From assembly GCF_003851885.1 (NCBI RefSeq), contig NZ_BHZE01000026.1, forward strand, positions 1 through 36,279: a stretch of 36,279 nucleotides of DNA, given 5' to 3'. Shown here one piece after another: positions 1 through 36,279 of this stretch. A model generated the notes under the pieces. The model did no database searches and was not told the DNA's origin. It saw only the letters and a program-made list of their open reading frames with translations. The position numbers and the translations under genes were made by a program. Numbering within the stretch: position 1 is the first letter of the stretch; each line of letters begins with the position of its first letter. Source of the DNA: Thermaurantimonas aggregans (GTDB lineage Bacteria; Bacteroidota; Bacteroidia; Flavobacteriales; Schleiferiaceae).

Positions 1-1184
1 TGGAGGATGAGCTGGGGTTTTGAATTTTTGTCATTAGAGGGAATACTCGCAATTTTTACTTGACATGTATGTTGGGGTGAGAATTTGCATGCATTGTCCA
101 TAAGGTTAAGAAAAGCGATTTTCATCAGATATTCGTTTGCTCTAATGGTAAGAGTGTCGTCAGAATCAGCAGTAAAGTCGTGGGAATAAGAGATTTCCAC
201 GGAATAATCGGGATGAGCATTCAAAAGCATATTGCGGGCGTCAAGTAAGATTTCGTCGATGCGCACATTTCTAAAAGCGATTTTAGAGGCATCGTAACTG
301 GCTCTAGCAAAATCTAAAAGACTTGCCGACATGCGCGAGAGCTTTTGGGCGTCGGCAAGAGTAGATTTCAGAGCATTTTGTAACTCATCGTGCGACCGTG
401 GTTTAGCGAGCAAGTATTCGAGGTCGGCAATTATGGCAGTAAGCGGTGTTCGGAGCTCGTGAGCGATGTTGGATACAAAAGCCTTTTGGGCGTCAAAAGA
501 ATTTTCGAGGCGAGAGAGCATCTCATTGAAAGTGCGTGCAAGGTCAGCAAGTTCGTCGCCGTTAGAATAGATTGGCAGGCGCTGATCGAGGTTGGTGGCA
601 GTAATTCGCTGGGCACGTTGGGTAATTTCTTTGATGGGATCCAAGGCTTTTTTCGAAAGAAAAATGCCGGCTATGTAAATCAAAACGAGAGAAGGCAGTG
701 AGAGGGCGATCATTGAGATAAGGAGGCTGCGCTGCTTGGCATAGCCATATCGATCAAATGCCGCTGCGGTAATCAAGTAGGTAGCATCATCAATTTGATA
801 TTTTAAGCCGACTACCTGCCAGTTTTCTTGATAAAAGTGGACTTCGCCTTGGGTGTAAATGGATTTTAAGAGTTCTGGAGTTTCTTTTACAAAATCAATT
901 TCAACGTCGTCGTGATACAGAAGTCGGAAAGCAGTATCGTAAATGGCTACCTCGGCTTCGGTTTGCAAAAGGCGATTGTTTTTGTACATTTTCTGTAGTG
1001 CAACGGGCTCAAGATGAGCAGAGAAGAGTAATTGACACTTGGTGATGGCTTCGTTTTCGAGGTAGTTGAAAAATTCTCTTTCGCGTGAGGCGCTTGCGCT
1101 GAAATAAATACTGCCGGCAAACATGATTAGGATAATGCCCGTAATGAATGTGAACCACAGGGTAATGCGTGTCCGAAGTTTCAT
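1..1184 (-). CDS. Sensor histidine kinase, 3' end cut by window edge
   Basis: Inner-membrane two-component sensor kinase. Reading leftwards from the ATG at 1184 the frame stays open for 394 codons to the window edge. It shows a first membrane helix (about residues 9-30), a periplasmic sensor region of about 120 residues, a second helix (about 151-175), a HAMP-like linker with a DELADLARTFNEML stretch, a HisKA domain with HELRTP (phospho-accepting His242), and the start of the ATPase domain with an N-box (NLMDNACKFS). The rest of the ATPase domain lies outside the window. A weak promoter candidate (TTG at 1230-1228, 17 nt, TATTTTAG at 1210-1203) would give a short leader, matching this start. 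No response regulator is adjacent on the upstream side; a partner could lie beyond the edge. The sensed signal cannot be inferred. Confidence 0.88.
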   Translation of the reverse strand, partial: MKLRTRITLWFTFITGIILIMFAGSIYFSASASREREFFNYLENEAITKCQLLFSAHLEPVALQKMYKNNRLLQTEAEVAIYDTAFRLLYHDDVEIDFVKETPELLKSIYTQGEVHFYQENWQVVGLKYQIDDATYLITAAAFDRYGYAKQRSLLISMIALSLPSLVLIYIAGIFLSKKALDPIKEITQRAQRITATNLDQRLPIYSNGDELADLARTFNEMLSRLENSFDAQKAFVSNIAHELRTPLTAIIADLEYLLAKPRSHDELQNALKSTLADAQKLSRMSASLLDFARASYDASKIAFRNVRIDEILLDARNMLLNAHPDYSVEISYSHDFTADSDDTLTIRANEYLMKIAFLNLMDNACKFSPQHTCQVKIASIPSNDKNSKPQLIL

Positions 1185-1303
1185 CGCGTCTGAAAATGTG
1201 CTCTAAAATACGCTCGCGACTACAGGGCAATAGGGGAAGTTTTTTAATTTCTACATAGCGGATTAAATGTTTCTCAGAGTAGTTTCCTGATGGCAGAACT
1301 GCC

Positions 1304-1311
1304 TATCTTTG
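1304..1311 (+). promoter_or_regulatory. Bacteroidota-type -7 promoter element for the M20 peptidase
   Basis: TATCTTTG matches the Bacteroidota -7 consensus TAnnTTTG. It lies 24 nt before the ATG at 1335 and inside the stretch that would be coding if translation began at the earlier ATG (1290). The -33 TTG equivalent is poor (TTTCC around 1283). The site favours 1335 as the true start. Confidence 0.5.
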
Positions 1312-1334
1312 GCACAATTCAAAAATTTGTATTC

Positions 1335-2729
1335 ATGCACGCTGACATCAAAAAGTACATTGACACCCACCGCGAAAGGTTTTTAAATGAATTGATGGAG
1401 CTACTGCGCGTACCGAGCGTCAGTGCTGATCCGAAATATAAAGAAGAGGTAATTAAGGCAGCTCAGCTTACAGCTCACTACCTGGAAAAAGCCGGGATTA
1501 AAAACGTAGAGGTTTGTGAAACTCCCGGCTATCCTGTGGTATATGGCGAATACATCAAAGATCCTTCACTTCCAACAGTATTAGTGTATGGACATTACGA
1601 TGTGCAGCCGCCCGATCCGCTTGATCTATGGGAGTCAGGACCTTTTGATCCCGTGATTAAAAAAACCGAAATACACCCACAAGGTGCCATTTTTGCGCGC
1701 GGTGCTTGTGACGATAAGGGGCAGTTTTTCATGCACATTAAAGCGGTTGAAGCAATGATAGCCACCGGAACCTTACCGTGCAACGTAAAATTTATGATTG
1801 AGGGCGAAGAAGAAGTTGGCTCTGCCAATCTCGGTTGGTTTGTTGTACACAACCGCGAGCGACTTAAATGCAATACGATTTTAATTTCAGACACCGGAAT
1901 TTTAGCCAACGATATTCCTTCGATATGTACCGGTTTGCGCGGGTTGAGTTATGTAGAGGTAGAGGTGACCGGTCCAAACCGCGATTTACATTCAGGTCTT
2001 TATGGCGGTGCAGTGCCTAATCCGATCAACATTTTGGCGAAAATGATTGCCTCGCTTCACGATGAAAACAATCACATCACAATACCCGGCTTTTATGACG
2101 ATGTAGTGGAACTGTCGGCCGAAGAGCGCGCACTGATGGCACAAGCCCCTCACAGCGATGAAGCTTTTAAAAAGTCCATAGGCCTAAAAAATATTTGGGG
2201 CGAAAAGGGCTACACCACACCCGAGCGCACGTCGATACGTCCTACGCTCGATGTAAATGGCATTTGGGGTGGCTATACGGGCGAAGGAGCAAAAACGGTA
2301 ATCCCTTCAAAAGCCTATGCAAAAATCTCCATGCGTTTAGTACCCAATCAAAATCCCGATAAAATCACCGAACTTTTTAAAAAACACTTCGAATCCATTG
2401 CGCCAGATTGTGTTTCGGTAGTGGTAAAGCCGCATCATGGGGGCGATCCTTATGTATCGCCATTAGATAGCCCTGAATATCAGGCCGCCAGCGAAGCAAT
2501 GGAAGCTACTTTTGGCAAGAAACCGGTGCCCGTGCGCAGCGGTGGTAGTATCCCTATAGTGGCACTCTTCGAACGCGAATTGGGCGTTAAGTCTATTTTG
2601 ATGGGCTTTGGACTCGACAGCGATGCCATTCACTCGCCCAATGAGCACTATGGATTGTTCAACTATTTCATTGGAATAGAAACGATTCCGCTCTTTTTTG
2701 ACCATTATGTGCGTTTAGTTGAGCGATAA
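1335..2729 (+). CDS. M20 family dipeptidase (metallopeptidase)
   Basis: Zinc-dependent cytosolic M20-family peptidase that probably cleaves dipeptides. Metal-site motifs are intact: VYGHYDVQPPDP (His87, Asp89), ARGACDDKGQ (bridging Asp), MIEGEEEVGS (catalytic and metal Glu), ISDTG, and a late HSPNEHY (metal His). The 464-residue length fits the family's roughly 455-470. An in-frame ATG at 1290 would add 15 residues, but that stretch holds the -7 promoter element and is not family-like; the family start resembles the IKKYIDTHRERFLNEL segment right after 1335. porQ follows 40 nt downstream, so the two may share a transcript. Exact substrate (dipeptide, acyl-peptide or carnosine-like) is not decidable. 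Confidence 0.93.
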   Translation: MHADIKKYIDTHRERFLNELMELLRVPSVSADPKYKEEVIKAAQLTAHYLEKAGIKNVEVCETPGYPVVYGEYIKDPSLPTVLVYGHYDVQPPDPLDLWESGPFDPVIKKTEIHPQGAIFARGACDDKGQFFMHIKAVEAMIATGTLPCNVKFMIEGEEEVGSANLGWFVVHNRERLKCNTILISDTGILANDIPSICTGLRGLSYVEVEVTGPNRDLHSGLYGGAVPNPINILAKMIASLHDENNHITIPGFYDDVVELSAEERALMAQAPHSDEAFKKSIGLKNIWGEKGYTTPERTSIRPTLDVNGIWGGYTGEGAKTVIPSKAYAKISMRLVPNQNPDKITELFKKHFESIAPDCVSVVVKPHHGGDPYVSPLDSPEYQAASEAMEATFGKKPVPVRSGGSIPIVALFERELGVKSILMGFGLDSDAIHSPNEHYGLFNYFIGIETIPLFFDHYVRLVER

Positions 2730-2769
2730 GTTGAGCAATAAAAAGAAGAATATAGCAGTTTAAAAATTC

Positions 2770-3828
2770 ATGCGGCTCAGGCAACTTATTGCAAGTATAG
2801 CAAGCATTAATACTTTGCTGTTCACCTCTGTGCAAGGGCAAATTGGCGGACGCGAGGTGTTTCAATTTCTCAATATTGCCTCAGAGGCTCGCGTAGTGGC
2901 TATGGGTAGATTGCCCATAGCCTACTGGGAGCCCGATGTAAACTTTGCCCTGCTCAATCCGGCGTTAATTCACAGCAAATTACACGGTTCACTTAGTTTA
3001 AATGCCGTCAGTTTTCCGGCAGATATTTTTATTGGTAGTGCTAATTATGCTCACTCCTTTGAGAAAGTAGGTACTTTCACATTGGGCGTGAGAAGCTTTC
3101 AGTACGGAAAGTTTGTGGCAGCTAATCAATTTGGCGTACAAACAGGGGATTTTGACGTTTCAGACCTGGTAATTACCTTGGGTCATGGGCGCAAGGTGTA
3201 TGAAAACTTGTATGTGGGAGCTAATTTAAAGATTATTAATTCAGCTTACGAACAATACAGTTCTTTCGGACTTGCTACCGACCTGGGCATAACGTATTAC
3301 ATACCTGAAAAATTGCTCTCGTGGAGTTTGCTTATCAGAAATGCTGGTTTTCAATGGGATCCATACACCACTGAGCGAGGCAGCCTGCCTTTTGATGTGC
3401 AGATCGGTGTGAGCAATCGCTTCAGACACTTGCCGTTGCGTTGGCATATTACTGCTGATCAATTGCACAGGCCTGATGTGAGCTTCATAAACCCTGCCAA
3501 TGCTCGTCGCGATCCCATTACGAGCCAACTGATCGATGAAAATATAACGATTGCTAACAAAGTATTGCGACATTTTAGCTTTGGGGCTGAGCTAGCACCT
3601 ACAAAAGGCTTCAACATTGGTATCGGCTATAATTTCCGAATGCAGCAAGAACTGCGCATGAACACCCGCCGATCCTCGGCTGGGCTTACTTTTGGATTAG
3701 GCTTTAAAGTCAGTAAGTTTATGATTCAGTATTCGCGTGGGGTGTATCACGTGAGCGGGGCAGCCAATCTTTTTAGCATCACAACACAGTTTGGTGATTT
3801 CAAAAAAAAGCAACCACTTACTTACTGA
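2770..3828 (+). CDS. porQ: Type IX secretion system protein PorQ
   Basis: Outer-membrane beta-barrel of the PorV/PorQ (FadL-like) family. In Bacteroidota, PorQ works with the type IX secretion attachment complex that anchors secreted CTD cargo to A-LPS. The protein has an N-terminal signal peptide (about 24 residues, ending VQGQ). It then shows the family opening GREVFQFLNIASEARVVAMG, a NPALI segment and repeated amphipathic barrel strands, ending in an aromatic/hydrophobic strand. The length of 352 residues is normal. The start follows an A-rich leader without a clear Shine-Dalgarno, usual in this phylum. Its 3' end overlaps the decayed SulP gene on the other strand by 11 bp. Secretion partners (porU, porZ, porV) are not in this window. 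Confidence 0.87.
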   Translation: MRLRQLIASIASINTLLFTSVQGQIGGREVFQFLNIASEARVVAMGRLPIAYWEPDVNFALLNPALIHSKLHGSLSLNAVSFPADIFIGSANYAHSFEKVGTFTLGVRSFQYGKFVAANQFGVQTGDFDVSDLVITLGHGRKVYENLYVGANLKIINSAYEQYSSFGLATDLGITYYIPEKLLSWSLLIRNAGFQWDPYTTERGSLPFDVQIGVSNRFRHLPLRWHITADQLHRPDVSFINPANARRDPITSQLIDENITIANKVLRHFSFGAELAPTKGFNIGIGYNFRMQQELRMNTRRSSAGLTFGLGFKVSKFMIQYSRGVYHVSGAANLFSITTQFGDFKKKQPLTY

Positions 3829-5395
3829 CATAAACTTTTGTGGAAAGATAATGGTCTGACAATGCTCTGTGTTTGTCTAATCCACTCACTGTCAGTCTTC
3901 CTGCAAATCCTGTTTTAGTCATTGTATCGAGCATGACCAAAAAGAATGGTCTATTATTTTTACTTCAGATAAATCGATTCTGATCATTCGATTGCTATCT
4001 ATAGAATTCAATATTAGAATTCAATATTTTTTTTAGTGTATTTCTGTGTGAAAAAATAGCGGCTTCCTGTAAGTGCACTACCGTTTCATTAGGAAATTCT
4101 TTTATAAGAAAGGATGTTTTAAAGATATATTTCAACTTCAGACCTAAATAAAATTCAATACCGATTTTTACCAGCATTCCTGCTGCTACACCTACGAGCA
4201 AGTCCTCAAATAAAGTAAAAAATATGATGGTCAAAAAAATGAAAAATTGCCCCTTGCCAATACTGTAGACGTGAATGAAGTGTTTGAAAGATGCCAGATT
4301 ATAACCGGCATATATTAGCAGCGCAGCTAAAGCGGCATTCGGAATCCATTCGATAATAGGTATTAAAAACAACATTACAAGCAAAAGAAAGAATCCATGA
4401 AAAAAGTTAGACCACTTACTCACGGCACCTAAAGCAATAATGGCTGAACTACGTACTATTTCTGAAATTATCGGTAGTCCCCCCATGAGTCCAGAGGCGA
4501 TGTTAACTGCTCTTTGACCTATCAAATCACCATTTGTGTGAACCTTGCGCTTGAGTGAATCGATCTATTCGAGTGCTTTGACCGTATGTAAGGATTTGAT
4601 CCTAATGACGAAAAGAAACATTGTGAAGTATTTCCAAAACAAAAAATTGTTTATTTCGCTAATGCGAGGGCTAATCAAAATGGAATCCCAAAAATTGCCG
4701 ATATATATAAGGTCAAAAGACAGATCATTCGACTTTAAATCCCAAATCATGGAGAATGGTATGGCACCAAAAAGTACCCAAACAGATGCCGATATTGTAC
4801 GAATAAGGGAGATTTTAAATACGGATAGACAGTTAATATCAGCAAACTAACCAAACCAATACTAACTATATGTGGTTAAAAAACTTTTATCTAAGTTGGC
4901 AGATTTTTTAACAGTGCAAAGAGATCAAATGAATGGTTGAGAATGGTATTAAAACCCAGTAGTACGGGAATATGTTTAATGATGATGATAAGTCCGAGAG
5001 CTGTCAACATGCCGTGCACTGCGGTTTCAGGAAATAAATCGCTCACACCTCCAAGCTTAGCTGCACCTTTTAACACCTGAATTGAGCCATCAATACAATG
5101 GCAGACACAGAGCTCCAAGCTCATTCATAGCTGCCAAAGTCGGTCATAGCAGCAGCGGCTACGGTGATAACCCCTGCCGCTCGTATATTGATGCTTAATT
5201 CTGTCACGCGAAAGAACGAAGTACTTAGACCGCCCACTATAGCCGTGAGTATACACATACCTGGTGGATATCCACTGGTTTTGGCGATTCCAAGGCTAAG
5301 AGGCAGCGCCAAAAGAAAAATCTGAAACCCTAACCTTACATCTTCCAGAAGGATCTTTTTCGTGGATTAAATCAATGAATTTTAGAATTTTCAAT
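3818..5395 (-). pseudogene. Decayed SulP-family anion transporter with STAS domain
   Basis: Remains of a SulP (sulfate or bicarbonate) permease. Family segments survive in order: FQIFLLALPLSLGIAKTSG, AAGVITVAAAAMTDFG, SDLFPETAVHGMLTALG, FWKYFTMFLF, GLMGGLPIISEIVRSSAII, and a STAS tail (IRIDLSEVKIIDHS, then LTVSGLDKHRALSDHYL). Lesions seen: ATTG where a start ATG is expected (5395-5392); an extra base near 5351; TGA at 5123-5121 with a frame change around 5100; TAG at 4893-4891; TAA at 4878-4876; a frame change near 4801-4812; TAG at 4565-4563; a 13-bp duplication at 4003-4028; a one-base loss in the A tract at 3939-3943. The intact gene would have closed the sulfur operon, 68 nt after the porin. 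Sulfate versus bicarbonate specificity is undecidable. Confidence 0.88.
4003..4028. repeat. Perfect 13-bp tandem duplication inside the SulP pseudogene
   Basis: AGAATTCAATATT occurs twice head to tail. Removing one copy restores the reading frame into the STAS domain on the minus strand, so this is one of the inactivating events and is probably a slippage product. Confidence 0.9.
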
Positions 5396-5463
5396 ACAAT
5401 GTTTCAAAATAAAAAGAAATTTATTGAACAATCTGAAAATCGATTAATAGCTTTAATAAACTT

Positions 5464-6891
5464 TTAGAAATGATAATTTATTACTGCGTTGTAGAGCATA
5501 ATGTTTACTCTGTTTATTTCGAGATCGGGGGTCAAAGGTTTTTCTTGAGCGTTGATTTTAGAGGTGATTAGCAAATGCATATCCAAACCCTCTAAAACGC
5601 CTTTAAATTCATGATAAACATCTAAATTTATATGGTAATAAGAGGGCATTTTGTATTTGTTTAGCCGAACATTGTCTATGTCTGGTAAGTTAAAGTATCC
5701 TGAATGAAATGCGATAATCCAAGATTCCGAAGGTTCATAGGTTATTTTTAAGGCATAGGCATGTACATCGCCGGCGCCTTCGTTTCGCTCACGAGGTATA
5801 AAAGTGAAGAAGGGTTCTCGCCCCCATTCTCTTGGCATGATAAACCTGCCTTGATCGGTAATGCGGTTGTAATTCAAAGAAAATTGAAATTTGTCAAGGT
5901 CCAGACCAGCTCGTAATCCAAAGGTAGCAGCTGTATGATTGATGGGGATGTAACGGTATTGAGGGTCTGAGCTACCGCCCTTTCCTACAGCTTGCTGGTA
6001 GATCCCTTGAAATGCTCCAAACAGATTTCCGAATCGCGTGGGGGTGAATGCATCAACCTGTACAAAAGTTGAATACATTACATTTTCGATTAGCATGTGC
6101 CAATTCGAAATTTGAAGAAACTTCTTTGGGTGATATAACAATCCGGCAAGGGCAACAAATTGAGCGTTTACATGATCGTGATAGTGATTAGGATGTCCAT
6201 TTTCATCAAACCCCTGTGGAAACAATCCTATGGATTCACCGATTTTGTAAACCGAAATGGTACTTCGAGGAGAAATGGCATTGAAAATACCAGCATCTAC
6301 TGAAAAACTTTCAGATTCGTTTATCTCACTCCATATACCCTGAATAGCTGTAGGACGCATTCTGCCGTCCTGAAGGTTGATAAAGGGGGTATTGATGAGC
6401 TGTCGGCCTACCTTGACTGATGACTGATTACCAAAATTGTATTTTACATAAAACTCCTCGAGTCTGTCCATTTCGTGTCTGTTGTGAGGGTCGGTAATGT
6501 CGAAGAGTTCAAGCTCGTAACGGCTGCCTTTGTTGCTCAAAGAATCTACCCGATCCATGGGTGAAGAATGCAGATTGAAGATATAAAACCCACCTAAACC
6601 ATATTGGAAGTTTTTATAAGGTGCGCTTTCGTATTTAAATCCACCGCCAAAGGCATTGGCAAAAAAGGTACTCAATGGCCCATTGTTGTCAGTATGGCTG
6701 TAGAAGTATCGGAAATGCCCGTGAATTGTACCGTTTTTGAACGCATTTAACGGTGAATTCTGATTTTTTGGGTTTCTTTCCGGGCCTTTCCAGATATTGG
6801 GTTTTTCGAGAATGTCTTGATGTTGAGCAAAAACTGTCTGAGACAGGAGCAAAAAAATAACCGCTTTCCCAAACGGAAATATTCTCATCAA
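5464..6891 (-). CDS. OprD-like outer-membrane porin
   Basis: Predicted outer-membrane beta-barrel of 475 residues with a signal peptide (about 22 residues, ending VFAQ). It has OprD-family hallmarks: GTIHGHFRYFY near the start, LEEFYVKYNFG followed by VKVGRQLINTPFINL and RPTAIQGIW (the conserved 'KxGRQ..NTP' region), and alternating aromatic strands to a final NYHF. OprD-type porins pass small anions and acids; in this operon it may carry thiosulfate, tetrathionate or sulfate, which is inference from context. It sits 25 nt after the DsrE-like gene and upstream of the decayed SulP gene. An alternative start is the next Met codon (6888). Confidence is good for porin, moderate for the OprD label. 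Confidence 0.75.
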   Translation of the reverse strand: MMRIFPFGKAVIFLLLSQTVFAQHQDILEKPNIWKGPERNPKNQNSPLNAFKNGTIHGHFRYFYSHTDNNGPLSTFFANAFGGGFKYESAPYKNFQYGLGGFYIFNLHSSPMDRVDSLSNKGSRYELELFDITDPHNRHEMDRLEEFYVKYNFGNQSSVKVGRQLINTPFINLQDGRMRPTAIQGIWSEINESESFSVDAGIFNAISPRSTISVYKIGESIGLFPQGFDENGHPNHYHDHVNAQFVALAGLLYHPKKFLQISNWHMLIENVMYSTFVQVDAFTPTRFGNLFGAFQGIYQQAVGKGGSSDPQYRYIPINHTAATFGLRAGLDLDKFQFSLNYNRITDQGRFIMPREWGREPFFTFIPRERNEGAGDVHAYALKITYEPSESWIIAFHSGYFNLPDIDNVRLNKYKMPSYYHINLDVYHEFKGVLEGLDMHLLITSKINAQEKPLTPDLEINRVNIMLYNAVINYHF

Positions 6892-6916
6892 TCTTAAAAA
6901 GAATTTTTAAAGTCTT

Positions 6917-7348
6917 TTAAAAACCAGATTTGATGTAATTCCAGCCTTCACGCTGTTTGCGTACGATGTGCACTATGCCTGCTTTTACGAATCCTGCTTC
7001 GTCTAAGATGTCTTCTTTTGGCACGTTGCGTTCTGACATGGAGAATTCACATGCTTTAAAAGAAATTCCTTTTCCGGCAAACTCTGCGACTTTTGCTTTT
7101 TGGGTGGATTTTGATTTTTGTAAGAGGGTTAAACCTGGTCCGTGGCACACTACTTCGATCTGTACTCCCGGCTCTACACTTGTGATGTTAGAGAGCTGTT
7201 TCATCAAGGCTTTGTGAGCCAGTGTATCATCGGTAGTCAGTTGAAATATGATTTTCAATGGTTCTTCGGATTTCTTGTTCTTTTTCTGAGCAAAAGCGGG
7301 ATTTACTAAAAACGATAGAAGAACAAAAGGAAACAAAAACTTTTTCAT
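6917..7348 (-). CDS. Exported DsrE/DsrF-like sulfur-relay protein
   Basis: Small 143-residue protein with a cleavable signal peptide (residues 1-20, ending AFAQ) followed by a Lys-rich segment and a DsrE-like fold (IIFQLTTDD, VEVVCHGPG-like turn at Cys68, FKACEFSM at Cys100). DsrE-like proteins bind or transfer sulfane sulfur through Cys; two candidate residues are present, Cys68 after a beta strand and Cys100 in the second half. A periplasmic location next to a TsdA-type cytochrome suggests a sulfur carrier or sensor for thiosulfate oxidation products. It lies 33 nt after the cytochrome gene and 25 nt before the porin. Function beyond the family is inference. Confidence 0.8.
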   Translation of the reverse strand: MKKFLFPFVLLSFLVNPAFAQKKNKKSEEPLKIIFQLTTDDTLAHKALMKQLSNITSVEPGVQIEVVCHGPGLTLLQKSKSTQKAKVAEFAGKGISFKACEFSMSERNVPKEDILDEAGFVKAGIVHIVRKQREGWNYIKSGF

Positions 7349-7381
7349 TGGTCAAAAATTTATACAAATGTCATGAAAACA

Positions 7382-8407
7382 TTACTGTTTTTTCTGTGAT
7401 GTAGCTTCCAAATCTTTGTAAAAAGCAATGATGGGTTGCCAGGGGCCAAACTTGTGTTGTTGTTCGCTGAAGGTATCCTTGTATGGGCCAAAGGGGTGAT
7501 CCACGGGTTTTTTGCTAATGTCAGGCCAGTCTTTCGGAACTTTTTTGTGCGGGCGTGGCTGTGAATTCACAAAGGCAGCTACATCCCATGCCTCTTCATC
7601 GGTCAGCAAAGGCATGGTGTGGCTAGCTCCGAGGGGCATGTTAAATTTCACGTATTTAGCAAAATTTGTTATGCGGTACAGACCGGCTGCATCGTTGTAT
7701 GAATTTTTGCCCCAAAGAGGTGGATAGAGATATTCTACTCCATCAGGATGCTTTAAACCTTGTCCATCAGCTTGATGACAGCTCTGACACTTTTGTTCAT
7801 ACACAATTTTGCCGCGTGCAGGGTCGGCAGGTCTGTCGAGCATCGCAAACTCTTTCAGGCCTGATCCCGGAGCTTTTTCGCCTTTTTTCACGTTGGTGCC
7901 TAGGAACTCGATATATGCTTTTATGGCTTGCATTTCGCGACTATTGGTATCGGGTGCTTTTCCGTTTAAACTTCTTTCGAAGCAATCGGATACACGCTTG
8001 TAAATATCTTCCATACCGCCACTACGGGCTCTGAATTTGGGATAGGTTGATGCTACTGAGCCATAATTATTTCCCCACGGTTTTGTCCCGGCTTCGAGAT
8101 GGCAGTTTTGACAGTTCATTCCATTGGTTAGCTGTGCCACTGAGCCATTGGGTCCGAGGTACTTGGCGGTATGAGCGATTAAATCTTTTCCATACAAAAC
8201 AAGTTCGCGTTGTGCTTCATCTGTAATTTTTTCAGGATCAGGTGCCAGCCACAGCTCTTCGGCCGTGGCAGTCTGAACCTGTTGTTCTGTAGCGGGTACC
8301 TCCGATGTGGTCGTAGCTTCGCCCTTTGAATTTTCGACCCACACAACGATTAGGGCCACTACGGTGACAAGCACCATCAGCCAAGCAATTATTCTAGTTG
8401 TGCTCAT
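7382..8407 (-). CDS. tsdA: Membrane-anchored diheme cytochrome c, TsdA-like thiosulfate dehydrogenase
   Basis: Diheme c-type cytochrome of 341 residues resembling TsdA, which oxidises two thiosulfates to tetrathionate or does the reverse. Two heme motifs: CQNCH (99-103) and CQSCH (207-211). Between them is SDCFERSLNG with Cys142, matching the TsdA segment that supplies the unusual Cys ligand of the active-site heme. NMPLG with Met257 fits the distal ligand of heme 2. An uncleaved-looking N-terminal helix (about 6-25) and a Thr/Glu linker suggest periplasmic display from the inner membrane. Neighbours are YeeE-type sulfur transporters upstream (15 nt) and the DsrE-like gene downstream. Direction of catalysis cannot be read from sequence; a SoxXA-like cytochrome is less likely given the CFERS motif. 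Confidence 0.8.
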   Translation of the reverse strand: MSTTRIIAWLMVLVTVVALIVVWVENSKGEATTTSEVPATEQQVQTATAEELWLAPDPEKITDEAQRELVLYGKDLIAHTAKYLGPNGSVAQLTNGMNCQNCHLEAGTKPWGNNYGSVASTYPKFRARSGGMEDIYKRVSDCFERSLNGKAPDTNSREMQAIKAYIEFLGTNVKKGEKAPGSGLKEFAMLDRPADPARGKIVYEQKCQSCHQADGQGLKHPDGVEYLYPPLWGKNSYNDAAGLYRITNFAKYVKFNMPLGASHTMPLLTDEEAWDVAAFVNSQPRPHKKVPKDWPDISKKPVDHPFGPYKDTFSEQQHKFGPWQPIIAFYKDLEATSQKKQ

Positions 8408-8422
8408 TGCTATAAGTAATTA

Positions 8423-8836
8423 TTAATGAGGAAGTTTGTCTTGTAGATAACCATATAAATATGTGCCAATTACGGCAAAGGCAAAAACAATGATGAAGGG
8501 CAAATAACCGTAGCCAATGTTTACTACCATAGGCCCAGGACAAGCACCGCTCAGTGCCCATCCAAGTCCGAAAATGGTACCTCCAAATATGTAGCGCTTG
8601 TAGGTTTTATCCTTTGGGAAGAAGGTTATAGGGTTGCCTTCGATATCGCGGATTTTGAACTTTTTAATGATCCAGACGCCTGATGCACCCAATGTTACAG
8701 CGGTTCCGATAATGCCGTACATGTGGAAGGCGTCGAAGTGAAACATTTCAAAAATTCTGTACCACGAGATGGCCTCCGACTTGGCCATGATAATTCCAAA
8801 GAAAACTCCAGCGAGTAAAAATTTTAGGTATTTCAT
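8423..8836 (-). CDS. YeeE/YedE family sulfur transporter half, C-terminal-type unit
   Basis: Integral membrane protein of 137 residues with about four helices and the YeeE/YedE signature LSGACPGP (Cys99). The family imports thiosulfate or other sulfur compounds through a relay of conserved Cys; here the pore is probably formed with the neighbouring 190-residue half-protein. The start at 8836 (MKYLKFLLAGVFFG) is chosen because it begins at a membrane helix. An earlier in-frame ATG at 8986 would overlap the upstream gene and add 50 non-family residues. The gap to the upstream half is 26 nt and to tsdA 15 nt. In-operon pairing with TsdA makes thiosulfate the most likely substrate, by inference. 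Confidence 0.85.
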   Translation of the reverse strand: MKYLKFLLAGVFFGIIMAKSEAISWYRIFEMFHFDAFHMYGIIGTAVTLGASGVWIIKKFKIRDIEGNPITFFPKDKTYKRYIFGGTIFGLGWALSGACPGPMVVNIGYGYLPFIIVFAFAVIGTYLYGYLQDKLPH

Positions 8837-8862
8837 AGCGAGGTAGTAGGTTTTAGGGGTTT

Positions 8863-9435
8863 TTAAAACAATATGGGTAAAATGAGATGTGTCATTAGTA
8901 GGCCGCCGATGAAGAAACCTATAACAGCTACCAGCGAAGGAAGCTGTAGGTTGCTCAATCCGGAAATTGCGTGCCCTGAGGTACAACCTCCCGCATAGCG
9001 CGAACCAAATCCTATCATTAGACCTCCGAGGGCAAGAATCAGGAATCCCTTGATTGTTAAAACATTGCTCCAGTCCATAAGCTCAGAGGGCTGCATACCT
9101 GTAGGAGCTTGAAAGTTCATTTCTGCCAATCGCTCAATGGTTTTTGGTGAGATGTCTACCGGCTCCTCTTGATAACTTAAAAAGTTTTTTGCAACGTAAC
9201 CGCCAATGATCGACCCGGTAAGGAACATCAAATTCCAAGCTTGTGATTTCCAGTCGAAGTCAAAAAATTTCACTTTTTTACCGGCACCAGCAATGGTACA
9301 AATCGTCCTGAGATTAGATGAAAAGCCAAATTGCTTCCCAAAAAACAAGAGGGCAAACATTGTGGCTGCTATCAAACCACCAGAAAACCACCACGGCCAG
9401 GGGCTCATTATAAAGTCAACAAAGCTATTTTTCAT
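8863..9435 (-). CDS. YeeE/YedE family sulfur transporter half, N-terminal-type unit
   Basis: Membrane protein of 190 residues with several hydrophobic helices and the family motif AGGCTSGHAISG (Cys151, His155). A second Cys lies in LRTICTIAG (Cys46). In full-length YeeE these elements sit in one chain; here they are split over two adjacent genes, a common arrangement in Bacteroidota and Proteobacteria. An extramembrane loop of about 40 residues (roughly 85-125) separates the early helices from the CTSGH repeat. The start codon lies within the last codons of the upstream Usp gene (11-nt overlap), indicating translational coupling. Proposed role: import of thiosulfate or other sulfane sulfur compounds across the inner membrane. 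Confidence 0.87.
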   Translation of the reverse strand: MKNSFVDFIMSPWPWWFSGGLIAATMFALLFFGKQFGFSSNLRTICTIAGAGKKVKFFDFDWKSQAWNLMFLTGSIIGGYVAKNFLSYQEEPVDISPKTIERLAEMNFQAPTGMQPSELMDWSNVLTIKGFLILALGGLMIGFGSRYAGGCTSGHAISGLSNLQLPSLVAVIGFFIGGLLMTHLILPILF

Positions 9436-10267
9436 AGAGTCTGAAGGTTATGAAGGGTTTATACATGTGATTTATTAATTTTTCTGCTACGCTTGAGTAA
9501 AAAAGACTTCCTTTTCCATGTGTTCCAAGGCAAATAATATCCATAGAATGCATTTGGTCGAAGTGGAACACCCCATGCTCTACATCTGTATCTTTCAGTA
9601 CATTAATGGAATAATTTTCTAGTTGATTTTCTTTCGCAAAGCTTTCCATTTTTTTCTTTAGCTCTTGTGATTCATGGGTTTTAGAGCGCGATGTCAGAAT
9701 GTGCAGCAAGTGAATTTTACACTGAAAAGCTTCTCTTATGCGCTTCATAAGACTTATGTCAAAATCCTCTTCAGCCAGAAAATCGTGTACAAAGAGTATG
9801 TTTTTGATCTCAAGTTGGCTGCGATCACAACTCAAAGACAGCACTGGTACCTTCGATTTGCGCACTACTAATTGGGTCTCAGTTCCACCTATTTTATCGC
9901 GCAGACCTTCCACGCCTTTGGTACCCATGGCTATTAAATCAAAGCCATTTTTCTCTGCAAAGGAGATGATACCTTCTGTGATTTTTCCGGAGCGAATGTG
10001 TGTATGAATGTTGCCTTCAAGGCGCTTTTTAAGTTCTTCAAATTTTTGAACAGCCAGGTCGTACTGTTTTTGTACAAAGGTTGGCGCAATATCACCACAT
10101 GTTGTAATTTTTCCATTTTCATCAATGCTTACAGATTCCGGTGTATTGAGTATATGAATGAAGTGAATCTCCACCGGAAGTTTTTCTTCCAACTTTTTCA
10201 CCAGAATATAGGCATATTCTGATTGAATGGAAAAGTCGGAAGGAATCAGAATTTTTACTGGTTTCAT
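9425..10267 (-). CDS. Tandem-domain universal stress protein (UspA family)
   Basis: Cytosolic protein of 280 residues with two Usp domains. The first (about 1-145) begins VKILIPSDFS and ends with DLIAMGTKGVEGLRD and VVRKSKVPVLSL. The second (about 150-280) contains LFVHDFLAEED and ends DIICLGTHGKGSLFY. The GTKG and GTHGKGS stretches resemble the nucleotide-binding G-x2-G-x9-G(S/T) loop, so ATP binding is plausible for the second domain. It leads the third sulfur transcription unit, with 170 nt of AT-rich upstream sequence holding palindromes that could be operators. Usp genes often accompany redox or sulfur operons as stress modulators; its precise part here is unknown. Confidence 0.88.
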   Translation of the reverse strand: MKPVKILIPSDFSIQSEYAYILVKKLEEKLPVEIHFIHILNTPESVSIDENGKITTCGDIAPTFVQKQYDLAVQKFEELKKRLEGNIHTHIRSGKITEGIISFAEKNGFDLIAMGTKGVEGLRDKIGGTETQLVVRKSKVPVLSLSCDRSQLEIKNILFVHDFLAEEDFDISLMKRIREAFQCKIHLLHILTSRSKTHESQELKKKMESFAKENQLENYSINVLKDTDVEHGVFHFDQMHSMDIICLGTHGKGSLFYSSVAEKLINHMYKPFITFRLYEK

Positions 10268-10293
10268 TGTTTTGAAAAGTTTTGTTTTTAATT

Positions 10294-10323
10294 GAATTAA
10301 AGTTTAATTCATGCTATTCATGA
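10294..10323. promoter_or_regulatory. Palindromes upstream of the usp-yeeE-tsdA unit
   Basis: GAATTAAAGTTTAATTC (10294-10310) is a perfect 8-1-8 inverted repeat. It is followed directly by TCATGCTATTCATGA (10309-10323), a 5-bp inverted repeat. Both lie 27-57 nt upstream of the Usp start on the minus strand, where an operator would sit. No convincing TAnnTTTG element with correct spacing was found, so the promoter itself is not assigned. AT-richness makes chance palindromes possible. Confidence 0.35.
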
Positions 10324-10440
10324 TTGATTTTGTTTATTAAGCTAAAGTAAAATAGCTATTCAAAACAGTTAATAATTTTTTATCGATTTTAACGTCTAAA
10401 TTTGTTTTATCTAAGCAAAGTATTTTTTTTAACGTATGAC

Positions 10441-10475
10441 AAAAAAGTGCCGGCATTTAGCCGGCTTTTTGTTAT
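10441..10475 (-). terminator. Rho-independent terminator after the secreted rhodanese gene
   Basis: On the minus strand, an A tract precedes GCCGGC, a TAAAT loop and GCCGGC, followed by a T run. The G+C core with flanking A/T tracts could end transcription in both directions. It lies about 32 nt after the rhodanese stop (10507) and separates that unit from the usp-tsdA unit. Confidence 0.8.
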
Positions 10476-10506
10476 TAAACCCCCTAATAAAAGAGCTTTT
10501 TACTTT

Positions 10507-10851
10507 TTACTTCTGGCCCTTAACCTTTCGGTCTACATCGAGCCAGGTTCCACCGTTTGTCACGTTGGTGATTCCGTTTTGTCTCAGTATTTGCTCAGCA
10601 CGTGCACTTCTGGCGCCACTTCTGCAGAAAACTACAATCGGCTTGTCGGTTTTAAATTCATTGATGCGCGCTTGTATTTCGTGCAGTGGAATGTTAATTG
10701 CGCCTTTAGCTGTACCTTCAGCAAATTCTTGTGGTGTGCGTACATCTACAAGAAGTGCTTTGCGATAATCTATTTCACCTTGCTGCTTTTGGCCAAAAGC
10801 AGTTACAACGGCTAATAAGGTGAAAATGGATGCGAAAACAATTTTTTTCAT
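10507..10851 (-). CDS. Exported single-domain rhodanese
   Basis: Periplasmic sulfurtransferase of 114 residues. Residues 1-20 form a signal peptide (MKKIVFASIF... ending AFGQ). The mature part is one rhodanese domain with LLVDVRTPQEFAEG, the active-site loop CRSGARS (Cys76) and a closing GGTWLDV segment. The six-residue CRSGAR loop is the size typical of sulfur-accepting rhodaneses. The start at 10851 is preferred over an in-frame ATG at 10887, because only the shorter form begins with a signal peptide; it leaves 5 nt to the upstream cytosolic rhodanese. The pair look like a duplication with one copy exported. It may receive sulfane sulfur made by the periplasmic enzymes of the island. Confidence 0.9.
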   Translation of the reverse strand: MKKIVFASIFTLLAVVTAFGQKQQGEIDYRKALLVDVRTPQEFAEGTAKGAINIPLHEIQARINEFKTDKPIVVFCRSGARSARAEQILRQNGITNVTNGGTWLDVDRKVKGQK

Positions 10852-10856
10852 CGCAA

Positions 10857-11144
10857 TTAATATTGATTTCTCAACACATCTTGCCATGTACCGGCATTGT
10901 ATACATTTTTAATTCCGTAGCTATTGAGAATTTGCTTAGCCATTTCGCTGCGGTTTCCTGAGCGGCAGAATACTACGATATTTTTTCTGTTTTGAAACTC
11001 AGAAAGGTGGTAAGGAATCTGGTCTACAGGAATGTTGATCGCATTGCGAGCAGAACCTTCCATAAATTCATATGGACTACGTACATCTACCAGAAGGGTG
11101 CCTTCTTGGTTGATGATTTCTTTGAGATTTACTGTCTCTGTCAT
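10857..11144 (-). CDS. Cytosolic single-domain rhodanese
   Basis: Compact 95-residue rhodanese without signal peptide. It has LLVDVRSPYEFMEGSARNAI, the active loop CRSGNRS (Cys60) and a C-terminal AGTW segment. Such proteins accept and pass on sulfane sulfur as a Cys-persulfide. It is closely similar in layout to the exported rhodanese that follows 5 nt downstream, suggesting duplication. The TauE/SafE gene is 13 nt upstream. Likely role: a cytoplasmic persulfide carrier linking sulfur import to the MBL/rhodanese fusion proteins. Confidence 0.92.
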   Translation of the reverse strand: MTETVNLKEIINQEGTLLVDVRSPYEFMEGSARNAINIPVDQIPYHLSEFQNRKNIVVFCRSGNRSEMAKQILNSYGIKNVYNAGTWQDVLRNQY

Positions 11145-11157
11145 TTTTATTAGGAAT

Positions 11158-11958
11158 TTATTTTAATGTTTCTTTTAAAATGATATAAATACCCATTACG
11201 AGTACAAACCAGCCAAAGGCGGGTTTGAGTTTCTTTCCGTCGATCTTTTTCGAAAGAGCGCTACCAATCAGAATACCAACTATAGCCATACCTGATACCA
11301 TCAGAATCAGAGGCCAATTCATGGGTGTTTCACTGCTTTCGCCAAAAAAGCCGATCAACGATTTAGCTGCAATAATTACCAATGAAGTACCTACGGCTTC
11401 TTTCATGGGCAACTTACTAAGCACTACAAGTGCTGGGATGATTAAAAAGCCACCGCCGGCTCCAACCATACCTGTAAGAATGCCAACTACTGTACCTTCA
11501 AGCAGTATGAGGGGATAGTTAAACTCTTGTTTTCCACTTTCACTCTCGCCTGTTTTATTAGGATTTTCCTTCTTAATCATGCTGTACGATGCAGCAATCA
11601 TTAGTACAGCAAAGAGCAGCATGAGTAAAAGACTTTTAGTCACTACAAAATCCCCAATGGCAAATACCTCTTTTGGTATAGCTGGCACAATGTAGGCTCT
11701 TGTAGCGAATACAGCTACGATAGACGGAATGCCAAAAACTATGGCTGTACGAACATTTACCAGTTGATTTTTGAAATAGGTGTACGAACCGATAGCGCTA
11801 GTAAGGCCAACTATGAACAGAGAATATGCAGTGGCTGCAACAGGCTCTACATATAGCAGATATACTAATACTGGTACTGTGAGAATGCTACCACCACCAC
11901 CGATGAGACCAAGAGATACTCCGATGAGTATTGAAGCTATATAGCCTAGAATTTCCAT
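11158..11958 (-). CDS. TauE/SafE family sulfite or sulfur-anion exporter
   Basis: Inner-membrane permease of 266 residues with about eight helices in two homologous halves. Each half carries the family glycine-rich signature (GLIGGGGSILTVPVLVYL near the start and GMVGAGGGFLIIPALVVLS near residue 165). TauE/SafE proteins move sulfite, sulfoacetate or related anions. In an operon that oxidises persulfides to sulfite (MBL-fold dioxygenase 59 nt upstream), export of sulfite or thiosulfate is the natural inference. The hydrophilic loop around residues 130-147 separates the halves. The start at 11958 gives the canonical short N-terminus. Confidence 0.9.
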   Translation of the reverse strand: MEILGYIASILIGVSLGLIGGGGSILTVPVLVYLLYVEPVAATAYSLFIVGLTSAIGSYTYFKNQLVNVRTAIVFGIPSIVAVFATRAYIVPAIPKEVFAIGDFVVTKSLLLMLLFAVLMIAASYSMIKKENPNKTGESESGKQEFNYPLILLEGTVVGILTGMVGAGGGFLIIPALVVLSKLPMKEAVGTSLVIIAAKSLIGFFGESSETPMNWPLILMVSGMAIVGILIGSALSKKIDGKKLKPAFGWFVLVMGIYIILKETLK

Positions 11959-12017
11959 TGTCGTTGTTTGCTAAGGAAAGAAGAGGTAAGGCCACCAGAG
12001 CCTTACCTGAAAATAGA

Positions 12018-13421
12018 TTATTCAGAAACTAACTCCTCGCCGGCAGCAGCCCATTCGTTGATGCCTGGAGAGTAGTTTACGATGTTGTTAAATCCATATT
12101 TAGTGAGCAGTGAGTAGCCAATAGAGGCTCTGTCACCACCTTGGCAGTGGATGATTACTTTTTTGTCTTTACTGATTTTATCGAGATTGTTGGGGAGAGT
12201 TCCCACAAATACGTGGTCAGCACCTTTGATGTGTCCTGACTTGTATTCGCTGGCACCGCGAAGGTCAACAACTTGAATGTTGTTAGCTGAAATAAGTTTC
12301 TTTAATTCTTCTTTTTCCACAAATTCTACGGTTGCCAGTTTTCCTCCGTTCTTAGTGTAAGGGTCAGTAGAATCGATGTAGCCTTTTACATTATCGAGGC
12401 CGATTCGCATGAGCTTGCGAGCGATATCTTCCAGCTGATCTTCAGCAGCTAAGAGCATGAAGGGCTTGTCGTAGTCAAGATACCAACCTGCCCAAGTAGC
12501 TAGGGAGTTGTTGTTTTGAATATTGATGCTACCAGGAATGAAACCTTTGGCGAAATTAACCTTATTACGAGTATCTACCAGAGGAGTACCTTGATTGAAA
12601 GCCTCTATAAACTCACTGTCGCTCAACTTTTTGTACTTTGGCACTTCAGTTACAAGAGCTCTCTCTACTTTGTTGAGCTTCTTCATCATAGCGAAGTAGC
12701 GAGGAGGCTCTGGTTGGTCTGCCAGAAGGTAGCTGATGAAACCTTCTTTATCGTTCATGTAGCGGAAAGCCCAGTTGCGCATTTTTTCATAACCTACGGT
12801 AGAGCTGGGTACAGCACCTAGGGCTTTACCACAGGCTGAACCTGCACCATGGCCAGGCCATACTTGTACGAAGTCGGGAAGAGCAGCAAATTTTTTCAGT
12901 GATTCATACATCTGCTCAGCACCTGCACGTTGTGTGCCTGTTTGACCAGCAGCTTTTTCGAGTAAGTCGGGTCTTCCTACATCACCTACAAACACAAAGT
13001 CGCCAGTGAAAATCATTACAGGTTCAGGGCTGGCAGGGGTATCAGTAAGCAGAAAGCTGATGTGCTCAGGAGTGTGACCTGGTGTATGCATCACTTTGAT
13101 TTTCAGATTACCCACCATAATCTCATCTCCATCTTTGAGCCCTACATGTGGAAATTGATATTGCCAGTCGGCACCACCTTCGTCGCTCAGATAAATTTGA
13201 GCTCCTGTAAGCTGGGCTAATTCACGGCTTCCTGAAAGGAAATCGGCGTGAATGTGTGTTTCGAAGATGTGGGTAATCTTAAACTTATTGGCTTTTGCAA
13301 TCTCGAGATATACATCTACATCCCTACGAGGGTCAATTACTGCAGCAACACCTGCTGCCTGACATCCGATTACGTAGCTTGCTTGTGCTAGAGTTTTATC
13401 GTAAACGTGCTGAAAAAACAT
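12018..13421 (-). CDS. MBL-fold persulfide dioxygenase-like / double rhodanese fusion (copy 1)
   Basis: Protein of 467 residues: an ETHE1-like metallo-beta-lactamase domain (about 1-240) followed by two rhodanese domains (about 265-355 and 370-465). Metal motif THIHAD (His56, His58, Asp60), then HTPGHTPEH, FTGDFVFVGDVGRPDLL and WPGHGAGS, all as in persulfide dioxygenases, which oxidise glutathione or other low-molecular-weight persulfide to sulfite using Fe(II). The first rhodanese has LLAAEDQLE in place of the catalytic Cys loop and looks inactive; the second has HCQGGDRAS (Cys426). It leads a unit with tauE and two rhodaneses. A paralogue lies directly upstream, separated by a terminator. 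The persulfide-dioxygenase assignment is family-based. Confidence 0.88.
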   Translation of the reverse strand: MFFQHVYDKTLAQASYVIGCQAAGVAAVIDPRRDVDVYLEIAKANKFKITHIFETHIHADFLSGSRELAQLTGAQIYLSDEGGADWQYQFPHVGLKDGDEIMVGNLKIKVMHTPGHTPEHISFLLTDTPASPEPVMIFTGDFVFVGDVGRPDLLEKAAGQTGTQRAGAEQMYESLKKFAALPDFVQVWPGHGAGSACGKALGAVPSSTVGYEKMRNWAFRYMNDKEGFISYLLADQPEPPRYFAMMKKLNKVERALVTEVPKYKKLSDSEFIEAFNQGTPLVDTRNKVNFAKGFIPGSINIQNNNSLATWAGWYLDYDKPFMLLAAEDQLEDIARKLMRIGLDNVKGYIDSTDPYTKNGGKLATVEFVEKEELKKLISANNIQVVDLRGASEYKSGHIKGADHVFVGTLPNNLDKISKDKKVIIHCQGGDRASIGYSLLTKYGFNNIVNYSPGINEWAAAGEELVSE

Positions 13422-13501
13422 AGTTCTCTTTGTTTTTAAATTTCTTTTGCAAATGTCAGGCTGATTTTAATCATGTTTTTGGTACTTATGTTACAAAAGA
13501 A

Positions 13502-13532
13502 AAAACCACCTGCACTTTTAGCAAGTGGTTTT
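13502..13532 (-). terminator. Rho-independent terminator after MBL/rhodanese copy 2
   Basis: Inverted repeat AAAACCAC (13502-13509) and GTGGTTTT (13525-13532), extended by TGC/GCA after one mismatch, with a 7-nt loop. On the minus strand it is followed by TTTTTTCTTTT-like sequence. It lies 25 nt after the stop of the 13557-14978 gene, so that gene is probably transcribed alone. Confidence 0.85.
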
Positions 13533-13556
13533 ATTATGTGTATGTAAATCAGTTAA

Positions 13557-14978
13557 TTATAACTCAGTAGTTGGGCAAACATAATCTGTTACGCGGAACT
13601 TTCCGGTCTCTTTCATTGCCTTGAAACCACCGATTACATTCACCAGTTTATCGTAGCCGCGGCTTTTTAGAATTGAAATAAACGCCATGGAACGATAGCC
13701 GCCGGCACAGTGCACGTAGTACTTCTTTTCGGGGTTGAGCAGCTTCATGCTATCGTTGATGTAGTCGAGCGGAGCTACCATGGCCTCTACTACGTGCTCG
13801 CTGTTGTATTCGCTGTTTTTGCGCACATCTACTATGTTGATGTCTTCTTTAGCATAAAGTTCAGCGAGTTCTTCAGCGGTCACTTGTTCAACGGTGTCGA
13901 TTTCAAAACCTGCGTTCTTCCAAGCTTCAATACCGCCTTTTAGATAGCCAACTACATTGTCAAAACCAACGCGAGCCAAGCGAGTAATAGCCTCTTCTTC
14001 GCGGCCTTGGTCGCATACGAGCAGCAGAGGTGTAGTGACATCTGGAATGAGTGTACCCACCCAAATAGCAAAGCTGCCGTCGAGACCGATGTTGATAGAG
14101 TTGGGGACGTGTCCCTTAGCAAAATCGTCGGCACTGCGCGTATCCAGAATAACAGGCCGCGTTTCAGTGGCTACTATTTCAAACTCCTTGGGATCAAGTG
14201 CTCTTTTGGCCTTTTCAAAAACATTGTCAATAGACTCGTAGCCTTTCACATTCATCAAAACGTTGGCCGGGAAGTAACCTGGAGGGGGTGTAAGACCTTC
14301 GAGCAGTTTGGCGATAAACTGCTCACGTGTAAGTTTGGGATCGAGTGCGTAATTGGTTTTCTTTTGATTGCCAAGTGTATCGGATGTCTCTTTGCTCATC
14401 TTCTTTCCGCAAGGGCTACCAGCCCCGTGAGCCGGATATACTATCAAATGATCAGGAAGGGGAAGAATTTTTTTATGAATGGAGTCGTAAAGATGTGAGG
14501 CTAACTTCTCCGGAGTAAGATCTTCTACCACTTTTTGAGCAAGATCCGGACGACCTACATCACCGATGAAAAGGGTATCGCCAGTAAAAAGTGCTGTTTC
14601 TTTTCCATTTTCATCGATAAGCAGGTAGCAGCTGCTCTCCATGGTATGACCTGGTGTGTGAATAAGGCGAATTTTGACTTTTCCGAGTTGAAATTCCTCA
14701 CCATCCTTGGCAATGTAGGCGTCGTAACCAGGTTCAATCAATACCGGACCAAGAACGATTTTCGCTCCGGTTTTTTTGCTTAGATCAACGTGGCCTGAAA
14801 CGAAATCAGCATGATAATGTGTTTCAAACACATATTTAATACGTGCTCCCGACTTGGAAGCTCTTTCGATGTAAGGATGTACCTCCCGAAGAGGGTCTAT
14901 GACGGCGGCCTCTCCTTCACTTTCGATGTAATATGCACCTTGGGCAAGGCATCCTGTATAAATCTGTTCTACTACCAT
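13557..14978 (-). CDS. MBL-fold persulfide dioxygenase-like / double rhodanese fusion (copy 2)
   Basis: Protein of 473 residues with the same architecture as the neighbouring 467-residue paralogue: an MBL-fold domain with THYHAD (His54, His56, Asp58), HTPGHT (His107), FTGDTLFIGDVGRPDLA and YPAHGAGSPCGK, then two rhodanese domains. Here both rhodaneses keep a candidate nucleophile: CDQGREEEA (Cys322) in the first and HCAGGYRS (Cys424) in the second, with an extra Cys in the C-terminal VCPTTEL tail. It can therefore both oxidise a persulfide and relay sulfur through two sites. A terminator follows, so it forms a single-gene unit diverging from the MerR regulator gene. An inverted repeat in the upstream region may be its operator. 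Confidence 0.88.
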   Translation of the reverse strand: MVVEQIYTGCLAQGAYYIESEGEAAVIDPLREVHPYIERASKSGARIKYVFETHYHADFVSGHVDLSKKTGAKIVLGPVLIEPGYDAYIAKDGEEFQLGKVKIRLIHTPGHTMESSCYLLIDENGKETALFTGDTLFIGDVGRPDLAQKVVEDLTPEKLASHLYDSIHKKILPLPDHLIVYPAHGAGSPCGKKMSKETSDTLGNQKKTNYALDPKLTREQFIAKLLEGLTPPPGYFPANVLMNVKGYESIDNVFEKAKRALDPKEFEIVATETRPVILDTRSADDFAKGHVPNSINIGLDGSFAIWVGTLIPDVTTPLLLVCDQGREEEAITRLARVGFDNVVGYLKGGIEAWKNAGFEIDTVEQVTAEELAELYAKEDINIVDVRKNSEYNSEHVVEAMVAPLDYINDSMKLLNPEKKYYVHCAGGYRSMAFISILKSRGYDKLVNVIGGFKAMKETGKFRVTDYVCPTTEL

Positions 14979-15122
14979 GGTCTTTTTGATTTTAATTGTT
15001 AAATTTTCGTGAACAAAAATCGGTCAATTGCCATATGGTGTGCAGTGGTAATCATCACATTAGATGCTAACTTTTATCAGCCCAATCTGTGACAAATGAG
15101 ATATTTAAAAAAATGAATCAAT

Positions 15123-15147
15123 CTGTCAACATTTCAACCGTTGACAG
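15123..15147. promoter_or_regulatory. Inverted repeat between the divergent sulfur and light-regulon genes
   Basis: CTGTCAAC (15123-15130) and GTTGACAG (15140-15147) form a perfect 8-bp inverted repeat with a 9-nt spacer. It is 145 nt upstream of the minus-strand MBL/rhodanese gene and 92 nt upstream of the plus-strand MerR gene. It has no T tract and lies between two promoter regions, so an operator is more likely than a terminator. The binding protein is unknown. Confidence 0.45.
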
Positions 15148-15168
15148 GTTACTTTGAATGAATTTAAA

Positions 15169-15212
15169 TTGTTTAATATAAGTGTGTTTAAAATTAAACA
15201 CTACTACTTTTG
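15169..15212 (+). promoter_or_regulatory. Promoter and candidate operators of the MerR regulator gene
   Basis: TACTTTTG (15205-15212) matches the -7 consensus TAnnTTTG. The perfect inverted repeat TGTTTAAAATTAAACA (15185-15200) covers the place of the -33 element, and another TTGTTTAA half-site lies at 15169-15176. The same half-sites recur at the sigma-factor promoter. The arrangement suggests that the MerR protein represses its own gene; this is inference. Confidence 0.55.
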
Positions 15213-15238
15213 TCGGATTAATGCGTGTAGTTTGTTAA

Positions 15239-16126
15239 ATGACCAATCGATACTCCATTAAAGATTTAGAGCAATTATCAGGAATTAAAGCCCATACTAT
15301 TCGTATTTGGGAGCAGCGATACAAACTGATTACTCCCAAAAGGACTGAAACAAATATTCGCTATTACCTCGATAGCGATCTGAAAAAGCTACTCAATATC
15401 AGTGTTTTAATAAAAAAGGGTATTAAGATCAGCAAAATATCACAGCTTAGCAATGAAGAAATTCAAGCCTTAGTGCTTGAATACTCACGCTACAGAGGTG
15501 AATACGAAGCCCAAATCAATGGCCTTAAAATGGCCATGATCGACTTTGATGTGGAGTATTTCGAAAAAATCCTCGGCCAGTGCTTCTTTACCTTCGGCCC
15601 AGATGTAACCTTTACCCAAATCCTTGGCAAATTCATTGCTGAAATAGGTATTTTATGGCAAACCAACTCTATTTCCATTGCTCATGAGCACTTTATTTCA
15701 AATCTGATCAAGCAAAAACTCTTTGCAGCAATCGATCAAATGATCGTTACACCGAAACCTGACACCGAACCCATTGTATTATACTTACCTGATAATGAAC
15801 TTCATGAGCTCAGCTTGCTCTACATATATTATACATTGAAGAAAAAAGGCTACCGGGTACTTTATCTCGGGCAATCAGTACCGGCTGAAAACCTTAAAGA
15901 ACTTTTTGATAAAACCGGTAGACGCCTTTTTATATCCATTTTTACCTCAAATCCTTTTTCAGAAGAAGTCGAAGACTACATAAAAAAGCTGGATGAATTG
16001 TTTGGTGAAAACGACTGCTGGTTCCATTTTACTGGTTATCAAGTGCAAAATGTTACCGATCTGAATTTCAATAAGGAACGTTTTCACATCCATCCGTCCG
16101 TAGAGTCAATCTGCGATTCTTTTTAA
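15239..16126 (+). CDS. MerR-family regulator with B12-binding-like domain (CarH/LitR type)
   Basis: Transcription regulator of 295 residues. A MerR winged-helix domain (residues 4-70, with AHTIRIWEQRY and NIRYYL) is joined to a cobalamin-binding-like region. The helical cap keeps the CarH-type W-x9-EH motif (Trp140, Glu150, His151). The Rossmann-like part carries ELHELS (Glu187, His189, Ser192), close to the cobalamin signature E/DxHxxG but with Ser for the final Gly. In Myxococcus, Thermus and Streptomyces such proteins repress carotenoid genes in the dark and release DNA when adenosylcobalamin is photolysed. The downstream ECF sigma factor and crt genes fit that role exactly. Whether this copy still binds B12 needs testing. 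Confidence 0.88.
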   Translation: MTNRYSIKDLEQLSGIKAHTIRIWEQRYKLITPKRTETNIRYYLDSDLKKLLNISVLIKKGIKISKISQLSNEEIQALVLEYSRYRGEYEAQINGLKMAMIDFDVEYFEKILGQCFFTFGPDVTFTQILGKFIAEIGILWQTNSISIAHEHFISNLIKQKLFAAIDQMIVTPKPDTEPIVLYLPDNELHELSLLYIYYTLKKKGYRVLYLGQSVPAENLKELFDKTGRRLFISIFTSNPFSEEVEDYIKKLDELFGENDCWFHFTGYQVQNVTDLNFNKERFHIHPSVESICDSF

Positions 16127-16374
16127 TTAGTCATTCGTTACAAATTTTCTGTCTTTGAGCAAGTCATCTGTGCAGGTTTAGTACTGATGGCAGAATAATA
16201 TAGGTTAATCGTTTAAAAATTATTATAAATGTACCTACATGTAAATAATTATTATGTTAATTGTCAAATAAATACATTTTTTGTTTAAGTAATAGCAAAA
16301 AAAATTAAACAAAACACTTGCATGTATCGATTCTTTGTTTAACTTTGTAGCATAAAATATTAAACAAACATGCT
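16127..16374 (+). promoter_or_regulatory. Promoter and paired operators of the ECF-sigma/carotenoid/pterin operon
   Basis: TTG (16318-16320), 19 nt, then TAACTTTG (16340-16347) is a complete Bacteroidota promoter; transcription would start near 16353, about 22 nt before the ATG. Two TTGTTTAA...TTAAACAA pairs surround it: 16281-16288 with 16305-16312, and 16335-16342 with 16360-16367. The second pair overlaps the -7 box and the start point, ideal for repression by a dimeric MerR protein. Distance between half-sites is 24 and 25 nt start to start. The first half of this spacer (16127-16270) is AT-rich and shows nothing else. Confidence 0.65.
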
Positions 16375-16878
16375 ATGTCAACTCTTGAGTTTACCAATCT
16401 GATATCGTCTCATCGCTCCTTCCTGCACCAGCTGGCTATGAAACTTACAAAAGACATCGATGATGCCAAAGATTTGATTCAGGAGACCTTTTTTAAAGCG
16501 ATCAAAAATAAGGACAAGTATGAAGAGGGCACCAATATCAAGGGTTGGCTCTATACGATTATGAAAAATACTTTTATAAATCAGTATCGAAAAAAGAAAT
16601 TTCAGAATACTTTTATTGACGAAACGGACAATAAGTTCTTTATCAGTCAATCACCCCGCGATAAAGAGGTGTATTCTGATAAAAACTTAGACATGGAATA
16701 TTTAATGAAGCGAATAGAAGACATTGATCGAGTATATTTAGAGACATTTATGATGTACTACAACGGATACAAATACGAAGAAATTGCCGAGATCATGAAC
16801 ATACCTTTGGGTACAGTAAAAAGCAGAATATTTCTGGCAAGGAAGAAGATGATGGAGCGCTTAAAAGATTATCGATAA
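16375..16878 (+). CDS. ECF-family RNA polymerase sigma factor
   Basis: Extracytoplasmic-function sigma factor of 167 residues: region 2 with AKDLIQETFFKAIKNKDKY and NIKGWLYTIMKNTFINQYRK (-10 recognition), and region 4 with YEEIAEIMNIPLGTVKSRIFLARKKM (helix-turn-helix). No anti-sigma gene is adjacent; control seems to come from the MerR-type repressor whose candidate operators overlap this promoter. The arrangement parallels LitR-LitS of Streptomyces, where a light-responsive MerR protein controls an ECF sigma that turns on carotenoid genes. crtI begins 24 nt downstream, so sigma and enzymes are probably one transcript, giving a positive loop if the sigma recognises its own promoter. Confidence 0.92.
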   Translation: MSTLEFTNLISSHRSFLHQLAMKLTKDIDDAKDLIQETFFKAIKNKDKYEEGTNIKGWLYTIMKNTFINQYRKKKFQNTFIDETDNKFFISQSPRDKEVYSDKNLDMEYLMKRIEDIDRVYLETFMMYYNGYKYEEIAEIMNIPLGTVKSRIFLARKKMMERLKDYR

Positions 16879-16902
16879 AAACGTTTCATCGCAAAGCACA
16901 CT

Positions 16903-18381
16903 ATGAAAGACAAAGCAGTTGTAATAGGAAGTGGTTTCGCAGGGCTATCGGCGGCCATCTCTTTGGCACACAAAGGGTATGAGGTTACTCTTTTAGAAAA
17001 AAACGACATGCCAGGGGGCAGAGCCCGACAGTGGGTGAAAGATGGATTTATCTTTGATTTAGGTCCTTCTTGGTATTGGATGCCCGATGTATTTGAAGCT
17101 TTTTTTTCAAAATTTGGCAAAAAAGTATCTGATTATTACGAATTATATCGATTAGATCCCGCTTACAAAGTCTTTTTTAAAGACGATGAAGTGGAAGTGC
17201 CGGCTGACCTCACCAAGCTCAAAAGTTGGATGGAACGCCGAGAGCCTGGTAGTGCTGCCAAGCTCGACAAATTTCTCAAAGAAGCAGCTTACAAATATGA
17301 AGTGGGCATCAATGACTTAGTGTACAGACCAGGTCGAAGCATTTTTGAATTTGCTGATTGGCGAGTCTTAACCGGACTTTTGAAGATGGATCTTCTCACC
17401 AACATCAGCAAGCACATTCGAAGCTACTTCAGCGATCCTTACATCATTCAGCTTCTCGAATTTCCTGTCCTTTTTTTGGGTGAAAGAGCCTGGAAAACCC
17501 CTGCTCTTTATTCTTTAATGAATTATGCGGACCTTGTGCTTGGCACCTGGTATCCTAAAGGAGGTATGTACTCTGTGGTGAAGGCACTCGTATCATTGGC
17601 TGAGGAAAAGGGTGTGACCATCCTTTACAATCAGGAGGTTAAATCTTTTGAAATAGCCCATAATCAAATCAAAGCAGTACTTACTGAAAACTACAGATAC
17701 GAAGCAGATGTAGTAATAGCTGGTGCAGATTACCACCATGTAGACCAACAGCTGTTGCCCGAAAAATATCGCAACTACTCGGAAAGGTACTGGCAAACCC
17801 GAAAAATGGCACCTAGCAGCTTGTTGTTTTACTTAGGCGTGAACAAGCGCATCGAAGGATTGCCCCACCATACGCTTTTTTTTGACAGAGACTTTGCCCT
17901 GCATGCTGAGGAAATTTACGGCAAACCTCAATGGCCCACAGAGCCCCTATTTTACATATCTGTAACCTCAAAAACAGAAAAAACTGCTCCAGAAAGTTGT
18001 GAGAATTTAACGATCTTAATACCTCTTGCGCCAGGCTTGGAAGACAGTGAACAGATGCGCGAAAAGTACTATCATGTAGTGATGGATCGATTGGAAAAGC
18101 GCATCGGTCAGGAAATAAGACCACACGTTGTGGTTAAGCGTTCCTATGCGATGAATGACTTCGTTAAAGATTATCACGCATTTAAAGGAAATGCGTATGG
18201 ATTAGCCAATACTTTGCTACAAACAGCTATTTTAAAACCCTCGCTGAAAAATAAAAAATTGCACAATCTTTACTACACCGGTCAACTCACTGTGCCAGGG
18301 CCAGGTGTACCTCCCTCACTCATATCCGGATGGGTGGTGGCTAATGAAGTGGTGAAGGATATGAATTACTCAACTGTTTAA
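16903..18381 (+). CDS. crtI: Phytoene desaturase CrtI
   Basis: FAD-dependent carotenoid desaturase of 492 residues that introduces double bonds into phytoene, giving neurosporene or lycopene. The N-terminus has the dinucleotide-binding GSGFAGLSAAISLAHKG and LLEKNDMPGGRA. The C-terminus has the CrtI signature GQLTVPGPGVPPSLISG followed by WVVANEVV. Length matches bacterial CrtI (about 490-510). It begins 24 nt after the sigma gene and is followed after 25 nt by crtB. A CrtD-like or ketolase-type paralogue is less likely, because it is paired with the only phytoene synthase seen. No cyclase or hydroxylase lies in this window, so the end product is not defined here. Confidence 0.95.
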   Translation: MKDKAVVIGSGFAGLSAAISLAHKGYEVTLLEKNDMPGGRARQWVKDGFIFDLGPSWYWMPDVFEAFFSKFGKKVSDYYELYRLDPAYKVFFKDDEVEVPADLTKLKSWMERREPGSAAKLDKFLKEAAYKYEVGINDLVYRPGRSIFEFADWRVLTGLLKMDLLTNISKHIRSYFSDPYIIQLLEFPVLFLGERAWKTPALYSLMNYADLVLGTWYPKGGMYSVVKALVSLAEEKGVTILYNQEVKSFEIAHNQIKAVLTENYRYEADVVIAGADYHHVDQQLLPEKYRNYSERYWQTRKMAPSSLLFYLGVNKRIEGLPHHTLFFDRDFALHAEEIYGKPQWPTEPLFYISVTSKTEKTAPESCENLTILIPLAPGLEDSEQMREKYYHVVMDRLEKRIGQEIRPHVVVKRSYAMNDFVKDYHAFKGNAYGLANTLLQTAILKPSLKNKKLHNLYYTGQLTVPGPGVPPSLISGWVVANEVVKDMNYSTV

Positions 18382-18406
18382 CAAACCTGCTAAAAACCAC
18401 CCTGCT

Positions 18407-19243
18407 ATGAAAGAACTATTTGATAAAGTAGCTTTTAAGACCAGTAAGATGGTCACGCGAAAATATTCTACCTCGTTTTCATTGGGAATTTATTTTCTCG
18501 ACAAAAAATTTCACGATGCTATATATGCGATTTATGGCTTTGTGCGCTTTGCCGATGAAATTGTGGATACTTTTCACGATTACGACAAAGAGTCGCTGCT
18601 ACTGAGATTTAAAGAAGATACCTATCGCGCCATTCAGGAGGGCATAAGCCTCAATCCGGTGCTTCACAGTTTCCAAAAAGTGGTCAATCAGTACAACATA
18701 GACCTCGACTTGATCGAAACATTTCTCCAAAGTATGGAAATGGATCTCTACAAGCATACCTATACTAAAAAACAGTACGAACGTTATATACTGGGTTCGG
18801 CCGAAGTGGTAGGGCTAATGTGTCTAAAGGTTTTTGTAGAGGGCGATCAGAAAGCGTATGAGGAGTTGAAATATTATGCCATGAAGCTTGGCAGCGCTTT
18901 TCAGAAAATCAACTTCTTGCGCGACTTAAATGCTGACTACTTTCAGCTCGGCAGAGTGTACTTCCCGGGCGTAGATATGAGCCAATTTGACTACGAAACT
19001 AAGCAAGCTATAGAAAAAGACATCGAAATCGACTTTGCTCTTGGCTTTGAAGGCATTAGAAGACTACCTAAGTCGAGCAGACTGGGAGTATATGTTGCTT
19101 ACGTATACTACTACCAGCTTTTTCAAAGAATTAAAAACTTACCTCCTGCTGAAATTCTCAACAAAAGAATTCGCATACCGAATAACAAAAAAATCCGTTT
19201 GCTCTTTAAATCATACATTAAACACGCTCTTAATCTCTTGTAA
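18407..19243 (+). CDS. crtB: Phytoene synthase CrtB
   Basis: Squalene/phytoene synthase family enzyme of 278 residues joining two geranylgeranyl diphosphates into phytoene. Both Asp-rich Mg-diphosphate motifs are present: ADEIVD (Asp50, Asp54) and RDLNAD (Asp172, Asp176) followed by GRVYFPG. The N-terminal TRKYSTSFSLGIYFL also fits. Slightly short compared with proteobacterial CrtB but usual for Bacteroidota. crtI precedes it by 25 nt and idi follows after 3 nt. Confidence 0.95.
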   Translation: MKELFDKVAFKTSKMVTRKYSTSFSLGIYFLDKKFHDAIYAIYGFVRFADEIVDTFHDYDKESLLLRFKEDTYRAIQEGISLNPVLHSFQKVVNQYNIDLDLIETFLQSMEMDLYKHTYTKKQYERYILGSAEVVGLMCLKVFVEGDQKAYEELKYYAMKLGSAFQKINFLRDLNADYFQLGRVYFPGVDMSQFDYETKQAIEKDIEIDFALGFEGIRRLPKSSRLGVYVAYVYYYQLFQRIKNLPPAEILNKRIRIPNNKKIRLLFKSYIKHALNLL

Positions 19244-19246
19244 ATC

Positions 19247-19762
19247 ATGATTGAACACGTTATCCTGGTCGATGCTCACGACCGTGAGCTAGGACTGATG
19301 GAGAAGATGGAAGCACACCAAAAAGGCCTGTTACATCGAGCTTTCAGTGTCTTTGTGCTCAACGACAAAAAAGAACTACTCCTACAACGCAGGGCATTTG
19401 ACAAATACCACAGTGGAGGCCTATGGACAAATACGTGTTGCAGCCATCCGCGCAAAGATGAAGATGTGGAAGCCGCAGCGCATCGACGTCTAAAGGAAGA
19501 AATGGGCTTCGACTGCGAACTTGAGAAGGTGCTGGACTTCGTCTATCGGGCTGATTTCTCCGATGGGCTTACCGAGCACGAATTTGACCACGTATTTGTG
19601 GGGTATTACAATGGAAGTCCCCAAATCAATACCCAAGAGGTAGCTGAATACAAGTGGATGCCACTCGATGAGGTAAAACGCGATCTACAGGAAAATCCGG
19701 ATAACTACACCGAGTGGTTTAAAATCATTTTCGACCGTTTTTACTCTCATGTAAAAAATTGA
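19247..19762 (+). CDS. idi: Isopentenyl-diphosphate delta-isomerase, type I
   Basis: Nudix-fold isomerase of 171 residues converting IPP to DMAPP, the starter for isoprenoid chains. Catalytic Cys65 lies in WTNTCCSHP and the catalytic Glu pair in LTEHEFDHV (Glu110, Glu112). The Nudix helix AAAHRRLKEEMGFD is present. Metal-binding His residues are at His24/His30 (EAHQKGLLHRAFS) and His67. The gene starts 3 nt after crtB and ends 1 nt before the PTPS-like gene, so it belongs to the same transcript. Its presence here points to raised isoprenoid precursor supply when carotenoids are made. Confidence 0.95.
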   Translation: MIEHVILVDAHDRELGLMEKMEAHQKGLLHRAFSVFVLNDKKELLLQRRAFDKYHSGGLWTNTCCSHPRKDEDVEAAAHRRLKEEMGFDCELEKVLDFVYRADFSDGLTEHEFDHVFVGYYNGSPQINTQEVAEYKWMPLDEVKRDLQENPDNYTEWFKIIFDRFYSHVKN

Positions 19763-19763
19763 T

Positions 19764-20183
19764 ATGAAGCTGGTTACAGTGTCGAGGCATGCGCACTTCA
19801 ATGCTGCGCACAGGCTTCATAACCCTAGCTGGAACGCCGAACAAAACGAAAAAGTGTTTGGGCTCTGCAACAACGAATATTTTCACGGGCATAACTATGA
19901 GCTGATTGTAAGTGTGACAGGACCGGTTGATCCGGATACTGGTTATGTGATGGATATGAAAGAATTATCGGATCTGATCAAAAAACATGTAGAAGCTCGA
20001 TTAGACCACAAAAATCTCAATTTACAAGTCGAAGAATTCAAGCATCTTATTCCTTCGGCTGAAAATATAGCAATCGTCATTTATGATTGGTTGCGCCCAC
20101 ACATTTCACCCAGTTTAAAACTCAAAATTACCCTTTATGAAACGCCAAGAAATTATGTTGAATACTCAGGAGAAGAAGCGTAA
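19764..20183 (+). CDS. 6-pyruvoyl-tetrahydropterin synthase / QueD-family enzyme
   Basis: Zinc-dependent enzyme of 139 residues acting on dihydroneopterin triphosphate, the product of FolE. Zinc ligands: His16 (NAAHRL) and His41/His43 (HGHNYE). Catalytic Cys35 stands six residues before the HGH, a C-x5-HGHNY layout like eukaryotic-type PTPS (CNNPNGHGHNY) and unlike the C-x3-HGH of E. coli QueD. LDHKNLN (Asp81, His82) and YETPRNYVEY (Glu126) complete the active site. Placed between idi and folE, and followed by an SDR, it fits biopterin-like cofactor synthesis better than queuosine, though the 6-carboxy-pterin reaction cannot be excluded from sequence. Confidence 0.87.
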   Translation: MKLVTVSRHAHFNAAHRLHNPSWNAEQNEKVFGLCNNEYFHGHNYELIVSVTGPVDPDTGYVMDMKELSDLIKKHVEARLDHKNLNLQVEEFKHLIPSAENIAIVIYDWLRPHISPSLKLKITLYETPRNYVEYSGEEA

Positions 20184-20880
20184 TGGCGTACCCCATTTGA
20201 ATGGAAATACGGCTCACGCACTGCATATACACGATGATGATACTTGCTGCGACGATCACGTGTGCACTGGCAAGGAAACTCCCCTAAGGCCTGACGCCTT
20301 TGAACTGACAGATGATGAGAAGATTGAGTCAATAGCCGAAAAATTTGCCGATATCCTTCATATACTTGGTCTTGATTTGGATGACGATAGTTTAAAGGAT
20401 ACACCGCGAAGAGTGGCAAAAATGTATGTAAAGGAGATTTTTTCGGGTTTGCATCCGGCACGTAAACCATCTGTTCAGCTCTTCGACAATCCTTACCAGT
20501 ACAATCAGATGCTGGTAGAAAAAAACATCACTGTGCATTCTTACTGCGAACACCATTTGGTGCCCATCATAGGAGTAGCTCACGTAGCCTACATCAGCAG
20601 TGGCAAGGTCATCGGCTTGAGTAAAATCAACAGAATCGTTCGCTATTTTTCTAAAAGACCACAAGTGCAAGAACGGCTTACAGAGCAAATTGCCGAGGAG
20701 CTTAAAAAGGTCTTACAAACCGAAGATGTAGCAGTTTACATTGATGCCGAACACTTTTGTGTAAAGACACGTGGGATAGAAGATACCCAAAGCACAACTG
20801 TGACTACCCACTATAGCGGAAAGTTTCTCACAGATAATCAAGTTCGTCAGGAGTTTCTTTCAATCATCTCAAAGAAATGA
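20137..20880 (+). CDS. folE: GTP cyclohydrolase I FolE with Cys/His-rich N-terminal extension
   Basis: Converts GTP to 7,8-dihydroneopterin triphosphate, the first step of pterin synthesis. Zinc ligands Cys137 and His140 lie in HSYCEHHLVPI and Cys208 in HFCVKTRGI, as in type IA enzymes. It has 247 residues if started at 20137, overlapping the PTPS gene by 47 nt; the next in-frame ATG (20155) would give 241. Either way the first 50 residues hold HALHIHDDDTCCDDHVC (His28, 30, 32, 41; Cys37, 38, 43), which I do not know from ordinary FolE. Metal sensing or delivery is possible, by inference. The SDR starts in its stop codon (ATGA). Placement in the carotenoid operon suggests co-induction by light. 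Confidence 0.92.
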   Translation: MKRQEIMLNTQEKKRNGVPHLNGNTAHALHIHDDDTCCDDHVCTGKETPLRPDAFELTDDEKIESIAEKFADILHILGLDLDDDSLKDTPRRVAKMYVKEIFSGLHPARKPSVQLFDNPYQYNQMLVEKNITVHSYCEHHLVPIIGVAHVAYISSGKVIGLSKINRIVRYFSKRPQVQERLTEQIAEELKKVLQTEDVAVYIDAEHFCVKTRGIEDTQSTTVTTHYSGKFLTDNQVRQEFLSIISKK

Positions 20881-21563
20881 AAAATATTCTTGTGATAGGA
20901 GCCTCCTCAGGTATTGGAAAGTATGTGGCTGAGTCGCTTGTGAAAAGTGGAAACAACGTGTATGCAGCCCAGCGGAGAAGTGCAGAAATACCCGGTGTGA
21001 AAAACATTCCTTACGATGTAACAAGCCAAACTCCTATTTCACCACTTCCTGATGTTCTGGATGGACTTGTATACTGCCCCGGCACCATCAATCTGAAACC
21101 TTTTAATCGAATTTCGGACACTGAACTCAGAGAAGAGTTTGAGATCAATTTTTTTGGAGCATTCCGCATACTTCAAGCATGTCTTCCCGCTTTGAAAAAA
21201 AGCGCTCAGGCGTCAGTTGTGTTCTTCAGCACTGTAGCTGTACAAACCGGAATGCCTTTTCATGCCGGTATAGCCTCGGCTAAGGGAGCTATTGAAGGGC
21301 TTACAAGAAGCTTAGCAGCAGAATTGGCTCCCAGTATTCGCGTTAATGCGATTGCCCCCAGTTTAACCGACACTCCCCTTGCCAATAAATTGCTGAACAC
21401 TGACGCCAAACAAGAATCCGCTCGTCAGCGACACCCACTCAAGCGCTATGGATCCACAGAAGATGTAGGCAATGCTGTACTCTGGCTTCTATCCGATCAA
21501 AGCTCGTGGGTAACCGGCCAAATACTGCACATCGACGGTGGTATGAGTTCGCTAAAAGTATGA
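20877..21563 (+). CDS. SDR-family oxidoreductase lacking the catalytic Tyr
   Basis: Short-chain dehydrogenase/reductase fold of 228 residues. Cofactor motif GASSGIG (8-14), structural NFFGAFR (Asn91), a Ser/Thr pair at 118-119, Lys136 in ASAKGAIEG, and the C-terminal GQILHIDGG. The usual Tyr of YxxxK is replaced: the sequence reads HAGIASAK, with Ile132 at the Tyr position and His129 three residues before it. Being fused into a PTPS-folE run by ATGA overlaps at both ends suggests a pteridine reductase (sepiapterin-reductase-like) or dihydropterin reductase role, but the altered active site means chemistry is uncertain. Length and motifs otherwise are normal for classical SDRs. Confidence 0.88.
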   Translation: MKNILVIGASSGIGKYVAESLVKSGNNVYAAQRRSAEIPGVKNIPYDVTSQTPISPLPDVLDGLVYCPGTINLKPFNRISDTELREEFEINFFGAFRILQACLPALKKSAQASVVFFSTVAVQTGMPFHAGIASAKGAIEGLTRSLAAELAPSIRVNAIAPSLTDTPLANKLLNTDAKQESARQRHPLKRYGSTEDVGNAVLWLLSDQSSWVTGQILHIDGGMSSLKV

Positions 21564-22174
21564 AAACACTCTCCAATTATTTAAAAGACGAGGACAGGCA
21601 CTTTAGAATCAACTTTTTTAACACGCTCTCTGGAGTGCGTTCGGTGTGGATGGTCGGTACGCAGAGTAAAGCAGGGGTGAAAAATTTGGGCCTTTTTAAT
21701 TCTTTAGTCCATATTGGAGCTAATCCGCCATTGTTAGGCCTGATTTTTAGGCCACATTCCGTTCCGCGCCATACACTTGAAAATATCAATGAGAGTGGGC
21801 TCTACACGCTGAATTCCGTTACTTCAGAGCTGATGCATCTAGCCCACCGCACAGCCGAGAAATTCGAAGCTCACGAAGATGAATTCGAACTTCTGGGTTT
21901 TACGCCTTGGTATTTCGGTAGTTACCCAAACGTGCCGGCAGTAGCTGAGAGTCCATTGAAAATACTGCTTCGATATGTCGAGAAACATTTGATTGCCGCA
22001 AATCAAACGCAATTACTGGTAGGTGAGGTCATCGATGTGCACATAAAAGTCGATGCTGCCGTGCAAAGTGACGGCAGCATCGATCACCAGATATTGGGAC
22101 ATTTGGCTGTAAGTGGATTAAACGACTATTATGCTTTGTCTCACTTGCTCAGCATGAGTCGATCAGATGATTAG
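21560..22174 (+). CDS. Flavin-reductase-like FMN-binding split-barrel protein
   Basis: Protein of 204 residues with the split-barrel flavin-reductase-like pattern: NFFNTLSGVRSVWMVGT, then NLGLFNSLVHIGANPPLLGLIFRP, and later VGEVIDVHI (the conserved 'lGeV' strand). Such proteins bind FMN and reduce flavin or a substrate with NAD(P)H. The start at 21560 overlaps the SDR stop codon (ATGA); an earlier in-frame ATG (21506) would overlap the SDR by 58 nt and begin with non-family residues. It closes the light-linked operon, and its stop codon directly abuts that of the convergent beta-barrel gene. Substrate is unknown; a role in recycling the pterin or serving a flavin photoreceptor is speculation. 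Confidence 0.82.
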   Translation: MKTLSNYLKDEDRHFRINFFNTLSGVRSVWMVGTQSKAGVKNLGLFNSLVHIGANPPLLGLIFRPHSVPRHTLENINESGLYTLNSVTSELMHLAHRTAEKFEAHEDEFELLGFTPWYFGSYPNVPAVAESPLKILLRYVEKHLIAANQTQLLVGEVIDVHIKVDAAVQSDGSIDHQILGHLAVSGLNDYYALSHLLSMSRSDD

Positions 22175-23104
22175 TTACCAAAAAAGAGCTACTCCCACCC
22201 CAAATCGAGTGCCTACTGAGGGCTGCGCTTCTTGTATGGAGCTTACCAATGGCAGTTGACCAAAAAGCTGGAAAATCATCTTCTGGTAGTAAACATCTAC
22301 TCCAGCAGTTAGAAGTCCGAATTTGCCTCCTGTATTTTCTTTCGCATAACCATATTCTGTGTCTTTCTCAAGAGATTCGAATTGCCCTCCGATAATTGGC
22401 AACACGGCCATGTGCGGACTTACCTGCCACCAGTAGAAGGCCGAGCCACCTGCCAAAATAGTATTACCCATTTTGTACTGAAGTTCATTGGCCAACTGAT
22501 AGCGATATTGTACATCGGTTTGAAATCCAAAGTTTTTAAATCGGAGGATATACATGTTTTGTAACAAAAAACTCCATGCACCTGTTCCTACTTGAATGGG
22601 AAGAGGAAACATTCGGCGCCTGCTGTCGCGCTGCATGTACTTACCGGTGGGCAGTTTTACCCCTCCGCCTAAAAACCATATGTGCCTTAAAAGTTTGGTG
22701 GGATCAGCACCTTGATTTATCACTTGATGCAGGGCATTAAGCTGAATGTCGCCCACACCAGAGAGCAGTTCGTTATACCCGTTTTCATAGCTTCGCACAT
22801 TCACTTTGTAAGGCAAGAATGTGAAAACTTGCAACTTTTCGGTCATGTAGTAGCGAAGCCATAGATCCGCTGAATGGTATAAATCTGTTTTAAGGTATTG
22901 GCCATCAGTAGTATTGAGTAGAGTGGCCGGATGGTGAAAGCTGCTCTGAAAATAGCGAAGGCCCATCAGGTTTTTTTGAAATTGAGGAAGCACGCCGAGA
23001 TAGCCACCACCTACGCCACAGCCGCAAATGTCACAAGCTTGTTGATTTCTGGGTACTAAGGAGAGGGCAATTAAAAGCGATATGAGGTTTTTTGGGAGTT
23101 TCAT
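22175..23104 (-). CDS. Predicted outer-membrane beta-barrel with Cys-rich N-terminus, linked to MbnP/diheme peroxidase
   Basis: Protein of 309 residues with a signal peptide (about 1-23, ending NQQA), then a short CDICGCG motif (Cys24, Cys27, Cys29) at the mature N-terminus, a glycine-rich stretch and many amphipathic strands ending in FGVGVALFW, typical of an outer-membrane barrel. The Cys motif at the very start could bind copper or another soft metal, or Cys24 could carry a lipid or disulfide; none is proven. It is the last gene of a run with an MbnP-like lipoprotein and a diheme peroxidase-like lipoprotein and overlaps the latter's stop by 4 nt. Role in copper export or import across the outer membrane is inference from that company. 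Confidence 0.72.
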   Translation of the reverse strand: MKLPKNLISLLIALSLVPRNQQACDICGCGVGGGYLGVLPQFQKNLMGLRYFQSSFHHPATLLNTTDGQYLKTDLYHSADLWLRYYMTEKLQVFTFLPYKVNVRSYENGYNELLSGVGDIQLNALHQVINQGADPTKLLRHIWFLGGGVKLPTGKYMQRDSRRRMFPLPIQVGTGAWSFLLQNMYILRFKNFGFQTDVQYRYQLANELQYKMGNTILAGGSAFYWWQVSPHMAVLPIIGGQFESLEKDTEYGYAKENTGGKFGLLTAGVDVYYQKMIFQLFGQLPLVSSIQEAQPSVGTRFGVGVALFW

Positions 23105-24135
23105 TTTGTCTTAGGTTCTGAGTACATGGAATTGGCCAATAGACTGAAGTCTGACAAGGTGTGTAAGAAGGCTATGATCTTTTCCTTGTCGCTTTCAGAT
23201 AGCGGAAGTCCGTTTTTGAGCATTGGATCGGTATAAGGGGGTGCGGGTTTGTTTTTGCCCAAGTCGGCGTAGTGGTCGAGCACAGCCTGAAGAGAGTTGA
23301 ATCTCCCGTCGTGCATATATGGCCGAGTAAGAGCTACATTTCGCAAGGAGGGTGTTCTGAACTTTTGAAAGTCGGCTGAGTCAAGCGTAATGTGATATCG
23401 ACCTTCTTCTTTACCGTTCGATTCTAGGCCATTGCTTCTGAAGGCATAGTCTGTTTGAAGCGCACCGGCATGACAAGTGGCACAGTGTTTTTCAAAGAGC
23501 TGTAGGCCGGCCATTTCGTCGGCAGTGAGCTGAGCTCTGCCCTGTCGATAGCGGTCGTATTTAGAATTGGCCGAAATAATAGCCCCTTGAAACTGCGTGA
23601 GCGCATACAAAAAGTCGCGGGCTGAAATTTCAGAGGTTCCAAATACTTTTTTAAAGAGTTCGGGATACTCTGGATGATTGCGCAACCTGCGAAGTGCCTC
23701 GGCTATGGTGATGTCCATTTCATCGTGGTTGAGCATGGGGGCTGTAGGTTGCATTTCAATGTGGTTGATGCCTCCGTCCCAATGAAATAAGGGAGCGAAG
23801 ATGAGGTTGAAGGTCGGCAGGGCATTGCGGGTGCCTATACGTCCAAATACTCCAGTACTTACGGCCACATTGTGATCGGCAAAGGCATGAACCTGAGCAT
23901 GGCAGGATCCACAAGATATACTACTATCTGCCGATAGGATTGGGTCGTAAAAGAGTTTTCTCCCGAGTTCAAAACCTTCTCTGGTGAGCTTATTTTGTTC
24001 GAAATTGTAGTTTGGCTTCGGAAAATAGGACGGAATTTCTAAAGTCATTTCGTTTAGACCATCTGTAGCCTCTTCTTCCTTACGGCAAGCAACAAAAGCT
24101 ATAATACTGATGGCCAGGATCAGTTTCTCCTTCAT
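23101..24135 (-). CDS. Diheme cytochrome c peroxidase / MbnH-like lipoprotein
   Basis: Periplasm-facing diheme protein of 344 residues in the bacterial cytochrome c peroxidase/MauG superfamily. The lipoprotein signal ends at FVAC (Cys17). Heme motifs are CGSCH (75-79) and CATCH (218-222). LFHWDGG with Trp119 falls where the family has a conserved Trp between the hemes, and FRTPSLRNVALTRPYMHDG is the family core motif of the second domain. An MbnP gene directly upstream favours MbnH, which oxidises a Trp of MbnP to kynurenine in copper-linked systems; simple H2O2 reduction is the alternative. The stop overlaps the start of the downstream barrel gene. Confidence 0.87.
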   Translation of the reverse strand: MKEKLILAISIIAFVACRKEEEATDGLNEMTLEIPSYFPKPNYNFEQNKLTREGFELGRKLFYDPILSADSSISCGSCHAQVHAFADHNVAVSTGVFGRIGTRNALPTFNLIFAPLFHWDGGINHIEMQPTAPMLNHDEMDITIAEALRRLRNHPEYPELFKKVFGTSEISARDFLYALTQFQGAIISANSKYDRYRQGRAQLTADEMAGLQLFEKHCATCHAGALQTDYAFRSNGLESNGKEEGRYHITLDSADFQKFRTPSLRNVALTRPYMHDGRFNSLQAVLDHYADLGKNKPAPPYTDPMLKNGLPLSESDKEKIIAFLHTLSDFSLLANSMYSEPKTK

Positions 24136-24158
24136 CGGTATACGTACATTAACAATCG

Positions 24159-24189
24159 CGGTTCGGAGCTACAGCGTTGCTCCGAACCG
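24159..24189 (-). other. Intercistronic 11-bp hairpin without T tract
   Basis: CGGTTCGGAGC (24159-24169) pairs perfectly with GCTCCGAACCG (24179-24189) around a 9-nt loop. It lies between the MbnP stop (24215) and the diheme-protein start (24135) on the minus strand. No T run follows, so it is more likely an mRNA processing or stability element, or an attenuator, than a standard terminator. Confidence 0.7.
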
Positions 24190-24214
24190 GATCTGAAGTG
24201 GTTAATGAATTTTA

Positions 24215-24967
24215 CTAATTGTGAATATGGTCGAAAGTAATACCGCCTTGGAAGTTGGTAGCCATAGTTACAGCCATAGGGCCCGGAGCGTGAATTTTGC
24301 TTACATCAGTGAGCATGATACCCCCATGCCAGAATCGAGCGGCATTTACCATCAGATGAATGGCAGGCACAGCGTTATGGCGCACCATTAAGGTAGCGCC
24401 ATTAAAATTGATGGTGCGACTGCGGATAGCATTGTTCTGGCCAGAGAATCCGCCGATGTGATATGCAAAATCGCCGGTGGGTGAGTTGGGCGATGTACCT
24501 TCGGCTTTGATGAAGATGTAGCCAGTATTCCAGCTCCAGAACATACCGTGCTCGGGGCTTAGTGCACCAACTTGTGCACCTGATGTGTTGCGAAGGCTAT
24601 CGACTCCGATTATGAAGCTTACTTCTACATAATCGCCTTCAGGTACATTTGGAATTGAAATCAATGCTTCCGGTGTTTGACGTGCATCAACGATGTAATA
24701 GCTCTCGGGCTGTATCCATTCGGTACCGTCTGCTTTTTTGAGCTTGATATTAGAGATGTAATATTTAAGAGTGGTGAAGGTCATCTTTTGTCCGGAGGGG
24801 TGCGTCATCTCCTGGTTAAGGGCAAAGGGGGCCATGTTAGCACCCCAAATGTGTTCGAATTTTATTTCGACTGTTCCGGTTAGTTGAGCAGGATTTTCAT
24901 CGTTTTTGTTCTCTTTGGTACAAGATAAGAGTGTAGCCGCCAGGGCAAATAAAAGTAGCTTTTTCAT
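24215..24967 (-). CDS. MbnP-family lipoprotein
   Basis: Periplasmic lipoprotein of 250 residues with lipobox LLSC (Cys16). The body matches the MbnP family: VEIKFEHIWG at the start, a TFTTLKYYISNIKL segment, and the aromatic GMFWSWNTGYIFIKAEG region, then HIGGFSG and a His-containing HLMVNAARFW stretch near the end. MbnP proteins bind copper and are modified by a partner diheme enzyme (MbnH) at a Trp. The partner candidate is next, after an 80-nt gap holding a hairpin. Which Trp would be the target cannot be fixed here; the FWSWN cluster is the obvious candidate. Confidence 0.88.
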   Translation of the reverse strand: MKKLLLFALAATLLSCTKENKNDENPAQLTGTVEIKFEHIWGANMAPFALNQEMTHPSGQKMTFTTLKYYISNIKLKKADGTEWIQPESYYIVDARQTPEALISIPNVPEGDYVEVSFIIGVDSLRNTSGAQVGALSPEHGMFWSWNTGYIFIKAEGTSPNSPTGDFAYHIGGFSGQNNAIRSRTINFNGATLMVRHNAVPAIHLMVNAARFWHGGIMLTDVSKIHAPGPMAVTMATNFQGGITFDHIHN

Positions 24968-25052
24968 GTCTGAATGCGTTTTGTTGGTTAATAAATATTT
25001 TTGTAATGAATTGAAAATGAGAGAAAATACACAAATTCAACAAGGAGAGATA

Positions 25053-25433
25053 TTAACCAACGGTAGGCGGCTTTTCCAGTCTAGAACGAACGCCCTTAGG
25101 GAAAAAGACTTTGTAGTAATGGTTGTTGCTTTGTTTACCCACCTGATACAGAATTACCGGAAGCAAAGGGGCACTTGTGTAGCAGTAGTAAAGTGGGAGA
25201 ATGTTTTCGATGGTGGGGAACAATGGTTGTACGGGTTCATTTTCGGAGGTTTCGAGCGATAGTTCTTCGCTTAGCTTACACAACCCATTGCAAGTAATTT
25301 CAGTATTATCTCGGTTTTTACACTGGGCTTTGTACTTTTCGAGTTCGAGGAAATACGAAGAAAGCTTGAGCGCTCCCACAAGAGCGGGTAGCAGAAGCGC
25401 AAATTGAATAACGATAGCGAAGGCTTTCTTCAT
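25053..25433 (-). CDS. Small membrane protein with conserved Cys, function unknown
   Basis: Protein of 126 residues with an N-terminal hydrophobic helix (about 4-23, possibly a signal anchor), a loop with CKNRDNTEITCNGLCKL (Cys38, Cys48, Cys52), an acidic segment, and a second weakly hydrophobic region around ILPLYYCYTSAPLLPVILY. I recognise the pattern of a short Bacteroidota family with a 'C-x9-C-x3-C' loop but know of no function. It is the first gene of the MbnP/diheme/barrel run, 85 nt before MbnP, and has its own TAnnTTTG promoter element. A metal-binding or redox accessory role is plausible from the Cys spacing and its neighbours. Confidence 0.7.
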   Translation of the reverse strand: MKKAFAIVIQFALLLPALVGALKLSSYFLELEKYKAQCKNRDNTEITCNGLCKLSEELSLETSENEPVQPLFPTIENILPLYYCYTSAPLLPVILYQVGKQSNNHYYKVFFPKGVRSRLEKPPTVG

Positions 25434-25448
25434 AATCCCTTTTCAATG

Positions 25449-25456
25449 CAAAGGTA
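25449..25456 (-). promoter_or_regulatory. -7 promoter element of the MbnP operon
   Basis: On the minus strand TACCTTTG (25456 to 25449) matches TAnnTTTG exactly, 15 nt before the ATG at 25433. No TTG is seen 17-23 nt upstream, so a weak or activator-dependent promoter is likely. Confidence 0.5.
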
Positions 25457-25621
25457 TTAAAGGCTTTGCTTTTGGATTATGTGATCGTTGTCATCAAGGG
25501 TAAATATCCATTTTTTTTCATGATGATTTGAGGTGTGTAGATACTAGGAAATGTCATAAATAATGAGGAACGAAAGGTTTAAAAAGGAAGAAGTTTTCAA
25601 AGAATTCAGATGGTAGAAGAC

Positions 25622-25758
25622 TGTGCGCGTGAGGGATACGGCGGGCGCGCGAAAGCGCGGTGCGAAGGCAGGGCGTAGCCCTGACGCAGCACGGAAGCGA
25701 AGCGTACCCCAGAGTAGCCCGACCCAGGCGAAGGCACTTATGGTGCCTTTGCCTGGGG
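25622..25758. repeat. GC-rich multi-helix intergenic element
   Basis: A compact GC-rich block in an AT-rich spacer. It folds on paper into a closed multibranch: GGGATACG (25633-25640) pairs with CGTACCC (25703-25709), one A bulged. Inside, CGCGC-GAAA-GCGCG (25646-25659) forms a GNRA-loop hairpin, GTGC (25660-25663) pairs with GCAC (25689-25692), and AGGGC-GTA-GCCCT (25670-25682) is another hairpin. After a GTAGCCCGACCC-like linker comes a 15-bp hairpin with one G-U pair (25723-25737 with 25743-25757). Ends resembling GTGAGGGAT and AGCCCGA recur, from memory, in Bacteroidota intergenic elements, so a dispersed repeat is likely; a structured RNA is possible. The remaining spacer (25457-25621, 25759-25863) shows no gene. 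Confidence 0.6.
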
Positions 25759-25863
25759 CACGCCCAAATAAAAAAAATTAAAAAAACACCATGTAGTGGC
25801 TTTGATGATGGATGTGGCTATGTAGTGTACATTAGCCGCTTGTAATCGCTGTGACGTTTTTTT

Positions 25864-27756
25864 ATGAGAAAATCGATTTTTGTAATTAGTTCTTTGTTAA
25901 TTATTGGATGGGTACACGCACAGAATCGCAAGCCTTCAAGTTCATCGCAACAGAAAAGTCTGGAAACCAATCGAGAGGTTAGGCAATACGAAGTTTCAAT
26001 ATCGCTCATCGACTACAGAGATGGATTAATACCTGTGGAGGTACGCTTACCTGCTATGCGACTTGATACGGTCATCTACAGCATGCCTGCCATAGTGCCG
26101 GGTACATATAAGATTTATGATTTTGGACGCTTTGTGAGTGACTTACAGGCCTATGATGCGCAGGGAATGCCTCTGCAGGTGATTAAATCGTCTGTAAATC
26201 AATGGAAAATCTTTCCGGGTAACAAGCTCTCGACCATTCGATACAAGGCTAAGGAGACCTTCAGCGATGAGTCAGGCAAAAGGATTTTTGAGCCTGCAGG
26301 TTCTGAATACAAAGATTCGGTTTTTCTGATGAATTTGTACACGAGCATAGGGTTTGTGGAGGGGTACCATCAGTTGCCATATCGCCTTACGGTGAAGAGG
26401 CCATCGAATCTCTATGGGGCTACCTCGCTGCCTGTGGTGAACAGAGGCAAAGAGCAGGATGTGTTTGTGGGTAAAAATTACTTTCAGATACACGACAATC
26501 CGATCTTGTATGCGGTACCTGATACGGCATCGATGAGGGTGAAAAATGCGACGATAGCAGTAGCTGTGTATAGTCCAAACCATGTGATTAATGCTCGCAA
26601 GGCGTTGGATGAAATGAAAGGGATTTTTGAAGCAGCGGCTGAATACTTAGGGGGGGCGCTACCTACGGATCTGTATACAGTGCTGCTGTATCTGGCAGAG
26701 CCGGAAAACATCTTCGGAGCAGGTTTTGGGGCGTTGGAGCACGAAACTTCAACGGTGCTGTATATGCCTGAGTTCGATGGAGAGGAATTTTACCAATACA
26801 TGAATGACATCGTTGCGCATGAATTTCTACACATTGTTACGCCTCTGACCTTGAGAAGTCAGTATGTGCACAACTTTGACTTTAGCCGTCCGAAAATGTC
26901 GAAGCACCTATGGCTCTACGAAGGGGTGACGGAGTACACATCGCAACTGATACAGGTGAGGAGCGGGCTAATCGACGTAAGAGACTTTCTGGAAAGAATG
27001 CGCGAAAAAATAGTGGCTATGGACAATTTTAATAAGTATGTGCCAATCACGACAAGCTCGAAATATGCACTCGATGTATACGAAGATCAGTATCTGAATG
27101 TGTATAACAAGGGGGCAGTGCTGGCTATGTGCCTCGATCTGAAGTTGAGAAGTTTATCAAATGGCGAGTTAGGACTGGGCGAAGTGATTCAAAAACTTCA
27201 GACGACCTATGGGAGGGATACCTTCTTTGTAGACGAAGATTTTTTTGACATATTCGCAGCACACTCTTTTAGTGAGATAAAGGAATTTTTTGCTCGCTAC
27301 TTCGAAGCGGCAGAGGCACTTCCGCTGGAAGAGCTTCTCCAAAAAGCTGGGATTACCTACAAACTCACATATACCAAGCGGTTGCCATCGTTTGGAGGAA
27401 TTCGACTCAATTACAACGATGAGCGCAAAACAATTTATGTGTCAGATGTCGAAGATCTCGATGAGTTTGGTAAAGCCTTGGGTTTAAAGGAGGGCGATGA
27501 AATTATATCTATTCAAGGCTTGCCCTTAACCATCGAGACTTTTGAATCGACAGTAATGAATTACTTTAACAACACCAAAGAGGGTGACCTTGTGACCATT
27601 GAGATAAATCGTCCAGGCAAAAAGAATAAATACAAAAAAATGACGCTGAAGGCGAAGGCGATACTGCTCACCATCGAACAAGAGCATTACCTCGAACCTG
27701 CAGAGGATGTTACTGAAAAAGAAGTAGAATTTCGTTTAAAATGGTTAAATCAATGA
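25864..27756 (+). CDS. M61-family metallopeptidase with C-terminal PDZ domain
   Basis: Exported zinc aminopeptidase-like protein of 630 residues. Signal peptide about 1-20 (ending VHAQ). An N-terminal beta-rich domain is followed by a gluzincin catalytic core with AHEFLH (His319, Glu320, His323) and WLYEGVTEY (Glu353, third zinc ligand), as in M61 glycyl aminopeptidases. A PDZ domain follows (about 520-610: DLDEFGKALGLKEGDEIISIQG). Length is normal. The next gene starts inside its stop codon (ATGA at 27753-27756), so the peptidases are translationally coupled. The likely role is periplasmic or surface peptide breakdown. Substrate preference for N-terminal Gly or Ala is family knowledge only. 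Confidence 0.92.
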   Translation: MRKSIFVISSLLIIGWVHAQNRKPSSSSQQKSLETNREVRQYEVSISLIDYRDGLIPVEVRLPAMRLDTVIYSMPAIVPGTYKIYDFGRFVSDLQAYDAQGMPLQVIKSSVNQWKIFPGNKLSTIRYKAKETFSDESGKRIFEPAGSEYKDSVFLMNLYTSIGFVEGYHQLPYRLTVKRPSNLYGATSLPVVNRGKEQDVFVGKNYFQIHDNPILYAVPDTASMRVKNATIAVAVYSPNHVINARKALDEMKGIFEAAAEYLGGALPTDLYTVLLYLAEPENIFGAGFGALEHETSTVLYMPEFDGEEFYQYMNDIVAHEFLHIVTPLTLRSQYVHNFDFSRPKMSKHLWLYEGVTEYTSQLIQVRSGLIDVRDFLERMREKIVAMDNFNKYVPITTSSKYALDVYEDQYLNVYNKGAVLAMCLDLKLRSLSNGELGLGEVIQKLQTTYGRDTFFVDEDFFDIFAAHSFSEIKEFFARYFEAAEALPLEELLQKAGITYKLTYTKRLPSFGGIRLNYNDERKTIYVSDVEDLDEFGKALGLKEGDEIISIQGLPLTIETFESTVMNYFNNTKEGDLVTIEINRPGKKNKYKKMTLKAKAILLTIEQEHYLEPAEDVTEKEVEFRLKWLNQ

Positions 27757-29822
27757 ATTGGAAGAGACTTGTAGTTGCTTCAGCGATTTCACTCACTGTT
27801 ACTGCTTGTAAGTCTGTAAAAACAGACTCAGCAGGAGCTTCAACAAAATCCGCTGCACAGGGTATTCCCGGTTTTGACGTTACGCTGCTGGAACCAAAAT
27901 ATTCGCCTTGTGAAGATTTCTACATGTACACCACAGCTCGGTGGATGGAGCGAAATCCCATACCGGAGAGCGAATCGCGCTGGGGATCGTTTAACATTCT
28001 GATCGAGAAGAACAATGAGCGCTTGTATCAGATCTTACAAGAGTATAGCAGACAAAATGCTCCTGCCGAAAAATATTCAGCTCGGCAGTTGTGTGCCGAT
28101 TTTTACGCTGCTGCTATGGACAGCGCTACCATTGAGTCGAAGGCGCTTAATGAAATAGAGCCCTTGCTGAGTCTGACAAATCAAATAACGAATGTCAAAA
28201 CGCTTGTGGATTGGTTTACCTACGCCATGCAGGCGGGCATTCGCATTCCATTTTACATGGGGGTGCGCACCGATGCGAAGAATCCGGAGCGCTACATCGT
28301 GTACTGGGGGCAATCTGGGCTTTCACTGCCCGATCGCGACAACTATTTGCGCACCGATAGCGTAACCCTCTACCAGCAGCGCGAGTACAAAAAATTTCTT
28401 TCCGATTTCTTTGCGCTGCATAGAGTGCGAAAGCCAGAGCAGGCGACTGAGATGTGCGAAGCCGTTTACGCTATTGAAACGGAACTGGCACGCCTACACA
28501 TGGCCCGTCAAGACATGCGCAAGCCAGAGCTCACGTACAACAAAATGACTGTTTCAGAGGCAAATCAAATGACCTTTTATCTTAAGCCGGGCGAATTTCT
28601 CCGCCAATTTGGGGTAACTACTGACTCTGTCGTAATAACGCATGTAAACTATTTAAAAGCTCTCGATTCAGTACTTTTAAAATTTAAACCAGAGCAATGG
28701 CGAGCCTATGCCGTTTGGAAAACTTATGAAGCCTATATTGATGCTCTGCCTTATGCTTTTGTAAAGAGACATTTCGATTTCTTCTCAGGGGTACTCTATG
28801 GCACGCAAACCATGAAACCGCGCTGGAAGCGCATATTAGCCAAGATGAACGATGGACTTTCAGAGCCTCTCGGCCGTCTTTTTGCCGAACGCTACTTTTC
28901 ACCTGAAGCTAAGGCCGATGTAGAGTTGATGGTCGAAAATATCCGTGAAGTTTTTCGCCAACGCATCGCTACACGCGACTGGATGACGGAAGAAACCAAG
29001 CAAAAAGCGCTGGAAAAGCTCAATGCTTTTACCTACAAAATTGGTTATCCTAACAAATGGAAGTCGTACGAAGGTCTCGAAATTACCTCCACCAGCTACG
29101 TGCGGAATTTGCAAAACATCCGTCAGTTTCAGTTTCGAGACAATTTGAGTCGCTTGGGTAAGCCGGTGGACAAGGATGAATGGTTTATGGGGGCACACAT
29201 AGTCAATGCATATTACAATCCGACTTTTAATGAGATTGTCTTTCCTGCGGGTATTTTGCAGCCTCCTTTTTACGACCCGAAGGCAGATGCCGCCATCAAT
29301 TACGGAGCTATCGGCGGGGTGATCGGCCATGAGTTTAGCCATGGATTCGACGATCAAGGCCGCAAGTACAACGCCTTCGGCCAGTTGAGCAACTGGTGGA
29401 ATGCCGTGGATTCAGCACAGTTTGAGTCGCGCGCTCGGCTGTTAGCAGAACACTACAGCATGTATGAGCCATTGCCTGGCTATGCTGTAAATGGCAAAAT
29501 GACCTTGGGAGAAAATATTGCCGATTTAGGAGGTCTTACGCTAGCCTATTATGCCTATCAGCGCTACAAGGCTACCTATCCTGCAGGCACCTTAGCCGGT
29601 TTTACGCCAGAGCAGCGCGTTTTTCTGGGCTGGGCACAGGTGTGGCAAAGCAATGTAACCGATGGCTACCTGCGCATTCAGGTTACTACTGACTATCACA
29701 GTCCGGCGCGCTATCGCGTAAATGGCCCCATGAGTATGATGAAGGAATTTAGAGAAGCATGGGGCTGTAAAGAGGGTGATCCAATGGTGAAAGAGGCCGA
29801 TAAGCGGGTTGTCATTTGGTAA
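27753..29822 (+). CDS. M13-family (neprilysin/PepO-like) endopeptidase, lipoprotein
   Basis: Zinc endopeptidase of 689 residues anchored as a lipoprotein (TVTAC, Cys19). The long N-terminal M13 domain begins EDFYMYTTARWMERNPIP. The catalytic core has VNAYYNP, the zinc motif GHEFSH (His526, Glu527, His530) and GENIADLGG (Glu587, Asp591), all intact. The C-terminus ends near the usual CxxxxxxPM-x-K...VW pattern (CKEGDPMVK... RVVIW), as expected for family members. The start at 27753 is chosen because it overlaps the M61 stop and opens a lipoprotein signal; an ATG four codons earlier is in frame but less suitable. Likely degrades short peptides in the periplasm together with the M61 enzyme. Confidence 0.93.
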   Translation: MNWKRLVVASAISLTVTACKSVKTDSAGASTKSAAQGIPGFDVTLLEPKYSPCEDFYMYTTARWMERNPIPESESRWGSFNILIEKNNERLYQILQEYSRQNAPAEKYSARQLCADFYAAAMDSATIESKALNEIEPLLSLTNQITNVKTLVDWFTYAMQAGIRIPFYMGVRTDAKNPERYIVYWGQSGLSLPDRDNYLRTDSVTLYQQREYKKFLSDFFALHRVRKPEQATEMCEAVYAIETELARLHMARQDMRKPELTYNKMTVSEANQMTFYLKPGEFLRQFGVTTDSVVITHVNYLKALDSVLLKFKPEQWRAYAVWKTYEAYIDALPYAFVKRHFDFFSGVLYGTQTMKPRWKRILAKMNDGLSEPLGRLFAERYFSPEAKADVELMVENIREVFRQRIATRDWMTEETKQKALEKLNAFTYKIGYPNKWKSYEGLEITSTSYVRNLQNIRQFQFRDNLSRLGKPVDKDEWFMGAHIVNAYYNPTFNEIVFPAGILQPPFYDPKADAAINYGAIGGVIGHEFSHGFDDQGRKYNAFGQLSNWWNAVDSAQFESRARLLAEHYSMYEPLPGYAVNGKMTLGENIADLGGLTLAYYAYQRYKATYPAGTLAGFTPEQRVFLGWAQVWQSNVTDGYLRIQVTTDYHSPARYRVNGPMSMMKEFREAWGCKEGDPMVKEADKRVVIW

Positions 29823-31483
29823 TGAAACCATTTGTTTTTCAAGGTAAAGAAATAAAAAGTCCCAATGACATCAGGCATCTTCCCACAGGGGAGCTGCCTG
29901 AGCTTTGTAAGGAGCTTAGAGCATATGTGGCGCAAATTCCAACAGATAAAAAAGCGCACTTGGAGAGTTCACTCGGTGTCACCGAACTCACAGTTGCCTT
30001 GCACTATTTGCTCGATACACCAAGTGATCGCCTGATCTGGGATGTAGGCCATCAAATGGCTGTGCACAAAGTGCTGACGGGTAGGGGAGCAGCTATGTAC
30101 CAATCGCTTAGGCGACACGATGGCATATCTGGTTTTCCATCTCCAGCCGAGAGCCCTTATGATCTCTTTTTCACCGGGCATTCCTCTACAAGTATTTCTA
30201 TGGCTTTAGGACTGTGGTTTGCCGATAAAAATCCCAAAACAGTAGCTGTAATAGGCGATGGGGCGCTTACAGGTGGACAGTCCTTTGAAGCACTCAACAT
30301 TGCAGGTGAATGGAATGCAGATATTCTGGTGATTTTGAACGACAATGGCCTGTCAATCGACCCTAATGTTGGGGCACTTAGTACCTTTGGAAAATATCAG
30401 GACTATTTCGAAGCTTTGAATTTTTCTTATTTGGGTGAAGTCGATGGAAACAACATTCTTGAATTGCTCCCAAAATTAAAAAAAGCCATTCAAGTCAGTG
30501 GTCCAAGAGTTCTACGTGTTTTTACGCATATTCAGCGAATTGAAAATTCAGTTAGCACCGCCAATCCCTTACAGCCAATTAGAACATCCCTTCGAAAAGC
30601 TGTAGAATACTGTTTGCAAAAGCATTCTGACCTATATGTGCTTAGTCCTGCCATGTTAGCAGGCGCTGGGCTCAAAGAGGTAAGAGAGAAATATCCTGAG
30701 CGAGTGCTAGATACAGGCATCACTGAGCAAGCGTGCGTAGGTATAGCGTCTGGCCTAGCTAAAGGCGGTAAAAAGGTGATTGTACACATTTACAGCACGT
30801 TTCTTCAAAGGGCTGTTGATCAACTGATTCACGACGTAGCTTTGCAAGGCTTTCCGGTGATGTTTGTGGTAGATCGGGCCGGATTGGTCGGCGAAGATGG
30901 ACCTACTCATCACGGGGTTTTTGATTTTCAAATACTTTCAACCATTCCTGGAGTAAAAGTGTACTTTCCTGACTCGACTCACTGTCTTGAAAAAGACATT
31001 CAAAACTGGGCTAATGCGCCTCATTTAGCAGCCCTTCGTATTCCCCGCGATTCAGCAGTTATAAATTTTGACAACGATATTCCTGATTTACTTTGGAAGG
31101 ATGCTCCTAACACTTTATTGGCCGTAGGTACACTGTCGCATCAAGCATTTAAGGCATTTAAGCGTTTAGTAGAGAAGGGATTACCCTTAAATTTTGTTTC
31201 TGTTCACTCGCTCGATGCATTTGAAAACACTACTTTACTCGACAAATTGGGGGAACAAAAAAGGTTGTTTATTGCAGAAGAAAATTATTTTTCAGGTAGC
31301 TTGGCAGAAAAACTCAGTGCTTATATAGCTTTAAAGGCACATGGTGAACGACTACCTAAAATTGTGCTCATCACATTACCTCATTCTTTTATCACACACG
31401 GTACACCCGAAGAGTTGTTACATTTGACAGGTCTGTCTTCCGAAGGCATTTTTAATACGATTATACAAAATTTAGAGAATTGA
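29822..31483 (+). CDS. dxs: Short, divergent 1-deoxy-D-xylulose-5-phosphate synthase (DXS-like)
   Basis: Thiamine-diphosphate enzyme related to DXS, which joins pyruvate and glyceraldehyde 3-phosphate in the MEP isoprenoid pathway. Clear family motifs: SLGVTELTVALHYL, IWDVGHQ, GHSSTSISMALGL, GDGALTGG (Mg/ThDP site), LNDN, GITEQ (catalytic Glu), YSTFLQRAVDQLIHDVALQ and VDRAGLVGEDGPTHHG. It has 553 residues against about 590-640 normally. The loop after NVGALSTF that links to the GPVDGHD region is missing, VDGHD reads VDGNN, the KGKGY motif is absent and EQHAV reads EQACV. It may be a paralogue with changed properties or this lineage's only DXS. The ATG at 29822 overlaps the M13 stop (TAATG); a TTG at 29816 is possible. 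Confidence 0.85.
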   Translation: MKPFVFQGKEIKSPNDIRHLPTGELPELCKELRAYVAQIPTDKKAHLESSLGVTELTVALHYLLDTPSDRLIWDVGHQMAVHKVLTGRGAAMYQSLRRHDGISGFPSPAESPYDLFFTGHSSTSISMALGLWFADKNPKTVAVIGDGALTGGQSFEALNIAGEWNADILVILNDNGLSIDPNVGALSTFGKYQDYFEALNFSYLGEVDGNNILELLPKLKKAIQVSGPRVLRVFTHIQRIENSVSTANPLQPIRTSLRKAVEYCLQKHSDLYVLSPAMLAGAGLKEVREKYPERVLDTGITEQACVGIASGLAKGGKKVIVHIYSTFLQRAVDQLIHDVALQGFPVMFVVDRAGLVGEDGPTHHGVFDFQILSTIPGVKVYFPDSTHCLEKDIQNWANAPHLAALRIPRDSAVINFDNDIPDLLWKDAPNTLLAVGTLSHQAFKAFKRLVEKGLPLNFVSVHSLDAFENTTLLDKLGEQKRLFIAEENYFSGSLAEKLSAYIALKAHGERLPKIVLITLPHSFITHGTPEELLHLTGLSSEGIFNTIIQNLEN

Positions 31484-31485
31484 AA

Positions 31486-32580
31486 ATGAAACAAAATCAT
31501 GTAGTAGAACCTACTAATGCTGTTGAACTGTACAAAGAATTTCACCGAAAATTAAACGAACGCGTTCATCGCTTTTTTCAGGAAAACCAACTTAGCCCAA
31601 AAGGCAATTTTCAGCTTTATGCCAAAGCATTTGTGCTAATGACTTCTTACTTGTTGCCATTTTTTATCTTACTGATATTTAATGTTTCTACTTTCTGGTT
31701 TTACGCGCTTTGGTTCATCATGGGCCTTGGCATGGCGGGAGTGGGAATGGGAGTAATGCACGATGGCAATCACGGCTCTTTTTCAAAATACGAAACTGTA
31801 AATAAGCTTGCCGGATATTCTATGTTTTTATTGGCTGGTAACGTAATCACATGGAAGATTCAGCACAATATGTTGCACCATACCTACACAAATGTGCATG
31901 GAAAAGACGAAGATGTAGATACAGGTGGACTGATTCGACTACATCCGGAGCAGGATTGGAAACCCATTCATCGCCTTCAGCCCATTTACGCACCATTTTT
32001 ATACGGTCTTTTGACACTGAATTGGCTTCTTATTAAAGATTTTGTTCAGCTTCACCGCTATCACCGTGAGGGATTGCTACGTAGAGCAAACACAACTTAC
32101 ACAAAAGAACTTGTCATATTGATAGTATCGAAGCTTATTAATTATTTCATTTTTATCGTGTTGCCATTCTTAATAATTGATAGAGCGTGGTACCACATTT
32201 TGCTGGGAATGTTGCTTATGCACTTTACTGCAGGTACTACGCTGAGCTTCATTTTTCAGATGGCACATGTAATGCCCGATGTACAGCAAATACCCGATCT
32301 GTCGAAGAAAAATAAAGTTTGGAGTGTGCATCAATTGCAGACTACTGCCAATTTTTCAAGAAACAATCCTTTGATAACTTGGTATTTAGGTGGTCTTAAT
32401 TACCAGATCGAACACCATTTGTTTCCACACATTAGCCATGTGCACTATCCCAAAATTGCCAACATTGTAAAGCAAACAGCAGAAGAGTTCAATATCAAAT
32501 ACCAGGAGTATGCACGCTTTAGTCAAGCGCTCATCGAGCACTTTAGGTATTTGATCATACTCAGTAAAAAGCCTGCCTAA
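31486..32580 (+). CDS. Membrane fatty-acid (acyl-CoA/acyl-lipid) desaturase
   Basis: Di-iron membrane desaturase of 364 residues in the linoleoyl-CoA desaturase-like group. Three His boxes: HDGNH (92-96), HNMLHH (127-132) and QIEHHLFPH near residue 310, the last with the Gln typical of front-end-type enzymes although no cytochrome b5 domain is fused. Hydrophobic helices lie at about 45-70 and 72-95, with two more near 215-260. It starts 2 nt after the DXS-like gene and shares its stop with the next start (TAATG). It would place a cis double bond in membrane acyl chains; regiospecificity cannot be read from the sequence. The electron donor is probably a ferredoxin or cytochrome encoded elsewhere. 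Confidence 0.9.
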   Translation: MKQNHVVEPTNAVELYKEFHRKLNERVHRFFQENQLSPKGNFQLYAKAFVLMTSYLLPFFILLIFNVSTFWFYALWFIMGLGMAGVGMGVMHDGNHGSFSKYETVNKLAGYSMFLLAGNVITWKIQHNMLHHTYTNVHGKDEDVDTGGLIRLHPEQDWKPIHRLQPIYAPFLYGLLTLNWLLIKDFVQLHRYHREGLLRRANTTYTKELVILIVSKLINYFIFIVLPFLIIDRAWYHILLGMLLMHFTAGTTLSFIFQMAHVMPDVQQIPDLSKKNKVWSVHQLQTTANFSRNNPLITWYLGGLNYQIEHHLFPHISHVHYPKIANIVKQTAEEFNIKYQEYARFSQALIEHFRYLIILSKKPA

Positions 32581-33821
32581 TGATTTTTTCACTGGTGTAT
32601 GGTGTAGGCATCAGGATATACTACGCGGCTATATGTCTTGCTTCTTTTTGGAATTCAAAAGCAAAAGACTGGATAAAAGGTCGTCAAGATTGGGAGAATA
32701 ATCTCAGAACAAATCTTCCTAAAGGTCAAATTTTCTGGATCCACGCTTCATCGCTGGGCGAGTATGAAATGGCTCGGCCTATTATAAGGGCTATAAAACA
32801 AGAAAAACCAGATACTCAAATAGTATTGAGTTTTTTCTCACCTTCAGGTTATAATCATTTTAAAGACGAAGGTCTTGTCTCTGTAAAGTTTTATTTGCCG
32901 CTCGACACTCCTTACAATGCCAAAATCGTATTGGATATTTTAAAGCCAAAAGCTGTTCTTTTTATTAAATATGAATTTTGGCCGAATCTTCTACAATTAA
33001 TTATCAAACAGGAAATTCCGTTATTTTTCGCGGGAGTAGTATTTCGCTCAGATCAATGGTTTTGGAAAGTTCCGGCTAACCCTGTTCTCAAAATTTTAAA
33101 AAGCTGTACCGCTGTGATGGTTCAAAATCAGCAGTCGCTCGAACTGGCACATCGCTACGGACTTTCCTCTCATTTGTTTTTAACCGGTGATACCCGATTC
33201 GATCGCGCCAGAGAGATAAGTCTATCGGAGTATTCAAATTCGATGGTCGAAAATTTTAGGAAGAATCATTACACTGTAATTGTCGGAAGCAGTTGGATAG
33301 GCGACGAAGAAAGGTATATCCCTTTAATACACAAGTACTTACATTGGCGCTGGATAATTGCTCCACACGATGTTTCGGAATCGAATGTGCAGCGATTGGC
33401 TAAAGCTCTTTCTTTACCCACAGTATTTTTTGCTAAAGCCCAGCATTCGGAGATATTTGAAAAAAGAGTTTTACTCATCGACACCATTGGTCATTTGTCG
33501 CGATTGTACCGCTATGCCGATATAGCTTTGGTGGGTGGGGCCTTTGGCTCCGGGCTTCACAACATTGTCGAGGCCTTAGCTTACGGAATTCCTGTGCTCT
33601 TTGGTCCCAAACACCATAAGTTTTGGGAGGCAGAAGAAGCCATTTCTCACCAACTTGCGCATTCCTACAGTACTTCAACTGATTTAGAGAAATGGCTAAT
33701 TCATTATGAGAACGCTGAAAACCGTCAACTCACAAAAGGGGAAATTGAACATTGGTTCACAAAATACACAGATGCCACATCTAGAGTAATAAATATCCTA
33801 AAGGCAAAAGAGGGTCTTTAG
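32580..33821 (+). CDS. waaA: 3-deoxy-D-manno-octulosonic acid transferase WaaA (KdtA)
   Basis: Inner-membrane-anchored glycosyltransferase of 413 residues adding Kdo to lipid A precursor. It has an N-terminal hydrophobic anchor (about 3-24), the base motif ASSLGEYEMARPI (Glu61), the middle GDTRFDRA, and the C-terminal GGAFGSGLHNIVEALAYGIPVLFGP nucleotide-sugar site. Length fits the family. The start overlaps the desaturase stop by one base (TAATG), so the lipid-modifying genes are coupled. It ends one base before the convergent selD stop, with no terminator room. Being next to a desaturase suggests joint control of envelope lipid properties. Confidence 0.93.
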   Translation: MIFSLVYGVGIRIYYAAICLASFWNSKAKDWIKGRQDWENNLRTNLPKGQIFWIHASSLGEYEMARPIIRAIKQEKPDTQIVLSFFSPSGYNHFKDEGLVSVKFYLPLDTPYNAKIVLDILKPKAVLFIKYEFWPNLLQLIIKQEIPLFFAGVVFRSDQWFWKVPANPVLKILKSCTAVMVQNQQSLELAHRYGLSSHLFLTGDTRFDRAREISLSEYSNSMVENFRKNHYTVIVGSSWIGDEERYIPLIHKYLHWRWIIAPHDVSESNVQRLAKALSLPTVFFAKAQHSEIFEKRVLLIDTIGHLSRLYRYADIALVGGAFGSGLHNIVEALAYGIPVLFGPKHHKFWEAEEAISHQLAHSYSTSTDLEKWLIHYENAENRQLTKGEIEHWFTKYTDATSRVINILKAKEGL

Positions 33822-33822
33822 G

Positions 33823-34866
33823 TCAACGTTTCACGTAGATAATTTTTTCATCTTTCGGCAGTATTCTACCTATTGGTTCCAAAAGAAATTGCGTAGTGCC
33901 GTGTTTTTGAAAAGTGTTTAATAATGTATCGACAGCATGTTCAGCCACAGCAAAGAGAAGTCCGCCATTTGTCTGAGGGTCGTTGAGCCAGGCAAATGTT
34001 TCAGGCAGAGGACAGTCGATGAACTGAGCATAGCTGTTCCAATTTCTAAAGGTGTTATCAGGCAAGATGAATTCTTGAATGTACTGCACAGCTTCTGCGA
34101 TTTTGGGTACTTTATCAAAATACACTTCTGCACTCACCTCAGAGGCTTTACACATTTCGATCAAATGTCCATAAAGTCCAAAGCCGGTTACATCAGTTAC
34201 CGCATGTACGCCATTGATTGCCACCAATTCGGCTCCAATGGTATTTAGTTCCGTTGCCACGCGCAAGAGCGCCTCATATCCATTTTCGTTAAGTTTTCCC
34301 CTTTTTAGGGCTGTACTGAGTATGCCCGTGCCAAGAGGTTTTGTGAGGAACAAAACATCGCCAACGACAGCCCCTGTATTTTTTAAAATTTTCTGCGGAT
34401 GAACAGTACCTGTGACGGAAAGACCAAAAGCTATTTCTTTGATATTGATAGAATGTCCACCAGCTAAGGGGATGCTCGCCTTATCACATACCGATTTTGC
34501 GCCTTCTAAAACTTTTGACGCTTGTTCTGCTGGCAATTCTTCCACAGGCCAGCAAAGCAAGGCATTGGCCATCAATGGTTTACCTCCCATCGCATACACA
34601 TCGCTTAAGGCATTAGCAGCAGCAATTTGTCCGAAAACATAGGGATCATCGACTATAGGTGTAAAAAAATCAACGGTTTGAACGAGAGCCCATTCATCGT
34701 TAATCTTTAAAACAGATGCGTCGTCTGATGCTTCATTACCTACCAAAAGATTCGGAAAAGATTGTACATCCGAACGCACATCTTTTAAAATCTCTTCAAG
34801 CTTTGCCGGATGAATTTTACAACCACAGCCCGATCCGCTGCTGAAATGAGTTAATCGTTTTTCCAT
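33823..34866 (-). CDS. selD: Selenide, water dikinase SelD (selenophosphate synthase)
   Basis: Makes selenophosphate from selenide and ATP. Sequence of 347 residues with the active-site GSGCGCK (Cys14, Lys17; Cys in place of Sec), DDASVLKI, TVDFFTPIVDDPYVFGQIAAANALSD-type core, AGGHSI and VTDVTGFGLYGHL. Ends are complete. The gene begins within the last codons of mnmH (16-nt overlap), so its product probably supplies selenium to tRNA 2-selenouridine synthase. No selA, selB or selC is in the window, so a use for selenocysteine is not supported locally. The Cys form does not itself need selenocysteine machinery. Confidence 0.95.
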   Translation of the reverse strand: MEKRLTHFSSGSGCGCKIHPAKLEEILKDVRSDVQSFPNLLVGNEASDDASVLKINDEWALVQTVDFFTPIVDDPYVFGQIAAANALSDVYAMGGKPLMANALLCWPVEELPAEQASKVLEGAKSVCDKASIPLAGGHSINIKEIAFGLSVTGTVHPQKILKNTGAVVGDVLFLTKPLGTGILSTALKRGKLNENGYEALLRVATELNTIGAELVAINGVHAVTDVTGFGLYGHLIEMCKASEVSAEVYFDKVPKIAEAVQYIQEFILPDNTFRNWNSYAQFIDCPLPETFAWLNDPQTNGGLLFAVAEHAVDTLLNTFQKHGTTQFLLEPIGRILPKDEKIIYVKR

Positions 34867-35891
34867 AGTTTCGTGCTCAATTGAAGTAGGTTAGAGATGC
34901 TTTCTTCAACATTGTTCCAGTCAAAAGGAACAAACAGTACAGGAGAGTTTCGCTGTTCGAGGTCATATTGATAGGTTTTGTCGTAGTAAGGTAGAACTTC
35001 GTCCAGCCATTTGTTTAAGTCCTTTTCATATAAGGAGTTGAGTGCTGAATTCATGCGTTCATTTCCAAGGCGTTTTTGTAGTTTACGAGTTGCTTCAGCT
35101 AAAGCCTCAGGGTCATATTTTCCGTATTCTTCTAAAATTCGCTGTTTTCGGATTGAATCAGGGACTTCTAGTACCACAGTTGGCGCTTTTAAAAGCCGAT
35201 TAAAAAGCGCATCTGGAATTTTAAGTCTTCCGATCTTTCTGCTCTCATTTTCTACCCAAATGGGTCTAAAGTTTTGATAACGAAATAGTTGGATTGCTAT
35301 AAGATTTTCAAAGTGCTCATTTGTCGGTTGAGGCGGCATATCGATATGGCCGAAAGCACTTCCACGATGAGAGGCTAAATGCTCTAAATCAAGAACATGC
35401 TCTCCTCTTGTTTTTAAAATGTGCAAAATTTCGGTTTTGCCTGCTCCAGTCATTCCGCCCAGAACGATAAAAGGTTGTGGAACTTCGAAGTATTTCAATG
35501 CCCAATTACGAAAGGCTTTGTAGCCGCCTTTAAGTAAATATACTTCATAATCAGCCAGATGCATCATCCAGGCAAGAATGTTTGATCGCATCCCTCCACG
35601 CCAGCAATAGATGAGCAACTTTTTCCCTTCACCAGCTTTTTGTTGTATTGCCTTGAATTTTTCAAAAAAGAGCGGACCTACCAATTTAAAACCAAGTTCT
35701 ACTGCAGCTTCACGGCCCTCCTGTTTGTATGTCCTTCCAACGGCTGCTCTATGTACGTCGTTAAGAAGAGGTATGTTGTGGCTTCCCGGTATATGTCCGG
35801 CAGCATATTCTGCTTCACTCCTTGCATCGATTGTTGGGAATCCCTTTGCATTTAATTCAAGAAAGTCATTGATTTCTACTTCGCGTATCAT
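34851..35891 (-). CDS. mnmH: tRNA 2-selenouridine synthase MnmH (SelU)
   Basis: Replaces sulfur with selenium in 2-thiouridine of tRNA wobble bases, through a geranylated intermediate. Domain order: rhodanese (about 1-130) with active-site YCWRGGMRS (Cys96), then a P-loop domain with GGMTGAGKT (145-153) and a following ENESRKIG motif. Length 346 residues, normal. The gene precedes selD with a 16-nt overlap, the classic pairing. No promoter was confidently placed upstream (35892 onwards). Confidence 0.95.
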   Translation of the reverse strand: MIREVEINDFLELNAKGFPTIDARSEAEYAAGHIPGSHNIPLLNDVHRAAVGRTYKQEGREAAVELGFKLVGPLFFEKFKAIQQKAGEGKKLLIYCWRGGMRSNILAWMMHLADYEVYLLKGGYKAFRNWALKYFEVPQPFIVLGGMTGAGKTEILHILKTRGEHVLDLEHLASHRGSAFGHIDMPPQPTNEHFENLIAIQLFRYQNFRPIWVENESRKIGRLKIPDALFNRLLKAPTVVLEVPDSIRKQRILEEYGKYDPEALAEATRKLQKRLGNERMNSALNSLYEKDLNKWLDEVLPYYDKTYQYDLEQRNSPVLFVPFDWNNVEESISNLLQLSTKLWKND

Positions 35892-36140
35892 CTTTTAAAC
35901 ATTTGGATCCCAAAACGCTTTGCTGTTTTTTAATATGCAAATATGTACTGTGTTGGAAGTAAATTGTAAGAGTACCATATTAGGAATAGAGATGAACCTG
36001 CTTATTAGTCTCATTAATGCTGAATTATTGGGAAATTTTTGTTGGGCCGCGCATAGATAACAATAGGTGATATCATATGCATTTATAAGATGCTGATATT
36101 CAATCAACAAAAACTTTCTCAAAAAATTTCTCAGGGATGC
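35892..36140. other. Intergenic stretch with no supported gene
   Basis: About 250 bp between mnmH and the right-edge promoter. It is AT-rich and contains CAAAAACTTTCTCAAAA-like sequence just before the promoter that could act as an UP element. A long frame on the minus strand here lacks a recognisable product. Confidence 0.5.
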
Positions 36141-36213
36141 TTGTACAGAAGGGATAGGAGTATTTACCTTTGCAGCCCGTTTTTTCAGGACGGGGTAGAT
36201 CTTTGAGAGATTG
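36141..36213 (+). promoter_or_regulatory. Strong promoter and leader at the right edge, possibly rRNA-type
   Basis: TTG (36141-36143), 21 nt, then TACCTTTG (36165-36172) is a full consensus promoter, with transcription expected near 36178. It is preceded by an A/T-rich UP-like tract. The leader contains CCCGT...ACGGG (a hairpin at about 36175-36195) and TCTTTGAGAGATTG (36200-36213), which resembles the boxA-like TTCTTTGACATATTG found ahead of Bacteroidota rRNA genes. The transcribed gene lies beyond the window. A ribosomal-protein operon is the alternative. Confidence 0.5.
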
Positions 36214-36279
36214 GGTTGAGGGGGCAAATTCCTAACGAAGTGCAAAAACGCAAAGTGGGTGTTGCATGGAACAAAGTTA

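Follow-up and report, generated by a model that had tools for sequence, protein, structure and literature searches.

The B12-dependent light-sensor protein of pigmented Bacteroidota probably recognizes a mirror-image DNA address of 32 to 33 letters. In the window, by which we mean the whole analyzed stretch of 36,279 nucleotides from Thermaurantimonas aggregans, sequence comparison indicates that the functional unit is an inverted pair of half-sites, TTGTTTAA-N16/17-TTAAACAA, and not the single octamer. The operator, its conservation, its covariation with the regulator, the set of target genes, the CarH fold, and the AdoCbl-binding residues were computed, and we consider it very likely that the operator is read by the CarH/LitR-type regulator encoded at 15239 to 16126, which would act as an AdoCbl-dependent repressor in the dark and be released by light. 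A broader picture is held more tentatively, at somewhat below an even chance: a B12-photoreceptor regulon across the class Bacteroidia would directly gate rhodopsin phototrophy as well as carotenoids, retinal synthesis, photolyase, and possibly carotenoid-binding FAS1 lipoproteins; the CarH-type protein would read helically phased, wide inverted-repeat pairs and not direct repeats; and in one branch a one-base change in the code would have carried the whole regulon with it.

Paired half-sites in the window

The preliminary description had counted seven half-sites over the promoters of the merR gene and the ECF sigma factor gene, and all seven are present, five of them exact copies of TTGTTTAA or TTAAACAA (at 15169, 16281, 16305, 16335, and 16360) and two with one mismatch (GTGTTTAA at 15184 and TTAAACAC at 15194). 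The two pairs at the sigma gene have the start-to-start spacings of 24 and 25 that had been claimed for them. The distal sigma operator is an exact TTGTTTAA-N16-TTAAACAA at 16281 to 16312, just upstream of the -33 element, and the proximal one is an exact TTGTTTAA-N17-TTAAACAA at 16335 to 16367, overlapping the -7 box and the predicted transcription start.

The half-sites at merR had been read as a 16-bp palindrome. A palindrome does exist there, with a length of 18 bp (GTGTTTAAAATTAAACAC, 15184 to 15201, formed by the half-sites at 15184 to 15191 and 15194 to 15201), but it was rejected as a functional unit because it is not conserved: the nearest relative (locus L005) carries CTGTTTAA-N16-TTAAACAA at an equal distance from the merR start codon, and the middle half-site is missing there. 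By this comparison, the conserved unit at merR is TTGTTTAA at 15169 with TTAAACAC at 15194 (N17, one mismatch), an operator spanning 15169 to 15201 that was identified in the genome scan and has its counterpart at the matching position (-71) in L005. The extra plus-strand half-site GTGTTTAA (15184 to 15191), which is absent from L005, is probably incidental.

The single octamer shows no enrichment in the window, with 6 occurrences versus 3.95 expected and 27 of 100 shuffles reaching 6, which is what chance octamers in AT-rich spacers would look like. This explanation has practically no probability left and is already refuted by the fixed spacing and by the 82 inverted pairs counted over 148 genomes of the order, versus 5 in the backwards control orientation.

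Exact pairs with gaps of 14 to 19 number three in the whole 2.67-Mb genome, versus one for the control; two of the three are those at the sigma promoter, and the remaining one precedes a rhodopsin gene. Two-mismatch pairs show no excess over the control in this genome (10 versus 7 at N16 and 5 versus 9 at N17), so the proof of the operator rests on comparative data.

Conservation of the operator in related genomes

In 83 of the 110 retrieved loci that encode a homologue of the regulator, a sigma or crtI gene follows closely. Allowing up to two mismatches, the pair occurs in 80 of these 83 merR-to-target spacers, compared with a mean of 0.7 and a maximum of 2 in shuffled sequences, the counts from related genomes' sequences being non-independent. 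When gaps from 2 to 40 were scanned, the exact pairs in these spacers had a gap of 16 at 44 loci, of 17 at 8 loci, and of 29 at a single locus. Pooling the distinct exact operators, 134 at N16 and 29 at N17, gives a symmetric logo, which for the N16 form reads tTTTGTTTAA...tt......aa...TTAAACAAAa. The pair is commoner at these promoters than in shuffles, and the claim that the motif is the DNA target of this B12-type MerR group in Bacteroidota withstands the comparison of frequencies across relatives and is strongly supported by the spacer counts together with the co-occurrence and covariation described below. In a phylum-wide sample, nearly all operator matches fall within one class, the Bacteroidia.

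An operator common to the merR and sigma promoters, as originally suggested, is present in the window and in roughly half of the family's members, 10 of 20 merR upstream regions having the pair when up to two mismatches are allowed; over all loci, a site at the merR promoter is recognizable in 29 of 110.

Co-occurrence and covariation of regulator and operator

Exact pairs were found in 36 of the 44 genomes of the order with a close CarH-like MerR protein, compared with 3 of the 104 others (148 genomes in all, p = 4e-23), and the three exceptional sites lie inside an open reading frame or more than 500 bp from any gene start. No exact pair was found in eight genomes that do have a close MerR protein, including G021 and G082, and binding of the pair by the MerR protein is itself a prediction; another regulator, encoded elsewhere, might bind the pair, with the MerR gene merely nearby. 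We regard this as very improbable, as the pair co-occurs with the regulator and stands at the merR promoter itself, the half-site fits the TnnACA of CarH, G021 and G082 have pairs with one or two mismatches at these promoters, and a one-base change in the operator accompanies a change in the recognition helix.

The latter change is seen with a diverged regulator, present in 23 further genomes (E-values 1e-33 to 1e-42, 33 to 38% identity), in which the recognition helix GIKAHTIRxWEQRY is replaced by ..K.vLRTWENRY. The TTGTTTAA pair was not found in these 23 genomes. The regions around the diverged regulator genes contain TTGTATA-N18-TATACAA, with 27 TGTATA-core sites in 20 loci, a variant operator that retains the 24-bp spacing and differs from the main one by one base per half-site. 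Genome-wide, it is present in 21 of the 23 diverged-regulator genomes versus 2 of the 44 main-type genomes, and it is also found in 14 genomes for which no full-length regulator was detected, several of them incomplete and from the families of the diverged group. Written as TnnACA, the half-site is TAAACA in the main group, TATACA in the diverged group, and TGTACA in Pseudomonas LitR (PMC9758184). At the level of sequence, the covariation of recognition helix and operator ties the regulator to the operator and is, in our view, the strongest evidence for ownership. The one-base shift after the change in the helix also provides a natural experiment in DNA recognition by a photoreceptor family. 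Five extra TGTATA pairs with a gap of 26 were observed in the diverged group.

The regulator

The regulator gene (15239 to 16126, plus strand) encodes a CarH/LitR-type protein with a MerR helix-turn-helix domain (Pfam ID PF13411), a B12-binding_2 domain (Pfam ID PF02607), and a Rossmann-like half; these domains and the fold matches show the combination of MerR helix-turn-helix and B12-binding fold that characterizes the CarH/LitR family. The AlphaFold model has a pLDDT of 90.6, and its top Foldseek matches in the PDB are Thermus thermophilus CarH structures (PDB IDs 5c8e and 5c8d); this protein is the nearest solved relative by sequence as well as by predicted structure. The identity to CarH is low, and the NCBIfam CarH equivalog model (NF052513) gives the regulator 94 bits versus a cutoff of 400, so we do not name it CarH in the narrow sense.

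The motif W140-x9-E150H151 is present, with W140, E150, and H151 being invariant in 38 homologues, and Wx9EH, which forms the cap over the adenosyl group, is kept in 106 of 110 homologues. The ExHxxG motif with the lower-ligand histidine takes the form E187-L-H189-E-L-S; this histidine is kept among the homologues, where the last position of the motif is G, S, or A, and [ED]xHxx[GSA] is found in 100 of 110. The AdoCbl residues W140, E150, H151, and H189 are thereby all retained. The residue after the tryptophan of Wx9EH is a glutamine in this regulator and in most of the homologues listed. In T. thermophilus CarH, H132, which adjoins W131, is the light-state cobalt ligand; because it is replaced by glutamine here, the photochemistry may differ. 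Judged by these residues and domains, the regulator is most likely an AdoCbl photoreceptor repressor of the CarH/LitR type whose operator architecture is new.

Seven genomes contain MerR proteins of about 200 to 235 residues with no Rossmann half, which match only the first 160 to 174 residues of the regulator; some of these genomes also have a full-length one.

Promoter geometry and proposed mechanism

The sigma promoter of the preliminary description, a plus-strand TTG (16318 to 16320) followed after N19 by TAACTTTG (16340 to 16347), matches exactly and is bracketed and overlapped by the two pairs, the -7 box being embedded in the proximal operator. A putative -7 element of the form TAnnTTTG is also present on the plus strand upstream of merR (TACTTTTG, 15205 to 15212). 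This motif has been mapped in Flavobacterium psychrophilum as the -7 consensus of sigma-A (PMC9723704). The box lies at the equivalent place in 31 of 72 proximal operators of relatives, most of them with a TTG at 18 to 20 bp, and N19 is the commonest TTG-to-TA spacing, seen 17 times among these 31.

Two operators are found at 56 of the 83 relatives' promoters, with a center-to-center distance of 43 to 46, 52 to 56, or 62 to 64.5 bp and one exception at 36 bp. The three distance classes are about one helical turn apart and track lineages, a pattern that is suggestive, though not proof, of cooperative binding along one face of the double helix.

A classical MerR operator is a short dyad between the -35 and -10 elements, with a spacer of 19 to 20 bp. 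The dyad in the window is of a different kind, spanning 32 to 33 bp and lying either across the -7 box or ahead of -33. The location of the proximal operator over the -7 box and start site is, as far as placement can tell, a repressor's position, and from this overlap we infer repression.

In the mechanism that we propose, the winged-helix domains of the regulator would bind both outer half-sites of the 32- to 33-bp inverted repeat (T)TTGTTTAA-N16/17-TTAAACAA(A), whose half-site core TAAACA corresponds to the TnnACA of CarH. In the dark, the AdoCbl-bound regulator would be assembled and sit on the merR promoter and on the two sigma-promoter operators, the proximal one covering the -7 box and start site and the distal one lying just upstream of -33, and together they would shut the promoter. 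Light would break the Co-C bond, the assembly would fall apart, and the sigma-crtI-crtB-idi-pterin-SDR-flavin reductase run would then be transcribed; the rhodopsin gene, located elsewhere, would answer the same light signal. Binding, dependence on AdoCbl and light, and the oligomer state are, along with repression, what we infer in this scheme.

It is possible but unlikely that the MerR protein binds the operator and mainly activates, or that its signal is B12 or redox status and not light. Activators are frequent among MerR proteins, the distal operator is placed ahead of -33, LitR is described as promoting litS transcription upon light in Streptomyces (PMC12705666), and both the G/S/A variation in the ExHxxG motif and the glutamine in place of H132 would be in keeping with such a role. 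However, the proximal operator occupies a repressing position, the targets form a light-related set, and Wx9EH and the lower-ligand histidine are kept in most homologues, all of which favors the light-released repressor.

The 16- to 17-bp spacing of the pair also resembles a promoter spacer, and the sigma gene and the operator often occur together, so that the pair might be taken for the -35 and -10 elements of an ECF sigma promoter and not for a regulator site. Yet the dyad symmetry is perfect, the site overlaps the -7 box of the primary sigma factor, and Flavobacteriaceae-type genomes have several operators without the sigma ortholog, containing only unrelated ECF paralogs of about 30% identity. 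As the operators persist in genomes without that sigma, the ECF promoter reading was rejected and carries a negligible probability.

Target genes

The operon downstream of merR starts with the ECF sigma factor gene (16375 to 16878, plus strand), an ortholog of which adjoins merR in most operator-carrying relatives. On the same strand follow the genes for a crtI/D phytoene desaturase (16903 to 18381; NF058655 above cutoff), a crtB-type phytoene synthase (18407 to 19243; Pfam ID PF00494), and the isopentenyl-diphosphate isomerase idi (19247 to 19762; NF002995 above cutoff), and then, assigned by sequence, a 6-pyruvoyl-tetrahydropterin synthase-like gene (19764 to 20183), a GTP cyclohydrolase I folE-like gene (20137 to 20880, the true start of which may be downstream of 20137), and a short-chain dehydrogenase gene (20877 to 21563). 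A flavin-reductase-like gene (21524 to 22174; Pfam ID PF01613) is the last of the co-directional run. Genes joined in this operon bear separate operators in other lineages, the pterin synthase-like gene in another genome, folE elsewhere, and the dehydrogenase and flavin reductase genes in relatives, and such a distribution of predicted sites is what a true regulon looks like. Divergent to merR, a sulfur-handling gene run on the minus strand (8863 to 14978) comprises MBL-rhodanese fusions, rhodanese proteins, and membrane transport-like proteins; no separate operator was found for this run.

Among 114 distinct exact operators, fetched irrespective of gene, 96 precede a coherent light-related set, a figure that measures coherence and is not an independent prediction, since the reference set was partly drawn from the operators' own neighbors. 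The most frequent targets are the ECF sigma (34), FAS1 lipoproteins (20), crtI (9), and rhodopsin (6, of which one is divergent with a retinal-forming BCD enzyme and one with a lycopene cyclase), and further ones are photolyase, SDR, SRPBCC, DUF2452, TetR, folE, pterin synthase, and flavin reductase genes. The target set is far wider than the one initially proposed, merR and the sigma gene. The independent test of targets started from rhodopsin: an operator with at most two mismatches lies within 300 bp upstream of 26 of 57 rhodopsin genes of the class, compared with 0.1 in shuffles. The rhodopsin gene of T. aggregans itself (Pfam ID PF01036; L002 1721 to 2476) has an exact operator at -220 (L002 1501 to 1533, C4:101914) and a second one with two mismatches that ends just before the start codon (L002 1687 to 1719, C4:102100).

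A one-mismatch pair was also seen about 40 bp before a YceI-like gene of the same genome (L114 1501 to 1532, C3:145919), and this gene, with its polyisoprenoid-binding fold, is possibly a further regulon member.

The FAS1 (fasciclin) lipoproteins were unexpected as the second commonest target, and a FAS1 gene is divergent to the regulator gene in the diverged group as well. FAS1 domains of the algal protein AstaP bind carotenoids (PMC10147662). The bacterial FAS1 protein is detectably similar to AstaP, yet its similarity to other FAS1 proteins is greater, and carotenoid binding is therefore only a guess. As a frequent target, the FAS1 lipoprotein offers a lead for a light-response protein.

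Comparison with known systems

Control of carotenoids by CarH/LitR and the pairing with an ECF sigma in Streptomyces are already known. Our search of open-access papers turned up no earlier description of an operator in Bacteroidota, of rhodopsin being controlled by CarH, or of FAS1 genes as targets; a search for exact TTGTTTAA/TTAAACAA gave nothing relevant among the top-ranked matches, and no light-versus-dark Bacteroidota transcriptomes usable against the target list were found in the open-access literature. The predicted regulon would reveal a class-wide set of light-response genes that was not found described in the literature searched, where the light switching of carotenoids and rhodopsin in Bacteroidota is likewise unexplained. 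A defined operator allows candidate targets to be picked out in a genome sequence and gives a 33-bp probe on which to assay the regulator. Some Bacteroidota of this kind must import vitamin B12, and, if our reading is true, this vitamin would gate light harvesting in a group of bacteria that is abundant in aquatic habitats.

MliR of Bizionia was considered as the same protein and set aside: the passages on it describe a MerR-like regulator of iron homeostasis that has a coiled coil, and they mention no B12 domain (PMC9478572).

CarH of T. thermophilus and Bacillus megaterium shares with the regulator the MerR domain and B12-binding half, the Wx9EH motif, the lower-ligand histidine, and the TnnACA type of half-site core; the T. 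thermophilus protein is also the best structural match. The operators of these CarH proteins consist of three or four tandem 11-bp direct repeats (PMC8156234, PMC9304148), unlike the inverted repeat with 24- or 25-bp spacing found here, usually twice per sigma promoter. The direct-repeat type was rejected for this group, as TnnACA at +11 or -11 bp of the conserved TnnACA occurs in only 1 and 2 of 268 strands.

The class II LitR proteins PplR1 and PmlR2 of Pseudomonas also use paired TnnACA-type half-sites and two sites per promoter, theirs lying over -35 and near the start, with a spacing of TGTACA-N12-TGTACA versus TGTTTA-N18/19-TAAACA here, and PmlR2 is controlled by a LOV protein (PMC9758184). 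CarA/CarH of Myxococcus and Cystobacter bind cooperatively to a long operator with an inverted repeat that overlaps promoter elements (PMC8156234, PMC9304148), resembling the operator predicted here, but the design and sequence of that operator differ, and the repressed operon is not headed by an ECF sigma gene.

In the LitR-LitS system of Streptomyces, a B12-type MerR protein is likewise paired with an ECF sigma gene and carotenoids, with the control described there (PMC12705666) being predicted here. Sigma-LitS transcribes a separate crtE promoter, whereas the sigma gene here heads the crtI operon, and, unlike in LitR-LitS, the operator is also found directly at crtI in lineages without the sigma.
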